Assembly (NCBI RefSeq): GCF_024832785.1
Contig: NZ_CP116615.1
Span: 2,728,001-2,792,000, forward strand
Length of the DNA: 64,000 bases
Source: Fontisphaera persica
GTDB lineage: Bacteria > Verrucomicrobiota > Verrucomicrobiia > Limisphaerales > Fontisphaeraceae
Reading direction: 5' to 3'
Part shown: one piece after another, positions 1-64,000 of the stretch
How positions within the stretch are numbered: position 1 is the stretch's first letter
Layout: every line of letters starts with the position of its first letter
Made by a program: the position numbers and the translations under genes
The notes under the pieces: generated by a model
What the model was told of the DNA's origin: nothing
The model's database searches: none
The model's input: the letters and a program-made list of their open reading frames with translations, nothing else

Positions 1-634
1 CATCGGGATCAATTTTGAGGAGCGGATCGTACTTGGACAGCTCCTTGGTGAGGCGTTTAAGCTGTTCGAGGGTGGTTTGGAGGAGTTTCTGGCGCTCGGC
101 TTCCATCTGTTTTTCGAGGTTTTGGAGGCGGGCGGTGTAGTGGAGGTCCAGGGTCATGATATTGCTCTGGCCCAAGTCGTTGAGGGCGCGGGAAAGTTGG
201 CGGGTGAGGTTGAGGGCGGCGTTGGTGATGGTCATGGCGGTTTCGGTGCGGAGGGCCACCACCGCTTCGCGGTCGGCGCCGGCCTGGCTGGCGGCGAGCA
301 TGGCCTGGTGCTGGGCCAGGCGGGCCTGGGCGGCGTAATTGGAGGCGATGATGACCATGTAGCGGCCGCTTTGGTCGGTCCATTCCTGGCTGTGCTGGAG
401 GCGGCGCTCGGCGGTCTGCCAGGACTCAAGAATCAAATAGGTGGCGGTGCCGGCGATGGCCGTGAACAGGACGACAGCCACCAACAACTGCACCATTTGA
501 GTGCGGCGGGCGCGCTTGAGACACTGGTGCATCTCGGCCGCCGTGAGCAGGCGGTCGCCTACTGCCGGGCTGCCCGAGGTCTGGAAAGGATTGGCGGTTT
601 TTTCCGGCCCCGGCCGTTGTTCAGGGGTCGCCAT
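1..634 (-). CDS. Unknown membrane-anchored coiled-coil protein, C-terminus cut by window edge
   Basis: The ATG at 634 (minus strand) opens a frame that runs through base 1 without a stop, giving at least 211 residues. The N-terminal ~45 residues are polar and end in a basic patch (KRARRTQ). One hydrophobic segment follows at about residues 47-69, then a long Ala/Gln/Glu/Arg-rich helical region with heptad-like leucines (for example LEKQMEAERQKLLQTTLEQL) that predicts a coiled coil. This is a type II anchor with a large extracytoplasmic helical domain. I do not recognise a family. Methyl-accepting or sensor-type periplasmic helices look similar, but no HAMP or signalling domain is seen before the edge. 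The plus-strand ORF over the same bases is a codon-bias shadow. Confidence 0.6.
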   Translation of the reverse strand, partial: MATPEQRPGPEKTANPFQTSGSPAVGDRLLTAAEMHQCLKRARRTQMVQLLVAVVLFTAIAGTATYLILESWQTAERRLQHSQEWTDQSGRYMVIIASNYAAQARLAQHQAMLAASQAGADREAVVALRTETAMTITNAALNLTRQLSRALNDLGQSNIMTLDLHYTARLQNLEKQMEAERQKLLQTTLEQLKRLTKELSKYDPLLKIDPD

Positions 635-777
635 GACAGGGGCTATTTAATATGAGGCGGCGAGAATCACAATGGAAAAAGGCTGGGCGCAATGTGGGAC
701 GGCCTGCTGGCGGGCCAAGCATTTGGCTTGCGGGAACTCGCTCAATGCCCTAGTAACGGAGGGGGAGGCGGTGGCGT

Positions 778-853
778 GGGCGCTTGGCGCAGTGGTTAGC
801 GCGTCTCGTTTACACCGAGTAGGTCGGGGGTTCGAATCCCTCAGCGCCCACCA
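778..853 (+). tRNA. tRNA-Val (anticodon TAC), CCA encoded
   Basis: The cloverleaf can be drawn by eye. Acceptor strands GGGCGCT (778-784) and AGCGCCC (843-849) pair fully. The D arm contains AGTGGTTAGC, the anticodon loop is TTTACAC with anticodon TAC, and the T arm contains GGTTCGAATCC. The discriminator A (850) is followed by an encoded CCA (851-853). TAC reads GUA and other valine codons. No direct repeat of the tRNA 3' end was found nearby, so there is no evidence that it serves as an attachment site. Confidence 0.93.
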
Positions 854-871
854 TCAGCAATGTTTTCCTCC

Positions 872-899
872 TTGCAGTGCGGCACGGTTGAATTATAGT
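872..899 (+). promoter_or_regulatory. Candidate sigma70 promoter for the small-gene pair
   Basis: TTGCAG (872-877) and TATAGT (894-899) are separated by 16 nt. The -10 box ends 8 nt before the ATG at 908, so a transcript starting at the usual distance would have almost no 5' leader. Confidence 0.4.
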
Positions 900-907
900 G
901 ACGAGGT

Positions 908-1354
908 ATGGAATCCATCCACAACCAGTCTGAATTTGATTACCACATAGATGACAGGGACTGGTCGGCGGTCCAACTTCTGGTAAGCGAACTTCAGGAA
1001 GAACTGGCAGAGCGGCGTTCGCACCTTTTATACCGCCTTGCGGCATGGTCTTTTGCCCTCAAAGTCTTCAAGCGAATCGAAGGTGAGCGCATCGTTGACC
1101 GGCAGCCATCAGAAAGGGACATCAATTATCACCGGGCCATGTTGGGCTTTCTCAAGGGTTGCGGCGAGCTTCTGTTGCATCAATTTAGAATGCACCAGGA
1201 GATTGATCCGAAAGTCATCGGCTTTGGGTTTGATAATCTTGCCGCCACTGTCGAATCGCTGCGCATTTCTGAAAGGATGTGGTACGGCGATATGACCAAA
1301 GCCAGAAGGGAGGAAATTTTGGCCGATGTCTTTGGACCGGAAAGCGCTGCTTAA
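908..1354 (+). CDS. Conserved-looking hypothetical protein, 148 aa
   Basis: An intact 148-residue frame starts at ATG 908, just behind a candidate promoter and 55 nt after the tRNA. The product is soluble, with charged amphipathic helices and several Trp/His/Arg residues and no signal peptide or membrane segment. I recognise no family. It overlaps the next gene by 29 nt, so the two probably form one transcript. Codon use and GC are lower than in the flanking housekeeping genes, which together with the tRNA suggests a small acquired cassette. That origin is inference. Confidence 0.6.
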   Translation: MESIHNQSEFDYHIDDRDWSAVQLLVSELQEELAERRSHLLYRLAAWSFALKVFKRIEGERIVDRQPSERDINYHRAMLGFLKGCGELLLHQFRMHQEIDPKVIGFGFDNLAATVESLRISERMWYGDMTKARREEILADVFGPESAA

Positions 1355-1559
1355 CCAGATACTGGAAACTCTCTATCAGCTTGAAATTTGCGACGAGTCC
1401 TCGCGGGCTAGAACCTTGGCCAATCTGAACTCCCTTTTAGACCAAGCAGTACAAGGCACCAAGGTTTCAAGGCATGAGCTGCTGGAAGCGCTGAAAGACA
1501 GGATGCTGGAATATCGGAAGGCTCGGCGCAAACAAGACCTGCCTTGGCCCCATATTTGA
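1326..1559 (+). CDS. Small hypothetical protein, 77 aa, overlapping partner of the preceding gene
   Basis: The ATG at 1326 lies inside the end of the previous gene (29-nt overlap, different frame), a layout typical of translationally coupled pairs. The 77-residue product is almost wholly helical and charged, with leucine heptads in the first half and a basic tail ending PWPHI. It looks like a small partner-binding protein. A toxin-antitoxin-like pair is conceivable, but no known TA fold or motif is visible, so function is left open. Confidence 0.55.
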   Translation: MSLDRKALLNQILETLYQLEICDESSRARTLANLNSLLDQAVQGTKVSRHELLEALKDRMLEYRKARRKQDLPWPHI

Positions 1560-1617
1560 AAGCGGGATTCTCTTCGCGCAAAAATTTTTTGGCAGCCATC
1601 ATGGGTGGGCAAGTGGC

Positions 1618-2604
1618 CTAAAGAAATAACGCGGCGAGGTTGAAGTAGCAGAGGAGGGTGAAAATGTCGGCCAGGGCCAGGGTAAGCGGGCCGGCGGCCA
1701 CCTTGGGGTCCCAGCGGAGGGCGTGAAGCAGGGTGGGAATGCCCAGCCCAACGAAGCACGCGCCCGTGAGGGAAAGGCTGATGCTGCCGCCGATGACCAG
1801 GGCGGCGGGCAACACGCCACGCCAGAGCCAGACGATAAGCGACACGAGGATGCCACAACCCAACCCCAGGAGGAGGGCGGTGGTCATTTCACGCCGCAGG
1901 GCCTTGCCAAACCAAGCCCAGGTGGGACGCGTGGCGCGTAAAGTTTGGATGGCCAGGGTCATGGATTGGATGCTCACGCTTTCCCCCAGCGCGAGGACCA
2001 GTGTAAGGAAGAAGGCGAGCAGGATGCTGCGCGCGAGGGTCAGTTCATAAGCGCCCGCCAGCAAGGCGCAGAGGGTGCCGCTGAGGACGGTGGGCATAAG
2101 CCAGGGGAAACGGTAGCGAAAGGCACGCAGCGGGGTGGCATCACGCACCTGATTGAGGCGAAAACCGAGCATTTCAAAGACATCTTCGGCCTGCTCGCGT
2201 TCGGTGAAGTCAAAAATTTCGCCGGTGAACAACTGCACGTCCACCATGCCCACGATGCGGCGCCGTTCGTCCACCACGGGAAAGGCCAGGAATTTGTGCA
2301 GGATGAACTGCTCGCAGGCTTCGAGGACGGTGGCGGTGTGGGGAATGACCACCATGCGGGTAATCATGATGTTCTGCAATTTTTCTTCCAGCGGGGCGGT
2401 CAGCAAACGGCGGGTGGGCACGACGCCCACCAGGCGATCGTCTTCGGCCACGACATAGAAATAGACGATTTTTTCGCCAATGCCCTGCTGGCGGATGGCG
2501 TTGAGGGCTTCCTGGACGGTGAAATGAACGGGCAGTCTGGCAAAGTCAGTGCGCGCATATTTCAAAATCGGTTCCTGGAAGTGATGAGCGGAATCATGTT
2601 TCAT
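1618..2604 (-). CDS. MgtE/SLC41-type divalent cation transporter lacking the N-terminal regulatory domain
   Basis: This 328-residue protein has two CBS domains at about 20-75 and 80-135, a linker helix, then five membrane segments from ~165 to the C-terminus. The end carries the MgtE hallmark DPKVAAGPLTLALAD followed by the last TM. In the family these transporters import Mg2+, and the CBS pair plus an N-terminal superhelical domain close the pore when Mg2+ is high. Here the protein starts almost directly at CBS1, so that ~100-residue N-terminal sensor domain is absent. I chose ATG 2604 because a much longer open frame upstream is only a shadow of the oppositely oriented oxidoreductase. Mg2+ is the likely substrate, although Co2+ or Ni2+ cannot be excluded. 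Confidence 0.85.
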   Translation of the reverse strand: MKHDSAHHFQEPILKYARTDFARLPVHFTVQEALNAIRQQGIGEKIVYFYVVAEDDRLVGVVPTRRLLTAPLEEKLQNIMITRMVVIPHTATVLEACEQFILHKFLAFPVVDERRRIVGMVDVQLFTGEIFDFTEREQAEDVFEMLGFRLNQVRDATPLRAFRYRFPWLMPTVLSGTLCALLAGAYELTLARSILLAFFLTLVLALGESVSIQSMTLAIQTLRATRPTWAWFGKALRREMTTALLLGLGCGILVSLIVWLWRGVLPAALVIGGSISLSLTGACFVGLGIPTLLHALRWDPKVAAGPLTLALADIFTLLCYFNLAALFL

Positions 2605-2679
2605 CGCAGCCCATGCTAGCCCGGTTGCCCAGGGTTGGCAAATGGGACATGAAGCCAGGGGGCGGCGCGGTTTTCCCGC

Positions 2680-2708
2680 TTGACGGAAGGGGCAATCCAC
2701 AGTGCAAT
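2680..2708 (+). promoter_or_regulatory. Candidate promoter for the Gfo/Idh/MocA gene
   Basis: TTGACG (2680-2685) and TGCAAT (2703-2708) have a 17-nt spacer. The -10 box ends 7 nt before ATG 2716. Confidence 0.35.
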
Positions 2709-2715
2709 TCGGCGC

Positions 2716-4053
2716 ATGAAATCCACAACTGTTTCCACGACACGTCGGAATTTTCTGAAAACTTCTTCGACGCTGGCCGCGGGGGCGGCGCTGGCGCCCG
2801 GCATCCCCATGCCGGGGTATGCGGCGGAAAGCAACACATTGAAGATTGCGCTGGTCGGTTGCGGGGGACGGGGCACTGGCGCGGCGAAAAACGCGCTTTC
2901 CACCGCCGGGCCGACGCAATTGTGGGCGGTGGCCGATGTGTTTGAGCAAAAGACCGAGGCCTGCGTGCGCAATTTGACGTCGCAACTCGGGGAGAAGGCG
3001 AATGTGCCGCCGGACCGGCGCTTTGTGGGTTTCGACGCCTTCAAGCGCGCGATAGATTCGCTGGACAAAGGGAGTGTGGTGTTGCTGGCGACGGCGCCGG
3101 CGTTTCGCCCACTGCATTTTGAGTATGCCATTGAAAAAGGGATGCACGTGTTCATGGAAAAAAGCTTTGCGGTGGATGCCCCCGGCATCCGGCGCGTGCT
3201 GAAAACGGGCGAGCTGGCGCGGCAGAAAAATTTGAAGGTGGCCGGCGGGTTGATGAGCCGGCATTACCCGCCGCTGGAGGAGGCGATTGCGCGGATTCAT
3301 GACGGCGCGATTGGGACGGTGGTGACTTCCTATGCCTACCGGATGCACGGGCCGGTGGGGCTGGCGCCGAAAGCGCCGGGCATGAGCGAGGTGGCTTATC
3401 AAATTGCCAATTACAGTTGTTTTACGTGGCTGAACGGCAGTTTCATTGTGGACTGGCTCATTCACAACATTGACGTGTGCTGCTGGGTCAAGGACGACTG
3501 GCCGGTGTCGGTGCAGGGTATGGGCGGCCGCCAGGTGCGCCAGGAGGCGGACCAGCTTTTTGACCATTACATGGCCGAGTACACTTTTGCGGACGGCACG
3601 CGCCTGGTCGCCCAGGGACGGCACATGACACGGTGCTATGATTTCTTTGGCAATATCGTGCACGGCACGACGGGCTGCGGAATCTTGGGCGAGGGCATTC
3701 CCGACCCGCGGTTGTTCAAGGGACATAAACCGGGGGGCGAGCAATTGCTGTGGCGATTCCGGGGAGAAAAGGGCGACCAATACCAGCGCGAGCATGATTT
3801 GTTGTTCGATGCCATCCGGAATGACAAGCCCTACAATGAAACCGAGCGCTGCGCGAAGTCCTGCCTCACGGCCATCATGGGGCGGATGGCCTGCGAGTCC
3901 GGCGCGCTCATCACATGGGAGGCGGCGATGAATTCCAATTTGTCCCTCGCGCCCAATTTGGAAAATCTGACGATGGAGGGCCCGGCGCCGGTGATGCCGG
4001 ATGCGCAGGGGCGGTATCCGATTGCCATGCCGGGGCAGACGCAGGCCTTGTAG
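2716..4053 (+). CDS. Tat-exported Gfo/Idh/MocA family oxidoreductase
   Basis: The 445-residue product opens with a twin-arginine signal (TTRRNFLK, then an Ala-rich hydrophobic stretch and a GYAAES cleavage region), so it should be exported folded. The mature part begins with a Rossmann nucleotide-binding motif (VGCGGRGTG, ~residue 46 on), and the family C-terminal sheet domain follows. The usual EKP motif is EKS here (MEKSFAVD). Family members oxidise or epimerise sugars and cyclitols with bound NAD(P). The first possible start (TTG 2680) adds 12 residues that coincide with a -35-like box, so ATG 2716 is preferred. A NagB-like gene 27 nt downstream points to amino-sugar or related carbohydrate use. 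Confidence 0.88.
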   Translation: MKSTTVSTTRRNFLKTSSTLAAGAALAPGIPMPGYAAESNTLKIALVGCGGRGTGAAKNALSTAGPTQLWAVADVFEQKTEACVRNLTSQLGEKANVPPDRRFVGFDAFKRAIDSLDKGSVVLLATAPAFRPLHFEYAIEKGMHVFMEKSFAVDAPGIRRVLKTGELARQKNLKVAGGLMSRHYPPLEEAIARIHDGAIGTVVTSYAYRMHGPVGLAPKAPGMSEVAYQIANYSCFTWLNGSFIVDWLIHNIDVCCWVKDDWPVSVQGMGGRQVRQEADQLFDHYMAEYTFADGTRLVAQGRHMTRCYDFFGNIVHGTTGCGILGEGIPDPRLFKGHKPGGEQLLWRFRGEKGDQYQREHDLLFDAIRNDKPYNETERCAKSCLTAIMGRMACESGALITWEAAMNSNLSLAPNLENLTMEGPAPVMPDAQGRYPIAMPGQTQAL

Positions 4054-4080
4054 ATTTTCCCACCGTCAACCCGCTGTCTT

Positions 4081-5013
4081 ATGCCACGTCCCTTGAGTGC
4101 CATATCCCCGGATTGGTGGGACTACACCACCCTGCCCAAAGACCTGATTGAAGAAGTGGCCCGCCTGACCCCACGCGATGTGGAACGGCTCTCGCGGCCT
4201 GGCTTCAAGGTGGTGATGTACGACACGCTGGAGGATTTTTATCTGGCGGAGGCGCTGGAGTACATCCACGCCTGGCGGCAGAGCACGGCGGACAACCCGG
4301 CGGGCATTTGCGGCCCCATTGGCCCCACGGAGCAATTGCCGCTGGTGGCGCGGCTGGTCAACTCCCTGGAGTTGGATGTCCGCGAAGGCCACTTCTGGGG
4401 CATGGATGAATGGTATCTGGACGGGAAGGAAGTGCCGGTGACGCATCCGTTGTCCTTTGAGCGCGCGGACCGCGAGTTGTGTTTCAATCGCATCAACCGC
4501 AAGTTGCGGATGCCCGATGCCCATCTGCACTTCCCCAAGGCGGACACGGCGCCCTATCGCAAGACTTGGGACAGCGGCATCCGGTGCGTGGTGATGCAGG
4601 GCGGACAGGGTGACGTGAAACACTGGGCCTTCAATGACCCGCCGCAGCGCAAGGGCAAGTACAAGGACCAGCCGCCGCCGGCGGCGGAATACCGCAAGCT
4701 CGCCACGCGCGTGGTCAAGCTGCATCCGCTGACGGTGGCCCAAAATGCGCGTACCAGCGGCGGCGGCAACATTGCGCTGGTGCCCACCATGGCGATTAGC
4801 GTGGGGCCAGTGGAGACGTGGAAGGCGGAGAAGGTAAGCATCTGGCAGGCGGGCAATCATGATAATCCTTTTGGCCAACGGCTGACGGCGTACATGATTT
4901 CCAAACGGATTGTGGACACCTCTGTGCCCATGTCGTTGCTGGCGGAACACCCGAATGTGCAATTCAATTATTACCGGGGCGGCCTGGGCACGTGCGCGGT
5001 GGAGATGCATTAA
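4081..5013 (+). CDS. Divergent NagB-like glucosamine-6-phosphate deaminase/isomerase
   Basis: This 310-residue protein of the NagB/glucosamine-6-phosphate isomerase superfamily has two recognisable elements. The WGMDEW motif corresponds to the active-site MDEY of NagB, and [15 protein letters not shown] corresponds to the GxDGHIAFNEP loop. Two differences are visible: one extra residue between the loop Asp and His, and Asp in place of the loop Glu. Canonical NagB converts GlcN6P to Fru6P and ammonia in the cytoplasm. No signal peptide is present. It lies 27 nt after the Tat-exported oxidoreductase and before a ceramidase-like gene, suggesting a catabolic cluster. The altered loop makes the exact substrate uncertain. 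Confidence 0.75.
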
Positions 5014-5153
5014 TCATTCAGCCGGCGTAGTCACTGCAGGGGGCGCAACCATCCCGGCTGAACCAGGCGCCGCCGGCAAGGCCCAAGGGGGAAAGGGTGG
5101 CGGCATTCAAATTCAGCGTGGAAATCAGGAGTAGGGCAGGTTTTAATGGGAGC

Positions 5154-6596
5154 ATGAAACGTCTCCAGCTTTTCATGGCCAGCGCCTTGCTGGCCGCCAG
5201 CCTGGCGTGGGCGCAGGCTCCTGCCGGGGCGGTGGCCAATGCCCCCCTGTCTTTGGGATGCGCAGTCACCGATATTACGCCGCCGTTGGGCATCTCGCTG
5301 GCGGGTTATTATCATGAGCGGGGCGCGGAGGGGACATGGGACCCCCTGTTGTGCAAAGCGGTGGTGCTGCAATCGGGCGGGGAGCGGGTGGCGCTGGTTT
5401 CGCTGGACCTGATTTGGGTGACACGCCCCGTCACCGACGCGGCGCGGGCGGAGATTGAGAAGACCACCGGCATCAAGGCCGGGCACATTATGATTTATGG
5501 GACACATGCGCACACAGGGCCGGAGCTGGCGCATCAGGGACTGCGCCACGCCACGCAAGGCGAACCGCAGTCCAAGGTCAAGGAATACACTGCCCGCCTG
5601 CCGGGCTGGATTGCCGAAACGGTGCGGCGGGCGGATACGGCGCGGCAGCCGGCGCAATTAAGCGCCGCGAAAACGCGCTGCGAGGGTCTGACGTATAACC
5701 GCCGCTTCTTCATGCGCGATGGCACGGTGGCGTGGAATCCGGGGAAGCTCAATCCCAACATCATGATGCCCGCCGGGCCGGCGGACTCGGAAGTGGGAGT
5801 GTTGTTGTTTGAAGCGCCGCGCGCCCGCGGGCCGGCGCAAACGCTGGCCACGCTGGTGCATTTTGCCATGCACACGGATACCACAGGCGGCAGCAAATTC
5901 AGCGCCGACTGGCCGGGGGCTTTGAGCCGGGTGTTGGGCGGGTACCACGGCACGAATCACCTTACGCTGGTGATGAATGGGGCGTGCGGCAATTTGAATC
6001 ACATTGATGTGAACTGGAGCTGGCCCCAAACCTCGCCTGCGGAACAGCACCGGATTGCCATTATTTTGGGGGCGGCAGTTTTGCAAAGTTACAAACAGCT
6101 TCAACCCGTGGAGGGCGGGCCGCTCCAGGCGGCTTCCGCCTGGGTGGACCTGCCGGCGGCCACGGTGACGCCGGCGGAGGCGGCGGAAGCCCGCCAGTTC
6201 CTGGCCCAGGCCAAAGATGACCGCAGCGCCAATTTCATGAAAAAGGTGCGGGCATACCGGGCGCTGGATTTGGCAGCGCAGGATGGCAGGCCCTACCGGG
6301 TGGAAGTGCAGGTCATCACTTTGGGGCGCGATATTGCCTGGGTCAGCCTGCCGGGCGAGGTTTTTACCGAGCTGGGGCTGGCGATGAAAAAGCGCTCGCC
6401 GTTTCCTTTGACTTTTCCGGTTTATCTGGCCAACGAAACGGTGGGGTATATTCCTGACCGCCGCAGCTATGCGGAGGGCGCCTACGAGCCGGAAAGCGCA
6501 AGGGTGGCGCCAGGGGCCGGGGAGCAACTGGTGGAGACGGCCGTGGCTTTGCTGAACCGGCTGCACCAAGGAGCGGTGGAAAAGAAAGCCCCCTAG
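5154..6596 (+). CDS. Secreted neutral/alkaline ceramidase-like hydrolase
   Basis: The 480-residue product starts at ATG 5154 with a signal peptide (MKRLQLFMASALLAASLAWAQ, where AWA|QA looks like the cleavage site). Mature features match the N-terminal domain of neutral ceramidases: TDITPPLGISLAGYY near the start, then DLIWV, and the metal/nucleophile region YGTHAHTGPEL. Classical ceramidases are ~650-750 residues with a C-terminal Ig-like domain. Here that domain is missing or very short, as in many Verrucomicrobia/Planctomycetes paralogues whose substrates are unproven. It would act outside the cytoplasm, probably hydrolysing an N-acyl bond. The alternative upstream start at 5097 would put 19 residues before the signal peptide and was rejected. 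Confidence 0.85.
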   Translation: MKRLQLFMASALLAASLAWAQAPAGAVANAPLSLGCAVTDITPPLGISLAGYYHERGAEGTWDPLLCKAVVLQSGGERVALVSLDLIWVTRPVTDAARAEIEKTTGIKAGHIMIYGTHAHTGPELAHQGLRHATQGEPQSKVKEYTARLPGWIAETVRRADTARQPAQLSAAKTRCEGLTYNRRFFMRDGTVAWNPGKLNPNIMMPAGPADSEVGVLLFEAPRARGPAQTLATLVHFAMHTDTTGGSKFSADWPGALSRVLGGYHGTNHLTLVMNGACGNLNHIDVNWSWPQTSPAEQHRIAIILGAAVLQSYKQLQPVEGGPLQAASAWVDLPAATVTPAEAAEARQFLAQAKDDRSANFMKKVRAYRALDLAAQDGRPYRVEVQVITLGRDIAWVSLPGEVFTELGLAMKKRSPFPLTFPVYLANETVGYIPDRRSYAEGAYEPESARVAPGAGEQLVETAVALLNRLHQGAVEKKAP

Positions 6597-6739
6597 CGGG
6601 GGTGGAAAGGCCAGGTGAAAGGCCAGGTCAGAAAGAGAAGCGGCAGCGCGAAATGGGGACACCCAATTTTCAGTGCGCCGCCCGGCCCTTTAATGTTGCG
6701 GGTGCGGCAGGGGGTGGACGGATTGGCCTGCCTCTCTGG

Positions 6740-7321
6740 TCAGCGGCGTTTGAAGAAAGTTTGCGGGAGAGTGCCTTCCTCAGTGCGGACGACAGCGCCC
6801 GGCCCGAGGTTGCGGCGTTGGAACCAGCCCTGGGTGGTTTCGAGGACGTACTGGATATTGTCCACCTTGGCCTCCTTGCCCTGTAAATCGCCCGGGTGCA
6901 AATCATGGATTTCCCGGATGACCCCCTCGGGGTCAAGGTAGGCGGCGCTCAAGGGGACCCGGGTGTTTTTCATGTAGAAACTGGCGCGATGCGGCCAGGG
7001 GAAGACGAATAACATGGCCTCGTTTTCGGCGAGGTTGGTGCGAAACATCATGCCGGTCATGCGCTGGACGTCGTTGGTGCACAGCTCGGTAATCAATTCG
7101 TGCGCGCCCACGTAAAGGCGCATGGTTCTGAGTTTGGGTTGGGCGCGGTCCAGATGCCCCTCCGGGGTAACGCGAGGCAGACCCTCCGCTTCCGCGGCGG
7201 GGGGTGCAGCGGGCGGGGGGGCCTTGGCATCGCAACCCGTGAAACCGGAAATTGCTGCCAAGGTCAAACCTGCCGCGAGAGCCAAACACCATGGCTTGCG
7301 GGCCGGGATATTTCGAGACAT
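6740..7321 (-). CDS. DUF192 lipoprotein
   Basis: A 193-residue product with a lipoprotein signal: basic start, hydrophobic stretch, then lipobox GFTGC, so it is probably anchored in a membrane after lipidation. A Pro/Ala linker precedes a DUF192 domain (~65-185) with the family pattern of a GMMFR-like turn, then FVFPWPHRASFYMKNTRVPLS and an Asp-Pro-Gly turn. The biochemical role of DUF192 is unknown. The start is MSRNIP at 7321; an upstream ATG at 7333 adds four residues. It lies 24 nt downstream of the large propeller gene on the same strand, so the two are probably co-transcribed. Confidence 0.85.
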   Translation of the reverse strand: MSRNIPARKPWCLALAAGLTLAAISGFTGCDAKAPPPAAPPAAEAEGLPRVTPEGHLDRAQPKLRTMRLYVGAHELITELCTNDVQRMTGMMFRTNLAENEAMLFVFPWPHRASFYMKNTRVPLSAAYLDPEGVIREIHDLHPGDLQGKEAKVDNIQYVLETTQGWFQRRNLGPGAVVRTEEGTLPQTFFKRR

Positions 7322-7345
7322 GCCCAGAATCACGAAAGATTTGTG

Positions 7346-10300
7346 TCAGTTTTCCTGCACCAATTCAATGCCAGAGAGGACCGGCTTGAGGGGGGAGCCT
7401 GGGGCCTGACGCAGGCGCACCGCCAAATCTTTGGTGACGAGAATGCCTTTGAACTCCTTGACCACGCCGCGGAAAGGCGCGCCGGTTTCCTGGATGATGT
7501 CCATTTTCTCCAGCAGTTTCTGGCCCTGGATTTCGATGTCGAAGACGCGCTGGCCCACGGCGATTTCATCCGGCTCGCTAAAATACAGGCGCACGGTGTA
7601 ATGGGCCGGTTCAAGTTCCGGCAAATCGTCGCTCGAGGAGATGACGCGCACGGTGTTGGTGCCGCCGCCAAAGCCGAAGCCGGGGCGGGGACGGCCGAAG
7701 CGCGGCGGGCCTGGCGGCCAGGGACCGGCAGGCCGGTTGGTGGAAGCACCGGTGACGGCAGCGCTGTTGGTGCCGCCAACGGCATTGGTGGCGGAGGCAA
7801 AACCGTTTTGATTGGTATTCGCTCCACTGCCCCGCGTGGGGTCGTCGTCATCATCATCGTCCTCGCTGCTGGAGGGCCGGGGGGGAAGGCGGGCGGGCAC
7901 GGTTTGGGGCGTGATGACCAGGGATTCGACCTCGCGCAATCCTGAAGCAAAAACATACGGATGGCTGTTGCCGCTGACGCTGCTGATGTGCCGGCGGAAA
8001 ATAGGGGCATTGGTGAAGACATTGGTGACGCTGGCGCCGTTGAACGAAACCAGCACTTTGGGGGACAGCTCACTGGTGGGGGGGTATTCGAGCCACAGCG
8101 TACCATCCTCCGCAAGGCGGTCACCGGGGGCGCCGAGGTTGAGGCCCATGCGGGCGATGCGGATGCTGTTGGAAAGGGTCAGGCCGGAGAGGTTGCAGGT
8201 CCAGACTTCCAATTCGGGCATGGGCACCAGGGCCAGGGAGGTTTGGTTCTGGTAGGGGCAACTGCAGGTGCGGGTGTAATCCGGGGCGTTGACGACGCCG
8301 TTGGCGATGATGAGGTTGGCGCTGCAACCGGATTTGAAGCCGCCCCAGTTGCCCAGGCCACTGTGGCGCTCCAAATCATAAAAACCAGCCGCGCCGCTGC
8401 GGAAGGTCATCAAGTATTCCCCGGCGATGGGGGTATTGCAGCCGTAGGTGCGATAGACCTTCCAAAGCTGGGGCTGGCCGGTAAGCGGGTTGACGATTTC
8501 GTGGGGTTTGCCGTCCCGGAGCCGGTAGGCGCCGGCACTGGCCTGGTAGGAGACGGGGGTGGTAATGATGAGGTCGTGGTACAACACGCAAGGGCCATTG
8601 TGCAGCAGGTCGTTGCGGCGCGCCCAGAGGGACTTGCCGTCGGAGGCCTGGAGCACCTGCATGCTGGAGCTGGTTTCGTCACGGAGGCGGTCAGTGGCCT
8701 TGGCACCGGCCAGGAGCAGCAGGTCTTCAGTCTTGCTATAAGCGAGCCACGAGCAGGAGACGATGTCGTCCTGCTCCCAGGCCAACTGGCCGGTGCGAAT
8801 ATCAAACGCCACAATGCGGTAACTGGAGGGCACTGGTTGATTTTGGGCGCGCAGTTTGGCTTCGACGCTCTTGGGCCAGCGGTCCAGGCAATAGACCTTG
8901 CCCTTGCCGGCCACGATGCCGTTGTGAATGAAGCTGTATTTGGCCTCCACCTGCCAGAGGACCTTGCCGGTGTGCCGGTCAAAGGCCGTCAATCCATGGC
9001 AGGCGGCAAGGTCCGCGGGCGGGGGCGGCCAGGCGAGGCGCGGGCCGCCAAAGCGGCGGTTGAACAGGGCGAAGTCGGTGCCGCCCAGGAGAATGTCTTC
9101 GTAAACGCCAATGTACGTCCATTGGCCTGAAGGCTGGCCCCGCAATCCGGGCATGGGGATGTCCTGTAAAATCTTGCCGGTGGCGGCGTCGAGCACGGTG
9201 CAATGGTTGCTGACAGCGACATAGACGCGGTCGGCGGTCACCACGAAGTTGGCGCCGCGAGCGTTGGCGCCGGGAATGTGGCGCTGGTTGTACAGGGTGG
9301 TGAAGGGGTCGTCTTTCAGGGTTTCATCGTAGTAAATGCCGGAAGTATCGAGGCCGGGAATCACGGTTTTCCACAGGCGGCGGCCGGTGTACACATCGCG
9401 GGCGCTGATGCAGTCCATGCCCTCGATGAACAAACGTCCGCCGGCGACTTGCTGGGAAGGGCCGTGGCCGTGGCGGGGCAGCACGTCCAGATGGGTGTTG
9501 CCGCCAAACCACAGGACCCCCACCGGCAGGCGCACGGTTTTGTCGTCGGATTTCACGGAATTGGCCACATCGCCATACTGGTGGGTCCAATCGGCCGAGC
9601 CGGGAATGGGGCCTTCGCGCACCAGACAAAGGTCTTCGCCCTCGGGGCGCAGGACCGCCTGCGGCAGGGCGGCAGCGCGGACCGTTTGGGCCTCGGCCGC
9701 CGCGCCGTTGAGCCAGAGGATGCCGCCGTAGGGGCGCAGGGATTCATAAACCCTGGCCAGGTCGCACGGTGTGACGGCCCCCAAGGCCAAGGCACCGCTC
9801 AACACGCCGGCAGCCTCGGCGTTGACGGTGGGAGTGGCAGTGCGGGCCAGTTTCTGGGCCAGCGAGGTCTCGGCAATCACGAGATTGGCAATATAAGGAG
9901 GAGCGCCAAAGTTGAGGGGGTCGGCGGCGAGCAAGGCCAGACGGCGGCCCAGCCAGCCGGCTTTGTCCCAGCGGCGTTGGAGCTGTTCAATCTTATTCGT
10001 ATCCGCGTCCACCACAATCACATGCAAATCGGAAGCAGCGGCCAGAGCGGCGGGAAGGTCCGGGTCCGCCAGGCCGAGGTAATAGGCATAACCGTCTTTG
10101 ATGCCGGTGCGCTCGAGGATGGTTTTGGCGCGAGCCACTGCATCAGGGGAAAGGGTGGGTAATTCTGGGGTTTCGTGCAGTATTTTAGGCGGGCCCACGC
10201 CTGCGCCGAAGGCCAGGATGTGCCCCTCCAGCCCGACGGCAAACAACATGCCCTGGGCCGCCAACAGACGGCGGATTTGGTTGGTGACGGTGTGGGTCCA

Positions 10301-11662
10301 GACAATCTGCGCGGGGTTGCGGCCAGCGGGAGGGGTAATGGCCTGGAGTTTGTTGGAGCCGGCCGCATAGAGCACGCCGCCGGCGCGGATTAAATCGCCC
10401 GAGCCGTCGGCCTCGATTTCCCAAACCAGGGTTTTATCATGGCGCCAGGCTTGAATGACCTTGGGGATGGGGCCGGCCGGGAGATTGGTGCGGGCGTTGG
10501 CCAGGTTGGTGATGGCGCGGCCCAACCGGCGTTCCATGCTGGCCAGGGTGTTGCTGGCGGAGCGGATGGCCATGCGGTCACCCGCCTCGAGGGCGTCCTC
10601 AAAATCTTTGCGGGCCTTGATGGCGTTATATTCGGCGGCCTCGAGGTTTTGCTCGGCGATGACCACGGCCATGAGGTTGCTGGGATAATCACTGGCGGTG
10701 TAGTAATGGCCCCGGCCAAGGACCGGCTCGTTGATGATGAAGCTGGTGCGTTTGCCGGTGGCCAGCTCATGGGCGCGGGTGCCGCGTTTGCGCGTGTGCA
10801 CAAAAAACTCCTGGTCATTGGCCAGAACGAGCGAGCCGCCCGTGCCTTTGCCGGATTCGGTCAGATGGTAATACTGGAAATCACCTGATTGCCGGTCAAA
10901 CACGGCGGGCACGGAGCGGCCGCCGGGCACCAGGAGATGTTTGGCGGTGGCGACCAGGGCGCCTTGAGGGGCCACGCCGCCAAAAGCCGGGGCGGCGTGG
11001 GGTTGTTTCATGTACATGGGGCCGTTGCTGTCATTCACCCAGCGCACATCGCCGGTTTCGGCCTCCAGCGCGTAAATGAAGACCCCCATGAACGGCCAGA
11101 TGCTGGCGGCGAAATAAACCACGTTATCCCGAATCACCGGCCCGCCGCGGGCAGGCCAGGCGGAAACCAGGCGGGCGTTGCCCAGGGCCTTGCGGGGAGA
11201 GGGGCCGCCACGAAATTTCCAATGCAATTTGCCCTCGGCGGCGCTCACACAATAGAGCCAGCCGTCGTCACTCACGAAATAGACTTTGCCGTTTTGCGCG
11301 GCCGGCGGGAGCCGGACGGGGCCTTCGGTGTAGAAAACCCAGGCTTGCTCGCCGGTGCGAATGTCGAGGGCCACGACCCGATCGCGATCGTTGAAGCCCA
11401 CGATGAGGTGATGGCCGACGACAATTGGCTCGAAGACCACGTCAAAGGGCATGAGGTCCTGATTGAGCGGGTCTTCCCAGGTGGGGGTGCGCGGCGGGTA
11501 TTGCCACACCCAGCGCAGGGTGAGGTTGGTACCCAGACGCTCAGGAGAGTCTGCCGTGCGGCCGGCGTCATAACGCCATTGCGGCCAATTGGCGGCGGCG
11601 GCCGGCAAGGCGCCGCTCAGCATTAAGATGGCGGCGATGACCGCCATGGCGAGAGCTTTCAT
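7346..11662 (-). CDS. Giant secreted PQQ-type beta-propeller protein with an inserted methyltransferase-like domain and malectin-like C-terminus
   Basis: From ATG 11662 the product is 1438 residues with a signal peptide (MKALAMAVIAAILMLSGALP, AAAA cleavage region). Blades of the PQQ/BamB type recur (VVALDIRTGEQAWVFY, VYALEAETGDVRWV, ISARDVYTGRRLWK, VAFDIRTGQLAWEQ). A helical charged stretch (~335-395) interrupts the first propeller. Residues ~500-690 form a Rossmann-like alpha/beta domain (GYAYYLGLADPDLPAAL, then DLHVIVVDADTNKIEQLQ) that resembles class I SAM methyltransferases, though the glycine loop is degenerate. The second propeller half follows. A polyacidic linker (SEDDDDDDDP, ~1265) and a malectin-like carbohydrate-binding domain (~1348-1438) end the protein. 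No cofactor requirement is shown. Two in-frame Met codons precede the chosen one. Confidence 0.85.
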   Translation of the reverse strand: MKALAMAVIAAILMLSGALPAAAANWPQWRYDAGRTADSPERLGTNLTLRWVWQYPPRTPTWEDPLNQDLMPFDVVFEPIVVGHHLIVGFNDRDRVVALDIRTGEQAWVFYTEGPVRLPPAAQNGKVYFVSDDGWLYCVSAAEGKLHWKFRGGPSPRKALGNARLVSAWPARGGPVIRDNVVYFAASIWPFMGVFIYALEAETGDVRWVNDSNGPMYMKQPHAAPAFGGVAPQGALVATAKHLLVPGGRSVPAVFDRQSGDFQYYHLTESGKGTGGSLVLANDQEFFVHTRKRGTRAHELATGKRTSFIINEPVLGRGHYYTASDYPSNLMAVVIAEQNLEAAEYNAIKARKDFEDALEAGDRMAIRSASNTLASMERRLGRAITNLANARTNLPAGPIPKVIQAWRHDKTLVWEIEADGSGDLIRAGGVLYAAGSNKLQAITPPAGRNPAQIVWTHTVTNQIRRLLAAQGMLFAVGLEGHILAFGAGVGPPKILHETPELPTLSPDAVARAKTILERTGIKDGYAYYLGLADPDLPAALAAASDLHVIVVDADTNKIEQLQRRWDKAGWLGRRLALLAADPLNFGAPPYIANLVIAETSLAQKLARTATPTVNAEAAGVLSGALALGAVTPCDLARVYESLRPYGGILWLNGAAAEAQTVRAAALPQAVLRPEGEDLCLVREGPIPGSADWTHQYGDVANSVKSDDKTVRLPVGVLWFGGNTHLDVLPRHGHGPSQQVAGGRLFIEGMDCISARDVYTGRRLWKTVIPGLDTSGIYYDETLKDDPFTTLYNQRHIPGANARGANFVVTADRVYVAVSNHCTVLDAATGKILQDIPMPGLRGQPSGQWTYIGVYEDILLGGTDFALFNRRFGGPRLAWPPPPADLAACHGLTAFDRHTGKVLWQVEAKYSFIHNGIVAGKGKVYCLDRWPKSVEAKLRAQNQPVPSSYRIVAFDIRTGQLAWEQDDIVSCSWLAYSKTEDLLLLAGAKATDRLRDETSSSMQVLQASDGKSLWARRNDLLHNGPCVLYHDLIITTPVSYQASAGAYRLRDGKPHEIVNPLTGQPQLWKVYRTYGCNTPIAGEYLMTFRSGAAGFYDLERHSGLGNWGGFKSGCSANLIIANGVVNAPDYTRTCSCPYQNQTSLALVPMPELEVWTCNLSGLTLSNSIRIARMGLNLGAPGDRLAEDGTLWLEYPPTSELSPKVLVSFNGASVTNVFTNAPIFRRHISSVSGNSHPYVFASGLREVESLVITPQTVPARLPPRPSSSEDDDDDDDPTRGSGANTNQNGFASATNAVGGTNSAAVTGASTNRPAGPWPPGPPRFGRPRPGFGFGGGTNTVRVISSSDDLPELEPAHYTVRLYFSEPDEIAVGQRVFDIEIQGQKLLEKMDIIQETGAPFRGVVKEFKGILVTKDLAVRLRQAPGSPLKPVLSGIELVQEN

Positions 11663-11769
11663 GCTGGTGAAAATGAATATCAGGCGAAAGGTTTTGGCAA
11701 TGCGGAAAAGCGCCAATCCTTTGCACCATCCGGCTCGCTGGCTGCTGTCGGCGGGGCGAATAATAACTG

Positions 11770-11800
11770 TTGATAATTCAAGGCGTTTCCACAGTCTAAT
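11770..11800 (+). promoter_or_regulatory. Weak candidate promoter for the GH5 gene
   Basis: TTGATA (11770-11775) and TCTAAT (11795-11800) have a long 19-nt spacer. The -10 box ends 4 nt before ATG 11805. Confidence 0.25.
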
Positions 11801-11804
11801 CCAT

Positions 11805-13385
11805 ATGCGTCACGTACTTGCCATTCTAGGGTGCGGGCTGGCCTTGATTTCAGGGGCCGGTCTGGCCGCTCCCGCCCCTGGTCAAATTATCTATCAGAAT
11901 CATTTTGAATCCCCCGCCAGCACCCAGGGCTGGCAGGGCAAATGGTCTGAGGGGGAAGGGTTTAACAGTGCTCGCTCGGCCTTGTTTCAGCAGGCGGCGG
12001 AGCGCACCAATCAAGCCGTCATCGCCCGACTGGCTCTGCCGCTGGAGCAGGTGCGCGGGACGGTCTTGCGGGTGATCGCCCAGGTGAAGGCGGAAGGGGT
12101 GTCCGCCAAGCCCAATCCGTGGAATGGCATCAAACTCATGCTGGCCATCGAGTCGCCCTCCGGCAATCAATGGCCGCAGGCCAGTGTGGAAACGGGAACC
12201 TTTGACTGGCGGCGGGCAGCCATGACCGCGCGCATCCCCACCAATGCCACGGCGGTGTGGCTGACGCTGGGGATGGAGCGCGTGGCCGGCAAGGTGTGGT
12301 TTGACGAGGTAACGGTCACGGTGGCCAAGACCTTGCCGAAACAGTTGCCGCCGCCGTTCGCCGGCCCGATTTACAAGGGCCATGATTTGCCGCGGCTGCG
12401 GGGGGCGATGATTCATCCCAACATCAACGAGGACGGCCTGCGCACGCTGGGGCAGGAATGGCGGGCGAATGTCATTCGCTGGCAACTTATTCGCCAAGGC
12501 CGCGCCGGGCAGGTCAACCAGGTGGAGGACTTTGATGCGTGGGTGGAGGGAGAACTGAAGAAGCTGGATGCCGCACTGCCGCTCTGCCGGAAATACGGGT
12601 TGTATGTGGTGCTGGATTTGCATTCGCCGCCGGGCGGCAAAGCCACCGCCGGGGGGTACATCGGCTCGGACCATCTGCTTTTTACGGACCGCGCCGCGCA
12701 GGCGAAGTTTGTGGAGTTCTGGCGGCGCACGGCGCGCCGTTACAAGGACGTGGAAGTCATCTGGGGATTTGACCTGGTAAATGAACCGGTGGAGGACTAT
12801 GTGGAGGAGGGTTGCGAGGACTGGCCAGCGCTGGCGGAGCGGGCCGCAAGGGCGATTCGCGCCGAGGACCCCAATCGTACAATTATCATCGAGCCGTCTC
12901 CGTGGGGCGGGCCGCAAGGGCTGGCGGAATTTGTGCCGCTGCCGCTGCCCAAGATTGTGTACAGCGTGCACATGTACATGCCCCATCGCTTCACCCATCA
13001 AAACGTGCATGGCCCCAGCGAGCCGGTGATGTACCCCGGGCAGGCGGAAGGCAAATACTGGGACGCCCGCCAACTGGAAGCGGCCCTGCAGCCGGTCATT
13101 GATTTCCAGCGCCGCTACAACGTGCATATTTATATTGGCGAGTTCAGCGCGATTCGCTGGGCGCCAGAGGGCAGCGCCTACCGTTATCTCAAGGACGTGA
13201 TTGAAATCTTCGAGAAGCACGGGTGGGACTGGAGCTATCACGCCTTCCGCGAATGGCAGGGCTGGAGCGTGGAGCACGACGACAACCGCGCCAACCCCCG
13301 GCCCGCTGCCCAGCCCACCGACCGCCAGAAACTGCTGCAGGAATGGTTTGCCAAGAACCGCAAACCGGCGTGGGCGGGGAAGTGA
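11805..13385 (+). CDS. Secreted GH5-type glycoside hydrolase (cellulase-like)
   Basis: A 526-residue product with a Sec signal (hydrophobic residues 4-22). The N-terminal ~30-185 region is a beta-rich, CBM-like domain ending VWFDEVTVTVAK. The catalytic TIM barrel follows. Strand-4 WGFDLVNEP places the acid/base at Glu327, and strand-7 YIGEFSAIRW places the nucleophile at Glu446. LDLHSPPGG and YSVHMYMPH are further GH5 signatures. It should cleave a beta-1,4-glucan, mannan or related polymer outside the cytoplasm; the subfamily cannot be assigned by eye. It is divergent from the propeller gene. The longer open frame from 11589 is an overlap with that gene's 5' end. Confidence 0.88.
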   Translation: MRHVLAILGCGLALISGAGLAAPAPGQIIYQNHFESPASTQGWQGKWSEGEGFNSARSALFQQAAERTNQAVIARLALPLEQVRGTVLRVIAQVKAEGVSAKPNPWNGIKLMLAIESPSGNQWPQASVETGTFDWRRAAMTARIPTNATAVWLTLGMERVAGKVWFDEVTVTVAKTLPKQLPPPFAGPIYKGHDLPRLRGAMIHPNINEDGLRTLGQEWRANVIRWQLIRQGRAGQVNQVEDFDAWVEGELKKLDAALPLCRKYGLYVVLDLHSPPGGKATAGGYIGSDHLLFTDRAAQAKFVEFWRRTARRYKDVEVIWGFDLVNEPVEDYVEEGCEDWPALAERAARAIRAEDPNRTIIIEPSPWGGPQGLAEFVPLPLPKIVYSVHMYMPHRFTHQNVHGPSEPVMYPGQAEGKYWDARQLEAALQPVIDFQRRYNVHIYIGEFSAIRWAPEGSAYRYLKDVIEIFEKHGWDWSYHAFREWQGWSVEHDDNRANPRPAAQPTDRQKLLQEWFAKNRKPAWAGK

Positions 13386-13460
13386 AGATGCCGCAATAAA
13401 AAGTTTTGCGGACACGCCGGCCGGCCAGCGGGCCGCCAGCCCCCCAACTAAAGTTTTGCT

Positions 13461-14513
13461 TTATTCCTTGGCGCCGGCTTTGCGGAGCATTTCCGCGATG
13501 CCGACAAAGCCCTGTTTCTCGGCCAGCGCCAGCGGGGTGAGTCCGTCAATGGTTTTGGCGGTCAAATCGGGTTTGTAGGTGAGGAGCAGCTCCACGAGCA
13601 TGCGGTCGCCACTGCGGACGGCGAAATGCAAGGGGGTGGCGTTTTTGTCGCCCTGCACGTTGATTTGCGCCTTGCGGTCCAGCAGCACTTTGGCGATGTC
13701 CACGCGGCCGCGGTCGCAGGCCACCAACAAGGGGGTGACCCCGCTCTTGGAGCGGGCGTTCACATCGGCCTTGTTGTCCAGAAGGAATTGCACGGTTTCC
13801 ACAGTGCTGCGGTCGCAGGCCAGATGCAGGGCGGTCAGGCCGGCATCGTTGGTGACATCCACCGGCACATCCTGTTTCAAAAGGAACTCCACCGGCTCTT
13901 TGCGCCCCGAGAAAGCGGCGGCATGCATGGGGGTATTGCCCTCTTTGTTGCGCGGATTGACCGGGGATTTGTGTTCGACGAGAAACCGCATCAATTCCAC
14001 GTTGCCGTTGAGGGCGGCGACGTGCATGGCCATGTTGTCGAGGCGGTCTTTGGCGTTGACAAGGTCCAGGCCGGGATTGTCCCGGATGATGGCCTTGGCC
14101 TTGTCGGTCTGGCCCTGGGCAATGGTGTCAAAAAGTAAATCACGCAAGGTGGCCAGTTTGTCTTCGGCCTTGGGATTGCTGGCGAGCAGGAGGTCCACGA
14201 CTTTTTGATGGCCGCGCATGCGGGCCATTTGCAGGGGGGTGAGGCCCAGACGGTTGGTGGCGCTGATGTCGGCCTTGGCGGCGAGGAGGGCCTCCACCAC
14301 TTTGAGATGGCCCAGGCGGGCGGCCACATGCAACGGCGTGGCGCCGTCTTCTTCGCGGTCATTCACGAGCTCGGGATTAGCGGCGAGCAGGGCTTTGACC
14401 TTGTCCACGTCGTTGGCGCCGGCGGCATCGTGGATGTCACCGGCCCGCAAGGTGAGACTGGCCGGGCCGCTGGCGAGCAGCAGGGCCAGGAGGAGTGTCC
14501 ACCAGGTTTTCAT
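13461..14513 (-). CDS. Exported ankyrin-repeat protein
   Basis: From ATG 14513 the product has 350 residues. It starts with a signal peptide (MKTWWTLLLALLLASGPASL) and continues with about nine ankyrin repeats. Typical consensus pieces are DGATPLHVAARLGHLKVVEAL, AGLTALHLACDRSTVETVQFL and NATPLHFAVRSGDRMLVELLL. It should be a periplasmic or surface protein that binds other proteins; no enzymatic domain is present. Earlier in-frame Met codons (for example MSNNMNG at 14537) would put polar residues before the signal. It sits 64 nt downstream of pheT but is probably functionally separate. Confidence 0.88.
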   Translation of the reverse strand: MKTWWTLLLALLLASGPASLTLRAGDIHDAAGANDVDKVKALLAANPELVNDREEDGATPLHVAARLGHLKVVEALLAAKADISATNRLGLTPLQMARMRGHQKVVDLLLASNPKAEDKLATLRDLLFDTIAQGQTDKAKAIIRDNPGLDLVNAKDRLDNMAMHVAALNGNVELMRFLVEHKSPVNPRNKEGNTPMHAAAFSGRKEPVEFLLKQDVPVDVTNDAGLTALHLACDRSTVETVQFLLDNKADVNARSKSGVTPLLVACDRGRVDIAKVLLDRKAQINVQGDKNATPLHFAVRSGDRMLVELLLTYKPDLTAKTIDGLTPLALAEKQGFVGIAEMLRKAGAKE

Positions 14514-14577
14514 CGTGCCATTCATGTTATTGCTCATTGGACGCGCCATGCGCGGCGGCGTTTCAAGCAAAGCAAGG

Positions 14578-17046
14578 TTAACTGTCGCGGACGTTGATGC
14601 CCAGCGTTTGTTTGAGATGCGTGACGAGTTTTTCCTGCGCCGCGTTGACCTCGGCATCAGTGAGGGTGCGTTCGGGATGGCGGTAGGTGAAGGAATAGGC
14701 CATGCTTTTCAGGCCGGCCGGGAGGTTGGCGCCGCGGTACACGTCAAACAGCTCCACCGCCTCCAGGTGGGGCGTCTTGGCCTTGCGCACGGCCTCCAGC
14801 ACCGCCGCATGGGTCAGTTCGGCCGGGGCGAGGAAGGCGAGGTCACGGCGGACGCTGGGGAAAGCGGGCAGCGGTTTGAATTGCTTGTCAGCGTTACGTC
14901 GGCCCAGCAGCTCGTCCACCTGCAACTCGGCCAGGAGGACGGGTTCCCGCACATCGTAACGGCGGGCCACCAGGGGATGGAGCCAGCCCATTTCGCCCAG
15001 CGGCACTTTGCCGCCGAGCAGGACGTCGGCTGATTCCACCCAGAAGGCGGTGGACGCCGGGCGCCGCGCAAAGGCCACCGCCCGGAGGCCGAGGTGTTCA
15101 AAAAACTCCTCCAGCAGCCCTTTCAAATCAAACAAATCCGCGCTGGCGTCGCGGTCGGCGCCTTCCCAGAAGCGCGGGTTGCGCGGGCCAGTGAGGGCCA
15201 GCGCCAGGCGCCATTCTTCGTGGATTTTGCCGTGGCGCAGCTCGAAGACGCGGCCCACTTCAAACAAGGCCACTTCGTGGGTCTTGCGATTGACGTTATG
15301 CTGCACGGCATGCACCAGCCCCGGCAGGAGGGAGGGGCGCAAGACGTTCATGTCGCTGCTGAGGGGGTTGGCCAGCCGCACCAGGCGGGCGGGGTCCACT
15401 CCATGACATTCGCTTTCGCCCAGCAAGGTTTGCCCCTGGGCCTCGTGCAATCCGAGACCGGTCAGCAGGCGCCGGATTTCAGCCAGTTCATCATGCCGCC
15501 TATCAAAGGGATGCACCCCCAGCGCCCCGCGCGGAGGGGTGGACGGGATTTTGTCCACGCCAAACAACCGAGCCACTTCTTCAATCAAGTCCACCTCCCG
15601 CTTCAAATCCACGCGGAAGGAGGGGATTTGGAATACCAGGGGCGCGGATGGTGCGGGGGCGGGGGCGTCCACGGGCATCGGGACGCGGCGGGCCACTTTC
15701 AACCCCAACCCCACCAGGAGGTTTTCGCAGGTTTCGCGGGGAATTTCCACGCCCAGCAGGGCGCGGATTTTTTCCAGGCGCAGGCTGATGCTGCGCGGGG
15801 ACGCGGGCCTTGGATAGGCATCCACCACGCCCTGCGCCAGCCGGCCACCAGCAGTTTCCAGGATAAGCTGGGCGGCGCGGCGGCTGGCGTAGTCGGTGAT
15901 GCCGATGTCGGCGCCGCGCTCGAAGCGATAGGAGGCATCGGTGCGCAAACCGAGTTTTTTGGAGGTACGGCGGATGTTGGTGGGATGGAACCAGGCGCTT
16001 TCCAGCAGCACGTCCACGGTTTGGTCATTAATTTCGGTATTCTGCCCGCCCATGACGCCGGCGAGGGCGATGCCCTTGGCGGGGTCGGCGATGAGAAGGT
16101 TCTCGGGGGTCAGCACGTGCTCCTGGCCGTCCAAAGTCACGAATTTTTCGCCTGCCGCGGCGCGGCGTACGATGATGGCCGGCTTGCCGTGGGCGTCCTT
16201 GGCCAGCAGGTGGTAATCGAAGGCATGCAGGGGCTGGCCGGTTTCGAGCATGACGAAATTGGTGACGTCCACCACGTTGTTAATGCTGCGCAGGCCGACT
16301 TTTTCGAGGGCGTGGCGGAGCCAGTCGGGGCTGGGGCCGACCTTGACGCCCAGGATGACGCGCGCCGTGTAGCGCGGGCACAGTTCGGCATCCGCCAAGG
16401 TGACGCTGACCAGGGCATCGGCTGTCCGCTCGGGGTCTTCGGACAAGGGGGGGATTTGCGGCAGGCGCAGGGGGTTGCCGGTGAGGGCGCTGATTTCACG
16501 GGCAATGCCGAGGACGCTGTTCCAGTCCGGCCGGTTGGGCGTGGTTTCGAGGTCATAGACCACATCGCCCCGGGCGCGGCCCAGGTATTCGGCAAAAGGC
16601 TGGCCGACCTGGGCATCGGGGCGCAAAATCATCAGGCCGTCGGAGTCCTCGGCCAGGCCCAGCTCGCTGGGCGAGCACATCATGCCGTGGGATTCCACGC
16701 CGCGGATTTTGCCGACTTTGATGGTGAACGGCTCCTGGCCGGGTTTGGCCGGGAGGGTATGGCCGGGCAGGATGAGGGGGACTTTGTCGCCGGGCTGGAA
16801 GTTTTGGGCACCGCAAACAATCTGGCGCTCGCCCTGGCCGTCGTGGACGCGGCAAACACTGAGCTTGTCGGCGTTGGGGTGTTTGTCACGGGTGATGACC
16901 TGCGCGACCACGATGCCCTCGAATTCGCCGCCCAATTTCTGGACGCCCTCGACTTCCAAACCGAGCATGGTCAGCCGCTCGGCCAGTTCCTCGGGCGACC
17001 AGTCAAAATCCACGTACTGCTTGAGCCAGTTGTAGGTCAGTTTCAT
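14578..17046 (-). CDS. pheT: Phenylalanyl-tRNA synthetase beta subunit
   Basis: This is an 822-residue, full-length bacterial PheT. An N-terminal lobe precedes a tRNA-binding OB domain (~40-150, VITRDKHPNADKLSVC and VCGAQNFQPGD). The B3/B4 editing domain, the B5 region and the catalytic-like module ([20 protein letters not shown]) follow. A C-terminal anticodon-binding FDX-ACB domain (SVRRDLAFL to SFTYRHPERTLTD) ends it. It pairs with PheS as an alpha2beta2 enzyme charging tRNA-Phe in the cytoplasm. Unusually, it is not adjacent to pheS: a restriction-modification pair ends 17 nt upstream of its start codon. No strong Shine-Dalgarno sequence precedes ATG 17046. Confidence 0.97.
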   Translation of the reverse strand: MKLTYNWLKQYVDFDWSPEELAERLTMLGLEVEGVQKLGGEFEGIVVAQVITRDKHPNADKLSVCRVHDGQGERQIVCGAQNFQPGDKVPLILPGHTLPAKPGQEPFTIKVGKIRGVESHGMMCSPSELGLAEDSDGLMILRPDAQVGQPFAEYLGRARGDVVYDLETTPNRPDWNSVLGIAREISALTGNPLRLPQIPPLSEDPERTADALVSVTLADAELCPRYTARVILGVKVGPSPDWLRHALEKVGLRSINNVVDVTNFVMLETGQPLHAFDYHLLAKDAHGKPAIIVRRAAAGEKFVTLDGQEHVLTPENLLIADPAKGIALAGVMGGQNTEINDQTVDVLLESAWFHPTNIRRTSKKLGLRTDASYRFERGADIGITDYASRRAAQLILETAGGRLAQGVVDAYPRPASPRSISLRLEKIRALLGVEIPRETCENLLVGLGLKVARRVPMPVDAPAPAPSAPLVFQIPSFRVDLKREVDLIEEVARLFGVDKIPSTPPRGALGVHPFDRRHDELAEIRRLLTGLGLHEAQGQTLLGESECHGVDPARLVRLANPLSSDMNVLRPSLLPGLVHAVQHNVNRKTHEVALFEVGRVFELRHGKIHEEWRLALALTGPRNPRFWEGADRDASADLFDLKGLLEEFFEHLGLRAVAFARRPASTAFWVESADVLLGGKVPLGEMGWLHPLVARRYDVREPVLLAELQVDELLGRRNADKQFKPLPAFPSVRRDLAFLAPAELTHAAVLEAVRKAKTPHLEAVELFDVYRGANLPAGLKSMAYSFTYRHPERTLTDAEVNAAQEKLVTHLKQTLGINVRDS

Positions 17047-17063
17047 GAAGTATCGGTGGTGAA

Positions 17064-17696
17064 TTAGGGGGCAATTCCAATAATAAAAAGCGGCACGGGC
17101 GGGCTGCTGCGTCCATGGCGTAACAGGTTGTAAATTTCACCTTCAAAATAGGCGATGCCGGTGGACATCCTGCGTCCGCCGTTCGGATCCTCCAACATTT
17201 CTTTCATGGGTAATATTTCAACCCCCACATTAATGGCGCCGCCAGTGTACAAAAGGAGGTGTTTGACAAACAGATCAAAGGCCACAAAGGCGTATTTGCC
17301 AAATTGCACTTCAACGGCAATGCCATTTTTTACAAAGTCTATCTGCTTTAACGATTTGATAGGGCGATTTATCCCCTTCTTCTCAAGGTAGTCTCGCTGC
17401 TCACTTAATGATCTCGATAAAAGAAACGGCAAATCTTTTCTGTCGGTGGTCACGTAATATTCGTAACGATATTCTTTCCAACCAACCTCGATAAAGAGCT
17501 CCCTAAAGCGTTTGTTCAAAGCGATGGGAGAGATGAGTTTTTTGCCGGGCATGGATTTTTCCCGGCTTTTTTTTTGATAACACTTTCCGGCATCCACCTG
17601 CCCGATGAGATTTATAATTTCATTATAAAGTGCTTGGTGGTGAAACCTTATATATTCTTCACCGTTCAAATGACTGAATGTTTGTACAACTCTCAT
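17064..17696 (-). CDS. Type II restriction endonuclease, BglII/BstYI family
   Basis: This 210-residue protein has the size of R.BstYI and R.BglII. The catalytic segment KQIDFVKNGIAVEVQFGKYA carries Asp120, Glu129 and Gln131, with the same 9- and 2-residue spacings as the BglII (D84/E93/Q95) and BstYI active sites. In those enzymes Gln replaces the usual catalytic Lys of PD-(D/E)xK nucleases. This family recognises GATC-core sites (AGATCT or RGATCY), which is the best guess for specificity here. The gene is clearly richer in A/T than pheS and pheT. It overlaps the methyltransferase by 4 nt (stop at 17693, start at 17696), so it is translated after and coupled to it. pheT begins 17 nt downstream. 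Confidence 0.85.
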   Translation of the reverse strand: MRVVQTFSHLNGEEYIRFHHQALYNEIINLIGQVDAGKCYQKKSREKSMPGKKLISPIALNKRFRELFIEVGWKEYRYEYYVTTDRKDLPFLLSRSLSEQRDYLEKKGINRPIKSLKQIDFVKNGIAVEVQFGKYAFVAFDLFVKHLLLYTGGAINVGVEILPMKEMLEDPNGGRRMSTGIAYFEGEIYNLLRHGRSSPPVPLFIIGIAP

Positions 17697-18655
17697 GACG
17701 CGCCGTATTCCTCGTCCGATTTTTCCATGAAGGTCATTTGTTCCAATTCAACTCTCGCCTGAGGTCGGGCAAGCCAGGGAGCTGTAAGAAGGCTGGCCCC
17801 TGCGTTTTGAGGATCGAAAACAGGCCGGGTCATGGGGCGAATGCGCAGGCGCCCTTCCGCAGCCAGCCGGATGCGTTCTTTGGCGATGCTTACATACTTG
17901 GGCATAATTTCGCAACCGGCGCCGCGGCGATGATGTCGAAGGGCGGCAATGATCGTTGACCCTACCCCTAAAAAAGGGTCAAAAACCCAGTCATCTTCAC
18001 GGGTTAGGGAGAGCACCAGACGTTCCACCAGCTCCACTGGAAACTGACAAGGATGTTCAGTTTTTTCCACATGGTTGCTCTTGACATTGGGAATGCACCA
18101 AACATCGCCTGGATTCTTTCCCAGCGGGTTGCAGGAGTACTGGCCGGCCTTGGGCCCTTTAAAGTATTTTTTTCCGGGGTATTTCTGAGGGACTCTCACT
18201 GCGTCCAGGTTGAAATAATAATTATCCGATTTGGTGAACCATAAAATGGTCTCATACCGCCCTGAAAAACGTTTGCTGCAATGCAAGCCGTGCTCGAAAA
18301 ACCAGATGATTCGGTTTCGCAAGCTTAGTCCGTATTTCGCAAACAGGGGGTATAAAATGGTATCCAAGGGAATAATTCGGCCCTGCTCCACATAATTGCC
18401 CACTTCCCAGCATAAACTACCCTCGGTTTTAAGGGTTCTGACGCACTGCCGGATGACCATATCCTGTTGCTCCAGATAATCCTCCAGCCTCAGGCGTTGT
18501 TCGTATTCCTTGCCCAGGTTGTAAGGTGGTGAAGTGACAATCAACTGAAAGGTTTGGTCCGGCACGTCGCGGAGGAAATCGCGGCAGTCTTGCAACGCAA
18601 GCACTACGCGTTCGTGAGGAGCAAACCTTGCTGCAATGTCCACCAGAGCGTTCAC
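17693..18655 (-). CDS. Cognate DNA methyltransferase (beta class; N4-cytosine or N6-adenine)
   Basis: In this 320-residue modification enzyme the catalytic motif TSPPYNLGKEYE (41-52) comes first and the SAM-binding motif FDPFLGVGST (225-234) comes last. That beta-class order matches many type II methyltransferases. SPPY favours N4-cytosine, as in M.BglII, but N6-adenine enzymes can also carry it. EHPCQFPVELVERLV precedes motif I as expected. It begins 29 nt after the pheS stop and is the first of two coupled genes, so protection would be made before cleavage activity. No dedicated promoter or C-protein (controller) gene is visible; expression probably depends on pheST transcription. Confidence 0.9.
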   Translation of the reverse strand: MNALVDIAARFAPHERVVLALQDCRDFLRDVPDQTFQLIVTSPPYNLGKEYEQRLRLEDYLEQQDMVIRQCVRTLKTEGSLCWEVGNYVEQGRIIPLDTILYPLFAKYGLSLRNRIIWFFEHGLHCSKRFSGRYETILWFTKSDNYYFNLDAVRVPQKYPGKKYFKGPKAGQYSCNPLGKNPGDVWCIPNVKSNHVEKTEHPCQFPVELVERLVLSLTREDDWVFDPFLGVGSTIIAALRHHRRGAGCEIMPKYVSIAKERIRLAAEGRLRIRPMTRPVFDPQNAGASLLTAPWLARPQARVELEQMTFMEKSDEEYGAS

Positions 18656-18684
18656 AAAATTAAAATATCATCGGATGGCAATTA

Positions 18685-19689
18685 TTAGAACTGCCGCAGG
18701 AAGCGCAAATCGTTTTCGTAGAAGAGGCGGATGTCGGTGATGCCGTAACGGAGCATGGCGATGCGCTCGATGCCAAAGCCAAAGGCCCAGCCGGTCCATT
18801 CCTCCGGGTCATAGCCCACGTTTTCAAACACCTGGGGATGCACCATGCCGCAGCCGGCGATTTCGAGCCAGTCCTTGCCCATGCGCTTGACCAGGGCGTT
18901 GCTGAAATCAATTTCAAAGCTCGGCTCGGTGTAGCTGAAATAATGCGGGCGGAAGCGGATTTTAACGTCCTCGCCCAGAACCTCGCGGAAGACAAATTCC
19001 ACCGTGCCTTTCAGGTCGCCCACCGTCACGCCGCGGTCCACATAAAGCCCCTCGATTTGGTGAAAGGTGGGATTATGGGTGGCATCGGCGTTGTCGCGCC
19101 GATAGACGCGGCCAGGCACGACGATGCGGATGGGCGGGGGCATCTTTTCCATGACCCGGATTTGCACGGAGGAGGTGTGGGTGCGCAGGAGGGGGCGCCC
19201 CTGCCCTTCCAGGTAAAAGGTGTCCTGGGTGTCGCGCGCGGGATGGTCCGCGGGCGTGTTGAGCGCGTCGAAGCAATGGTAATCGTCCTCCACTTCGGGG
19301 CCGTCGGCCACCACAAAGCCCAGTTTGCGGAAGCTGCGCACGATGTCCTCGGTGACCTGTGTGAGGGGGTGCAGCCGCCCCAGCGGCCGCCGGCGGCCCG
19401 GGAGGGTGAAATCGGTGGGTTCCTTGGGCAACGCGGCCTGGAGCTCCAGCTCGCTGCGGCGGGCGGCCAGGGCGGCCTCCAGTTCGGCCTTGGCCTCATT
19501 GATGGCCTTGCCGGCGGCGGGCTTTTGCTCTTTGGGCAGGGTGCCCAATTGTTTCATCAGGGCCGTGAAACGGCCTTGGGCGCCCAGGTAGGCGCCCTTG
19601 GCCTGCTCCAGGGCGGCCAGGGTGGGGGCGGCGGCAAAATCGGCCAGGGCTGCCGCCTTCAGTGGGGCTATATCATCCATCAATCCCAT
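18685..19689 (-). CDS. pheS: Phenylalanyl-tRNA synthetase alpha subunit
   Basis: A 334-residue, full-length PheS. An N-terminal helical arm (~1-85) precedes the class II catalytic core. Motif 2 is RTHTSSVQIRVM, the Phe-pocket/motif region is RYFSYTEPSFEID-like (HYFSYTEPSFEID), and motif 3 is GFGIERIAMLRYGITDIR. It forms the alpha2beta2 synthetase with PheT. A second start at ATG 19680 (MDDIAPLK) is equally plausible. A terminator- or attenuator-like hairpin lies between rplT and this gene, and the R-M pair starts 29 nt after its stop. Confidence 0.97.
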   Translation of the reverse strand: MGLMDDIAPLKAAALADFAAAPTLAALEQAKGAYLGAQGRFTALMKQLGTLPKEQKPAAGKAINEAKAELEAALAARRSELELQAALPKEPTDFTLPGRRRPLGRLHPLTQVTEDIVRSFRKLGFVVADGPEVEDDYHCFDALNTPADHPARDTQDTFYLEGQGRPLLRTHTSSVQIRVMEKMPPPIRIVVPGRVYRRDNADATHNPTFHQIEGLYVDRGVTVGDLKGTVEFVFREVLGEDVKIRFRPHYFSYTEPSFEIDFSNALVKRMGKDWLEIAGCGMVHPQVFENVGYDPEEWTGWAFGFGIERIAMLRYGITDIRLFYENDLRFLRQF

Positions 19690-19796
19690 AAGTCAGCTTG
19701 CGCGTTATGCGTCAAATTTGCGGGTTTGGACAGGAAAAAGATGGGCGGCAGTTCAGCGCGTCGTGGGCGGGCCTGCCGCGGCATACCGGTAATGGC

Positions 19797-19827
19797 AAAA
19801 CGGGCGTCCCCCTTGGGGCGCCCGTTT
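19797..19827 (-). terminator. Hairpin between rplT and pheS (terminator or attenuator)
   Basis: On the minus strand AAACGGGCG, CCCCAAGGGG and CGCCCGTTTT form a long GC stem (19798-19806 with 19819-19827) with an inner stem, then a short U run. Because it lies inside the rpmI-rplT-pheS string, it may attenuate rather than fully terminate. It is symmetric enough to act in both directions. Confidence 0.6.
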
Positions 19828-19873
19828 GCTGGAAGCGGTGCAACCTGGGCCGCTGGGCGGCAGGCACGCTCGT

Positions 19874-20245
19874 TCAACCTTTGACGCCTTTGGCCTGCAG
19901 GGCGGCGCGGGCGGTGGTGACCAGCTCGTTGAACGCGGCGGCATCCGTGGCCGCGAGGTCGGCAATCACCTTGCGGTCGAGGGCGACTTTGGCGGCCTTC
20001 AGCCCTTCCATGAATCGGGCATAGGTGAGGCCGGCGGCGCGGGCGGCGGCGTTGATGCGGATTTGCCACAAATAGCGGAACTCCCGTTTTTTGCGGCGGC
20101 GGTCGCGGTAGGCATATTGCCGGCCGTGGTCCACGGCGTCGGAGGCGTACCGGTAAAGTTTGGAGCGGCGCATGCGGAAGCCTTTGGCGGCTTGCAGCAT
20201 GCGGGAACGGCGCTTCCGGGAGGCTGGAGCATTCGTTACACGCAT
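19874..20245 (-). CDS. rplT: 50S ribosomal protein L20
   Basis: A 123-residue L20 of normal length. The N-terminal basic helix (RKRRSRMLQAAKGFRMRRSKLYRYA) and the core FRYLWQIRINAAARAAGLTYARFMEGL are characteristic. L20 is needed early in 50S assembly and in many bacteria represses its own operon by binding the leader RNA. The gene follows rpmI by 56 nt and precedes pheS by ~185 nt. infC, often the first gene of this operon, is not next to it here. Confidence 0.97.
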   Translation of the reverse strand: MRVTNAPASRKRRSRMLQAAKGFRMRRSKLYRYASDAVDHGRQYAYRDRRRKKREFRYLWQIRINAAARAAGLTYARFMEGLKAAKVALDRKVIADLAATDAAAFNELVTTARAALQAKGVKG

Positions 20246-20301
20246 AGCAATCGAATCCTTAAAGTGTTGATGGTTGCATTACACCCGTCCCTGGCCGCGG
20301 G

Positions 20302-20517
20302 TCAACCCCGATGGTCAAAGGGCAGGCTGGCCAGCACGCGGTGGGCATCGGTGGGGGGCACCACCGCCGGCTTGCCAAGCATCCGCCGGCGTTTCGGGCT
20401 TTTGGTTTGCAGCAAGTGCCGGCGGCCGGCGCGCGCGCGCAGCACCTTGCCGGTGGCCGTGATTTTGAACCGCTTGGCCACGGATTTTTTGGTTTTTATG
20501 CCTTTTGGACGACGCAT
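20302..20517 (-). CDS. rpmI: 50S ribosomal protein L35
   Basis: A 71-residue L35, slightly longer than the usual 64-66. It has the expected KTKKSVAKRFKITATGKVLR start and the HLLQTKSPKRRRML core. It is the first gene of the rpmI-rplT-pheS-(R-M)-pheT transcript, with a good promoter ~35 nt upstream of its ATG. Only a weak GAGAG element precedes the start. Confidence 0.96.
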   Translation of the reverse strand: MRRPKGIKTKKSVAKRFKITATGKVLRARAGRRHLLQTKSPKRRRMLGKPAVVPPTDAHRVLASLPFDHRG

Positions 20518-20552
20518 AACAGGCTCTCTTTCGTACCAATAAAAGAGCGGGG

Positions 20553-20581
20553 AATATACGCACCCGCCCCGGACATGGCAA
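20553..20581 (-). promoter_or_regulatory. Sigma70-type promoter of the rpmI-rplT-pheST operon
   Basis: Read on the minus strand, TTGCCA (20581-20576) and TATATT (20558-20553) are separated by exactly 17 nt. The predicted leader to ATG 20517 is ~30 nt, too short for a large L20 autoregulatory structure. Confidence 0.65.
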
Positions 20582-20839
20582 GTGTTATTTCCATTTCTTT
20601 TTGGTGCCTGGGGAAGAGCGTGCGGAAGAGGCCCTCAAGCCGGTGCGCGACCGGGCTTCAACCGCGGGAGAAAGGCTCGGCGCCTACCCTGCCCCGCCAC
20701 TGATGACCTGGCTTGGAAGGGCAGCGTGACACCCCCAAATTAGGCCGGTTACAAGCTTGTGGTTTCACGGCGGTTGTTTTAGGCTGCCTCGCATAACGGC
20801 TGCGACGCCTCGTCCGCGGCCCGATGAATGTAGGCGATT
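20582..20839. other. Divergent intergenic region
   Basis: Between the rpmI promoter and the next plus-strand gene there is no ORF with coding character. The first part is A/T-richer and lies upstream of the operon promoter. No riboswitch-like or tRNA-like structure was recognised. Confidence 0.4.
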
Positions 20840-21370
20840 ATGAAATGTCCCGCCTGTGGGAAGTCCTTGTGGTTCCGTCTTCCGGAATGTCCGCATTGTC
20901 ATGCATCGTTGGGAGAGTCCGGCCCGCCGGCCCGGCCGTGGACGGTCAGTTTGCCCTGCTGGGTTTTCTTTGCGCTGGGTTTGTTGAATTTGACCCTGAT
21001 TTTGCTGGCGGATTGGGCGCCGGGCAACGAGGGCTGGCGGGAGTCATTCCGGGTGAAAGCGCCATTTGCGTTTTACATGCGGTACGTGATGCCCCTGTTG
21101 ATGGTGGCGCTGGTGTTGTTCATGCTTAACGGGCGCAACTGGGCGCGGTGGGTGTTTGTGGTGTGGTTTGGCAACGCGATTTTCTGGCAGGTCATCAAGG
21201 CGCCCCAAATGGCCTGGCCCCAGGCGGTGTTATTTGTGGTGTGCGCGGTGTTGTGGTTCCTGCCCCGCTCGGACCGCTTTTTCACGTGGGGGACCACGCG
21301 GGCAGCGGCCAGCGCCCCCGATGCCTCCCCTGCCCCGGCAAGCAAGGGGGCAGACTCGAGTCGCGCCTGA
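20840..21370 (+). CDS. Zinc-ribbon membrane protein of unknown function
   Basis: A 176-residue protein whose first ~25 residues form a Zn-ribbon (CPACGK then CPHC). About four hydrophobic segments follow (VFFALGLLNLTLILLA, YVMPLLMVALVLFML, WVFVVWFGNAIFW, VLFVVCAVLWFL) and a Ser/Ala/Pro-rich cytoplasmic tail ends it. The layout matches small bacterial zinc-ribbon integral membrane proteins without known function. It stands alone and converges on rpe, which ends 12 nt downstream. Confidence 0.7.
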   Translation: MKCPACGKSLWFRLPECPHCHASLGESGPPARPWTVSLPCWVFFALGLLNLTLILLADWAPGNEGWRESFRVKAPFAFYMRYVMPLLMVALVLFMLNGRNWARWVFVVWFGNAIFWQVIKAPQMAWPQAVLFVVCAVLWFLPRSDRFFTWGTTRAAASAPDASPAPASKGADSSRA

Positions 21371-21381
21371 CGGGCGGTGCC

Positions 21382-22080
21382 TCAGGCAGCCGGGGCGGCC
21401 GACCGCGCCGGGCGCGCCGCCTGGGCCTGGGCCGCCAGGCGCCGCAAACGCGCAAGGGCGGCTTTCATTTGCCGCTTTTGAAAGAGAAAGGTCCCCGCCA
21501 CCAGGGTATCCGCTCCCGCGCGCGCGCATTCCGCCCCGGTTTGGTAGTTGATGCCGCCATCCACTTCGATGCGGTAGTCGAGGCCCAATTCTTCCCGCCA
21601 GGCCGCGGCCTGCTGGATTTTGGGCACGCATTCCTCAATGAATTCCTGGCCGCCGTAACCGGGGTTCACGGTCATGACCAGCAGCAAGTCGAGGTGTTTA
21701 AGATGCGGGCGGACGGTTTCCATGGCGGTGGGGGGATTGATAGCCAGGCCGGCCTGGAGGCCCAAGCTGTGGATTTTCCACAAGAGCTGAGAGACCTGCG
21801 CCTCCCCCAGCTCGACATGGACGGTGAGCTGATTGGCGCCGGCGCGCACAAAAGCCTCAAAGAGCACCTCGGGTTTCTGACACATGAGATGCACATCCAG
21901 AAACAGGCGGGTGGCCGAGCGCACCGTCTTCACCATGGCCGGGCCAAAAGAGATGTTGGGCACAAAATTGCCGTCCATGATGTCCAGATGCAGCCAGTCG
22001 GCCCCGGCGCGCACGGCGCGGGCCACTTCGGAGCGGATGCGTCCAAAATCCGCGGCCAGGAGTGAAGGCGCAATAATCAT
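21382..22080 (-). CDS. rpe: Ribulose-phosphate 3-epimerase
   Basis: A 232-residue TIM-barrel enzyme interconverting ribulose-5-P and xylulose-5-P in the pentose phosphate and Calvin pathways. Signatures are IIAPSLLAADFG, the metal/catalytic strand LHLDIMDGNFVPNISFGP, HLMCQKPE, MTVNPGYGGQEFIEE and the second catalytic Asp in IEVDGGIN. The start at ATG 22080 (MIIAPSLL) matches the family; the longer open frame to 22272 overlaps the divergent isomerase gene and lacks homology. The tail after ~215 is Ala/Arg-rich. Confidence 0.95.
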   Translation of the reverse strand: MIIAPSLLAADFGRIRSEVARAVRAGADWLHLDIMDGNFVPNISFGPAMVKTVRSATRLFLDVHLMCQKPEVLFEAFVRAGANQLTVHVELGEAQVSQLLWKIHSLGLQAGLAINPPTAMETVRPHLKHLDLLLVMTVNPGYGGQEFIEECVPKIQQAAAWREELGLDYRIEVDGGINYQTGAECARAGADTLVAGTFLFQKRQMKAALARLRRLAAQAQAARPARSAAPAA

Positions 22081-22186
22081 GCGCCGCCCACGATATAAAC
22101 AGGCCTCCGGCTCGTCCAGTCCGGAACACGGCGGCGGGTCCTGAATCAGCGTTGACGGCGGCGGCCCCGCCTGCGAAAAAAAGCGC

Positions 22187-23119
22187 ATGCAAGCCCCACC
22201 CGCATCCGCCGCCGGTTGCAGCCGCCGGCAATGGCTCAAGGCCGGGGCGGCCACCACGCTGGCCGCGCTCACCGCTCCCCTGCCCCTCCACGCGCAAAGC
22301 GCCGCTGCCCGGGCCAGTGTGGAGCCGGATTACCGCATCCGGCATGGCCGCATCCGGCAATCCATCATGGGATGGACGTTCAACCCGATGCCCACGCTGG
22401 AGCTGGCCAAATTGTGCAAGGACATCGGGCTGGTGGCGATGGAGGGCATTGACGCCAAGTTTTATCCGCAAGTGCGCGAGCTGGGGCTGGCCATTTCGCT
22501 GGTGGGGAGCCACGGCTTTGCCCGCGGACCTTTCAATCCGGCCCATCACGAGCATTGCGTGGAGAAATTAAGGGAGGGCATTGATCAGGCAGTACAGGTG
22601 AACTGCCGCAATGTCATCACCTTCACCGGCATGCGCGAGCCGGGCATCAGTGATGAACAAGGGGCCAAAAATTGCGTTGAATGCTGGAAAAAGGTCATCG
22701 GGTACGCCGAGCAAAAAGGGGTGAACCTCTGTCTGGAGCATCTCAACAGCCGGGACAACACGCATCCCATGAAGGGGCATCCGGGGTATTTTGGGGACGA
22801 TGTGGATTTTTGCGTGGAGCTCATCCGGCGGGTAGGCTCGCCCAACATGAAGCTGCTCTTCGACATTTACCATGTGCAAATCATGAACGGCGACGTGCTG
22901 CGCCGGCTGCGCCAGTACAAGGAGGTCATCGCGCATGTGCACACCGCCGGCGTGCCGGGACGGGGTGAATTGGACGAGACGCAGGAGTTGAATTATCCTT
23001 TGCTCATGCGGGCGCTGGTGGAGATGGGCTACACGGGTTATGTGGCGCAGGAGTTCATCCCCACCTGGCCCGACAAAGCCCTGGCCCTGCGCCATGCGGC
23101 CAAGGTGTGTGATGTTTAA
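22187..23119 (+). CDS. Tat-exported hydroxypyruvate isomerase-like TIM-barrel protein
   Basis: A 310-residue product with a Tat-like signal (CSRRQWLKAGAATTLAAL, LHAQS cleavage) and a xylose isomerase-like TIM barrel. Candidate metal-binding residues are Glu in NLCLEHLNSRDN, Asp/His in LLFDIYHVQIMNGD, His in IAHVHTAGVPGRGE and the last Glu in YVAQEFIP. This arrangement is that of Hyi/OtnI-type sugar isomerases or epimerases. Its export, together with the Tat-exported oxidoreductase at 2.7 kb, points to carbohydrate processing outside the cytoplasm. The substrate is not deducible. Confidence 0.85.
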   Translation: MQAPPASAAGCSRRQWLKAGAATTLAALTAPLPLHAQSAAARASVEPDYRIRHGRIRQSIMGWTFNPMPTLELAKLCKDIGLVAMEGIDAKFYPQVRELGLAISLVGSHGFARGPFNPAHHEHCVEKLREGIDQAVQVNCRNVITFTGMREPGISDEQGAKNCVECWKKVIGYAEQKGVNLCLEHLNSRDNTHPMKGHPGYFGDDVDFCVELIRRVGSPNMKLLFDIYHVQIMNGDVLRRLRQYKEVIAHVHTAGVPGRGELDETQELNYPLLMRALVEMGYTGYVAQEFIPTWPDKALALRHAAKVCDV

Positions 23120-23186
23120 TGCGGCCCCCTGCCCGCGCGAGCGGGCAAGGTGGTGACGTCCTTGAATTACCGGCAACAGGTCATTT

Positions 23187-24488
23187 ATGTCCCCCCCGAC
23201 CGGCACCACGGTATTGAGCACGGCGCCCCCCCGGCGCATTGGTTTCATTTCCACCCGCTTTCACGGCAGTGACGGGGTGACCCTGGAGGCGCGCAAATGG
23301 GCGCGCATCCTGGAGGACATGGGCCACACCTGTTATTGGATGGCCGGGCTGCTGGATGCGCCGCCCGAGCGCAGCCACACGGCGCCGCTGGCCTTTTTCA
23401 ATCACCCCGAAGTGCTGGAGGTGCAAAAGCACCTGTTTGGGGTGACGCGGCGGCCGCGGAGCGTGACCGATAAAATCCACGCGCTGAAAGAGCAGTTGAA
23501 GGATGAAATCTACCGGTTCATCGAAAAATTTCAGCTCGAGGTGCTGGTGCCGGAAAACATCATGGCCATTCCCATGCACATCCCGCTGGGGCTGGCCATG
23601 GCGGAGGTCATTGCGGAGACGGGCATTCCCACCATTGCGCATCACCATGATTTTGCCTGGGAGCGCGAGCGTTTTGTGGTGAGCGCCGTGAATGATTACC
23701 TGCGGGCCGCCTTTCCCGGCGCCCTGCCGGGCATCGAGCATGTGGTCATCAACAGCATGGCCCAGAAAGAACTGGCCCGGCGATGCGGGCTAGGCTCCAC
23801 CATCATTCCCAATGTGCTGGAATTTGAAAAACCCCCGCCGCCCATGGATGATTACAACGCGGACCTGCGCCGGGAAATCGGGCTGGCGGAGACAGACTGG
23901 ATGATCCTGCAGCCCACGCGGGTGGTGGCGCGCAAGGGCATCGAGCACGCGGTGGATTTGGTGCGCCGACTGAAGGATCCCCGCGCCAAGCTGGTCATCT
24001 CCCATCCCGCCGGCGATGAAGGCAATGCCTACCTCTCCATGCTCATGGATCGCATCCATGACGCCGGCATTGACGTGCGGTTTATTGCGGACCGGGTGGG
24101 AGAACAGCGGGGCCGCAATGCCGCCGGCCAGAAGGTGTACACGCTCTATGACGTGTACCAGCACGCGGACCTGGTCACCTACCCCAGCTACTACGAGGGC
24201 TTTGGCAACGCCTTCCTGGAGGCCATTTATTTCGGCAAGCCCGTGGTGGTCAACCTCTACGCGGTCTATGCCCGTGACATTGACCCCCTGGGTTTCAAGA
24301 CCATCGAAATGTCCAATCTGGTCACCCGCGAGATTGTGGAGCAAACGCGCGAAATCCTGGAAAACCGGGCGCTGCGCGAGAGCTGGGCGGCCACCAATTA
24401 TCAGTTGGGGCTGAAGTATTTTTCTTACACCGTGGCCCGCCGCAAGCTGGTGGCCCGCCTGGCCAACCTGTTTGGCGAAGCCATTTGA
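23187..24488 (+). CDS. GT4-family glycosyltransferase
   Basis: A 433-residue protein with a GT-B fold. The N-terminal domain opens IGFISTRFHGSDGVTLEARKWA (glycine-rich acceptor loop). The C-terminal domain carries QPTRVVARKGIEHAVDLV and the donor-binding stretch ADLVTYPSYYEGFGNAFLEAIYFGKPVVVN, with the ExxxxxxE pattern of retaining GT4 enzymes. It probably transfers a hexose from a nucleotide or phospho-donor. There is no signal peptide or membrane segment. It stands apart from the later LPS cluster, so its product is unknown. Confidence 0.85.
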   Translation: MSPPTGTTVLSTAPPRRIGFISTRFHGSDGVTLEARKWARILEDMGHTCYWMAGLLDAPPERSHTAPLAFFNHPEVLEVQKHLFGVTRRPRSVTDKIHALKEQLKDEIYRFIEKFQLEVLVPENIMAIPMHIPLGLAMAEVIAETGIPTIAHHHDFAWERERFVVSAVNDYLRAAFPGALPGIEHVVINSMAQKELARRCGLGSTIIPNVLEFEKPPPPMDDYNADLRREIGLAETDWMILQPTRVVARKGIEHAVDLVRRLKDPRAKLVISHPAGDEGNAYLSMLMDRIHDAGIDVRFIADRVGEQRGRNAAGQKVYTLYDVYQHADLVTYPSYYEGFGNAFLEAIYFGKPVVVNLYAVYARDIDPLGFKTIEMSNLVTREIVEQTREILENRALRESWAATNYQLGLKYFSYTVARRKLVARLANLFGEAI

Positions 24489-24536
24489 GCCGAAGCATCC
24501 CGTGGAGCCCGCCTGGAAAGGAAAGCCAAGGCCCGC

Positions 24537-25232
24537 TCACCGCCGGGCATTGTAAGCGGCGCAGCCGTATTTGGTGGCGGCCAGTTGCTGGGCCGCCTCA
24601 AGCAACGCCGGGGGCAGTTTCAATTCCTCCCAGCGCACCTGCCAGTGTTCCGCGGCATGGGCGAGCATGGCGTTTTCCCAGTCCCCACGGGCCAGTCCTC
24701 GCGGCGGCGGCTGCAACGAGCCCTGGATGAGCAACCCTTCCCGCGTGCGGCGCTGGGCGGCGCCGGCGATTTTGCGGCCGTGGCGCAACAAATCAAATTG
24801 CTCATAGCCAGCGAAGCATTGGCCGGGCAATTCCTCGCGGCGCTGGGGGGCCAGCTCGGTGGCGATGCCGAGGCGTTGCAGGGCGCCCTGAATCCATTGG
24901 TGCATGCGCTGATAGCTTTGCGCCGCGCGCAAGTGGTACCAGGCCTCTGACGGCGGCACCGCCAGGCTGTAAGTCCAGTCGGCATCATGGGGCACCAGGC
25001 CGCCGCCAGTGGGGCGGCGGATGAGCGGACGCAGCGGCGTGGCGCGCTCGAGGTCGGCCATTTTCTGGAAAAAGCCGAACGTGGCCGCGGGCGCACTCCA
25101 GCCATAAAAGCGCAGCACCGGCCGCCCCAGCGCCGGCGCAGCGCGCAGGAGGGCTTCGTCCAGCGCCATGTTGAAGGCGGGTTCATGCAGGGCGCACGGC
25201 AGATAATACCAGAGGGAGGGGGTGGCACACAT
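24537..25232 (-). CDS. Lipoate ligase/octanoyltransferase family protein (BPL/LplA/LipB fold)
   Basis: A 231-residue single-domain protein. The family motif is RRPTGGGLVPHDADW, followed by CFAGYEQFDLLRHGRKIAGAAQRR, in which the Lys of GRKIAGAAQ is the expected lipoyl-AMP contact. Members attach lipoate or octanoate to E2 and H proteins in the cytoplasm. The short length without the LplA C-terminal domain fits LipM/LplJ-like transferases better than full LplA. It is the last gene of a udg-nth-lipoate operon, 18 nt after nth; no functional link with DNA repair is obvious. Confidence 0.82.
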   Translation of the reverse strand: MCATPSLWYYLPCALHEPAFNMALDEALLRAAPALGRPVLRFYGWSAPAATFGFFQKMADLERATPLRPLIRRPTGGGLVPHDADWTYSLAVPPSEAWYHLRAAQSYQRMHQWIQGALQRLGIATELAPQRREELPGQCFAGYEQFDLLRHGRKIAGAAQRRTREGLLIQGSLQPPPRGLARGDWENAMLAHAAEHWQVRWEELKLPPALLEAAQQLAATKYGCAAYNARR

Positions 25233-25250
25233 GGGAGGAGGGGCGGAGGC

Positions 25251-25922
25251 TTACCCTTGAGCCGCGCTGGGACAGAGGGCGCGAATTTCGCAATGCGCGC
25301 AATCCGGTTTGCGCGCGCGGCAACGGCGGCGGCCGTGCCAGATGAGCCAGTGGCTGAACAACGTCCAGTCCGCACGCGGCACAAGCTGCATGAGGTCGCG
25401 TTCGATTTTTTCGGGGTCAGTTTCGCGCGTAAGCTTCAACCGGGCCGCCAGGCGGCTCACGTGCGTATCCACCACGATGCCCTCATTGAGGCCGAAGGCA
25501 TTGCCCAGCACCACGTTGGCGGTCTTGCGGCCCACGCCGGCCAGGGCGGTCAATGCCTCCATGGTGCGCGGCACCTCCCCGCCATGCCGCTCCACCAGGG
25601 CGCGGCAGGCCGCCTGGATGTTTCTGGCTTTGTTGCGATAAAAGCCGGTGCTTTGGATGTCTTTTTCCAGCTCCGCCTGCGGGACGCGCGCATAATCGGC
25701 GGCAGTGCGGTACTTTTGGAAAAGCGTGGCCGTCACCTGGTTGACGCGCACATCGGTACATTGCGCGGAAAGGATGGTGGCGATGAGCAACTCGAGGGGA
25801 TTTGAGTAATTCAGCTCGCAGTGGGCGTCGGGATAGGTGGCGCGCAAGGCCGCGCAGATGGCCTGGACGCGGCGGGCCAGCGCGGCGGGCGATTCCTTGG
25901 GACTGAAGGCGGCACGAGGCAT
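25251..25922 (-). CDS. nth: Endonuclease III (DNA glycosylase/AP lyase)
   Basis: A 223-residue enzyme of typical length that removes oxidised pyrimidines. The HhH motif TALAGVGRKTANVVLG holds catalytic Lys133, VDTHVSRLA holds catalytic Asp152, and the [4Fe-4S] ligands C-x6-C-x2-C-x5-C are Cys201, 208, 211 and 217. It follows the uracil-DNA glycosylase gene by 8 nt, so the two base-excision enzymes share a transcript. Confidence 0.96.
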   Translation of the reverse strand: MPRAAFSPKESPAALARRVQAICAALRATYPDAHCELNYSNPLELLIATILSAQCTDVRVNQVTATLFQKYRTAADYARVPQAELEKDIQSTGFYRNKARNIQAACRALVERHGGEVPRTMEALTALAGVGRKTANVVLGNAFGLNEGIVVDTHVSRLAARLKLTRETDPEKIERDLMQLVPRADWTLFSHWLIWHGRRRCRARKPDCAHCEIRALCPSAAQG

Positions 25923-25930
25923 GGGGCACC

Positions 25931-26881
25931 CTATTTCTTCAAAAAGTACTGGCGCTGCTTGTCGCTGATGGGCAGGCCGAGTTTTTCCATGACCTGCAAC
26001 AAATCCTCCCAGACTTGGCGTTTGGCCGCCAGGGATTGGTTGCGCAACAGGTAGGCGGGGTGATAGGTGGGCATGAGCGGAATGCCGCGGTAATCCCGCC
26101 AGACGCCGCGCTCCTTGGTGATGGAAACTCTTTGCTGGGTGAGGCCCTCCAAAGCCGTGGCGCCCAGGGCCACCAGCACTTTGGGCCGGATCAGGTCAAT
26201 TTGCTGATGCAGCCACGGCAGGCAGGTGACCATTTCCTGCGGGGTGGGCTTGCGGTTGCCGCTGGTCTGGCCGGGAGTATCCGGCCGGCATTTGAGCACA
26301 TTGGCAATGAATACGTCCTGACGGCGCAAGCCCATGGTTTGAATCATTTTGGTGAGCAACTGGCCGGCAGCGCCCACAAAAGGCTCGCCCTGCGCGTCTT
26401 CATCGGCGCCTGGCGCCTCCCCCACAAACATCAAATCCGCGTAAATGTTGCCCACGCCGAAAACCACGCTACGGCGGGTCCGGACCAGGTGCGGGCATTT
26501 GACGCAGGCCAGCACCTGGGTGCGCAGGGCCGCCACCGCCAGCTCGCGGTCTCCAGTATCAGGCTCGTCCGCGGTGGAAGCAGCCGAAGGGCCGGCCGGG
26601 GCCACGGTCAAGAAACCCAGCGCGCCCGCGGGAAGCTGAGGCAGGCGCGGCGGAGGCGCAGGCGGAGGCGCTGGCGCGTGCCGCGCCGGCGGTGAAGGCG
26701 GCACCGGTGATGTTGGCGGTGGAGGCGGAGCGGCCGCCGCTGGACGGCGCGGCGCGGCGGGCGGGGGTTTGGCCAGCGCGGCAAGGGTCTCAGGCTTGAC
26801 CAGCACCCAAGATTGCCCGCGCCGGCGCAGGTCTTCCAAATGGGCGATGGTGGCTTCCAGAAGCTGTTGATAGCCGTTCAC
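25931..26881 (-). CDS. Family 4 uracil-DNA glycosylase (Fe-S)
   Basis: A 316-residue protein beginning with GTG at 26881. The N-terminal ~110 residues are a Pro/Ala-rich linker after a short helix. The glycosylase domain carries GEAPGADEDAQGEPFVG (uracil/backbone binding), NVLKCRPD and HPAYLLR (catalytic His region). Cysteines in ACVKC, LKCRP and VTCLPW match the [4Fe-4S] site of family 4 UDGs. It excises uracil arising from cytosine deamination. The long proline linker is an extension seen in several SPO1-type-like UDGs. Confidence 0.93.
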   Translation of the reverse strand: MNGYQQLLEATIAHLEDLRRRGQSWVLVKPETLAALAKPPPAAPRRPAAAAPPPPPTSPVPPSPPARHAPAPPPAPPPRLPQLPAGALGFLTVAPAGPSAASTADEPDTGDRELAVAALRTQVLACVKCPHLVRTRRSVVFGVGNIYADLMFVGEAPGADEDAQGEPFVGAAGQLLTKMIQTMGLRRQDVFIANVLKCRPDTPGQTSGNRKPTPQEMVTCLPWLHQQIDLIRPKVLVALGATALEGLTQQRVSITKERGVWRDYRGIPLMPTYHPAYLLRNQSLAAKRQVWEDLLQVMEKLGLPISDKQRQYFLKK

Positions 26882-27015
26882 GGCGCCGATGTTAATGGGC
26901 GCACCCGCTCATGCACGAAAAAATTTACGGGAAGGCAGGATTCGCTGACGGCTCGCACGGCGAGGTTTCTCGGAGGACGTGGAAAACGTTCACGCAGAAA
27001 GGAAGGGAACATTGC

Positions 27016-27073
27016 CCCCCTCACCCGCCCTGCGGGCACCCTCTCCCGAGGGGAGAGGGTCGGGGTGAGGGGC
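27016..27073. repeat. Palindromic intergenic repeat (CCCCTCACCC...GGGTGAGGGG)
   Basis: The outer arms CCCCTCACCC (27017-27026) and GGGTGAGGGG (27063-27072) enclose a second stem ACCCTCTCCC (27038-27047) with GGGAGAGGGT (27051-27060) and a small GCCC-TGC-GGGC hairpin. Related CTCTCCC/GGGAGAG palindromes recur at ~35.98, 36.45, 39.14 and 39.51 kb. It lies in the 348-nt gap between the UDG and Bat genes, which holds nothing else recognisable. Confidence 0.8.
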
Positions 27074-27229
27074 ATGGAAAAGGAACGCAAGGTTAACAAC
27101 CAGGCAAACCTCCATCATCCATTCCTAAAAGCCATTTCGACGCCAGCCGGGGCGTGGTGGGCGAGATTTAATGACGGCCTGCACGGAGGCACTTTCGGGA
27201 CGCCGTGGGAGGTGTCCCCGCAGGCAAGC

Positions 27230-29149
27230 CTACCAATTTTTGATGGGGCGGTTGGGGCGTTTGCGTGAATCGGCACTTTCGGGAGGGATGTAGGGCAAGA
27301 CCTTTTCTTCCACCTTGGCCGCTTCCAACAGTTGGCGGGCTTGTTCGGGAGTAAGTCCGTGAGCCTGCACGGCGCGAGAAGCATCAGCCGGGTTTTGGCC
27401 AGCGGGAGGCTGCTCGGGTGGGGTGGGGGATTTTTGCGCGCCTTCCTGGGAATTATTTCCCTGCTGTTGCTGTTTGTTGTCCGGGGAGGATTGTTGCTGG
27501 GGCGGCGGCTGCGATTGATCCTGCTCCGGCTGGCGGGCGTCCTGCCCGTTTTGTTGTTCGTTGTTGGCCGCAGACTGGTCCGGCTGCGACTGCTGGTCCT
27601 GCGCCGAGGAGTCCTCGGAATTGTTTTGGGGTTGTTGCTGCTGTTGCTGCTGCTGTTGTTGTTGCTGCCGCTCCAGCTCCTCCAATTTGCGCCGGATGAC
27701 TTCCAGGTTGTGCTGGGCGTCGGTGTCCTGGGGATTCAGGCGGAGGGCGTTGGCCAGGTGGTTGGTGGCGGCTTGCCAGGCGGCCTTTTTCTTGGCCGGC
27801 TCCGCCTCGGCCTCCCCCACGTGATAACGCGCACTGGCCGCGTTGTAAAAGGCGCGTTGCTGCAAATCGAGGTTGTCGGGCGAAAGGGTGGCCGCCTCAA
27901 ATTCGCGGGCGGCCCGGTCATAATCCCGGTCGCGAAAAGCGGCCACGCCGAGGTTGTAGCGGAGGCGGTTGTCTTCGGGCCGTTTTTGCAGCAGCTCCTC
28001 GTAGGCTTTTTTGGCGGCTTTGTGGTAACCGCGGTCCAGTTCGCGACGGGCGTCGGCGGGGGACACCGCGGGGGCGGGGCCGGCGGTCCAGCCCAAAGCC
28101 AGGCCAGCCAGCCACATCGCCGCACTCCAGGAGCGGCGCCTTGTCCAGCGTTCACGCATGGGCCGGTCTCCCAGCAGAATTTCGGTGATGAGCAACAAAA
28201 TGGCAAGTCCCAGGGGCCAGTGGTAGCGTTCGTGATAGACCCGCACCATGCGGGCGGCCTGTTCGGCTTTGGGCAGCGGGGCGATGCCTTTCTCGTAAAG
28301 CAATGCCATGGTGCCCGCCCCGGCCAGCCGCAGGTAAAAACCGCCACCCGTCCGGGCTATCTCGTGCAGGAGGCGTTCATCCAAACGGGTGCGGATGGGC
28401 GCGCCGGCCGCATCACGCGCCGTTTCCCGGCGGCCGCCCGGTTCGGGCAGGTGCAGTTCCTCGCCTTCCGGGGTGCCCACCCCCACGGTGAATATCTTGA
28501 TGCCCGCCTCGGCCGCGGCTTTGGCGGCTTCCAACACGCCGGCTTCATGGTCTTCGCCGTCGGAAAAGAGCACCAGCACTTTGTGGCTTTCCCCGGCATT
28601 GGTGAAGGCGGCCTGCGCGACTTCAATCGCCTCGGCAATCGCCGTGCCGCCCTGGGGGATGATTTCCGTGTCCAGAATCATCACGCTCTGGCGGAAGGCC
28701 TCGGTGTCCATGGTCAGCGGGCATTGGAGGAAGGCTGTGCCGGCAAAGGCAATCAAGCCCACGCGGTCACTACGGGCGGTTTGCGCCAGGTCCAGCGCTG
28801 CCAGGCGGGCGCGTTCGAGGCGGTTGGGTTTGATGTCCTCGGCCAGCATGCTGCGGGAGGTATCCACCGCAATGAGGATGTCCACGCCCCGGCGTTTGAC
28901 TTCCTCCCAATGATAGCCCCATTGGGGGCGGGCGGCGGCGAGGATGAGGAGGCCAAGGGCCGCCACCAGCAGGGCCTGACGCCAGCGGCGGCGGGCGGGG
29001 GACAGACCTTCGGTCAAGCTGTCGAGCAAACGCGCATGAATGAACCGCTCCAGCAGGGCGCGCTGGCGGCGGCCCATGTGCCAGCCCAGCCAGGCCACTG
29101 CCGGCAGCAGCAGCAACAGCCAGAGCAATTGAGGTTCAGCGAATCTCAT
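27230..29149 (-). CDS. BatB/BatC-type fusion: VWA domain plus TPR and polyglutamine tail
   Basis: A 639-residue protein. N-terminal hydrophobic segments (~8-24, ~58-75) anchor a VWA domain (~85-270) with MIDAS VDTSRSM at 95-101 and FSDGEDHE. Another TM pair (~310-370) precedes TPRs (~370-490: GYHKAAKKAYEELLQ, NLGVAAFRDRDYDRAAREFE). The tail is Gln-rich, with 12 consecutive Gln at 495-506, and ends in a conserved-looking EQARQLLEAAKVEEKVLPY block. In Bacteroidetes and spirochaetes batB and batC are separate genes; here they are one. It overlaps batA by 4 nt. Bat proteins affect oxygen tolerance or envelope assembly, but the mechanism is unknown. Confidence 0.88.
   Translation of the reverse strand: MRFAEPQLLWLLLLLPAVAWLGWHMGRRQRALLERFIHARLLDSLTEGLSPARRRWRQALLVAALGLLILAAARPQWGYHWEEVKRRGVDILIAVDTSRSMLAEDIKPNRLERARLAALDLAQTARSDRVGLIAFAGTAFLQCPLTMDTEAFRQSVMILDTEIIPQGGTAIAEAIEVAQAAFTNAGESHKVLVLFSDGEDHEAGVLEAAKAAAEAGIKIFTVGVGTPEGEELHLPEPGGRRETARDAAGAPIRTRLDERLLHEIARTGGGFYLRLAGAGTMALLYEKGIAPLPKAEQAARMVRVYHERYHWPLGLAILLLITEILLGDRPMRERWTRRRSWSAAMWLAGLALGWTAGPAPAVSPADARRELDRGYHKAAKKAYEELLQKRPEDNRLRYNLGVAAFRDRDYDRAAREFEAATLSPDNLDLQQRAFYNAASARYHVGEAEAEPAKKKAAWQAATNHLANALRLNPQDTDAQHNLEVIRRKLEELERQQQQQQQQQQQQPQNNSEDSSAQDQQSQPDQSAANNEQQNGQDARQPEQDQSQPPPQQQSSPDNKQQQQGNNSQEGAQKSPTPPEQPPAGQNPADASRAVQAHGLTPEQARQLLEAAKVEEKVLPYIPPESADSRKRPNRPIKNW
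27632..27667. repeat. CAG/CAA trinucleotide run encoding Gln12
   Basis: Twelve consecutive Gln codons (mixed CAG and CAA on the minus strand) lie inside the batB/C gene. The mixture of codons makes it less slippage-prone than a pure repeat, but length variation between strains is possible without frameshift. Confidence 0.7.
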
Positions 29150-30144
29150 GGCAACTGCCGGAGCCAGGTTTGCATCAACACCACCTCGAGCAGCAGCAGG
29201 CTCACCGCGCCCAGGATGAGCCAGTGGGCCAGCTCGGTATGATGCGAGTATTTCTTGACGACCACCTCGGTTTTTTCGAGCCGGTCAATTTCCTCGTAAA
29301 TCTGGCGGAAGCGCTCGGTATTGTCAGCGCGGTAATACTTGCCGCCGGTCAGGTCAGCGATTTGCTTCAGGGTATCTTCATCAATGTCCACCAGCACCGG
29401 CTCGCGAATGAGCCGGCCCATGAACTGGCGCAGCACATAGGACTGGCCCTGGCGGCCAATGCCGATGGTGTAAACCTTGATGCCCAGGGCCTTGGCCGCC
29501 TCCGCCGCCGCCAGGGGCGGGACTTTGCCGGCGTTGTTCTGGCCGTCGGTCATCAGGATGACGATGCGGCTCTTGGCGGGCACGTGCTCGAGGCGGTTCA
29601 CAGCGGTGGCCAGCGCCGAGCCAATGGCGGTGGAATTGTATTCGCGCACGGCGCCCAGCTTGAGCCGCTCCAGGTTTTGCAGCAAAAAATCATGGTCGAG
29701 GGTGAGCGGCGCCGCCAGGTAGGGGCGCCCGGCGAAAGCGACAATCCCGATGCGATCGCTGGGGCGTTTTTTGATGAACTCGCGCAGGACCTCCCGCGCC
29801 ATGTCCAGGCGGTTCACATCGCGCCCCCGCAGGTTGAAGTCCATGGCCTCCATGCTGCCCGACAGGTCCAGGGCCACCATGATGTCCACGCCGCTGGCGC
29901 TGATGGAGGTTTCCGTGTGGGTGAAACGTGGCTGGGCCAGCGCCACCACCGCCAGCGCCACCGAGACCCACCGCAAATGCGGCAGCCAGGCCCCCACCGC
30001 CGAGCGCGCCGGCCGCAGGCCGGTGGGCAGCAGGTTCAACGAGGAATAGACCAGCGCCGCCCGGCGGCCCATCCGTCCCTGCAGCCACGCCAGCAGCGGC
30101 AGCAACAGGAGCAACAGCAGCAGATGGGGTTGTGCAAAGGTCAT
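29146..30144 (-). CDS. batA: BatA-like von Willebrand factor A domain membrane protein
   Basis: A 332-residue protein. An N-terminal TM (~8-20) and a second (~55-70) are followed by a VWA domain with an intact MIDAS (ALDLSGSMEA), a threonine region (YNSTAIGSAL) and MTDGQNNAGK. A C-terminal TM ends it (LILGAVSLLLLEVVLM). It probably works with the BatB/C fusion as a metal-dependent protein-binding pair at the membrane. It overlaps its neighbours by 4 nt on both sides, as expected for one polycistronic unit. Confidence 0.9.
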   Translation of the reverse strand: MTFAQPHLLLLLLLLPLLAWLQGRMGRRAALVYSSLNLLPTGLRPARSAVGAWLPHLRWVSVALAVVALAQPRFTHTETSISASGVDIMVALDLSGSMEAMDFNLRGRDVNRLDMAREVLREFIKKRPSDRIGIVAFAGRPYLAAPLTLDHDFLLQNLERLKLGAVREYNSTAIGSALATAVNRLEHVPAKSRIVILMTDGQNNAGKVPPLAAAEAAKALGIKVYTIGIGRQGQSYVLRQFMGRLIREPVLVDIDEDTLKQIADLTGGKYYRADNTERFRQIYEEIDRLEKTEVVVKKYSHHTELAHWLILGAVSLLLLEVVLMQTWLRQLP

Positions 30145-30758
30145 GCAGCGGGCGGGGAAGCAGGGGAGACGTTCGGCGCGGCCGCGGCGGGCGCGGGCGC
30201 GGGCGCGATTTCCACCAGCGATGTTTCATCCACCAGACGCAAGGCTGCGGCATGCAGCCGCCGCAGGGCTTCCTCGGTCGGCTCAAAGCGGGCGAATTTG
30301 ATGAGGTCGCATTCGGTCAAAAAATCGGCCAGCAATTCTTTGTGCCGCGGCTGCAGGACAAGCGTGCGTTGCAAGTCCTGCAAAAATTCCTCCGTCGTCC
30401 GTTCCGGCGCGGGGAGGTGGAAGCGCCGTTCCAGATACCAGCGCAGAGCGGCGGACACCGCCACGGTGAATTTTTCCGGGTCGCCCAGCAGTTGCCAGGC
30501 GGCCTCCAGGCGGCGGCGGGCCTCGACATGCGCGGGCAGCGGGGGTGGCGTGTCTGCGGGGGCGGTCAGGCGGCGGCGCTGCCACCAGCGCCATGCCCAC
30601 CAGGCCGCAGCAGCCAGGGCCACGGCGGCCGCCACCCACCAGAGCCATCCCCAGCCGGAGGGGATGTCCACCGGCGGCTTGAGCGGGCGCAGCTCCTCCG
30701 CGGCGTTGGTCAGCGCCGGCGGCGTGGGGGGCTGAGGGATGGGCAGACCAGCAGCCAT
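30141..30758 (-). CDS. DUF4381-like single-TM protein of the Bat operon
   Basis: A 205-residue product with a Pro-rich N-terminus, one TM (~38-58, WLWWVAAAVALAAAAWWAW) and a basic stop-transfer (RWWQRRR). The cytoplasmic helical domain (~85-195) contains RRRLEAAWQLLGDPEKFTVAVSAALRWYLERRF and FLTECDLIKFARFEP, typical of the small proteins between DUF58 and batA genes. An Ala/Pro-rich C-terminus follows. The function is unknown. It is co-transcribed with moxR, DUF58 and batA. Confidence 0.8.
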   Translation of the reverse strand: MAAGLPIPQPPTPPALTNAAEELRPLKPPVDIPSGWGWLWWVAAAVALAAAAWWAWRWWQRRRLTAPADTPPPLPAHVEARRRLEAAWQLLGDPEKFTVAVSAALRWYLERRFHLPAPERTTEEFLQDLQRTLVLQPRHKELLADFLTECDLIKFARFEPTEEALRRLHAAALRLVDETSLVEIAPAPAPAAAAPNVSPASPPAA

Positions 30759-30764
30759 AGGGCA

Positions 30765-31688
30765 TCAGCCGCGCAAGCGCCGTTTTTCGCGGGTGGCAAA
30801 GAACCGCCCCAGCGCGGCCTCGTAGGGTTGGTCGGTGCGCACCTGCAGGGCATCGGTGCGGGCCAGGCGGAAGGATTGCTCCAACTGCGCCTGTTGCTGG
30901 CGGCGTTGTTGCTGCCACACCGCCCGCCATTGCTCGTCGCCGGTGTCCACCACCGCTTGTTCGCCGGTTTCGGCATCCTGCAACACCACGCGGCCCACGT
31001 CGGGCAGCGCCAATTCATGGGGATCGGTGATCTGCACACACACCACATCATGCCGCCGGCGGGCCTGGCGCAGGGCCGTCAGCCATGGGCGGGTTGGCGA
31101 CGCGGGCCGCCGCTGCCAGCGCGGGGCGTTCTCCAGAAAATCCGACAGCACCACCACGATGGCCCGGCGGGTGATGACGCGGTTGAGAAAATCCAGCGCC
31201 TCGGCGAGGTCGGTTTGGGGCGATTGCGGGGCGTGAAACAAAATTTCGCGGATTACCCGCAAGACATGGCGGCGGCCCTTGCGCGGGGGGATGAACTTCT
31301 CCACGTGCCGGGTGAACAGGGCCAGTCCGACTTTGTCATTGTTGCGAATGGCGGAGAAGGCCAGCACGCTGGCGATTTCCGCGGCCAGCTCGCGCTTGGA
31401 CGGGCCGGCGGAGCCAAAGCGACCGCTGCCGCTGGCATCCACCAGCAGCATCACCGTCAACTCGCGCTCCTCGACGAATTTTTTGATGAAGGGATGATTC
31501 ATGCGCGCGGTGACATTCCAGTCAATGGCGCGCACTTCATCCCCCGGCTGGTATTCCCGCACTTCGTCGAAGTTCATCCCCTGCCCTTTGAAGACGCTGT
31601 GGTACTGCCCCCCAAGCGTCTCGGTGACGAGCCGGTTGGTGCGGATTTCAATCTGCCGGATTTTTTTGAGGATTTCCGGGGGAATCAT
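30765..31688 (-). CDS. DUF58 domain protein (Bat operon)
   Basis: A 307-residue cytoplasmic protein. The DUF58 signature GMNFDEVREYQPGDEVRAIDWNVTARM lies at ~35-65. It is followed by a VWA-like fold (LLVDASGSGRFG) and LSDFLENAP. DUF58 proteins invariably pair with MoxR ATPases. ATG 31688 (MIPPEILKK) matches family starts; upstream in-frame codons reach into moxR without homology. Confidence 0.93.
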   Translation of the reverse strand: MIPPEILKKIRQIEIRTNRLVTETLGGQYHSVFKGQGMNFDEVREYQPGDEVRAIDWNVTARMNHPFIKKFVEERELTVMLLVDASGSGRFGSAGPSKRELAAEIASVLAFSAIRNNDKVGLALFTRHVEKFIPPRKGRRHVLRVIREILFHAPQSPQTDLAEALDFLNRVITRRAIVVVLSDFLENAPRWQRRPASPTRPWLTALRQARRRHDVVCVQITDPHELALPDVGRVVLQDAETGEQAVVDTGDEQWRAVWQQQRRQQQAQLEQSFRLARTDALQVRTDQPYEAALGRFFATREKRRLRG

Positions 31689-31710
31689 AAGGGCCCCTGG
31701 CCGCCCTGCC

Positions 31711-32700
<990 letters not shown>

Positions 32701-32791
32701 GTCCTGATGCCCATCATCCTGCCCGATAGACAATCCGGGGGCAATAATGTTCATTTTTTGCGCCCGGGCGCGCGCGGGCAAAATTTCCGGT

Positions 32792-32819
32792 TTGCCACCC
32801 GGGCGGGGATTGCTAAGAT
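32792..32819 (+). promoter_or_regulatory. Candidate sigma70 promoter for glnB
   Basis: TTGCCA (32792-32797) and TAAGAT (32814-32819) have a 16-nt spacer. This gives a leader of ~38 nt before ATG 32864. No NtrC or sigma54 (GG-N10-GC) element was recognised. Confidence 0.45.
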
Positions 32820-32836
32820 GGACTGGGCCGGGTTAA

Positions 32837-33202
<366 letters not shown>

Positions 33203-33252
33203 GCCGTCCTCCCCGGCCGGCCCGGAGCGCGAGGCCCAGGCCATGTTTTCCC

Positions 33253-33750
33253 ATGGGGCGTACCGTCATCTACCCAGGCAGCTTTGACCCGTTGACCAAT
33301 GGCCATCTGGACATTGTGCAGCGGGCCGCGCGGCTCTTTGACCGGGTCATTGTGGCTGTGGCCCCCAGCGAAGGCAAGGGGCCCCTGTTTGATTTGGAAG
33401 AGCGCGTTTCCCTCATCCGCCGCGCGGTCATGACCATGCCCAACGTGGAAGTGGACTCCTTCACCGGCCTGTTGATGGATTACGTGGAAAAACAAAACGG
33501 CCACGCAGTCATCCGCGGCCTGCGCGCCGTTTCCGATTTCGAGTTTGAGTTTCAACTGGCCCTCATGAACCGCAAACTCAATCCACGGGTGGAAACCATT
33601 TTCATGATGCCCAAGGAAGCTTACACCTTTGTCAGCAGCCGGCTGGTGAAGGAAATCGCCACCCTCGGCGGTGACGTCGGGCCGTTTGTGCCGGCGCATG
33701 TGAAAGCCGCCCTGACGCGCAAACTGCGCCAGCGCCGCCGCCGCGCCTAG
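33253..33750 (+). CDS. coaD: Phosphopantetheine adenylyltransferase
   Basis: A 165-residue enzyme of normal length catalysing 4'-phosphopantetheine + ATP to dephospho-CoA, the penultimate CoA step. It has the nucleotidyltransferase motif [19 protein letters not shown] (TxGH-type), [20 protein letters not shown] and the second motif [17 protein letters not shown] basic tail ([10 protein letters not shown]) ends it. It lies 50 nt after glnB and 21 nt before yceD. Confidence 0.96.
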
Positions 33751-33771
33751 GGCGGGAAAGCGAGACCGCCT

Positions 33772-34254
33772 ATGTCCGTCCAATTCAGCTTAAGCCAGTT
33801 GGAAATCCGCAACCTCACCCTCCAGGGCGAGCTGGCGGTGGAAGACCTGGACCTGGACACCGGAGACGCCATGCTGCAGGTGCGCCAGCCCCTGCGCTAT
33901 GACATCCAGCTCGAAAAGGTGGAGGCGGGCGTGTACGCCCACGGACGGCTGATGCTGCACTTGAACTGCTGTTGCGTGCGGTGCTTGAAGGAATTTGTCC
34001 TGCCCCTGGAACTCGCCCAGTGGTCCCGCCTGCTGCCGCTGACGGGAGAGGACGCGGTGCCGGTGGAAAAAGACATTGTGGACTTGACGCCCATCCTGCG
34101 CGAAGATATGCTTTTGGTCTTTCCGCAACATCCGTTGTGTGAACCGGGATGCGGCGGGTTGCCGCAGTGGCAACAAATGCAAGCGAGCCAGCAGGCCGCC
34201 AGCGGGGTCAATTCCCCGTGGTCCGTGCTGGATCAGTTGAAATTGAAATCGTGA
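33772..34254 (+). CDS. YceD/DUF177 family protein
   Basis: A 160-residue protein with the DUF177 pattern: a central Cys pair in LNCCCVRCLKEF, an acidic loop, then EDMLLVFPQHPLCEPGCGGLP, the Cys/Gly-rich end of the family. YceD proteins are almost always encoded just before rpmF and are implicated in 23S rRNA metabolism. Here rpmF follows by 25 nt. Confidence 0.9.
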   Translation: MSVQFSLSQLEIRNLTLQGELAVEDLDLDTGDAMLQVRQPLRYDIQLEKVEAGVYAHGRLMLHLNCCCVRCLKEFVLPLELAQWSRLLPLTGEDAVPVEKDIVDLTPILREDMLLVFPQHPLCEPGCGGLPQWQQMQASQQAASGVNSPWSVLDQLKLKS

Positions 34255-34279
34255 CTGCCGCCAGGCAGAGAAAGCTTAT

Positions 34280-34468
34280 ATGGGTGTACCGAAACGCAAA
34301 CCCTCGCGCAGCCGCCAGCGCATGCGGCGCGCTTACAACAGTGTCTTGACGCTCCCGCAATTGAGCGTTTGTCCGCAATGCTCGGCGCCGTATGTGCCGC
34401 ACCGGGTCTGCCCGGCCTGCGGCTTCTACCGGGGACGCCAGGTCGTGACCGTCAAAGTCCAGGGCTGA
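34280..34468 (+). CDS. rpmF: 50S ribosomal protein L32
   Basis: A 62-residue L32 with the usual start GVPKRKPSRSRQRMRRA and an intact four-cysteine zinc ribbon (CPQC...CPAC), so it is the zinc-binding (C+) form. It is located in the conserved yceD-rpmF arrangement. Confidence 0.96.
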   Translation: MGVPKRKPSRSRQRMRRAYNSVLTLPQLSVCPQCSAPYVPHRVCPACGFYRGRQVVTVKVQG

Positions 34469-34536
34469 CACGGGCCGGCATCGGGCGGCGCCTCCGGCGC
34501 AGGTCCGCGGCTCCGCGCTGATGCCGGGATTATTGC

Positions 34537-35574
34537 ATGAATTCCCCGGCTCCGAAATCCTTTGTCAATCCGCGCGCCCGCCACAATTACGCCGGCCGCC
34601 CCTGCTCCATCATCGGCGTAGGCTCCTACGTGCCTGAACGGGTGCTCACCAACGCGGATTTGACCCGCATGGTGGACACCAGCGACGAGTGGATTATCAC
34701 CCGCACCGGCATCCGCGAGCGGCGCATTGCCGCCCCCGACCAATACACCTCGGACCTCGCTGCCGCGGCTGCCCAGAAAGCCCTCGAAAATGCCGGCATC
34801 ACCCCCCAGCAGGTGGATTTAATCATTGTGGCCACCATCACGCCGGACATGCCGTTTCCCAACACGGCCTGCCTGGTGCAGCAAAAAATCGGGGCCACCC
34901 GCGCCGCGGCCTTTGATATTGAGGCCGCCTGCTCCGGTTTCATTTACGCGCTGGAGATTGGCCAGCAATTCATCATGTCCCGCACCTACGAAACGGTGCT
35001 GGTCATCGGCGCGGAAAAACTCTCCACCATCACCGACTGGCAGGACCGCAACACCTGCGTCCTCTTTGGCGATGGCGCCGGCGCAGCCGTCCTCCAAAGC
35101 CGCCCCGACAGCCACGGACTGCTTACCACCTGCATGGGAGCCGACGGCAGCAAGGGCAGCCTCCTGTGCATGCCCGGCGGCGGCAGCCGCAATCCCGCCA
35201 CACCGGAAAGCGTGCAGAGCCGGCTCCATTACCTGAAAATGGACGGCAAGGAGACCTTCAAAAATGCCGTCACCGCCATGGTCCAGGCCGGTCAGGAGGC
35301 CTTGCGGCGCTGCGCCTTGGACATCAAGCAAATCAAGTGCATCATTCCGCATCAGGCCAACCAACGCATCCTGGACGCCGTGGCGGAGCGCCTGGGAGCC
35401 ACTCCCGAGCAGGTGTTCATGAACTTGGATAAATACGGCAACACCTCCGCGGCTTCGGTCGCCATCGCCCTGGACGAAGCCGTCCGCCAGGGACGCATCC
35501 AGCGCGGTGACCTGGTACTGCTGGTCGTTTTCGGCGCCGGCTTCACCTGGGCCGCCGCCGTGATTGAATGGTGA
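34537..35574 (+). CDS. fabH: 3-oxoacyl-ACP synthase III
   Basis: A 345-residue ketosynthase III that starts fatty-acid synthesis from acetyl-CoA (or another acyl-CoA) and malonyl-ACP. Catalytic residues are Cys132 (IEAACSGFIYAL), His in IIPHQANQRI and Asn in KYGNTSAASV. The N-terminus is ~20 residues longer than usual (MNSPAPKSFVNPRARHNYAG). plsX, normally between rpmF and fabH, is absent here. No fabD or acpP follows; the gene ends at the repeat island. Confidence 0.95.
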   Translation: MNSPAPKSFVNPRARHNYAGRPCSIIGVGSYVPERVLTNADLTRMVDTSDEWIITRTGIRERRIAAPDQYTSDLAAAAAQKALENAGITPQQVDLIIVATITPDMPFPNTACLVQQKIGATRAAAFDIEAACSGFIYALEIGQQFIMSRTYETVLVIGAEKLSTITDWQDRNTCVLFGDGAGAAVLQSRPDSHGLLTTCMGADGSKGSLLCMPGGGSRNPATPESVQSRLHYLKMDGKETFKNAVTAMVQAGQEALRRCALDIKQIKCIIPHQANQRILDAVAERLGATPEQVFMNLDKYGNTSAASVAIALDEAVRQGRIQRGDLVLLVVFGAGFTWAAAVIEW

Positions 35575-35683
35575 GCCTGCCCGGCGGCTGCCGGCCCCCC
35601 ATCCAACGTCCCCCAACGCGAGCGTAACACCTGCGGCCCCCGTATCGCAGGCGTCCCGCACGCAGCAGCAAGATGAAGGCGGC

Positions 35684-36150
35684 TGTAGCGCAGGCGTCTC
35701 GCCTGCGGGTTCACGGAGCCTCCCGGCTCCGTGATTGCTGAATTGCCAAGGTCAAGCGTATGCGCCCAAAAGCACCAGTCCGCTCATCAATCTTTCATTT
35801 CCCATAGCGCAGGCGTCCTCGTCCCGCAAGGCGGGATAATGCCTGCGTCTTGCAGGGGGGGCAAAGGATGAATGAGTTTTATTTGAGCGGCTGCCGTTTC
35901 CCTCATCTTCATCTCGGCCTGCACCCCACCAAAGCGGGCAAAAAAATCCCACAACGCCCATTAACAGTTCCCCTCTCCCCGTGGGAAAGGGCCAGGCTGA
36001 GGGGCCTCTTCTCCCTCTTCGTTCCCTTCGTTTCCTTCTGTTCAAAATTTGTGTCCATTCGTGTCCATTCGTGGTTGATTCCCCACCCTTCACACGCTCT
36101 GCCCCCTTTTCCCTCCACCCCATCGTAGCAGAAAGCCAAGGTGAGGGTCT
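35684..36150. repeat. Intergenic repeat unit, first copy of a ~468-bp tandem duplication
   Basis: The unit starts with hairpin GCAGGCG-TCTC-CGCCTGC type sequence and CACGGAG-CCTCCCGG-CTCCGTG, then CAAGGTCAAGCGTATGCGCC. It continues through GATGAATGAGTTTTATTTG, a CTCTCCCC palindrome and CTTCGTTTCCTTCTGTTC, to GTGTCCATTCGTGTCC. It is nearly identical to 36151-36620. ORFs across it in several frames are palindrome artefacts. Confidence 0.85.
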
Positions 36151-36620
36151 GTAGCGCAGGCGTCCTCGCCTGCGGGTTCACGGAGCCTCCCGGCTCCGTG
36201 ATTGCAGAATTGATAAGGTCAAGCGTATGCGCCCAAAAGCACCAGTCCGCTCATCAATCTTTCATTTCCCATAGCGCAGGCGTCCTCGTCCCGCAAGGCG
36301 GGATAATGCCTGCGTCTTGCAGGCCGGGGGCAAGGGATGAATGAGTTTTATTTGAGCGGCTGCCGTTTCCCTCATCTTCATCTTGTCCTGCAACCAACAA
36401 AAGCGGGCGAAAAAAATCCCACAGCGCCCATTAACAGTTCCCCTCTCCCCGTGGGAAAGGGCCAGGCTGAGGGGCCTCTTCTCCCTCTTCGTTCCCTTCG
36501 TTTCCTTCTGTTCAAAATTTGTGTCCATTCGTGTCCGTTCGTGGTTCTTGTTTCCACTTTCACGCGTTCTGACCCCTTTTCCCTCCAACCCATCGTGGAA
36601 AAAGGCTAAGGTGAGGGTGT
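36151..36620. repeat. Second copy of the ~468-bp tandem unit
   Basis: Aligns end to end with 35684-36150 with few substitutions and small indels (for example ATTCGTGTCCGTTC instead of ATTCGTGTCCATTC). This indicates a fairly recent duplication. Confidence 0.85.
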
Positions 36621-36845
36621 GTAGCGCAGGCGTCTCGCCTGCGGGTTCACGGAGCCTCCCGGCTCCGTGATTGCAGAACTGATAAGGTCAAGCGGACCCG
36701 TTCGGAAACAACAAACCGTGCGTTAATCTTTCATGCGCCGTAACGCAGGCGTGCATGAATCGAAAAGTGGGAATTGGCCTGCGGGACGCAGGCATCACCC
36801 GCAGGCGGGACGCCTGCGCTACATGGGTACGCCTTGCGCTACGAA
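36621..36845. repeat. Partial third unit and inverted hairpin cluster
   Basis: Positions 36621-36690 repeat the head of the tandem unit (GTAGCGCAGGCG, CACGGAG/CTCCGTG hairpin, TGATAAGGTCAAGCG). Positions 36773-36845 carry the same hairpin family in the opposite sense (CGCAGGCGGGACGCCTGCG). No gene is seen from 36621 to 36953. Confidence 0.75.
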
Positions 36846-36953
36846 ACCGCTCCTATGGCCTAGGTGAGGCAAGCCAAAAGCCGATTTGGGGGCGAATGAG
36901 GGCTTGATGGAATAGGGGATTTGGGGGATATTGGGTTCGAGGTCAGCCACAAG

Positions 36954-37880
36954 ATGCAGGTGAATGAAGCCATAAGCATGTGTGCAGTGTCGGAGGTGGA
37001 AAGTTGTCCCGAAGTGCATAGGACAAGGGGTGCGGTGCGCACGCACGTGTGGGGGGCGAATTTGTCGGGGACGACGCAGGGGACGGGTTCGATTTCAGGA
37101 GGGTTGCAAGCGGGGTTGGCGCACGTTGTTGGTCTCGGGGAGCACACGCCTCCGGCGTGTGCCCTTCGGCGTCCCGCCGAAGGGAAATTATTCCTCCACA
37201 CGTCGAATGCGGCCACAGAGCAACGCTCGTCAGAACACGAATGCTGCCCGTTTGGCGAGCTCCTGCGCGCCACCGGCCCCCTGGCCCAGACGTTCAATCA
37301 TCTCTTCTCCACCAAATACTTTGACTGGGAAACCGGCCTCTCTTACTACGGCCACCGCTACTACTCCCCCACCACTGGAAGATGGCCAAATAGAGACCCC
37401 ATCGGAGACGAAGTCGTTCTACGGCATGCTGCCCGAACCATTCATCCGATGCGAGTAGCGATCCTCCAACACGAAGCTCTCGGCAACCTCTACACGTTCA
37501 ATCACAACAACCCGATGGGATACGTAGACTCGGACGGGCGAGTCGCTATCGCAATCCCTGCCGGCGTGATCATTGGGGGTGGTATTTTGATTGGTGCTGG
37601 GATCTGCTACGCAATTCCAAGTTGTCGCGACGCGATGACTCAGGCTGGCCGAGAAATCGCAGAAGGCGTCAAAGAGCTTTGCAGGCCAAGGCCGAAACCA
37701 CCGGAGATTTGTCCCAAGACGGGGGAGATGAACCAACCCGCAATCGGGAATCCAGGCGACCCAGACTATGTTCCTGCGATGAAAATCTGCATCTACACCT
37801 GCCCAAAGCAAGGCGTAGTGCGGAGATATTTCCCCGAAGGAACGTTGTGTGATTCAACAATCACCCAGCCCTTCCCGTAA
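36954..37880 (+). CDS. Orphan RHS-repeat core fragment with an uncharacterised C-terminal tip
   Basis: From ATG 36954 the frame has 308 residues. The RHS-associated core is recognisable: THVWGANLSGTTQG, CPFGELLRATGPLAQTF, STKYFDWETGLSYYGHRYYSPTTGRWPNRDPIG and NLYTFNHNNPMGYVDSDG. Two oddities are a palindrome insertion (37142-37184) within the core and ~20 extra residues between RDPIG and NLYTF. After the core, a hydrophobic segment (AIPAGVIIGGGILIGAGICYAIP) and a Cys/Pro-rich ~90-residue tip follow. Full RHS proteins are >1000 residues; the repeats and secretion region are missing. It is therefore probably a displaced toxin tip or decaying gene. Start uncertain (TTG 36921 is also open). Confidence 0.65.
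   Translation: MQVNEAISMCAVSEVESCPEVHRTRGAVRTHVWGANLSGTTQGTGSISGGLQAGLAHVVGLGEHTPPACALRRPAEGKLFLHTSNAATEQRSSEHECCPFGELLRATGPLAQTFNHLFSTKYFDWETGLSYYGHRYYSPTTGRWPNRDPIGDEVVLRHAARTIHPMRVAILQHEALGNLYTFNHNNPMGYVDSDGRVAIAIPAGVIIGGGILIGAGICYAIPSCRDAMTQAGREIAEGVKELCRPRPKPPEICPKTGEMNQPAIGNPGDPDYVPAMKICIYTCPKQGVVRRYFPEGTLCDSTITQPFP
37142..37184. repeat. Double hairpin inserted in frame within the RHS core
   Basis: GCACACGCC-TCC-GGCGTGTGC (37142-37162) and CCCTTCGGC-GTCCC-GCCGAAGGG (37162-37184) are perfect stems. They replace the variable part of the RHS core between SGTTQG and CPFGELL while keeping the frame open. Confidence 0.8.
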
Positions 37881-37888
37881 ATGCCTTT

Positions 37889-38392
37889 ATGACGATGACC
37901 AAAGACGACGCACCTGTTGCTGAAATCTTTCTGCAACTCAAAGCCAAAGCTGCGAAGGGCGTGCCTTGGACAGTGGACGAAAGCGCAACGGTCAGGCGCG
38001 CGTTAGAGAAGGAAGGCGAGATTCGTGTGTTAGCTGCCTGCTGCGCTGTGGTGTCGGGACGTTTGGAAGAACACGCTCGCTCACTCCATGTGATTCGAAA
38101 AGCAGTTGAACAGAAAAATCCCTCACCCTACGTCGAGCTTTCGATTTACGAGGCGCTTACCCGCCTAGAGTCCACGACGCTCGCGCGATTCGGCGACGCA
38201 ATTCTTTCTTTCATTGAACAGTCATTGGGCCGACGGGCTGTTAACTTGGACAACACGATTTTCTTGCTTGGGAGATTGGCACGCATAGGGCAAAGCAAAG
38301 CGTTGGAGTTTCTGCAGTCGCTCGCACACGACAGCAATGCGGAGGTTCGAGATAACGCCTCGCGCGTGCTCCAAGGTATTGAGCGCGATTGA
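37889..38392 (+). CDS. Helical-repeat protein, candidate immunity partner of the RHS tip
   Basis: The 167-residue product starts 8 nt after the RHS stop. It is all-helical, with HEAT-like repeats (NTIFLLGRLARIGQSKALEFLQSLAHDSNAEVRDNASRVLQGI ends it), no signal peptide and no membrane segment. A short cytosolic helical protein directly behind an RHS tip is the standard position of a cognate immunity protein, and HEAT-type immunity proteins are known. Function is inferred from position and fold class only. GC is lower than in the surrounding housekeeping genes. Confidence 0.6.
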   Translation: MTMTKDDAPVAEIFLQLKAKAAKGVPWTVDESATVRRALEKEGEIRVLAACCAVVSGRLEEHARSLHVIRKAVEQKNPSPYVELSIYEALTRLESTTLARFGDAILSFIEQSLGRRAVNLDNTIFLLGRLARIGQSKALEFLQSLAHDSNAEVRDNASRVLQGIERD

Positions 38393-38930
38393 AAACCCAA
38401 CCGGCTGTCCCGCACAAGTGGTGATAAGAAATTAGCCGTGCTCAGGCCGCACGGGAGGAAGGTCGGCCGCCCGCCTGTCTGCGGGCGCGACGCACAGGCA
38501 GGCGCGTGTGGCACAACCCTTGTCCCGCTGTGCGGGATCGCTGCGGAGTGGGTGGCGTCCAGTCCCGCAGCGTGCGCCCCGGCTGCGGCGTCGGGTTAGG
38601 GTGGACTGGGGTTGAGACGGTGTTGATGACGATGCGAATACGGCTACCTCGACAGTGTGATAAGCAAGCGGTCTTGCTCCGGTTTGGTGGACACCTTGTT
38701 GAGGCGGGGGCGGATGGTTGTATTGATGACGGAGGTGGCATCGGTGACGCTGCGAGTGATAATTATGGCGGTGTAGGCAAACCCTGATGGGCAGTCGGAG
38801 ACGTACACGAGGGAAGTGCGGATGCGTCCGGCGTTGGGGCTGGAGGTGGGGGGATGCAGGTGAAGTTGGCTTCGGCGGGACGCTCCCGCTCTGCGGGACC
38901 AGACGCAGGCGCTGTGCGTCCGCTTGACTT
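38393..38930. other. Intergenic remnant region
   Basis: No convincing gene. It holds GC-rich hairpins (CGCCCGCCTGTCTGCGGGCG at ~38475; CCCGCTGTGCGGG at ~38524). A minus-strand stretch (38660-38870) shows weak coding character in two different frames (FTCIPPPPAPTPD and ITRSVTDATSVINTTI), which could be a frameshifted gene remnant. Confidence 0.4.
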
Positions 38931-38935
38931 TGGCA

Positions 38936-39010
38936 ACTCAGAAATCACGGAGCCGGGAGGCTCCGTGAACCCGCAGGCGGGACGCCTGCGCTACATGGGG
39001 CCGACGCCTG
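38936..39010. repeat. Inverted copy of the island repeat head
   Basis: TCACGGAGCCGGGAGGCTCCGTGAACCCGCAGGCGGGACGCCTGCGCTAC is the reverse complement of the unit head at 35684, 36151 and 36621. It lies on the far side of the RHS/partner genes. Confidence 0.85.
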
Positions 39011-39039
39011 CGCTACACACCTTCACAATAGTCCCTTCC

Positions 39040-39175
39040 CACGATGGGGTAAAGGAACACGGAGGGACACGGATTTTGAACAGAAGGAAACGAAGGGAAC
39101 GAAGGGGGAAAACGCCCCCTTACCCGGGCCCTCTCCCAGAGGGAGAGGGAAATAGTTACCGTGCGTCGGATTATT
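39040..39175. repeat. Inverted partial copy of the tandem unit with CTCTCCC palindrome
   Basis: GAACACGGAGGGACACGG and GAACAGAAGGAAACGAAG are the reverse complement of the tail of the left-hand unit. They are followed by the CCCTCTCCCAGAGGGAGAGGG palindrome (~39130-39150). Confidence 0.75.
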
Positions 39176-39315
39176 CTGTCGGCGGTCCCTTGGCCACCCT
39201 TTGGTCTGCGGGACGCAGGCTTTATTCCGCTCTGCGGGACGGGGACGCCTGCGCTATGGGAAATGAAAGGTTGCCGTGCGGACTGGGGTAACCAGGCGCG
39301 CCCGCTTGATGTTGG

Positions 39316-39535
39316 CAATTCAGCAGTCACGGAGCCGGGAGGCTCCGTGAACCCGCAGGCGGGACGCCCGCGCTACATGAGGGACGCCTGCGCTACGCCC
39401 CTCACCCTGGCTCTCTACCATGATGTAGTAGCTGAACACGGATGAACACGGATTTGGAACAGAAGGAAACGAAGGAAACGAAGGATGAGAAGCGTTCCCT
39501 CACCCTGACCCTCTCCCAGAGGGAGAGGGAAATAC
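39316..39535. repeat. Second inverted copy of the island repeat
   Basis: It contains TCACGGAGCCGGGAGGCTCCGTGA and the GCAGGCGGGACGCC hairpin (39328-39375). GAACAGAAGGAAACGAAGG (39453 on) and a CCTCTCCCAGAGGGAGAGG palindrome (~39505-39528) follow. The remaining bases to 39720 show no gene. Confidence 0.75.
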
Positions 39536-39720
39536 GCCAAGTTCGGTCACAGACTTTGACCGCCCTTTTCCATGGCGCTGTCCCAAGGGGAGAGGGAGGA
39601 ATTGTAGTTGCGTGGATTAGCCTACCCTGGCCCTGTGGCCCCCCTTGGCCTGCACATGGTCAGCGGGAGGAAGCCGCTTAACGGCTTCCAGGCGAATTCC
39701 CCGTTAACATCCTCCCCGTT

Positions 39721-41496
39721 TTATTGGTCCTGGGCAGCGTTGTTTTTGGGAGTGTCTTTTTTGTCCGCCTCGGGATTTTGCCGCAGGGCCGGGTCTTGGG
39801 GGTGATGTTGTTCGAGCCAGCGTTTGGGGACGCGGCCGTCCCACCAGGCCAGGTTCATGGGATAGACATCGGGGTCGAAGATGACGTGGTAAAAATGCCA
39901 AACCACGATGGCCAGGCAGGCCAGGATGGCCTCGTAGTAGTGGATAGTGGTGGCGACTTCAATTACCCAGCGCGGCAGCCAGTGGGTCACTTCCATTTTG
40001 AACCAGATGACCAACCCCGTAATTCCCATGATGACCGTTCCCCAAATCACCGCCCAATACTCAATTTTCTCCACATAACTGAAGCGTCCGGCCTCCGGCT
40101 CCGAGCCGCGCCCCGTGAGCCAATGGCGCGTGGCGGCCAACATCTGCCGCAAGTCGCCCGCCCGCCAGAGGAGGTCCCGCCACAGCCGGCGGCCCTGGGC
40201 GAAGAAGATAATGTAGCCCAGATGCCAGCCCCCCACGCCCAGCAACACCAGGCCGGCGACGCGATGCACCCAGCGGCGGATTTCCTCATCCGCTCCGAAA
40301 AGCCAGGCGAGGCGGGATTCCGGAAACTTCAGCGCGAAACCGCTGACGGCAAGCACCACAAAGCTGGCGAGGAGGAGGCCATGTTGCCAGCGCTGGTGGC
40401 GGTCCATGCGCTCCACGAGCGGCCCGGCGGCCTGGCGCAACGCCAACAGTTTGCGCCACCAGGCCAGGGCATTGTGGATTAGCATGGCGCCCACCACCCC
40501 GAAGATGAGCGCCAGATAGATGCGCCGGACCCAGAAATTGACCCGCGCCGCCAGGTCTGAAGGTTCGTCCAGGTCCACATGGATTTTGCCCTCGACAAAT
40601 TTGGCGGTGGCGCCGGGATGGCATTTGCCGCAGGTTTCCGGCAAATGCCGGGGATGGATGGAGGAGCGGGGGTCGGTACTGGGGAGGATTTCATGGTAGC
40701 CGTGGCAACTGGAACAGTTGGCGGCGCGCGCATAGCCGCTTTGGACGGCCAGGCCGTGATAGCTTTCGTAAAAGGTTTTCACCCGGTTGGCGGGCAGGCG
40801 GAACTTGGAGTTGATGCGCTCCGAGGCGTGGCATTTGCCGCAAACGTCGCCGGAAACTTTCAGCGCGGCGCTGCCCTTGAGGGTTTCAATGCGATGCTCG
40901 CTGTGGCAATCGGTGCAGGTGGCGGCTTCGCGCACGCCGCGCGCGACGGCGCGTCCATGCACGCTGTCCTTGACCTGGGCGGCCGCCTCGGGATGGCATT
41001 CGCCGCAGGTCTGGCCGAGCTTGGACCAGTGGAGCGGCGAATCAATGACCGTGGGGGGGAGAATGTCGTGCTGGCCGTGGCAGTCGGCGCATCCCGGCGC
41101 GCCCTGTTTGCCCTCCTGCAAGGCGAGTCCATGGACGCTGGCGCCGAAGCTGGCCGTCTGCGACGCGTGGCAGGCCTCGCATCGCGCGGGTTTTACGGCG
41201 AGGCCATCATCGGGGTGTTTCTCCGTGATGTCGGCATGGCAGGACATGCAGAGGTTGGTGCGATGGACCGAGCGGGCGAGCAACGCCGCATCCACATAAA
41301 GCGAGATGGCGCGGCCCTGGGCATTGGTCTTGGTCAATTCCTTGTCTTCATGGCAATCGAGGCAATCCTTGTTGGGCCTCAGGGCCACGGCGGCGCTGGC
41401 GATGAGCGCGACGCAGAAAAAGAGACAAAAAATCCCGGCTTGCAGGCAACCACCCATCGCTGGCAGCCATGGCCGCCACGCATTCCTACCTATCAT
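39721..41496 (-). CDS. Nine-haem cytochrome c fused to a membrane cytochrome b (FdhI/b561-like)
   Basis: A ~591-residue protein. After a signal peptide (FCLFFCVALIASAAVA), nine CxxCH motifs can be counted in the first ~310 residues: CLDCH, CMSCH, CEACH, CADCH, CGECH, CTDCH, CGKCH, CSSCH and a second CGKCH. The C-terminal half has four to five TM helices with haem-b-type histidines (HQRWQHGLLLASF, VHRVAGLVLLGVGGWHLGYI, IHYYEAILACLAIVVWHFYHVIF). This predicts a quinol-interacting b-type module wired to a periplasmic multihaem domain, for quinol oxidation or nitrite/tetrathionate-type reduction. No catalytic subunit is adjacent. The start could be ATG 41514, 41496 or 41457. Confidence 0.85.
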   Translation of the reverse strand: MIGRNAWRPWLPAMGGCLQAGIFCLFFCVALIASAAVALRPNKDCLDCHEDKELTKTNAQGRAISLYVDAALLARSVHRTNLCMSCHADITEKHPDDGLAVKPARCEACHASQTASFGASVHGLALQEGKQGAPGCADCHGQHDILPPTVIDSPLHWSKLGQTCGECHPEAAAQVKDSVHGRAVARGVREAATCTDCHSEHRIETLKGSAALKVSGDVCGKCHASERINSKFRLPANRVKTFYESYHGLAVQSGYARAANCSSCHGYHEILPSTDPRSSIHPRHLPETCGKCHPGATAKFVEGKIHVDLDEPSDLAARVNFWVRRIYLALIFGVVGAMLIHNALAWWRKLLALRQAAGPLVERMDRHQRWQHGLLLASFVVLAVSGFALKFPESRLAWLFGADEEIRRWVHRVAGLVLLGVGGWHLGYIIFFAQGRRLWRDLLWRAGDLRQMLAATRHWLTGRGSEPEAGRFSYVEKIEYWAVIWGTVIMGITGLVIWFKMEVTHWLPRWVIEVATTIHYYEAILACLAIVVWHFYHVIFDPDVYPMNLAWWDGRVPKRWLEQHHPQDPALRQNPEADKKDTPKNNAAQDQ

Positions 41497-41762
41497 CGCA
41501 GCGCAGTTTACCATGTTAAAAGCGGGCGGCTTGCCGGATTTTGGCAAAGATTCAACTTTTACCGCAATAGGCGCTGCCAAGGGGCCGGGTGTTCCCAGGG
41601 GCTTCGCGGCGCCCTCAACGGCAGTGCCGGTAATGTTTCCAAGGTCATTGGCGCATTGCATTTCTGCTGGCAATGTGGACGGCGTTTGGCAGACTGGGCC
41701 GCCAAAGGCAGGCGTGGCCCCGCGCCAGGCAGGGCACGCAAGCCCTGAAACCAGGATGTTTT

Positions 41763-42575
41763 ATGAGCATGGATTTGTTTTCACTGAAAGGCGAGGTGGC
41801 CGTGGCCATTGGCGCGGGCGGGGTGCTTGCCGGCGCCATGGCGGAAGGTTTTGCCATGGCCGGGGCCCGGGTGGCGGTGGTGGATTTGCGGCTGGAAGCC
41901 GCGCAGGCTTGCGCGCAGCGCATACAACAAAACGGCGGGGTGGCCCAGGCCTTTGCCGCCAATGCCATGGAAAAGGAGAGCCTGGAACAGGCGCGCCAGG
42001 CCATCGAGGCCGCGCTGGGGCCGGCCACCATCCTGCTCAACGCGGCGGGGGGCAACGACCCCAAGGTGACCGTCACGCCGGACAATCCGTTTGAAAACAT
42101 TCCCATTGAAAACTGGCGGCGCAACTTTGACTTGAACCTGGTGGCGGGCGCGCTTTTTCCCTGCCAGGTTTTCGGGCCGGGCATGGTGGCGCGCCGCAAG
42201 GGCAGCATCATCAACATCGCCTCGGTGTCGGCGCACATTCCGCTTTCCCGCGTGGTCTCCTATTCCGCGTCCAAGGCGGCGGTGCTGAATCTGACCCGTT
42301 TTCTGGCGCGGGAATGGGCGCCTTATGGGGTGCGCGTCAACACCATCACGCCGGGCTTTTTCCCGGCGGACCAAAACCGGCGGCTGTTGTTCAACGAGGA
42401 CAACACCCCCACGGAGCGCACGCGCCAGATTTGGAGCCATACGCCGATGAATCGTTTTGGGGAGGCGCATGAGCTGGTGGGCGCGGCCATCTTTCTGGCC
42501 AGCCCGGCGGCCAGCTCGTTTGTCACCGGCGCGGATATTCGCGTGGACGGCGGTTTTCTGGCGCAGACCATCTGA
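41763..42575 (+). CDS. Short-chain dehydrogenase/reductase, D-mannonate oxidoreductase-like
   Basis: A 270-residue classical-size SDR. The cofactor loop is degenerate for the family (AIGAGGVLAGAMAEGFA instead of TGxxxGxG). AGGND replaces NNAG, and the catalytic Ser (INIASVSAH) and YSASK are intact. The C-terminal VTGADIRVDGGF is typical. NPFENIPIENWRRNFDLNL resembles SDRs annotated as D-mannonate oxidoreductases (fructuronate reductase role). Start ATG 41763 follows an AGGA-containing element. It has no uronate cluster beside it, so the substrate is tentative. Confidence 0.8.
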   Translation: MSMDLFSLKGEVAVAIGAGGVLAGAMAEGFAMAGARVAVVDLRLEAAQACAQRIQQNGGVAQAFAANAMEKESLEQARQAIEAALGPATILLNAAGGNDPKVTVTPDNPFENIPIENWRRNFDLNLVAGALFPCQVFGPGMVARRKGSIINIASVSAHIPLSRVVSYSASKAAVLNLTRFLAREWAPYGVRVNTITPGFFPADQNRRLLFNEDNTPTERTRQIWSHTPMNRFGEAHELVGAAIFLASPAASSFVTGADIRVDGGFLAQTI

Positions 42576-42758
42576 CCGGCAGGCTTGCGGACGCCCCCGC
42601 GGGCTTCTAACATCGCCCACGGCGCAAGGGTGTCCCCTGGCCGGGAGGCGGCAGGTGAGGGGTGGGACGCAAGCCGCCCCTCTGCCGGAGCGTGTCCCCC
42701 CCAAGGCGTCACTGAGCGCAGCAACAGCAAGGAATGACAGCGGCAGGGTCCGCATAAC

Positions 42759-45362
42759 ATGGCTGGCGAAACAACCACAGCAGCAAACGCCATCACCCGC
42801 GCACGGATTCGGGTGGACGGCAAGTTTTTACGCGCGGGCGCCGAGAAGTTTTACCTCAAGGGCGTGACGTATGGGCCGTTTGCCCCGGGGCCTGATGGCA
42901 GCCATTTCCCCGGCCAGGTCCAGGCGGCGCGGGATTTCGAGTTGATTCGCGCCCTGGGGGCCAACACCCTCCGCGTTTATCATCCGCCCCCGCGCTGGCT
43001 GGCGGATTTGGCGCAGGAATTTGGGTTGCGCCTGTTGGTGGACATCCCGTGGAGTCATCATGTTTGTTTTCTGGATTCTCCCCAGCGCCTGCAAGAGGCG
43101 CGCGACGCCGTGCAGCAGGCCGTGGCCGGGCTGGCGGGGCATCCGGCCATACTGGCCTACAGTGTGGCCAATGAAATCCCCACGGATATTGTGCGCTGGC
43201 AGGGCCAGCGGCGGGTGGCGGAGTTTTTGGAGGAGCTGGTGGAGGTGGCCAAAGCCGCGGACCCCGGCTGTCTGTGCACCTTCACCAACTTCCCGCCCAC
43301 GGAGTACCTGCGGCCGCGCAACATTGATTTTGTCTGCTTCAATGTGTATCTGCACCAGCGCCGGGCGCTGGACAATTACCTGGCCCGGCTCCAGATGATG
43401 GCGGACCAGAAACCGCTGGTCCTGGGCGAGTTTGGGGTGGATTCCCTGCGCGAAGGAGAAGAGCGCAAATGTGAGATGCTCACGTGGCAGATTGAGACAG
43501 CCTTTCGCAATGGTCTGGCCGGGGCGGTGGTGTTCAGTTTCACCGATGACTGGTGGCGGGCGGGGCAGCCGGTGGAGGATTGGGCCATGGGTCTGACCAC
43601 GCGGGACCGCCAGCCCAAACCGTCGTATGCCGCCGTGCAGGCGGCCTTCCAGCAGGCGCCTTATTTTCCGTTGCCGCAAACGCCCAGGGTGTCGGTGGTG
43701 GTGGCCAGTTACAACGGGGCGCGCACCCTCAAGGCCTGCCTGGACTCGCTGCAGAACCTGAACTACCCCGACTATGAGGTGATTCTGGTGGACGACGGCT
43801 CCACGGACACCACGCCGCACCTGGCGGCGCAATACCCTTCGGTAATCTACATCCGGCAGTCCAATCAGGGATTGAGCGCGGCGCGCAATACGGGCATCGC
43901 CGCGGCCCGGGGGGACATTGTGGCCTTTACCGATTCCGACTGCCGGGCCGATGAAGACTGGCTTTACTACCTGGTGGGCGATATGTTGCGGGGGCAGTTT
44001 GCCGGCATGGGCGGGCATAACTTCCTGCCGCCGGAAGATTCGCTGGTGGCCGCGGCGGTAATGGCATCGCCGGGCGGGCCGGCGCATGTGATGCTCACCG
44101 ACCGCATTGCCGAGCACATCCCCGGCTGCAACATGGCCTTCTGGAAGTGGGCGCTGGACGCGGTGGGGTGGTTTGACCCGGTCTTCCGCAAGGCCGGCGA
44201 CGATGTGGACATCTGCTGGCGTTTGCAGCAGCAGGGATTGCTGATTGGATTCAGTCCCGCCGGCTTTGTCTGGCATTACCGGCGCTCCACAGTGGAGGCC
44301 TACCTGCGGCAACAGCAGGGTTACGGAGAGGCCGAGGCGCTGCTCATCCGCAAACACCCGGAATATTTCAACGCGCTGGGCGGGAGCCTTTGGGCCGGCC
44401 GCATCTATACCAGCGCCAAGCTGGGCGTGCTGGCCAAGCGCGAGATTGTCTATCACGGCATCTTTGGCACGGGCCAGTTTCAAACCCTCTACACGCCGCG
44501 GCCGGCCTTCACCCTGATGCTGCTGACGAGTTTTGAATACCATGTGGTGGTGACGCTGCCACTGTTGATTTTGTCCGTGCCGTTCCATTTTCTGCTGCCG
44601 GTGGCGGCCACCTCGCTGCTGGCCACGCTGGGGATTTGCATCGCCGCCGCCTGGCAGGCGGAGCTTCCGCCGCAACGCCAGGTCTGGTGGTCCCGGCCGC
44701 TGGTGGCATTGTTGTATTTGCTCCAGCCCATCGTCCGCGGCTGGGCGCGCTACCGCCAGCGCCTGACCTACCGGCCCACCCCGGTCAACGCCCTGGAAAA
44801 ACTGGATTCCATGGCCCTGCGCGACAGCGGCGAGCCGCTGGAGCAAGCCGCCTACTGGGCCGAGCACTGGGTGGACCGGGTGGAGTTTTTGCGGGAAATT
44901 CTGCGCCGCCTGGAAAAGGAGGGGTGGCAGCACAAGCCAGACAACGGCTGGAGCGAATACGACGTGGAAATCTACGGCAGCCGGTGGAGCCGCGTTCAGC
45001 TTACCACGGTGGCCGAGCTGTTTCCCGGCGGGCGCCAGCTTTTCCGCTGCCGGCTGCACAGCCTGTGGTCTCTGCCCGCGCGCGTGGCGTTTGGGGCTGC
45101 GGCGGCATTTGAAATGCTGGTCATTGGTTTTTCCAGCCCGTATTTCCCTTGGATATGGCTCTTGCTGCTCACCCTGCCGGCGCTGGGCTGGTTTTTTGCG
45201 CAAGAGCAACGCAACTTGCAATGTCTGGTGCACGCCTTTTTGGACGATGTGGCGCGGCAACTGGGCATGATTAAATTGAAAGCGTCCACCGGCCAGCCGT
45301 GGCAGCCGCCTGCCCAAGCCGTGCCGCCCAAGGCGCCCACCGCCACCTCTCCGGCTCCATGA
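42759..45362 (+). CDS. Glycoside hydrolase-glycosyltransferase 2 fusion membrane protein
   Basis: An 867-residue, two-enzyme chain. Residues ~15-300 form a GH2/GH5-like TIM barrel with acid/base Glu139 (YSVANEIP) and nucleophile Glu224 (VLGEFGVDS). Residues ~311-560 form a GT2 domain ([29 protein letters not shown] as the DxD region, [20 protein letters not shown]). Membrane segments at ~585-670 and ~770-800 follow. Such a protein could make and trim an exopolysaccharide at the membrane. The barrel has no signal peptide, so it is probably cytoplasmic or membrane-proximal. The stop overlaps the thyA start (ATGA). Which product it makes is unknown. Confidence 0.85.
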
Positions 45363-46153
45363 AGCAATACCTTGATTTGTTGCGCCTGGTTTTGGAAAAA
45401 GGCAAGTTTCGCCCGGACCGCACGGGTGTGGGCACTTATGCGGTGTTTGGCGCGCAGGCGCGGTTTGATTTGCGGGAAGGATTCCCCCTGCTCACCACCA
45501 AGAAGCTCCACGTCAAATCCATCATCTACGAGCTGCTCTGGTTTTTGCGGGGCGACACCAATGTGCGGTGGCTGCAGGAGCGCGGCGTCACCATCTGGGA
45601 CGAATGGGCCGGGCCGGACGGGAGCCTGGGGCGGATTTACGGCGCGCAATGGTGCGACTGGCGCCGTCCCGACGGCACCTCCGTCAACCAGATTAATGAG
45701 GTGATTGAGGAAATCCGCACCCGTCCCAACAGCCGCCGTCTCATCGTGTCGGCCTGGAATCCGGGGGAGCTGGACCAAATGGCGCTGCCCCCCTGTCACG
45801 CGCTGTTTCAATTTTTCGTGATGGACGGCGAGTTGAGCTGCCAGATGTACCAGCGCAGCGCCGACCTGTTTCTGGGCGTGCCGTTCAATATCGCCTCCTA
45901 CGCGCTGCTGACGATGATGGTGGCTCAGGTAACTGGCCTGAAACCGGGCGAGTTTATTCATACCTTTGGCGACCTTCATCTCTATGCCAACCACCTGGAA
46001 CAGGCCCGGTTGCAATTGACCCGCGAGCCGCGCCCCCTGCCCCGGATGCGGCTCAATCCGGAGGTGAAAAACATCCACGACTTCAAGTACGAGGATTTTG
46101 TGCTGGAAGGTTACGATCCGCATCCGCCGATCAAGGCGCCCATCGCGGTGTAG
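45359..46153 (+). CDS. thyA: Thymidylate synthase
   Basis: A 264-residue protein, the same length as E. coli ThyA. It makes dTMP from dUMP with methylene-tetrahydrofolate. Catalytic Cys146 lies in [12 protein letters not shown], the folate/dUMP region is [11 protein letters not shown], and [20 protein letters not shown] and [16 protein letters not shown] are intact. The start codon overlaps the stop of the GH-GT2 gene by 4 nt, an unusual coupling. No dihydrofolate reductase gene is nearby. Confidence 0.97.
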
Positions 46154-46166
46154 TCCCAGCCCTGAT

Positions 46167-46190
46167 GCTGCCGGAAGGGGCAGCTCATTC
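46167..46190 (+). terminator. Weak hairpin after thyA
   Basis: GCTGCC (46167-46172) pairs with GGCAGC (46179-46184) and is followed by TCATTCATTTTTT. The U run begins several bases after the stem, so termination may be inefficient. Confidence 0.4.
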
Positions 46191-46292
46191 ATTTTTTGGT
46201 ACCCCCGGCGCGTTTTACCGCAGCCAAATGTTCACAGAAAGTCACGGTTTTGTAACCTGCCTGCCAAATCCCGTGCCCATAGTGGGACGGCG

Positions 46293-47117
46293 ATGGCGGC
46301 CAAAGGGCATTTACTGCTTCACCAGATTCTGGTAGTCCCAGCCGGCGAGTGGAATTTCCCCCCTGCGCCGTGGGTGGTGTTGCGCCTGGAACAAGGGTTG
46401 GCCTACTGGATTTCGCCCGCGGCCCCAATGGAGCTGGCGCCGGGGGATGTGCTGGTGGCCAGCAACCAGTTGCAAGGCGTGTTGCGGGCCAGCCAGATTT
46501 CCGAGGCCACCGTGGTTTATTACACGGTCAACCCGGACCTTCTGGGCGGTTTCCTCACCCTTGCCGAGCGGCATTTGCTGCAATCCCTCCAAAGCCGTAC
46601 CTCCGGCCTGCCCCTTCACCTGCCGTCCCGCCACGGGCTGGCGGTGGAGTTTGCGCGGATTTGCGAGGCCACGTCCGAGATTACCCCGTTGGTGCAGCGC
46701 TGCCGGCTGCTGCATCTGTTTGCCGCCACGTTGCAACAACATCTGGGGCAGCTCCCGGCCTATACCGCCAACGGCCAGGCCGAAAAGCGTTTCCACGAGT
46801 TAATGGCCAGCCTCTCTGAACCTGAGCTGCTGCGTTATACGCCCCGCGAGCTGGCTGCTCGCTGCGGCTGCAGCCCCCGCCACTTTGCGCGGCTTTTTCA
46901 TGCGCACTTTGGCTGCTCGGTGCGGGAAAAACTTACCGAATTGCGCCTCCGCAAAGCCCGCGAGCTGCTCCTGCTCAGCCACACCACAGTGGCGGGCGTG
47001 GCGGTGGCCACCGGCTTCCGGCATCTGGGACTCTTTAACGCCGTGTTCAAAAAGCACTTTGGCGAAACGCCGCGCCGCTGGCGCGAGCTGCACCGCCAAA
47101 CTGAAGGAGCGTTATAG
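46293..47117 (+). CDS. AraC-family transcriptional regulator
   Basis: A 274-residue regulator. The N-terminal ~110 residues form a cupin-like sensing domain (VVLRLEQGLAYWISPAAPMELAPGDVLV). The C-terminal two-HTH domain (~175-268) contains LAARCGCSPRHFARLFHAHFG and VAVATGFRHLGLFNAVFKKHFGETPRRWR. The ligand is unknown but often a sugar or aromatic compound in this family. The start at ATG 46293 (MAAKGHLLL) avoids a long non-homologous extension overlapping thyA. It could regulate the downstream glycosyltransferases or a distant target. Confidence 0.88.
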   Translation: MAAKGHLLLHQILVVPAGEWNFPPAPWVVLRLEQGLAYWISPAAPMELAPGDVLVASNQLQGVLRASQISEATVVYYTVNPDLLGGFLTLAERHLLQSLQSRTSGLPLHLPSRHGLAVEFARICEATSEITPLVQRCRLLHLFAATLQQHLGQLPAYTANGQAEKRFHELMASLSEPELLRYTPRELAARCGCSPRHFARLFHAHFGCSVREKLTELRLRKARELLLLSHTTVAGVAVATGFRHLGLFNAVFKKHFGETPRRWRELHRQTEGAL

Positions 47118-47231
47118 GCGGGGGCCGCCTGCTTTGGCTCTCGCCTGCCGGTTGCCTTTTAGCCCCCGCCACCGCGGTGATTCGTTTCGCCTTTGATTTC
47201 GCGCCTGCGGCGGCTAAAACTGGCGGCGCAC

Positions 47232-48359
47232 ATGCCGACGACGGCGTCATCCACAACTGCACAACGCCCCTGGCGCATCGCGCATTCCGAATGCTCGCTG
47301 GGCTGGGGCGGGCAGGAGCATCGCGTGCTGGCGGAGCTGGCCGGTTTCGCCCGCCGCGGCGCGCAGGTGTGGCTGCTGGCTCCGCCGGAAAGCTGCCTCT
47401 ACCAGCGGGCGCAGGCGGCGGGGATTGAAGTTGTGCCCTTACGTCTCTCGCGGATGGGCTTTGTCTGGCACGCCATTCAATGGGCGCGCTGGCTTAAGCA
47501 ACACCAGGTGCAGGTGCTCAACCCCCACAGCTCCCGCGACGGCTGGCTGTTGGGCGTCGCCGGACGGCTGGCGCGGGTCCCTTTCATTGTTCGCACCCGC
47601 CATATTGACGTGGACTATCCGCACGCATGGCTGAGCCGCCATGCGTTCACCACGCTGGCGGATCACGTGCTGACCACCAGCGAAAAAATCGCGGCGCATT
47701 TTCGCGAATTATTCCACCTGCCCGCGGATCGCGTCACCACCATCCCCACCGGCATTGACGTGCAACGGTTTTCGCCGCAGGGGTCCAAAGCGCAGTTAAT
47801 CCCGGCGCCGGCCCAGGCCCCACGGGTGGGCATGGTCTCCGTGCTGCGCTCCTGGAAAGGACACGCCACTTTCCTGCAAGCAGCCCGCCAACTGGTGGAC
47901 GCCCGTTTCCCGGCTCGCTATGTCATTGTGGGCGAAGGACCCATCCGATACCAAATCGAGGCGCAAATCGCCGAGTTACAATTGCAGGAGCAGGTGACGC
48001 TGACGGGCCATCGCGAAGACGTGCCGGAAGTCCTGCGGGGGCTGGACGTATTGGTCATCGCCTCCACGCGCCATGAAGGCGTGCCCCAAATCGGTCTGCA
48101 AGCGCTGGCCTGTCAAACGCCGGTGGTGGGCAGCAACGTGGGAGGCATCCCGGAAATCATCCGGCCGGGGGAGACCGGCCGCCTCTTTCCCGCCGGCAAT
48201 GCGGCCGCCCTGGCGCAAGCCATACGCGACACCCTGGCCCAGGTGGAGGAAACCCGCGCCATGACTCAACGCGGCCGGGCCATGGTGGTGGAGCGCCATA
48301 GTTTGGACCACATGCTCGACCAGTTGGAACAGCTTTATCAACGGCATTTGCCCGCATGA
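47232..48359 (+). CDS. GT4-family glycosyltransferase (LPS-core cluster, first gene)
   Basis: A 375-residue GT-B enzyme. The acceptor loop is SECSLGWGGQEHRVLAELAGF; the C-terminal domain has GMVSVLRSWKGHATFL, YVIVGEGPIRYQIEAQ and RHEGVPQIGLQALACQTPVVGSNVGGIPEII. It resembles RfaG/lipooligosaccharide transferases that handle KDO- or heptose-containing acceptors. ATG 47232 is preferred over TTG 47193. It overlaps the next gene by 4 nt, starting a run of three coupled envelope glycosyltransferases. Confidence 0.87.
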   Translation: MPTTASSTTAQRPWRIAHSECSLGWGGQEHRVLAELAGFARRGAQVWLLAPPESCLYQRAQAAGIEVVPLRLSRMGFVWHAIQWARWLKQHQVQVLNPHSSRDGWLLGVAGRLARVPFIVRTRHIDVDYPHAWLSRHAFTTLADHVLTTSEKIAAHFRELFHLPADRVTTIPTGIDVQRFSPQGSKAQLIPAPAQAPRVGMVSVLRSWKGHATFLQAARQLVDARFPARYVIVGEGPIRYQIEAQIAELQLQEQVTLTGHREDVPEVLRGLDVLVIASTRHEGVPQIGLQALACQTPVVGSNVGGIPEIIRPGETGRLFPAGNAAALAQAIRDTLAQVEETRAMTQRGRAMVVERHSLDHMLDQLEQLYQRHLPA

Positions 48360-49447
48360 AACTGGCGCTCATACGCCGTCATTTTGCCGCCACCGGCGGG
48401 GCTGAGCTGTACACCCAGCGGCTCTGTGAAGCGCTCGTCAGGGAAGGCCATGAAGTGCATCTCTTCGCGGAAACCTGGCCGGCGGCGCTGGCGGAAAAAG
48501 GGGGAGCTGGCTTCCATTCCGTGCCGGTGAGCGGGAGGCGGGCGCAACGCCCGTGGCGGTTTGCCCAGGCTGTGCAAGCGGAGCTGAGCCGGCATTCGTT
48601 TGATTGCGTGTTCAGTTTGGAGCGCACCCTTGGCCAGGATGTTTACCGCGCCGGAGATGGCCTGCATCGGGTCTGGCTGGAGCGCCGTCGCGCGGCCGCG
48701 CCGTGGTGGAAAAAATGGTGGGTGGGCCGGGGCGGGTTCCATCGCTGCATGCTTCGTCTGGAAGCCCAGGTGTTCCACCCCGGTCACACGGGCCAGGTGA
48801 TTGTGAATTCTGAGATGGTGCGCCAGGAAATTCTCGCCCATTTTCCCTTCCCGGCCGAGCGCATCCATCTGGTCCGCAACGGAGTGGAGGTGGAGCGTTT
48901 CCAAAAAGGGAATCGGGCCCTGTTCCGCCAGCGCTGGCACATTGCGCCTGAGGCGTTTGTGCTCCTGTTTGCCGGGTCGGGGTGGGAACGCAAAGGCCTG
49001 CCGTGGGTGCTGGAGGCCTTTGGCCGGGTGCGCCGGTCTGACTGGCAATTGGTGGTGGCCGGCAAGGGGCGCATTCCCTGGCTGCGGCCCGCGCAGGTGA
49101 TTTTCACGGGGCCGCTCGCCGATATGGAAAACGCCTATGCCGCCGCCGACGTGCTGGTGCTGCCGCCGCTCTATGAACCCTCGGCCAATGTCGTCTATGA
49201 AGCCCTGGCCGCCGGCCTGCCCGTCATTACCTCACGTTGGAATGGGGCCGCTGAAATCCTCGAAGAAGAGGCTACCGGTACGGTGTTACCGCGCTCGGAT
49301 GATGTGCCTGCCCTGGCGGCGGCCATGCTCCGGTGGAGCCACCGCCGTGAACGCGTGCGTGTGGATGCCGGCCGGTTATCTTTGGAAAACAATGTGCAAC
49401 AAACCCTGGCCATTTTGGCACGCGCGGCCCGGGAGCGCCGGCAATGA
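48356..49447 (+). CDS. WaaG-like GT4 glycosyltransferase
   Basis: A 363-residue protein with the LPS glucosyltransferase I (WaaG/RfaG) pattern. KLALIRRHFAATGGAELYTQRL opens the N-terminal domain, VIVNSEMVRQEILAHFPFPAERIHLVRNGV forms the hinge region, and LPPLYEPSANVVYEALAAGLPVITS the donor site. It would add a hexose to the lipid A inner core at the cytoplasmic membrane face. It is coupled on both sides by ATGA overlaps. Confidence 0.88.
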   Translation: MKLALIRRHFAATGGAELYTQRLCEALVREGHEVHLFAETWPAALAEKGGAGFHSVPVSGRRAQRPWRFAQAVQAELSRHSFDCVFSLERTLGQDVYRAGDGLHRVWLERRRAAAPWWKKWWVGRGGFHRCMLRLEAQVFHPGHTGQVIVNSEMVRQEILAHFPFPAERIHLVRNGVEVERFQKGNRALFRQRWHIAPEAFVLLFAGSGWERKGLPWVLEAFGRVRRSDWQLVVAGKGRIPWLRPAQVIFTGPLADMENAYAAADVLVLPPLYEPSANVVYEALAAGLPVITSRWNGAAEILEEEATGTVLPRSDDVPALAAAMLRWSHRRERVRVDAGRLSLENNVQQTLAILARAARERRQ

Positions 49448-50196
49448 AGATTTCCCTCTGCATCATCACGCTGAACGAAGAGGCCAATCTGCCGCGGTGT
49501 CTGGCGAGCAGCGCGCCCCTGGTGGATGAAATGGTCATCGTGGATTCCGGCAGCACGGACCGCACGGAGGCCATTGCCCGCCAGTATGGCGCCCATTGGG
49601 TGCCCCACCAATGGCTGGGATACGTGCGCCAGAAAAACCTGGCCCTTTCGCTGGCGAGCCTGCCCTGGGTGCTGAGCCTGGATGCAGACGAGGCTTTATC
49701 GCCCGAGCTGGCCGGGGAAATCAAGGCGTTGAAGGCCACGGAGCCGCCAGCCGAAGTGGCAGGTTACGACATGCCCCGCTGCGTGTTCTACGAAGGCCGC
49801 TGGATTCGCCACGGCGATTGGTACCCCGACCGGCTGGTGCGCTTGTTTCGCAAAGACCGCGCCCGGTTCACCGGCGGCCAGGTGCATGAACGGCTGGAGG
49901 TGGAGGGCGAAGTGCGGCATCTGCGCGGGGATATTTATCATTACTCCTTCAAAGACGCCGCCGACCATCGCGCCCGCAGCGAGCACTACGCCCGCCTGTG
50001 GGCGGCCAGCCAGCGCGCCGCCGGCCGCACGGCTGGACCGCTCGCCCCCTACTATCACGCGGCGTTTCGCTGGCTCCGCGGTTATGTCCTGCGCGCCGGG
50101 TTCCTGGATGGCCCGCAAGGGTGGCGCATTGCTTCCCTCTGTGCGCGGGAAACTTTCCTCAAATACCAGTGGCTGCGGCGCAATCCAACCCCCTGA
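49444..50196 (+). CDS. KdtX/WaaE-like GT2 glycosyltransferase
   Basis: A 250-residue GT-A enzyme: ISLCIITLNEEANLPRCLAS at the start, IVDSGSTDRT, and SLDADEALSPEL as the DxD metal site. DMPRCVFYEGRWIRHGDWYPDRLVRLFRK is characteristic of inner-core KdtX/WaaE beta-glucosyltransferases. It completes a three-gene LPS-core unit with the two GT4 genes. It supports a Gram-negative envelope, as do LptE and BamD at the end of the window. Confidence 0.9.
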   Translation: MKISLCIITLNEEANLPRCLASSAPLVDEMVIVDSGSTDRTEAIARQYGAHWVPHQWLGYVRQKNLALSLASLPWVLSLDADEALSPELAGEIKALKATEPPAEVAGYDMPRCVFYEGRWIRHGDWYPDRLVRLFRKDRARFTGGQVHERLEVEGEVRHLRGDIYHYSFKDAADHRARSEHYARLWAASQRAAGRTAGPLAPYYHAAFRWLRGYVLRAGFLDGPQGWRIASLCARETFLKYQWLRRNPTP

Positions 50197-50233
50197 GCGG
50201 ACCAAGCCTGTTCCCGCGGGCCGGCGGGCGTTT

Positions 50234-50261
50234 TTGACATCGGCACGCCGTGCGCTAACTT
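50234..50261 (+). promoter_or_regulatory. Sigma70-type promoter upstream of the peroxiredoxin gene
   Basis: A consensus TTGACA (50234-50239) and TAACTT (50256-50261) are 16 nt apart. The -10 box ends 5 nt before ATG 50267, so either the mRNA is leaderless or translation starts at ATG 50297. Confidence 0.5.
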
Positions 50262-50266
50262 GCGCA

Positions 50267-50818
50267 ATGCAGAAGAATGCTCCTGACCACGGCACGATGA
50301 TATATTTAGGAGGCGCCCTCCTGGCGCTGGCCGTCCTCAGCACTTCCCTCGTCGCGGCGGACCCCGCGCTGAAAGTGGGCGCCAGGGCGCCCGAGTTCAC
50401 CGGCCACGATGCTCAGGGCAAGGAATGGAAACTCAGTGAACATCTGCGCCGGGGGGCGGTGCTGCTGTATTTTTATCCCAAGGACAACACCCCCGGTTGC
50501 ACACGGCAGGCCTGTGGGTTGCGGGACCGCATGGGTGATTTGCAAAAGGCGGGGGTCACCGTGGTGGGCATCAGTTTTGATTCGGCGGAGAGTCATCAAA
50601 AATTCATCGCGGAACATCAGCTCAACTTCACCCTGCTGGCTGACCCCGCAGGGAAAATCGCCGACCTTTACGGCGCCCGCATTCCGGGCCAGAACATGGC
50701 GCGGCGGGTGAGTTTTTTAATTGGCCCAGACGGCGTCATCCGCCATCTCACCGATACGCCCAAAGCCGAAACGCATCTGGAGGAAATGACCGCCGCCGTG
50801 CGGGCCCTGAAAAAATGA
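50267..50818 (+). CDS. bcp: Exported BCP-type peroxiredoxin
   Basis: A 183-residue protein. A hydrophobic signal/anchor (IYLGGALLALAVLSTSLVAAD, ~12-32) precedes a peroxiredoxin Q/BCP domain. The peroxidatic and resolving cysteines are Cys78 and Cys83 in DNTPGCTRQACGLRD. It reduces H2O2 and organic peroxides with thioredoxin-like electron donors. E. coli BCP is cytoplasmic and lacks the N-terminal segment, so this copy probably acts in the periplasm. The -10 box abuts ATG 50267; starting at ATG 50297 (MIYLGG) would give a normal signal peptide and a short leader. Confidence 0.88.
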   Translation: MQKNAPDHGTMIYLGGALLALAVLSTSLVAADPALKVGARAPEFTGHDAQGKEWKLSEHLRRGAVLLYFYPKDNTPGCTRQACGLRDRMGDLQKAGVTVVGISFDSAESHQKFIAEHQLNFTLLADPAGKIADLYGARIPGQNMARRVSFLIGPDGVIRHLTDTPKAETHLEEMTAAVRALKK

Positions 50819-50829
50819 AAAGCGGGGCC

Positions 50830-50857
50830 TTGCGCCTGACGGCATTGCTCCTATATT
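50830..50857 (+). promoter_or_regulatory. Candidate sigma70 promoter of the superoxide dismutase gene
   Basis: TTGCGC (50830-50835) and TATATT (50852-50857) are separated by 16 nt. The leader to ATG 50904 is ~40 nt and A-rich, without a clear Shine-Dalgarno sequence. Confidence 0.5.
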
Positions 50858-50903
50858 GCGAGGGAGAGAAGTTAAACAGAAATTAAACAAACGAAAACGA
50901 CCT

Positions 50904-51521
50904 ATGGCCTATCAATACCCCAACAAACAGGAAATGCTGCTTGCCAAAGTCAAAGGCAAAACCGGCAAAATTTCCGACAAAACGCATGAGGAACACCTCA
51001 AGCTCTACACGGGCTACGTCAACAAGACCAATGCCATTCTCAAGGAGCTGGAGGTGCTGGCGGCCACGTTGGACCCGGCCAATCCGGCGCATGCCAACCA
51101 GATTTACAGCGAAATCCGCTCCCGCAAGGTGGACCTGACCTTCGCCCTGGGTGGCGTGATTAATCACGAGATTTATTTCATGAATCTTGGTGGCAAAGGC
51201 GGCGCGCCCACCGGCAAGGTGGCCGAGCTTATCCAGCAAAGCTTTGGCAGCTTTGACGCCTTCAAGAAGGACCTGAAGGCCACCGGCATCGCGGCCCGCG
51301 GCTGGGTGTGGACCGGCTACGACCCGAAGACCGGCCTGCTGTTCAACTATATCGGCGACGCGCAGAACACCTTCCCCGTCTGGGGCGTCAAACCCATCCT
51401 CGCCCTCGACGTGTACGAGCACGCCTACTATGCCGACTTCTACACCGCTCGCGCGGCGTACATTGACGAGTTCATGAACTACATTGACTGGGACAACGTC
51501 AACGCCAACCTCGGCCTGTAA
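50904..51521 (+). CDS. Divergent Fe/Mn superoxide dismutase
   Basis: A 205-residue SOD with the two-domain Fe/Mn fold. The metal ligands appear to be a His in the THEEHLKLYTGYV helix, His88 (GGVINHEIYF), and Asp169 with His173 (ALDVYEHAYY). Departures from classical SODs are Tyr for Trp in DVYEHAYY and Ile86/Phe92 in the second-helix motif. Gln154 in GDAQNT sits where MnSODs carry their second-sphere Gln, which favours Mn or cambialistic use. No signal peptide, so cytoplasmic. It has its own promoter and a strong terminator, hence monocistronic. Confidence 0.88.
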   Translation: MAYQYPNKQEMLLAKVKGKTGKISDKTHEEHLKLYTGYVNKTNAILKELEVLAATLDPANPAHANQIYSEIRSRKVDLTFALGGVINHEIYFMNLGGKGGAPTGKVAELIQQSFGSFDAFKKDLKATGIAARGWVWTGYDPKTGLLFNYIGDAQNTFPVWGVKPILALDVYEHAYYADFYTARAAYIDEFMNYIDWDNVNANLGL

Positions 51522-51549
51522 GCTAGAGCAAACCTTGTCGGATGACACG

Positions 51550-51578
51550 CGCCCGCCCTGGTGGCGGGCGTTTTTTTT
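51550..51578 (+). terminator. Intrinsic terminator of the SOD gene
   Basis: A perfect 8-bp stem CGCCCGCC/GGCGGGCG (51550-51557 with 51563-51570), a 5-nt loop, and eight T residues (51571-51578). Confidence 0.92.
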
Positions 51579-51683
51579 ACTTACGGGGGCATCTTTCCCG
51601 GCCATTCACTTTACACCAGAGAGGACGAGCGGGGGGGAGGCGACGGCTGCAGCCGCCCCCAGGTTTTTGTGGCGCTGAGCCAT

Positions 51684-51715
51684 AAAAAAAAGGCCGCCCG
51701 GGCAGGGCGGCCTTT
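51684..51715 (-). terminator. Intrinsic terminator of leuB
   Basis: On the minus strand GGCCGCCC pairs with GGGCGGCC (51712-51705 with 51699-51692) around a 5-nt loop, followed by a run of eight U from 51691 down. It faces the SOD terminator. Confidence 0.9.
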
Positions 51716-51738
51716 GTCTTTTGAAGCAGCTCCGGGGC

Positions 51739-52848
51739 TTAAATGGCGTTGGCCACCAAATCGCCCACTTCGGTGGTGCTGTAACCCATGCGGCCGGCTG
51801 CCAGGCTCTTGAGTTTTTCGCGCACCACTTTGATGACCGCCGCCTCGATGGCTGCCGCGGCTTTGGTCTCGCCCAGGAAATCCAGCATCATCTGGCCGGC
51901 GCAAATGGCCGCCAGGGGGTTGATGACGTTCATGCCGGTGTATTTGGGCGCGCTGCCGCCAATCGGCTCAAACATGCTGGTGCCCTGTGGATTGATGTTA
52001 CCGCCGGCGGCGATGCCCATGCCGCCCTGAATCATGGCGCCCAGGTCGGTGATGATGTCACCAAACATGTTGTCGGTGACAATCACATCAAACCACTCCG
52101 GGTTCTTCACAAACCACATGGTGGTGGCGTCCACATGCGTGTAATCGCGCTTGACCTTCGGGTAGTCCTTGCCCAGCTCAATGAAGGCCCGTTCCCACAA
52201 ATCAAACGCATAAGTGAGCACGTTGGTCTTGCCGCACAGGGTGAGCTGCGCCGTCTTGCCCTCCTTCACCTCCTCGGGCTTGAGGCCGCGCCACGGCTGG
52301 CCGCCCCGGCGTTTCATGGCCAGCTCATAAGCGAACCGCAGGCAGCGCTCCACGCCCCGGCGGGTGTTGATGCTCTCCTGCACCGCAATTTCGTTGGGCG
52401 TGCCCTTGAACACAAACCCGCCCGCGCCGGTGTACAACCCCTCGTTGTTCTCGCGCACCACCACAAAATCAATGTCCTCCGGCTTCTTGTCCTTGAGCGG
52501 GCAAAACCGCTCGTCGTAGAGCTTCACCGGGCGCAGGTTGATGTACTGCTCCAGCTCAAACCGTGTGCGCAGCAATATGCCCTTTTCCAAAATTCCCGGC
52601 TTTACGCCCGGGTGGCCAATGGCTCCCAGCAGGATGGCGGGAAACTGGCGCAGCTCGGCCAGGACGCTGTCCGGCAGGACTTCGCCGGTCTTGAGGTACC
52701 GCTCGCCGCCGATGTCGTAATACGTGTAATTCAACTTCAAGTTGAACTTGGGCGCGGCGGCATCCAGAACTTTAATGGCCTCACGCACGACTTCCGGGCC
52801 GGTGCCATCACCACCGATGACTGCGATATTATAACTCTTTAGACTCAT
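51739..52848 (-). CDS. leuB: 3-isopropylmalate dehydrogenase (leucine biosynthesis) or close homologue
   Basis: A 369-residue beta-decarboxylating dehydrogenase. It has the start [28 protein letters not shown], the substrate-binding arginines ([27 protein letters not shown]), Lys/Asp catalytic segments ([28 protein letters not shown]) and [18 protein letters not shown]. It oxidises and decarboxylates 3-isopropylmalate with NAD+ in the cytoplasm. The substrate loop region is slightly unlike enteric LeuB, so tartrate/isocitrate/homoisocitrate specificity is a minor alternative. leuA, leuC and leuD are not adjacent. A strong terminator follows. Confidence 0.88.
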
Positions 52849-52980
52849 AAAAATTTTGGTTTGCCGTTATCCCCGGCAGGGAAGCCACATGGTAGGCGAA
52901 CTCCTGTTCTTGGCAAACGCTATTTTGCCCAGCCTTAAACAAAAATTGTCAACCCGCCCCCCGCCACGCACAGCCGCGCT

Positions 52981-53817
52981 TCAACCTTTCTCGATGCAGG
53001 CGTAGGCGTTGTGGTTATGGATGCTTTCGTAGTTTTCCGCCTCCACCTTGTACCAGGTGATTTCCTTGCGCGCGTTCAAGCGCACCACCACATTGCGCAC
53101 GAGGTCCTCCACAAAGACGGGGTTTTCGTAGGCCCGCTCCGTCACCGCCTTTTCATCCTGCCGCTTGAGCAGGGCGAATAATTCGGAGCTGGCCGATTGT
53201 TCGACCATCTCGATGACATCCTCAATCCAGACGGTGGCGGTGGAGCGCAACGCCACGGTGACCAGTCCGCGCTGGTTGTGGGCGCCATACTGGCTGATGG
53301 CCTTGGAGCAGGGGCACAAGGTGGTCACCGGCACTTTGACCGTCAGCACAAAATCAATGTCCTTCCCGCAGGCGGCCGCATCAAACCGCGCCGTGTAATC
53401 CATGACGCCCGGCAGGCCGGAAACGGGGGCGCGCTTGACCATGAAATACGGAAACTCCATTTCCAGATGGGCCGTTTCGGCATGCAGGCGCTTTTGCATC
53501 GCGTAAAGAATGTCCGGGATGTTCTCCACATGCACCACGCTGCCATGGGCGTTGAGCACTTCAATGAAACGGCTCATGTGGGTGCCCTTGAATTCCTTGG
53601 GCAGGTCCACAAACATGCCAATGGTGGCGATGGTGTTTTGCAGGGTCCGGGCCTTGTCCAGCACCTGCACGGGAAAGCGCAGACCGCGCACGCCCACCTT
53701 GTCAATTCGCAACTGCCGGTGGTCGCGCTCGCTCTGCTTGTCGTGCATGGGCTGCCGGGCTTTCATCTCGAATCCCGCTCCCGCGGGCGCCGCCAAACTG
53801 TCCATCAACTGAATCAT
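52981..53817 (-). CDS. folE2: GTP cyclohydrolase FolE2 (type IB)
   Basis: A 278-residue enzyme making 7,8-dihydroneopterin triphosphate for folate or queuosine synthesis. FolE2 signatures are RQLRIDKVGVRGLRFPVQVLDK, the metal Cys in TTLCPCSKAISQYGAHNQRG, and YENPVFVEDLVRNVVVRL with EAENYESIHNHNAYA at the end. Family homology begins near MHDKQSERDHRQ, so ATG 53766 or 53748 may be the real start rather than ATG 53817. FolE2 tolerates low zinc because it can use other metals. No canonical folE is seen in the window. Confidence 0.94.
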   Translation of the reverse strand: MIQLMDSLAAPAGAGFEMKARQPMHDKQSERDHRQLRIDKVGVRGLRFPVQVLDKARTLQNTIATIGMFVDLPKEFKGTHMSRFIEVLNAHGSVVHVENIPDILYAMQKRLHAETAHLEMEFPYFMVKRAPVSGLPGVMDYTARFDAAACGKDIDFVLTVKVPVTTLCPCSKAISQYGAHNQRGLVTVALRSTATVWIEDVIEMVEQSASSELFALLKRQDEKAVTERAYENPVFVEDLVRNVVVRLNARKEITWYKVEAENYESIHNHNAYACIEKG

Positions 53818-53822
53818 GGGCA

Positions 53823-53850
53823 AAGATAGTCACCCGCGCCCTTTTTGCAA
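53823..53850 (-). promoter_or_regulatory. Candidate promoter for folE2
   Basis: On the minus strand TTGCAA (53850-53845) and TATCTT (53828-53823) are 16 nt apart. The -10 box ends 5 nt before ATG 53817. If the later starts are used, the leader would be ~50-65 nt. No Zur-type palindrome was recognised. Confidence 0.4.
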
Positions 53851-53919
53851 ACGTATAGAATGGCTTGTCCTGCCAACGTCACCCGAAAGTCACAAACCAA
53901 GCGTGGTGGGTGGGCGCGC

Positions 53920-54324
53920 CTAGTTGTGCACCAGCGAAGCCCGCACCACCCGCTCCCGAATCAACGCCACAAAGACCCTGGCCCCGGTGTAAAACCAGCC
54001 CAAATGGCTCCGGCATCGGCCGCAGAGGCAGTAGGACCAGGCGCAGCCGGGAAACCAGGTGTGCTCGAGAGTGGGCACGCCCACGTTCAGACAGCCGCTG
54101 ACCTGGCCAAACAAGAGAATGCAAAACCTGATGCCCGCAGGGTTGACAAAGGTGTGTTCCGCCGCGCCATGCACCTGAATCCGTTCCCGCTCACTGGCCA
54201 CCGGTTGATGACAGGCCACACACAGCCATTGCTCCTGGCCCTCCCCGGACTGGAAGGATGTCTGGGGGTCCACCCGTGGGATGAGTACCTCTGCCGTGCC
54301 CAGGATGTTCTCGTTTTCGGACAT
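53920..54324 (-). CDS. Stand-alone CULT (cereblon thalidomide-binding) domain protein
   Basis: A 134-residue single-domain protein. Cys35-x-x-Cys38 (CVACH) and Cys101-x-x-Cys104 (CGRC) match the zinc site of cereblon. His88, Trp90, Trp96 and Trp110 (EHTWFPGCAW ... HLGWFY) reproduce human CRBN His378/Trp380/Trp386/Trp400 with identical spacings (2, 6, 14). These residues form the aromatic cage that binds thalidomide, uridine and C-terminal cyclic imides. NPAGIRF and GVPTLEHTWFPG are further CULT hallmarks, as in the Magnetospirillum protein MsCI4. No Lon or E3-adaptor domain is present, and there is no signal peptide. The cellular role of bacterial CULT proteins is unknown. Start MSENEN (54324) chosen over 54360. 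Confidence 0.85.
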   Translation of the reverse strand: MSENENILGTAEVLIPRVDPQTSFQSGEGQEQWLCVACHQPVASERERIQVHGAAEHTFVNPAGIRFCILLFGQVSGCLNVGVPTLEHTWFPGCAWSYCLCGRCRSHLGWFYTGARVFVALIRERVVRASLVHN

Positions 54325-54529
54325 GGCACTGATGTGCGTAGTCGCAAGCTGCTTCCTCAATTTAACCTTCCGCGCCTCTTTTGCAATGGCGGCCTGCGCC
54401 CCGGCACTCGGTGTTTACCGCCCGGGCAGCGCGCCCAAGGGCCATGCCATGGGAGCCGGCGCGAACGCCGGAGGCTGCGGCAAAAGGTCTGCTTGGCAAA
54501 GGCTGCCTGCCCCCTTACCATGCCCGGGC

Positions 54530-55096
54530 ATGACTGCAACGGAAGCTTTGCAAGTTTTTCGGGAAACCGGCGCGCTGCTGGAGGGACATTTTATTTTGCG
54601 CAGTGGCCTGCGGAGCCGCCAATACTTTCAATGCGCGCTGGCCCTGCAACACATGCCCACGGTCGAGCGCTTTGGCGCCGCCCTGGCCGCGAAGGTCCGC
54701 CATCTGGCGCCCGCCACGGTCATCGCCCCTGCCATGGGCGGTCTGGTCATTGGCCAGGAAGTCGCCCGCCAACTGCGCTGCCGTTTCATCTTTGCCGAGA
54801 AAGAGGAGGGCAAGCTGGTATTGCGTCGTGGCTTTACTATCCAGCCGGGCGAACGCCTGCTGGTGGTGGAGGACGTCGTAACCAAGGGCGGGCGGGTGCA
54901 GGAGACGCTGGACATCGTGCGGCAGCACGGGGGGGTGCCGCTGGCGGTGGCTGTGCTGGTGGACCGCTCCAATGGCACGGTGGACTTTGGCCTTCCCTTT
55001 TTCAGTCTCATTCAGATGCACGTGGAGACGTTTGCGCCCGACCAACTGCCGCCGGACCTCGCCGCCATTCCGCCGGTAAAACCGGGCAGCAAATAG
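54530..55096 (+). CDS. pyrE: Orotate phosphoribosyltransferase
   Basis: A 188-residue enzyme joining orotate with PRPP to form OMP in pyrimidine synthesis. It has HFILRSGLRSRQYFQ, the APAMGGLVIGQEVARQL loop, FAEKEEGKLVLRRGF and the PRPP motif LLVVEDVVTKGGRV, which all match PyrE. Start MTATEALQ (54530); an upstream overlapping ATG is in another frame. It is divergent from the CULT gene, with ~205 nt between starts, and is followed 22 nt later by an M20 peptidase gene. Confidence 0.94.
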   Translation: MTATEALQVFRETGALLEGHFILRSGLRSRQYFQCALALQHMPTVERFGAALAAKVRHLAPATVIAPAMGGLVIGQEVARQLRCRFIFAEKEEGKLVLRRGFTIQPGERLLVVEDVVTKGGRVQETLDIVRQHGGVPLAVAVLVDRSNGTVDFGLPFFSLIQMHVETFAPDQLPPDLAAIPPVKPGSK

Positions 55097-55118
55097 CGCG
55101 CGCCGGAAGTGGTTTTGT

Positions 55119-56261
55119 GTGACGCCCGCCGACCCCATCAAATTACTGCGCGAGCTGGTGGCGCTGCCCAGCGTCAACCCCGCGCTTGTCCCTCCCGGCA
55201 CGGCTGGCACAGGCGAAGGGTTGATGGTTGATTTTTTGACCGCCGTGGCGGCCCAGGGCGGCCTGGAGGTGGAGCGGCAGGAAGTGGCCCCCCACCGTTT
55301 TAATTTGTGGTTGCGCCTGGCGCCTCCCGGGGCGGTGCGCATGCGCATCTGGCTGGCCCCGCATCTTGACACGGTACCGCCCGCGGATGCCGCGCAACTT
55401 CAGCCCGTCGTCCACCAGGGGCGGTTGTACGGGCGGGGAGCCTGTGACACCAAAGGCTCGGTAGCCGCCATGCTGGCCGCGCTTCTCCAACTGGCCCGCC
55501 ATGGCCCGCGGCCCGCAGGCGTGGAAATCACCCTGCTGGCGCTGGTGGATGAGGAGCATCACCAGCTTGGCTCGCGCGCGGTTGCCGCCAGTGGACGCCG
55601 GGCCGATTTGGCGATTGTGGGTGAACCCACCGGCTGCCGCGTGGTTACGGCGCACAAAGGCAACACGTGGATTCAACTCGCCACCCGGGGCCGCGCCGCG
55701 CATGGGTCCACGCCTGAAAAAGGACGCAATGCCGTTGAGGCGATGAGCCGGGTCATTCAAATCCTGAGCACCACGGGCAGGGCCGCGTTGCAACGGCGAA
55801 AACATCCGTTGCTGGGCTGCCCCACCTTGAGTGTGGGACGCATTGAAGGCGGCTCCCAGCCCAACATTGTGCCAGATGCCTGCACGCTGACCTTGGACCG
55901 CCGTTTGCTGCCGGGGGAAAGCACCGCCAGTGCCGTCCGTGAAATCCAGCGCTGGCTGCGCGAGGCGGGGATGCGCGGGGTGACGGTGACGAATCTCAAA
56001 CCCGTTTCCTGCCCCGCCCTGGCCACACCGGCGGATTTGCCGCTGGTTCGGGACCTCATGCGGGCGGCCCGCTGCCCCCGCCCCCTGGGCGCGCCATTCT
56101 TTTGCGATGCCGCGATATTGGCCGGCGCCGGCACCCCTTCGGTGGTCTTTGGCCCCGGTGACGTTGCGCAAGCGCATACCGCCGACGAATACGTGAGCCT
56201 GGCCCAGGTGCAACAAGCCACGGACATCTTGCGCCATTTTCTGGAGCAGCTCGAGGCATGA
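55119..56261 (+). CDS. M20-family amidohydrolase (ArgE/DapE/carboxypeptidase G2-like)
   Basis: A 380-residue zinc peptidase-fold protein starting with GTG at 55119. The metal ligands lie in LAPHLDTVPP (His, Asp), GRGACDTKGS (Asp), LALVDEEHHQLGS (catalytic Glu, Glu) and IVGEPTG. The C-terminal His lies in AQAHTADEYVSL. The dimerisation insert (~180-290) includes GRAAHGSTPEKGRNAVEAM. Members deacylate N-acetylornithine, N-succinyl-DAP or peptides. A role in arginine or lysine synthesis is plausible, but specificity cannot be read. The stop overlaps the flippase start by 4 nt. Confidence 0.88.
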   Translation: MTPADPIKLLRELVALPSVNPALVPPGTAGTGEGLMVDFLTAVAAQGGLEVERQEVAPHRFNLWLRLAPPGAVRMRIWLAPHLDTVPPADAAQLQPVVHQGRLYGRGACDTKGSVAAMLAALLQLARHGPRPAGVEITLLALVDEEHHQLGSRAVAASGRRADLAIVGEPTGCRVVTAHKGNTWIQLATRGRAAHGSTPEKGRNAVEAMSRVIQILSTTGRAALQRRKHPLLGCPTLSVGRIEGGSQPNIVPDACTLTLDRRLLPGESTASAVREIQRWLREAGMRGVTVTNLKPVSCPALATPADLPLVRDLMRAARCPRPLGAPFFCDAAILAGAGTPSVVFGPGDVAQAHTADEYVSLAQVQQATDILRHFLEQLEA

Positions 56262-57658
56262 CCACGGTTCCATCCACCCCCAAAGAAGGGCGCGCGCGCT
56301 TTTTCCGGCAGAGCGGCTGGATGGTCAGTGCCACGCTTCTGGGCGGCGTGTGCATGTTTGCCGTGCACGTCATCTACCCCATCCTCGGCCCGCGGGAGTA
56401 TGGCCTGTTCACCACGTTGCTGGCCATGCTCAACGTGCTGACCATTCCGGCGCTGGGCCTGCAAACCACTTTCGCCCACCAGACCGCGGCAGCCATCACG
56501 CCGGAAGACGAAGCGCGGCTGGCGGGCACGGTGCGGGCGGTGCTGGGATGGGCCTTGGTGGCATGGCTGGTTTTTGTGGGGGTGGTGCTGGCTTTTCAAG
56601 GGTGGATTCAAAGCACCTGGGCCATTCATCAACCGCTGGCCCTGTGGATTGTCGTGCTGTTCACGCTTTGCCTGCTGTGGCAGCCGGTGCTTTTCGGCGT
56701 ATTGCAAGGCCGCCAGAATTTCTTCTGGCTCGGCTGGGCCTTGATTACCAATGGCGCCGGGCGCCTGGTAACGGCCTTGTCACTCGTCTTTCTGGCAATC
56801 TGGCTCAGCCCGCCCCCCACTGCCACAGCCGCGCTGCTGGGGGCCTTGATTGGCATTGCGGCGTCGGTGGTGCTGGCCGGCTGGCGCACCCGCGAAGTGT
56901 GGGGGCGCAAGGAACACCTGCCGTTTGTCTGGGGCCCCTGGCTGCGCGTGGTCATTCCGCTCACCCTGGGGTTGGGAGCGTTTCAATTTCTGTTCAGCGT
57001 GGATGTGTTGCTGGTGCGGACGTTTTATCTGGAGGATCAAACCGGCAATTACAACGCCGCCGGCACCATCGGGCGCGGCCTGGTCATGTTCACCGCGCCG
57101 CTGGCGGTGGTTATGTTCCCCAAAGTGGTGCGCAGTCACGCCCTGGGCAAACGCAGCCAGGTCATGCTGGTCACGCTGGCTTCGGTGGCGGCCCTGGGCG
57201 TCCTGGCGGCCGCCGGTTGCACGCTGATGGCGTGGGGGATGCGCTACGTGGTGGAGCATCCGGAGTTCCACCCTGCCTGGCTGCCGGCGGGTGTGCTCAA
57301 GGCCCTGCGCGGAAGCGCCGTCAGTGTCCAAGTCCTGTCCAGTTTGATTCCCTGGTTTGTCTGGTGCATGTTGCCGTTGGCGCTGGGCAATGTGCTGCTT
57401 AACAATCTGCTGGCCCGAAAAAAGTATGGCGTGGTCCCGTGGCTCCTGTTGCTCATCACCGCCTACTTCACCACGCTGGCCGCCGGCGCGCCGCCCCCCG
57501 CCACGGACGGCTCCTATCAACATTTCAAATGGGTCATCCAGATTTTGGGCCTGTACAGCCTGTTGTTTCTGGCGGCTTGTGCCTGGTTCACCTTTCGCAC
57601 CCGGAACGGCGCTCAAGAATCTCTTCCCCCCGATCCGCTGGCCGGGGAAGCGATCTAA
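56258..57658 (+). CDS. Polysaccharide flippase-like membrane protein (MATE/Wzx superfamily)
   Basis: A 466-residue protein with about twelve predicted membrane helices. The N-terminus FRQSGWMVSATLLGGVCMFAVHVIYPILGPREYGLFTTLLAMLNV has the Wzx/MurJ-like first helix pair ending in a PxEYG turn. It likely flips lipid-linked oligosaccharides across the inner membrane. Glycosyltransferases elsewhere in the window are consistent with that. It is translationally coupled to the M20 gene. The C-terminal ~25 residues are polar. Confidence 0.82.
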   Translation: MTTVPSTPKEGRARFFRQSGWMVSATLLGGVCMFAVHVIYPILGPREYGLFTTLLAMLNVLTIPALGLQTTFAHQTAAAITPEDEARLAGTVRAVLGWALVAWLVFVGVVLAFQGWIQSTWAIHQPLALWIVVLFTLCLLWQPVLFGVLQGRQNFFWLGWALITNGAGRLVTALSLVFLAIWLSPPPTATAALLGALIGIAASVVLAGWRTREVWGRKEHLPFVWGPWLRVVIPLTLGLGAFQFLFSVDVLLVRTFYLEDQTGNYNAAGTIGRGLVMFTAPLAVVMFPKVVRSHALGKRSQVMLVTLASVAALGVLAAAGCTLMAWGMRYVVEHPEFHPAWLPAGVLKALRGSAVSVQVLSSLIPWFVWCMLPLALGNVLLNNLLARKKYGVVPWLLLLITAYFTTLAAGAPPPATDGSYQHFKWVIQILGLYSLLFLAACAWFTFRTRNGAQESLPPDPLAGEAI

Positions 57659-57840
57659 GTCCCCCCGCGTGATGAAGCTGCTGCAAGCACCCCCGCCTGC
57701 GGCCAAAGGTTGCATCCCTTTCCCATTTGATTATGCTTGGCCGCAGGCATTGTGCCCGGTGATATGCACCAACGACGAACGGCTGCCCTTCCGCCGCTGC
57801 AGCCATCGGCAGCGGCAGGGCCACTGATCGCCTGAGCCTT

Positions 57841-59934
57841 ATGGCCCATTCCCGCCCCAAACCCACCTCGGCCAAGCCCCGCCCGCGCGGGCAAGCCCGG
57901 AAAACCCGGAGCATCCGCGCCGCCCAAAAAGCCGAGGCGGGGCCGAAAGCCATCCTGCATCAACTGGCGGTGGTGGTGCAGCACTCGGATGATGCCATCT
58001 TCAGTCTGCGCCGCGATGGCGTCATCAACAGTTGGAATCCCGCCGCCGAGCGCATCTTTGGCCGCACCGCCGCCCAGGTCATGGGGCAGTCCTTCCATGT
58101 TTTGTTTCCGCCGGAACGCCGTCACGAATGCGATGGCATCTTGGAACGCCTCCGCCGGGGGGAGCACTTAAGCCGGTATGAACTGATGCTGCCCCGCCCG
58201 CCCGGCCCGCCGGTGCATGTAGCCCTCACCCTGTCGCCCATTCGCACCCGGCCCGGGACCCCGGTGCGCGGCGCGGCCATCATAGCGCGCGATAATTCCG
58301 AGCAAAAACGGGCCGAGGAAAAACTGCGGCAGTCCGAGGCCTTTTACCACAGCCTGGTGGAAAATCTGCCGCAATACATTTTTCGCAAGGAACTGGACCT
58401 GCGTTTTTCCTTTGCCAACCGGCGGTTCTGCCAGCTCCTGGGCCGCTCGCTGGAGGAAGTGACGGGGCGCACGGATTACGATTTCTTTCCGCCCGAGCTG
58501 GCCGCCAAATACCAGGAGGACGACCGGCGGGTGATCCAGACAGGCGAGGCGTTCGAGACAGTGGAAATCAACCAGCCCCCCGGTGGCCGCAAAATTTACG
58601 TGCACGTTTGCAAAACGCCCATCCGGGACGCCGCGGGCAAAATCATCGGCGTGCAGGGGATTTTCTGGGACATCACCGCCAGCCGCGAAGCCGAGGAGGC
58701 TCTGCGCCAGAGCGAGGAGCGTTACCGCACGCTGTTGAACAGCGTCACGGATTACATTTACACGGTGGAGTTTCGCGACGGCAAACCCTTCGCCACCCGG
58801 CACGGCCCCGGTTGCCTTGCCGTCACGGGGTACTCGCCCGAGGATTACGCGGAAGCCCCCTATCTCTGGTACCTGATGATTCACCCCGAGGACCGGGAAA
58901 AAGTGGTGAGGATGCTGGATCAAATCCGCGCCGGCCACACCGAGCCGCTGGAGCATCGCATCATTCACCGCGACGGCTCGGTGCGCTGGGTGCGCAACAC
59001 GCAGGTGCCCCGGCGCAACGAAAAGGGCGAAGTGGTGGCGTACGACGGGCTGATTTCGGACATCACCGAGCGGAAGGAAGCCGAGGAAAAACTGCGCCAG
59101 GCCAATCTCGAACTCTCCACCAGCCGCGACCAGTTGATGAAGGCCTTGCAGGACCTCAACAAATCCCACGAGGAGCTCAAAGCCGCCCAAATGTTGCTCA
59201 TCCGCGCCGAAAAAATGGAGACGGTGGGCCGGCTGGCGGCCGGCCTGGCGCATGAAGTCAAGAATCCGCTGGCCATTCTGCTCTCCGGCATCGAGTATCT
59301 GGATGGCACGGCGGCGGCCAAATTGGAAGACGTCAAGATGGTGCTCGAGGACATGCGCGTGGCACTGACCCGCGCCGATGGAGTCATCCGGAGCCTGCTG
59401 GATTTTGCCGCTTCGCAGGAGCTGGGCGTCAAACCGGAGAATCTGAACACGGTCATCGAACAGCCGCTGGCCCTCATGCGGCATGACTTTTCCAAGGCCG
59501 GCGTGCAAGTCGTCAAACGCCTGGCGCCGGACCTGCCGCTGGTGCCCATGGACCGCAATAAAATCGAGCAGGTGCTCGTCAATTTATTTATGAATGCGCT
59601 GCAAGCCATGCCCGAAGGCGGCGTGCTGACGGTCACCACCCGTTCCCGCACCCTGGGTCTGCGGGAGGGCACCACCGCCAATGTCCGGGGCGGGGAACGC
59701 TTCCACCCCGGCAACCAGGTGGTGGAGGTGGAAATCGAGGACACGGGCATCGGCATTCCCGCGGAAATGATGGCGCGGCTCTATGAACCGTTTTTCACCA
59801 CCAAGCCCGCCGGCAAAGGCACCGGCCTGGGCCTGGCGGTTTCCAAGAAAATCCTTGAAATGCATGGCGCTGACATCCACATTTCCAATCGTGTGGAAGG
59901 CGGCGTGCAGGTGGTCATCACCTTCAAAATATGA
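57841..59934 (+). CDS. Soluble triple-PAS sensor histidine kinase
   Basis: A 697-residue kinase with no membrane segment. A basic, Pro-rich N-terminus is followed by three PAS domains (~38-160, ~162-285, ~290-418; PAC ends such as IARDNSEQKRAEEKL, FWDITASREAEEAL and ISDITERKEAEEKL) and a coiled linker. HisKA follows with phospho-acceptor His471 (AGLAHEVKNPLAIL). The ATPase domain has N box (VLVNLFMNALQAMPEGG), G1 (EDTGIGIP), F box (LYEPFFTTK) and G2 (GKGTGLGLAVSKKI). Input is unknown; no haem or flavin motif is evident. It is followed 21 nt later by a receiver-only regulator, its probable partner. Confidence 0.93.
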   Translation: MAHSRPKPTSAKPRPRGQARKTRSIRAAQKAEAGPKAILHQLAVVVQHSDDAIFSLRRDGVINSWNPAAERIFGRTAAQVMGQSFHVLFPPERRHECDGILERLRRGEHLSRYELMLPRPPGPPVHVALTLSPIRTRPGTPVRGAAIIARDNSEQKRAEEKLRQSEAFYHSLVENLPQYIFRKELDLRFSFANRRFCQLLGRSLEEVTGRTDYDFFPPELAAKYQEDDRRVIQTGEAFETVEINQPPGGRKIYVHVCKTPIRDAAGKIIGVQGIFWDITASREAEEALRQSEERYRTLLNSVTDYIYTVEFRDGKPFATRHGPGCLAVTGYSPEDYAEAPYLWYLMIHPEDREKVVRMLDQIRAGHTEPLEHRIIHRDGSVRWVRNTQVPRRNEKGEVVAYDGLISDITERKEAEEKLRQANLELSTSRDQLMKALQDLNKSHEELKAAQMLLIRAEKMETVGRLAAGLAHEVKNPLAILLSGIEYLDGTAAAKLEDVKMVLEDMRVALTRADGVIRSLLDFAASQELGVKPENLNTVIEQPLALMRHDFSKAGVQVVKRLAPDLPLVPMDRNKIEQVLVNLFMNALQAMPEGGVLTVTTRSRTLGLREGTTANVRGGERFHPGNQVVEVEIEDTGIGIPAEMMARLYEPFFTTKPAGKGTGLGLAVSKKILEMHGADIHISNRVEGGVQVVITFKI

Positions 59935-59955
59935 CCCTCCACGCGGGCGGCCTGT

Positions 59956-60429
59956 ATGGAAAAGAAACGCATACTCATCATTGACGACGAACCGACCTTC
60001 ACCCGGATGGTGCGCCTCAACCTCGAAAAAACCGGCAAATACGAGGTGCGCGAGGAAAACCGAGGACGGCGCGGGGCCGCGGCAGCGCGTGAATTCAAGC
60101 CGCATCTCATTTTTCTGGATGTCATCATGCCCGACGCCGACGGCGGCGAAGTGGCGGCGCACATCCAGGCCGACAACCGCCTGAAAAACGTGCCCATTGT
60201 CTTTCTCACCGCCACCGTCTCGAAGCGGGAAGTGGGCGACACCGGCGGCACGCGCGGCGGCCTTTTCTTTCTGGCCAAACCCGTAACCCTGGAGCAACTG
60301 GAAGCCTGCATCGCCAAACATCTTCCGGACCTCCCCGCCGCGCCGGAAAGCCCGGCGGATGCCGCCCCGCCACCCCCGCCCCCCGCGCCACCCCCTGGCG
60401 GAGGATGTGCTCCGGGCACCCAGGCCTAA
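59956..60429 (+). CDS. Receiver-only response regulator with proline-rich tail
   Basis: A 157-residue protein. The REC domain has the acidic pair (IIDDEP), phospho-acceptor Asp (LIFLDVIMPDADGG), Thr (FLTATV) and Lys (LAKPVTLEQ). The last ~35 residues are Pro-rich (APPPPPPAPPPGGG) with no output domain. It would relay a phosphate or act by protein-protein contact. It is paired with the upstream triple-PAS kinase. Confidence 0.9.
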   Translation: MEKKRILIIDDEPTFTRMVRLNLEKTGKYEVREENRGRRGAAAAREFKPHLIFLDVIMPDADGGEVAAHIQADNRLKNVPIVFLTATVSKREVGDTGGTRGGLFFLAKPVTLEQLEACIAKHLPDLPAAPESPADAAPPPPPPAPPPGGGCAPGTQA

Positions 60430-60452
60430 ACTTCTTGGGAGCATCCCTTTCC

Positions 60453-61217
60453 ATGAAACGCCTTCTCCCGCCGGCTCTGCGTCGCGCTATGCGGGCGGGC
60501 TTGCAGCGGCTGGGTTATGACCTGGTCAATCAGCGGGAATGGGGGCGAGATTCTCTGATGGATGTGGCCAACCTTTTCGGCCCAAGCCCTCCCAAAGTCA
60601 TTTTTGATGTGGGTGCCAATGTGGGGCAATTTTTGGGGCGGGTTTTGCAGCATTTCCCGTCCGCGCATTGCCATGCGTTTGAACCTTTTCCGCAGGCTTT
60701 CGCCACCTTGCAACAATTTGCCGCACCGTATCCCAACGTCACGGCCCATTGTCTGGCGCTGGGAGACGAAGACGGAAACAAAGAATTGCATGTCAATGAA
60801 GCGAACGTGACCAATTCGCTACTGGCTACGGATGCCGCAGCCTCCCATTACTCTCCTCCGGGTTGGCAGGAAACGCGCGGCGTGCTCCCCGTCCCCGTCC
60901 GTCGCCTTGAAACCTTCTGCCGCGAACACAAGGTGGACCGCATAGATTTGTTGAAAGTGGATGCGCAGGGTTATGACCTGCGGATTTTGCAGGGGGCGGG
61001 CGCGCTGCTGGAGCAACACCGTATTCGCTGCCTGCTGTTGGAGGTGTTGTTTGTGCCGCTCTACGAGGGACAGGCTTATTTTCATGAGATTTACGATTTT
61101 CTCTGGCAGCGGCATTACCACCTGGTGGGCCTTTATGAAATCAACCGGGCCCCGGACGGCTCGGCCAAATGGGCCGATGCCCTCTTTGTCAGCCATCGCC
61201 CGCCATCCTCGCCCTAA
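60453..61217 (+). CDS. FkbM-family methyltransferase
   Basis: A 254-residue SAM methyltransferase. Motif I KVIFDVGANVGQFLGRVL, CHAFEPFPQAFATL and the FkbM signature VDRIDLLKVDAQGYDLRILQGA are clear. FkbM proteins O-methylate polyketides or, more often in genome contexts like this, sugars of surface polysaccharides. The next gene is a GT4 enzyme 17 nt downstream, which supports a glycan substrate. Confidence 0.9.
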   Translation: MKRLLPPALRRAMRAGLQRLGYDLVNQREWGRDSLMDVANLFGPSPPKVIFDVGANVGQFLGRVLQHFPSAHCHAFEPFPQAFATLQQFAAPYPNVTAHCLALGDEDGNKELHVNEANVTNSLLATDAAASHYSPPGWQETRGVLPVPVRRLETFCREHKVDRIDLLKVDAQGYDLRILQGAGALLEQHRIRCLLLEVLFVPLYEGQAYFHEIYDFLWQRHYHLVGLYEINRAPDGSAKWADALFVSHRPPSSP

Positions 61218-61234
61218 ACCACCGCTGCCAGCGC

Positions 61235-62404
61235 ATGGACTCCTCTTCCCAACTTACCGTGGCTTACGTGGCCGGTTGCGCGCCGGACGATGTGCGCCAT
61301 TGGTCAGGCACGGCTCATTACATCGGCAAGTCACTCCAAAAAGCCGGACTGAACGTGCGGCATTTGGGGCCTTTTCGCGCCCCGGGCCATTGGTGGCGGC
61401 ATTGCAAGTATCATTTCTACCGCCATTTCCTGGGCCAAACGTACCTGGCGCTTTATGACTTGAAACGGGCCAGGGCCTTGGGACGGGCTGTCTCTGCCGC
61501 CGTAGCCCAAACGCAGGCGCAGGTGGTGCTAGGCTCCTTTGGCGACCACCTGGCCTATTTGGACACCCACCTGCCGCTGGTGGTGTGGACTGATGGCACT
61601 TTCATCCGCCTGCGGGGTTTTTATCCGGATTACCAAAATCTCTGCGCCGCCACCCTCCGGGCCGGCGAATGGATTGACCGTACCGTCTTCCAACGCTGCC
61701 GCCTGGCCGTCTTTTCCTCGGACTGGGCGGCGGAGAGCGCGCTGCGGCATTACCACTTGAACCCCGAAAGGGTGCATGTGATTCCCTTCGGCGCCAACCT
61801 CGAATGCTCCCGGACGCTGGCCGACATCGAGGAACTCATCGCCGCCCGCCCGGAGTCCCCCTGCCGCCTGCTTTTTGTGGGGCGCATCTGGGAGCGGAAA
61901 GGTGGCGACCTGGCCATGGCCGTGGCCAGCCGCTTGAATGCCATGGGCCTGCCCACCGAGTTGACGCTGGTGGGCAGCCGCCCGCCTCAGGCGCATGACT
62001 TGCCACCGTACATCAAGGAAGCGGGATTCCTGGATAAAAGCACAGCGGAAGGGCGGGCCAGATTGGAGCGGCTGTTTGGGGAATCGCATTTCCTGCTGCT
62101 GCCCACGCGCGCCGAGGCCTACGGCATCGTGTTTTGTGAGGCGGCCTCCTTTGGCCTGCCGAGCATGGCCACCGCGGTGGGCGGCGTGCCCTCAATCATC
62201 CGGGAGGGATTAAACGGCCACACCTTTCCGCCCAGCGCCGGGCCGGACGAGTATGCTGGTCAAATTGAGCGCCTGATGCGCCGTTACCACGAGTATCGCA
62301 GGCTGGCGCGCAATTCGTTTCTGGAGTACCAGCGCCGGCTCAATTGGCCCACCGCCGCGCAACGCATGCGCGCCTTGCTGGAAAAAATCACCGGGCAGGG
62401 TTAA
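61235..62404 (+). CDS. GT4-family glycosyltransferase
   Basis: A 389-residue GT-B enzyme. The N-terminal domain opens VAYVAGCAPDDVRHWSGTAHYIGKSL. The C-terminal domain has CRLLFVGRIWERKGGDLAMAVA and LLPTRAEAYGIVFCEAASFGLPSMATAVGGVPSII (E-x7-E donor motif). The W-S-G-T-xxYI start resembles glycosyltransferases acting with FkbM in exopolysaccharide or O-antigen loci. The acceptor is unknown. Confidence 0.87.
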   Translation: MDSSSQLTVAYVAGCAPDDVRHWSGTAHYIGKSLQKAGLNVRHLGPFRAPGHWWRHCKYHFYRHFLGQTYLALYDLKRARALGRAVSAAVAQTQAQVVLGSFGDHLAYLDTHLPLVVWTDGTFIRLRGFYPDYQNLCAATLRAGEWIDRTVFQRCRLAVFSSDWAAESALRHYHLNPERVHVIPFGANLECSRTLADIEELIAARPESPCRLLFVGRIWERKGGDLAMAVASRLNAMGLPTELTLVGSRPPQAHDLPPYIKEAGFLDKSTAEGRARLERLFGESHFLLLPTRAEAYGIVFCEAASFGLPSMATAVGGVPSIIREGLNGHTFPPSAGPDEYAGQIERLMRRYHEYRRLARNSFLEYQRRLNWPTAAQRMRALLEKITGQG

Positions 62405-62418
62405 GGCGGGGAAGCGGC

Positions 62419-62943
62419 TTACCAATCCCCATCGGTCAACAGGGCGGTGATGCGCCGCGCCAAATCCTGGGCCAGCAGCGGTGTGGCCTGGCGCTCGGTG
62501 CTGTTCAAATCCGTGCCCACCCGCACCGTCGTGGTGCCGGTGACTTCGCGGTCCAGCAAAACCTTGCCGGAGGACCGCTCCACGGCCTTGACGCGTGCCG
62601 TGAGGGACAGGAAATAATCTTGCACGCTGACCAGGTCATGAGGTTGATAACTCAACGGCGAGCGGGAAAAGCGGGTGACGGCGCCGGTCACCACGATGTC
62701 AGCATCCCCATCAGAATTCAAACGGAAGGTGCCGTCCTGCTGCAGGCTTTTGCGCAAGGCATGCGTCACCGGCTCGCCCAGGCGCGGCTCCATGGTCTGG
62801 TTTTGGAAGGGTTTGACAAAGATGCTGCGCTCCCCGGCCGCCAAGCCGTTGCTGGGGCCCAGGCGATAGCCCGCGCAACCGGCCAGGCAGCCGATTACCA
62901 GACCCCACCACAAAGCCCGGGCAAGGCAGGAAAGTCCCCTCAT
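62419..62943 (-). CDS. LptE-like LPS-assembly lipoprotein
   Basis: A 174-residue lipoprotein with a signal and lipobox CLAGC (Cys ~23). The following AGYRLGPSNGL, IFVKPFQNQTMEP and KVLLDREVTG patterns fit LptE (PF04390), the plug of the outer-membrane LPS translocon LptD. It begins 9 nt after the BamD-like gene. With the KdtX/WaaG-type transferases this supports an LPS-bearing outer membrane. Confidence 0.85.
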   Translation of the reverse strand: MRGLSCLARALWWGLVIGCLAGCAGYRLGPSNGLAAGERSIFVKPFQNQTMEPRLGEPVTHALRKSLQQDGTFRLNSDGDADIVVTGAVTRFSRSPLSYQPHDLVSVQDYFLSLTARVKAVERSSGKVLLDREVTGTTTVRVGTDLNSTERQATPLLAQDLARRITALLTDGDW

Positions 62944-62952
62944 AATTCGCCG

Positions 62953-63996
62953 TCACTTGGCGCTGGCGGCCGGTTTGTCGGCGGGAGCGCTTTCCTGGCG
63001 CGGCCCCAGCAGTTTGTTCAAGACCTCGAGCCGTTTGCGCGCGGTCTCGGCGTAGGGCGAGTTGGGGTCCATGGCCAGGCATTCGTTGTAGTAGATGCGC
63101 GCCCCCTCGTAACGTTTGCGTTTGTCGTAGAATTTGGCGACCTGAAAACTTCCCCGGGCCTGCTCGGTGCGAAGCAGCTCGATGTTTTTTCGGGCCTCCG
63201 GCACGCGGGGGTCCTCCGGAAATAGCGTGATGAAATCGGTGAAGGTGGCGACCGCCATGTTGGCAGCGTTCTGGTCGTACTCCGCCGTCTGCGACTGCCG
63301 CATGTAGGCGAGCCCCTGTTTGAAGGTGGCGTCCGCCGCGATTTCCTTGCGGTCATAGTACCGGTCGGCGGCGCGCTCGTAGGCCTTGGCGGCGCTGAAA
63401 TTATCCGGCGCCTTCTTGAACAGGCCCCGTTTGTTTTCATGCGCCTGCCCGATTTTCATCTGCGCCTGGGCGGAGATGTCGGTGTAGGGACCGTTTTGGA
63501 TGATTTTCTCGTACATGTCGGCGGTTTTGTCCATGGAACGGTACAAGGGCACCAGGCCCAGCACGCGGAACCACTTGCCTGCCAGGTAGCTATTGGCAAT
63601 TTCAAACTGCCGCTGCATGACCTCCTCGTACTTTTCGTACTTGGGATATTTCTCGAGCAGTTTCTGGTATTCCCGGAAGGCCTTTTCGCCATTGCCCCGG
63701 GCCTCGTAGCAGCGCGCCACGTAATACTGGGCCTCCGGCGCGTAATCCGACAACGGCCACTGGGCCACGGTGCGCCGGGCGGCGCGCAGGGCCAGGCTGT
63801 AATCTTTTTTCTCGAAGGCCTGTTTGGCCACCTCCAGTTGGTCCTTGGCGCGGCCTTTGACCCATTCGCCCTTGGAGCCAACCGGCTCGTAATACCAGCC
63901 CTCGCCCGGCCTGTACACCAGCGGGGCAGGCGATTCAAAGGTGAAGGCCATCAGGGCCGCCGCCACCAGCAACCACCGTATCGTCCAGCGATTCAT
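62953..63996 (-). CDS. BamD-like TPR outer-membrane assembly protein
   Basis: A 347-residue protein. A signal peptide (residues ~6-22) is followed by tandem TPRs of the YfiO/BamD type (DYSLALRAARRTVAQWPLSDYAPEAQYYVARCYEARGNGEKAFREYQKLLEKYPKY region, in pieces; SFQVAKFYDKRKRYEGARIYYNECL). It is longer than E. coli BamD (245 residues). No cysteine lipobox follows the signal, so it is probably soluble periplasmic or peripherally bound. It pairs with the LptE-like gene 9 nt downstream. Its upstream region lies outside the window. Confidence 0.85.
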   Translation of the reverse strand: MNRWTIRWLLVAAALMAFTFESPAPLVYRPGEGWYYEPVGSKGEWVKGRAKDQLEVAKQAFEKKDYSLALRAARRTVAQWPLSDYAPEAQYYVARCYEARGNGEKAFREYQKLLEKYPKYEKYEEVMQRQFEIANSYLAGKWFRVLGLVPLYRSMDKTADMYEKIIQNGPYTDISAQAQMKIGQAHENKRGLFKKAPDNFSAAKAYERAADRYYDRKEIAADATFKQGLAYMRQSQTAEYDQNAANMAVATFTDFITLFPEDPRVPEARKNIELLRTEQARGSFQVAKFYDKRKRYEGARIYYNECLAMDPNSPYAETARKRLEVLNKLLGPRQESAPADKPAASAK

Positions 63997-64000
63997 GAAC

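What the first reader, a model, noticed from the sequence alone, without database searches (positions are those of the whole stretch)
53920..54324. Free-standing bacterial cereblon-type CULT domain with an intact drug-binding aromatic cage
Seen directly: CxxC...CxxC zinc pairs (Cys35/38, Cys101/104) and His88-Trp90-Trp96-Trp110 with exactly the spacing of human cereblon His378/Trp380/Trp386/Trp400. Known: CULT domains bind thalidomide-class drugs and C-terminal cyclic imides. A single-domain bacterial example (Magnetospirillum MsCI4) is used structurally, but its natural function is unknown. Inference: this organism has a sensor or binder for cyclic imides, uridine-like ligands or damaged protein C-termini, free of Lon or E3 modules.
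Basis: partly seen in the sequence, partly recalled or inferred. Interest (0 to 1): 0.8.

Follow-up and report, generated by a model that had tools for sequence, protein, structure and literature searches.

The report
Bacterial cereblon-type CULT domain protein
This bacterium carries a small free-standing copy of the protein domain through which thalidomide acts in humans; the family was already known in bacteria, but some relatives of this gene sit beside genes of a protein-destroying machine, which suggests a testable job for it in clearing damaged proteins.

Summary
Confirmed: window 53920-54324 (-) is a 134-aa single-domain CULT protein with both CxxC pairs and the His88/Trp90/Trp96/Trp110 (+Tyr112) cage. 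phmmer hits the bacterial homologue MsCI4 at 6e-18 and cereblon at 1e-11 to 2e-8. An AlphaFold2 model from 69 sequences (pLDDT 87) superposes on thalidomide-bound MsCI4 at 0.9 A over 103 residues. dN/dS is about 0.2. Free-standing bacterial CULT proteins are known (PMC4287342), so this is a new member; the groups listed in 2015 did not include Verrucomicrobiota. It is patchy: 10 of 320 genomes of the order.

The most interesting result lies outside the window. Among the 80 CULT loci, clpA lies within 6 kb in 4 and clpS in 3, in two arrangements and at least two lineages; 32 conserved control genes averaged 0.125 loci each, the highest being 3 near-kin loci. This fits a bacterial counterpart of cereblon's reading of C-terminal cyclic-imide damage, delivering proteins to Clp. 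For the window organism this is inference: its neighbours are folE2 and pyrE, and its clpS and Clp unfoldase genes lie elsewhere. Ligand binding is untested.

The parts
53920..54324 (-). CULT protein, 134 aa, single domain (residues about 31-131) with a low-confidence N-terminus (1-30)
54325..54529 (.). 205-bp divergent intergenic region between the CULT gene and pyrE; presumably holds both promoters (not tested)
   Evidence: coordinates
52981..53817 (-). folE2 (GTP cyclohydrolase FolE2), next gene downstream, same strand, about 100 bp gap; CULT-folE2 is also the order in the sister species G001
   Evidence: Pfam GCHY-1 4.3e-94, NCBIfam FolE2, order in G001; folE2 found near CULT only there among 88 other loci; exact start is from my own simple gene caller
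51739..52848 (-). 3-isopropylmalate dehydrogenase-like gene, downstream of folE2
   Evidence: NCBIfam NF002898 3e-151
54530..55096 (+). pyrE (orotate phosphoribosyltransferase), divergent upstream neighbour; not found near CULT in 88 other loci
   Evidence: NCBIfam TIGR01367 2.1e-56

Best explanation
Shown: a conserved single-domain CULT protein without an apparent signal peptide (by eye), with the zinc-site cysteines and a complete aromatic cage. Inferred from the family: the cage binds a cyclic imide. Inferred mechanism: the protein recognises C-terminal cyclic imides (aspartimide or glutarimide ends left by Asn/Gln cyclisation and chain breakage) on damaged proteins and brings them to a Clp protease, a C-terminal counterpart of the N-degron adaptor ClpS. 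The step 'brings to Clp' rests on clpS-clpA lying beside CULT genes in other lineages, not in this genome. I put family identity at about 0.97, cyclic-imide binding at about 0.75 and the Clp-adaptor step at about 0.3.
For: Fold and cage. One entry the model superposes on is CRBN-DDB1 with GLUL-cN, by its title a cyclic-imide complex (9nr3, Z 17.8, rmsd 1.6 over 103 residues). Human cereblon reads C-terminal cyclic imides through this domain (PMC11974815 passages; PMC13001092 passages). Clp link: in the 80 loci, clpA lies within 6 kb of CULT in 4 (L017, L025, L037, L054) and clpS in 3 (L025, L037, L054). Control: 32 conserved E. coli genes searched the same way averaged 0.125 loci; 30 had none, purM had 1, der had 3 (L060, L070, L073, three near-kin Rhodospirillales loci); clpP, clpX, lon, hslU, hslV, ftsH, aat and pcm had none. 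Follow-up in the class of L025's genome: 3 of the 4 CULT-positive genomes, L025's own included. In L037 and L054 the order is CULT-clpS-clpA on one strand with 88 and 21 bp between CULT and clpS. The window organism has clpS and two open frames of 841 and 868 aa with two Clp_N repeats each.
Against: 76 of the 80 loci show no clpA in the sequence held (many are cut by contig ends), nor do 8 of 8 further Verrucomicrobiota regions. The tree is poorly resolved and does not exclude one origin of the linkage. In the second arrangement the genes face each other, so they share no transcript. Other genes recur beside CULT too (proA, named by recall, in 6 of 90 loci). clpS presence does not track CULT in the relatives: 5 of 5 CULT-positive against 35 of 53 CULT-negative, p 0.14. 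The protein's own ligand binding is untested, and uridine also binds MsCI4.
Confidence: 0.35

Rival explanations
1. Pyrimidine sensor: the cage reads uridine or uracil and the protein adjusts pyrimidine or RNA-modification metabolism.
For: MsCI4 binds uridine with affinity in the low micromolar range (PMC4449219 passages); the window gene is divergent from pyrE; in two genomes of family f88 CULT directly follows thiI, the tRNA 4-thiouridine gene by recalled name (L107, L108).
Against: The window's pyrE has no match near CULT in the 80 loci or in 8 further Verrucomicrobiota regions, and thiI only in L107 and L108; [quoted passage not shown] Only one domain is present.
Confidence: 0.15
2. Binder of damaged or imide-bearing proteins that protects or sequesters them, or hands them to repair rather than to a protease; possibly linked to protein-isoaspartyl methyltransferase (PIMT), which in humans makes the degron.
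For: PCMT1 makes C-terminal cyclic imides in humans (cited in PMC13001092, and PMC11974815). PIMT above 190 bits in 5 of 5 CULT-positive and 18 of 53 CULT-negative relatives, p 0.007; in the order 8 of 10 against 78 of 310, p 0.0006. In G183 the order is pcm-thiI-CULT on one strand.
Against: By genus the order test is 5 of 6 against 47 of 112, p 0.058; cut-offs were chosen after seeing scores. In 7 of 8 PIMTs of CULT-positive genomes of the order the N-terminus looks like a lipoprotein signal (by eye), so the enzyme would be outside the cytosol where CULT appears to be. pcm has no match in the 80 loci.
Confidence: 0.2
3. Binder of a small exogenous or metabolic cyclic imide or hydantoin, as an uptake or catabolic sensor.
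For: The cage accepts many small imides and lactams in MsCI4 crystals (titles). An amidase-type gene (by eye) recurs near CULT in two loci of two lineages, L063 and L080.
Against: None of the nine window neighbours scanned is an imide or hydantoin enzyme by Pfam. The other loci's neighbours were not annotated systematically.
Confidence: 0.15
4. A small zinc fold kept for a protein-protein role, with the cage conserved for folding rather than for a ligand.
For: Neighbourhoods are mostly unrelated.
Against: Cage residues are nearly invariant (N61 69/69, W110 68/68, aromatic 112 in 68/68); part of MsCI4 unfolds when thalidomide leaves (PMC4449219 abstract and passages).
Confidence: 0.15

Closest known systems
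MsCI4 (MGR_0879), Magnetospirillum gryphiswaldense single-domain CULT protein
   Same: Single-domain architecture, zinc CxxC pairs, three-Trp cage, NP motif of the inserted hairpin and Tyr at the cage base; rmsd 0.9 A over 103 residues with the thalidomide complex
   Different: 36% identity; His at position 88 as in human instead of Phe77; lacks a 3-residue insert after the last cage strand; Cys at 68, 78, 94 and 99 where MsCI4 has none
Human cereblon thalidomide-binding domain
   Same: Same fold (rmsd 1.1-2.8 over 98-106 residues in the rows) and a cage with the His378-type residue
   Different: No Lon-like domain and no DDB1-binding part in the 134 aa; Tyr112 where human has Phe (Phe402, number recalled)
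Yippee / Mis18 (PF03226)
   Same: Nearest relatives of CULT by PMC4287342 (abstract); weak Pfam match 9.4e-5
   Different: 23.0 bits, below the 26.6 cut-off
ClpS, N-degron adaptor of ClpAP
   Same: Proposed analogous role; neighbours CULT in some genomes
   Different: Different protein family; no evidence of contact with CULT

Membership tests
CULT domain family | Two CxxC pairs placed to bind one zinc | tested here: met
   C35/C38/C101/C104; 69/69 and 68/68 in the alignment; zinc itself not tested
CULT domain family | Three Trp of the thalidomide cage at conserved spacing | tested here: met
   W90, W96, W110
CULT domain family | Closer by sequence to CULT than to other beta-tent families | tested here: met
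   All 46 PDB sequences found are cereblon or MsCI4; Yippee-Mis18 below cut-off
CULT domain family | Beta-tent fold | tested here: met
   Confident model and superposition on MsCI4, Z 19.8
CULT domain family | Binds thalidomide-type imides or uridine | not testable with these tools
   needs purified protein
Cereblon (full-length E3 adaptor) | N-terminal Lon-like domain and DDB1-binding region | tested here: not met
   134-aa ORF holds one domain only
Yippee / Mis18 | Pfam PF03226 above its curated cut-off | tested here: not met
   23.0 against 26.6 bits
MsrB and other beta-tent families | Better match than to CULT | tested here: inconclusive
   not listed by Pfam at 0.01 nor among the 50 rows shown
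Clp protease adaptor (functional class) | Gene next to clpS/clpA in this genome | tested here: not met
   window neighbours are folE2 and pyrE; clpS lies at G000:C1:390104
Clp protease adaptor (functional class) | Physical delivery of substrates to ClpA/ClpC | not testable with these tools
   needs biochemistry

The most novel reading that the evidence does not exclude
Bacterial CULT proteins are C-degron adaptors: they read C-terminal cyclic imides on damaged proteins and deliver them to the ClpS/ClpA(ClpC)-ClpP machine, so the chemistry cereblon reads in eukaryotes is an older bacterial quality-control signal served by a protease instead of by ubiquitin.
Probability: 0.25. Interest if true: 0.88.

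Novelty: new member of a known kind. Interest (0 to 1): 0.52.

Why it matters
I found no stated natural job for free-standing bacterial CULT proteins in the papers seen, although MsCI4 is much used in drug crystallography. The clpS-clpA neighbourhoods give a concrete, cheap experiment. If the reading is right, cyclic-imide degrons would exist outside ubiquitin-dependent systems, and bacterial Clp could perhaps be addressed with imide ligands.

Tried and rejected
Mobile origin: no match in 50,697 phage records, 72,556 plasmid records or IMG/VR (8 pattern hits, none confirmed). Conserved operon across Verrucomicrobiota: none found; folE2 near CULT only in G001, other regions have aldo/keto reductase, ahcY, thiI (named by recall) or other neighbours. 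PIMT as partner: co-occurrence suggestive but weak by genus, and most of these PIMTs look exported. Of 56 handles sent as CULT-positive (50 of the 80 loci plus 6), 50 had a PIMT at 1e-10, but I have no background for those phyla and draw nothing from it; G268 among the six was later dropped, because the A1 profile finds no CULT ORF in its region, and L010 and L113 (G527) are both 5,674-base contigs, so G705 is probably G527 again. G268's 7.6e-4 match still counts in the tally (5 of 387). The single-sequence structure failed (pLDDT 39.8). My first gene caller lost most CULT genes to antisense ORFs and was replaced; its neighbour calls stay approximate. A first control set (9 of 10 background genes without a best match, hupB once) was weak, because ORFs under 80 aa were not listed for the 80 loci, so infA and cspD could be missed, and some genes are poorly conserved; (tblastn, 32 conserved genes) replaces it. 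Absences in fold lists are not used as evidence.

Caution on counts: W90 and W96 were part of the scan pattern, so their invariance is by selection; N61, C35/38, C101/104, W110 and residue 112 were not. A2 uses 67 of the 80 loci plus the window and L002. Of the regions L107-L118 fetched, L113, L114, L115 and L118 appear to repeat L010, L013, L011 and L018; one search uses the other eight. The clpA link in L126 and L127 came from a follow-up in the clade of L025 and is no independent draw. In print: searches of the held open-access library for cereblon with ClpS (6 papers listed; passages of one, PMC8138137, read, treat them separately) and for bacterial CULT or cereblon terms showed no such link; I saw listings, and passages or sections of PMC4287342, PMC4449219, PMC8900816, PMC11974815, PMC13001092, PMC8138137 and PMC12117711 only; most subscription papers are not held.

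Full report
Observation. Pfam gives Yippee-Mis18 at 9.4e-5, below its cut-off, and NCBIfam nothing. It is single copy in a 4.73-Mb genome. The ortholog in the sister species G001 is 70% identical and shares the ATG. dN 0.23 and dS 1.08 in this frame give a ratio of 0.22; the other five frames give 0.45 or more.

Structure. From the sequence alone AlphaFold2 failed. With 69 bacterial CULT sequences (A2) the ten-residue blocks from 31 to 130 have mean pLDDT 96-99, and residues 1-30 have 53-58. Foldseek and VIA-align 2 put MsCI4 complexes first (5amh with thalidomide: Z 19.8, rmsd 0.9 A, 103 residues) and human cereblon complexes next (Z 16.9-18.0). The offset 29->18 puts W90, W96, W110, Y112 and H88 on MsCI4 W79, W85, W99, Y101 and F77. 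PMC8900816 (passages) gives Phe77=His378 and Trp79=Trp380, says the cage residues correspond to Trp380, Trp386 and Trp400, and notes an extra hydrogen bond where the cage base has Tyr, as in MsCI4. The window protein combines the human-like His with the MsCI4-like Tyr: at position 88 His occurs in 22 and Phe in 47 of 69 sequences; at 112 Tyr in 27 and Phe in 41 of 68.

Distribution. 5 of 58 relatives, 10 of 320 genomes of the order in 6 genera and 5 of 387 in a phylum-wide draw (one, G268, doubtful) have a match, the window's own genome included each time. A scan of one genome per species found 94 encoding stretches, 80 kept, by record title mainly deltaproteobacterial groups, alpha- and gammaproteobacteria, with Magnetococcales, Spirochaetes, Verrucomicrobiota, and a few from Acidobacteria, Chloroflexi, Stygiobacter and betaproteobacteria. 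PMC4287342 (abstract and sections 7, 9, 10 read) described the bacterial group as mainly deltaproteobacteria, a few alpha and gamma and one spirochete, consisting entirely of the CULT domain. So the kind is known; Verrucomicrobiota extends it. Ten Verrucomicrobiota sequences including the window form one group (support 99) in a quick tree of 78 rows and 104 columns with many unresolved forks; those of family f88 and G405 lie elsewhere.

Neighbourhood in this lineage. CULT is followed at about 100 bp by folE2 on the same strand in both species of the genus, and in the window then by a 3-isopropylmalate-dehydrogenase-like gene; a same-length gene at the same spacing follows in G001. Upstream is pyrE, divergent, only in the window. 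With the window's pyrE and folE2 and L107's thiI as queries, none has a match in the 80 loci; in eight further Verrucomicrobiota regions pyrE has none, folE2 is found only in G001 and thiI only in L107 and L108. thiI precedes CULT on the same strand in these two (286 and 11 bp). In G183 (L107) a true PIMT gene precedes thiI; in G376 (L108) PIMT is 12 kb away.

Neighbourhood elsewhere. I clustered called genes around CULT in the 80 loci, 9 fetched regions and the window, and listed families found in two or more lineages: 15 clusters, of which those in three or more are a sigma54-activator superfamily, proA, an ABC-ATPase superfamily, clpA and clpS (lineage labels are mine from record titles, gene names partly recalled). 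clpA is within 6 kb in 4 of the 80 loci and clpS in 3 (Pfam ClpS 5.9e-32, 1.3e-32 and 1.2e-33). Control in the same 80 loci (0.79 Mb): of 32 conserved E. coli genes 30 have no match, purM has 1, der has 3 (L060, L070, L073, near-kin), mean 0.125; of the other proteolysis genes clpP, clpX, lon, hslU, hslV, ftsH and aat have none, and pcm none. A rough calculation for a single-copy gene gives 0.25. In L037 (UASB270) and L054 (Chloroflexi-labelled MAG) the order is CULT, clpS, clpA, same strand, 88 and 21 bp after CULT. In L025 and L017 (titled Deltaproteobacteria, Myxococcota by the tree tool) clpA faces CULT. In the class of L025's genome 4 of 9 held genomes have CULT and 3 of these 4 have clpA-clpS facing it, in one with about 12 bp between the stop codons; the fourth contig holds 9.1 kb without them. 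In the phylum of L037's genome only 1 of 4 held genomes, L037's own, has CULT. The two arrangements fall in different parts of the CULT tree (2 changes needed; one origin not excluded).

PIMT. Because human PCMT1 makes the cyclic-imide degron (cited in PMC13001092 and PMC11974815) I tested PIMT co-occurrence. Above 190 bits: 5 of 5 CULT-positive, 18 of 53 CULT-negative relatives (19 if a split gene counts; p 0.007-0.009). In the order at E 1e-40: 8 of 10 against 78 of 310 (p 0.0006), by genus 5 of 6 against 47 of 112 (p 0.058). Of the eight PIMTs of CULT-positive genomes of the order, 7 have lipobox-like N-termini and 1 a signal-like stretch without Cys (by eye), so a direct enzyme-reader pair in the cytosol is unlikely there. 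ClpS is in 5 of 5 and 35 of 53 (p 0.14).

Mechanism. Shown: fold, cage residues, conservation, architecture, distribution, positional link to clpS-clpA in some lineages. Inferred: imide binding; reading of damaged C-termini; delivery to Clp. The window organism has clpS and two open frames with two Clp_N repeats, 841 and 868 aa, so parts exist, but they are not neighbours and no interaction is shown. ClpS delivers through its N-terminal extension (PMC8138137 passages); the low-confidence 30-residue N-terminus here could serve similarly, which is speculation.

Verdict. Its interest beyond that rests on the clpS-clpA association, which makes the function of bacterial CULT proteins testable.

Noticed in passing
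L107:4058-6074 and L108:5871-7492: CULT directly follows thiI (named by recall from sequence) on the same strand in two genera of one Verrucomicrobiota family; 286 and 11 bp gaps. In L107 pcm precedes thiI.
   Followed up: partly
G000:C1:4080141-4080707 (L094) and L131-L137: PIMT genes of CULT-positive genomes of this order have lipobox-like (7 of 8) or signal-like (1 of 8) N-termini by eye, i.e. probably an exported protein-isoaspartyl methyltransferase.
   Followed up: partly
L067, L077, L078, L080 just downstream of CULT: A conserved small protein of 71-76 aa, reminiscent of the SelW/Rdx family by eye, follows CULT on the same strand in four Rhodospirillales loci.
   Followed up: no
L014, L022, L033, L068, L079, L082: proA (named by recall) recurs near CULT, mostly in Desulfohalobiaceae-type genomes and in one Magnetococcales genome; a nadD-like gene is near in L033, L068 and L079.
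   Followed up: no
L057, L061, L062, L066, L072, L074: In Desulfotignum-type loci CULT is preceded by a conserved membrane protein gene (called in five: L057, L061, L062, L072, L074) and followed by an elongation-factor-G-like gene in four (L057, L061, L066, L072).
   Followed up: no
window 56258-57658 (+): Membrane-protein-like ORF with no Pfam match at 0.01 and only a weak NCBIfam hit (spore_V_B 8.7e-5); it starts inside the end of an ArgE/DapE-type M20 hydrolase gene (55119-56261).
   Followed up: no
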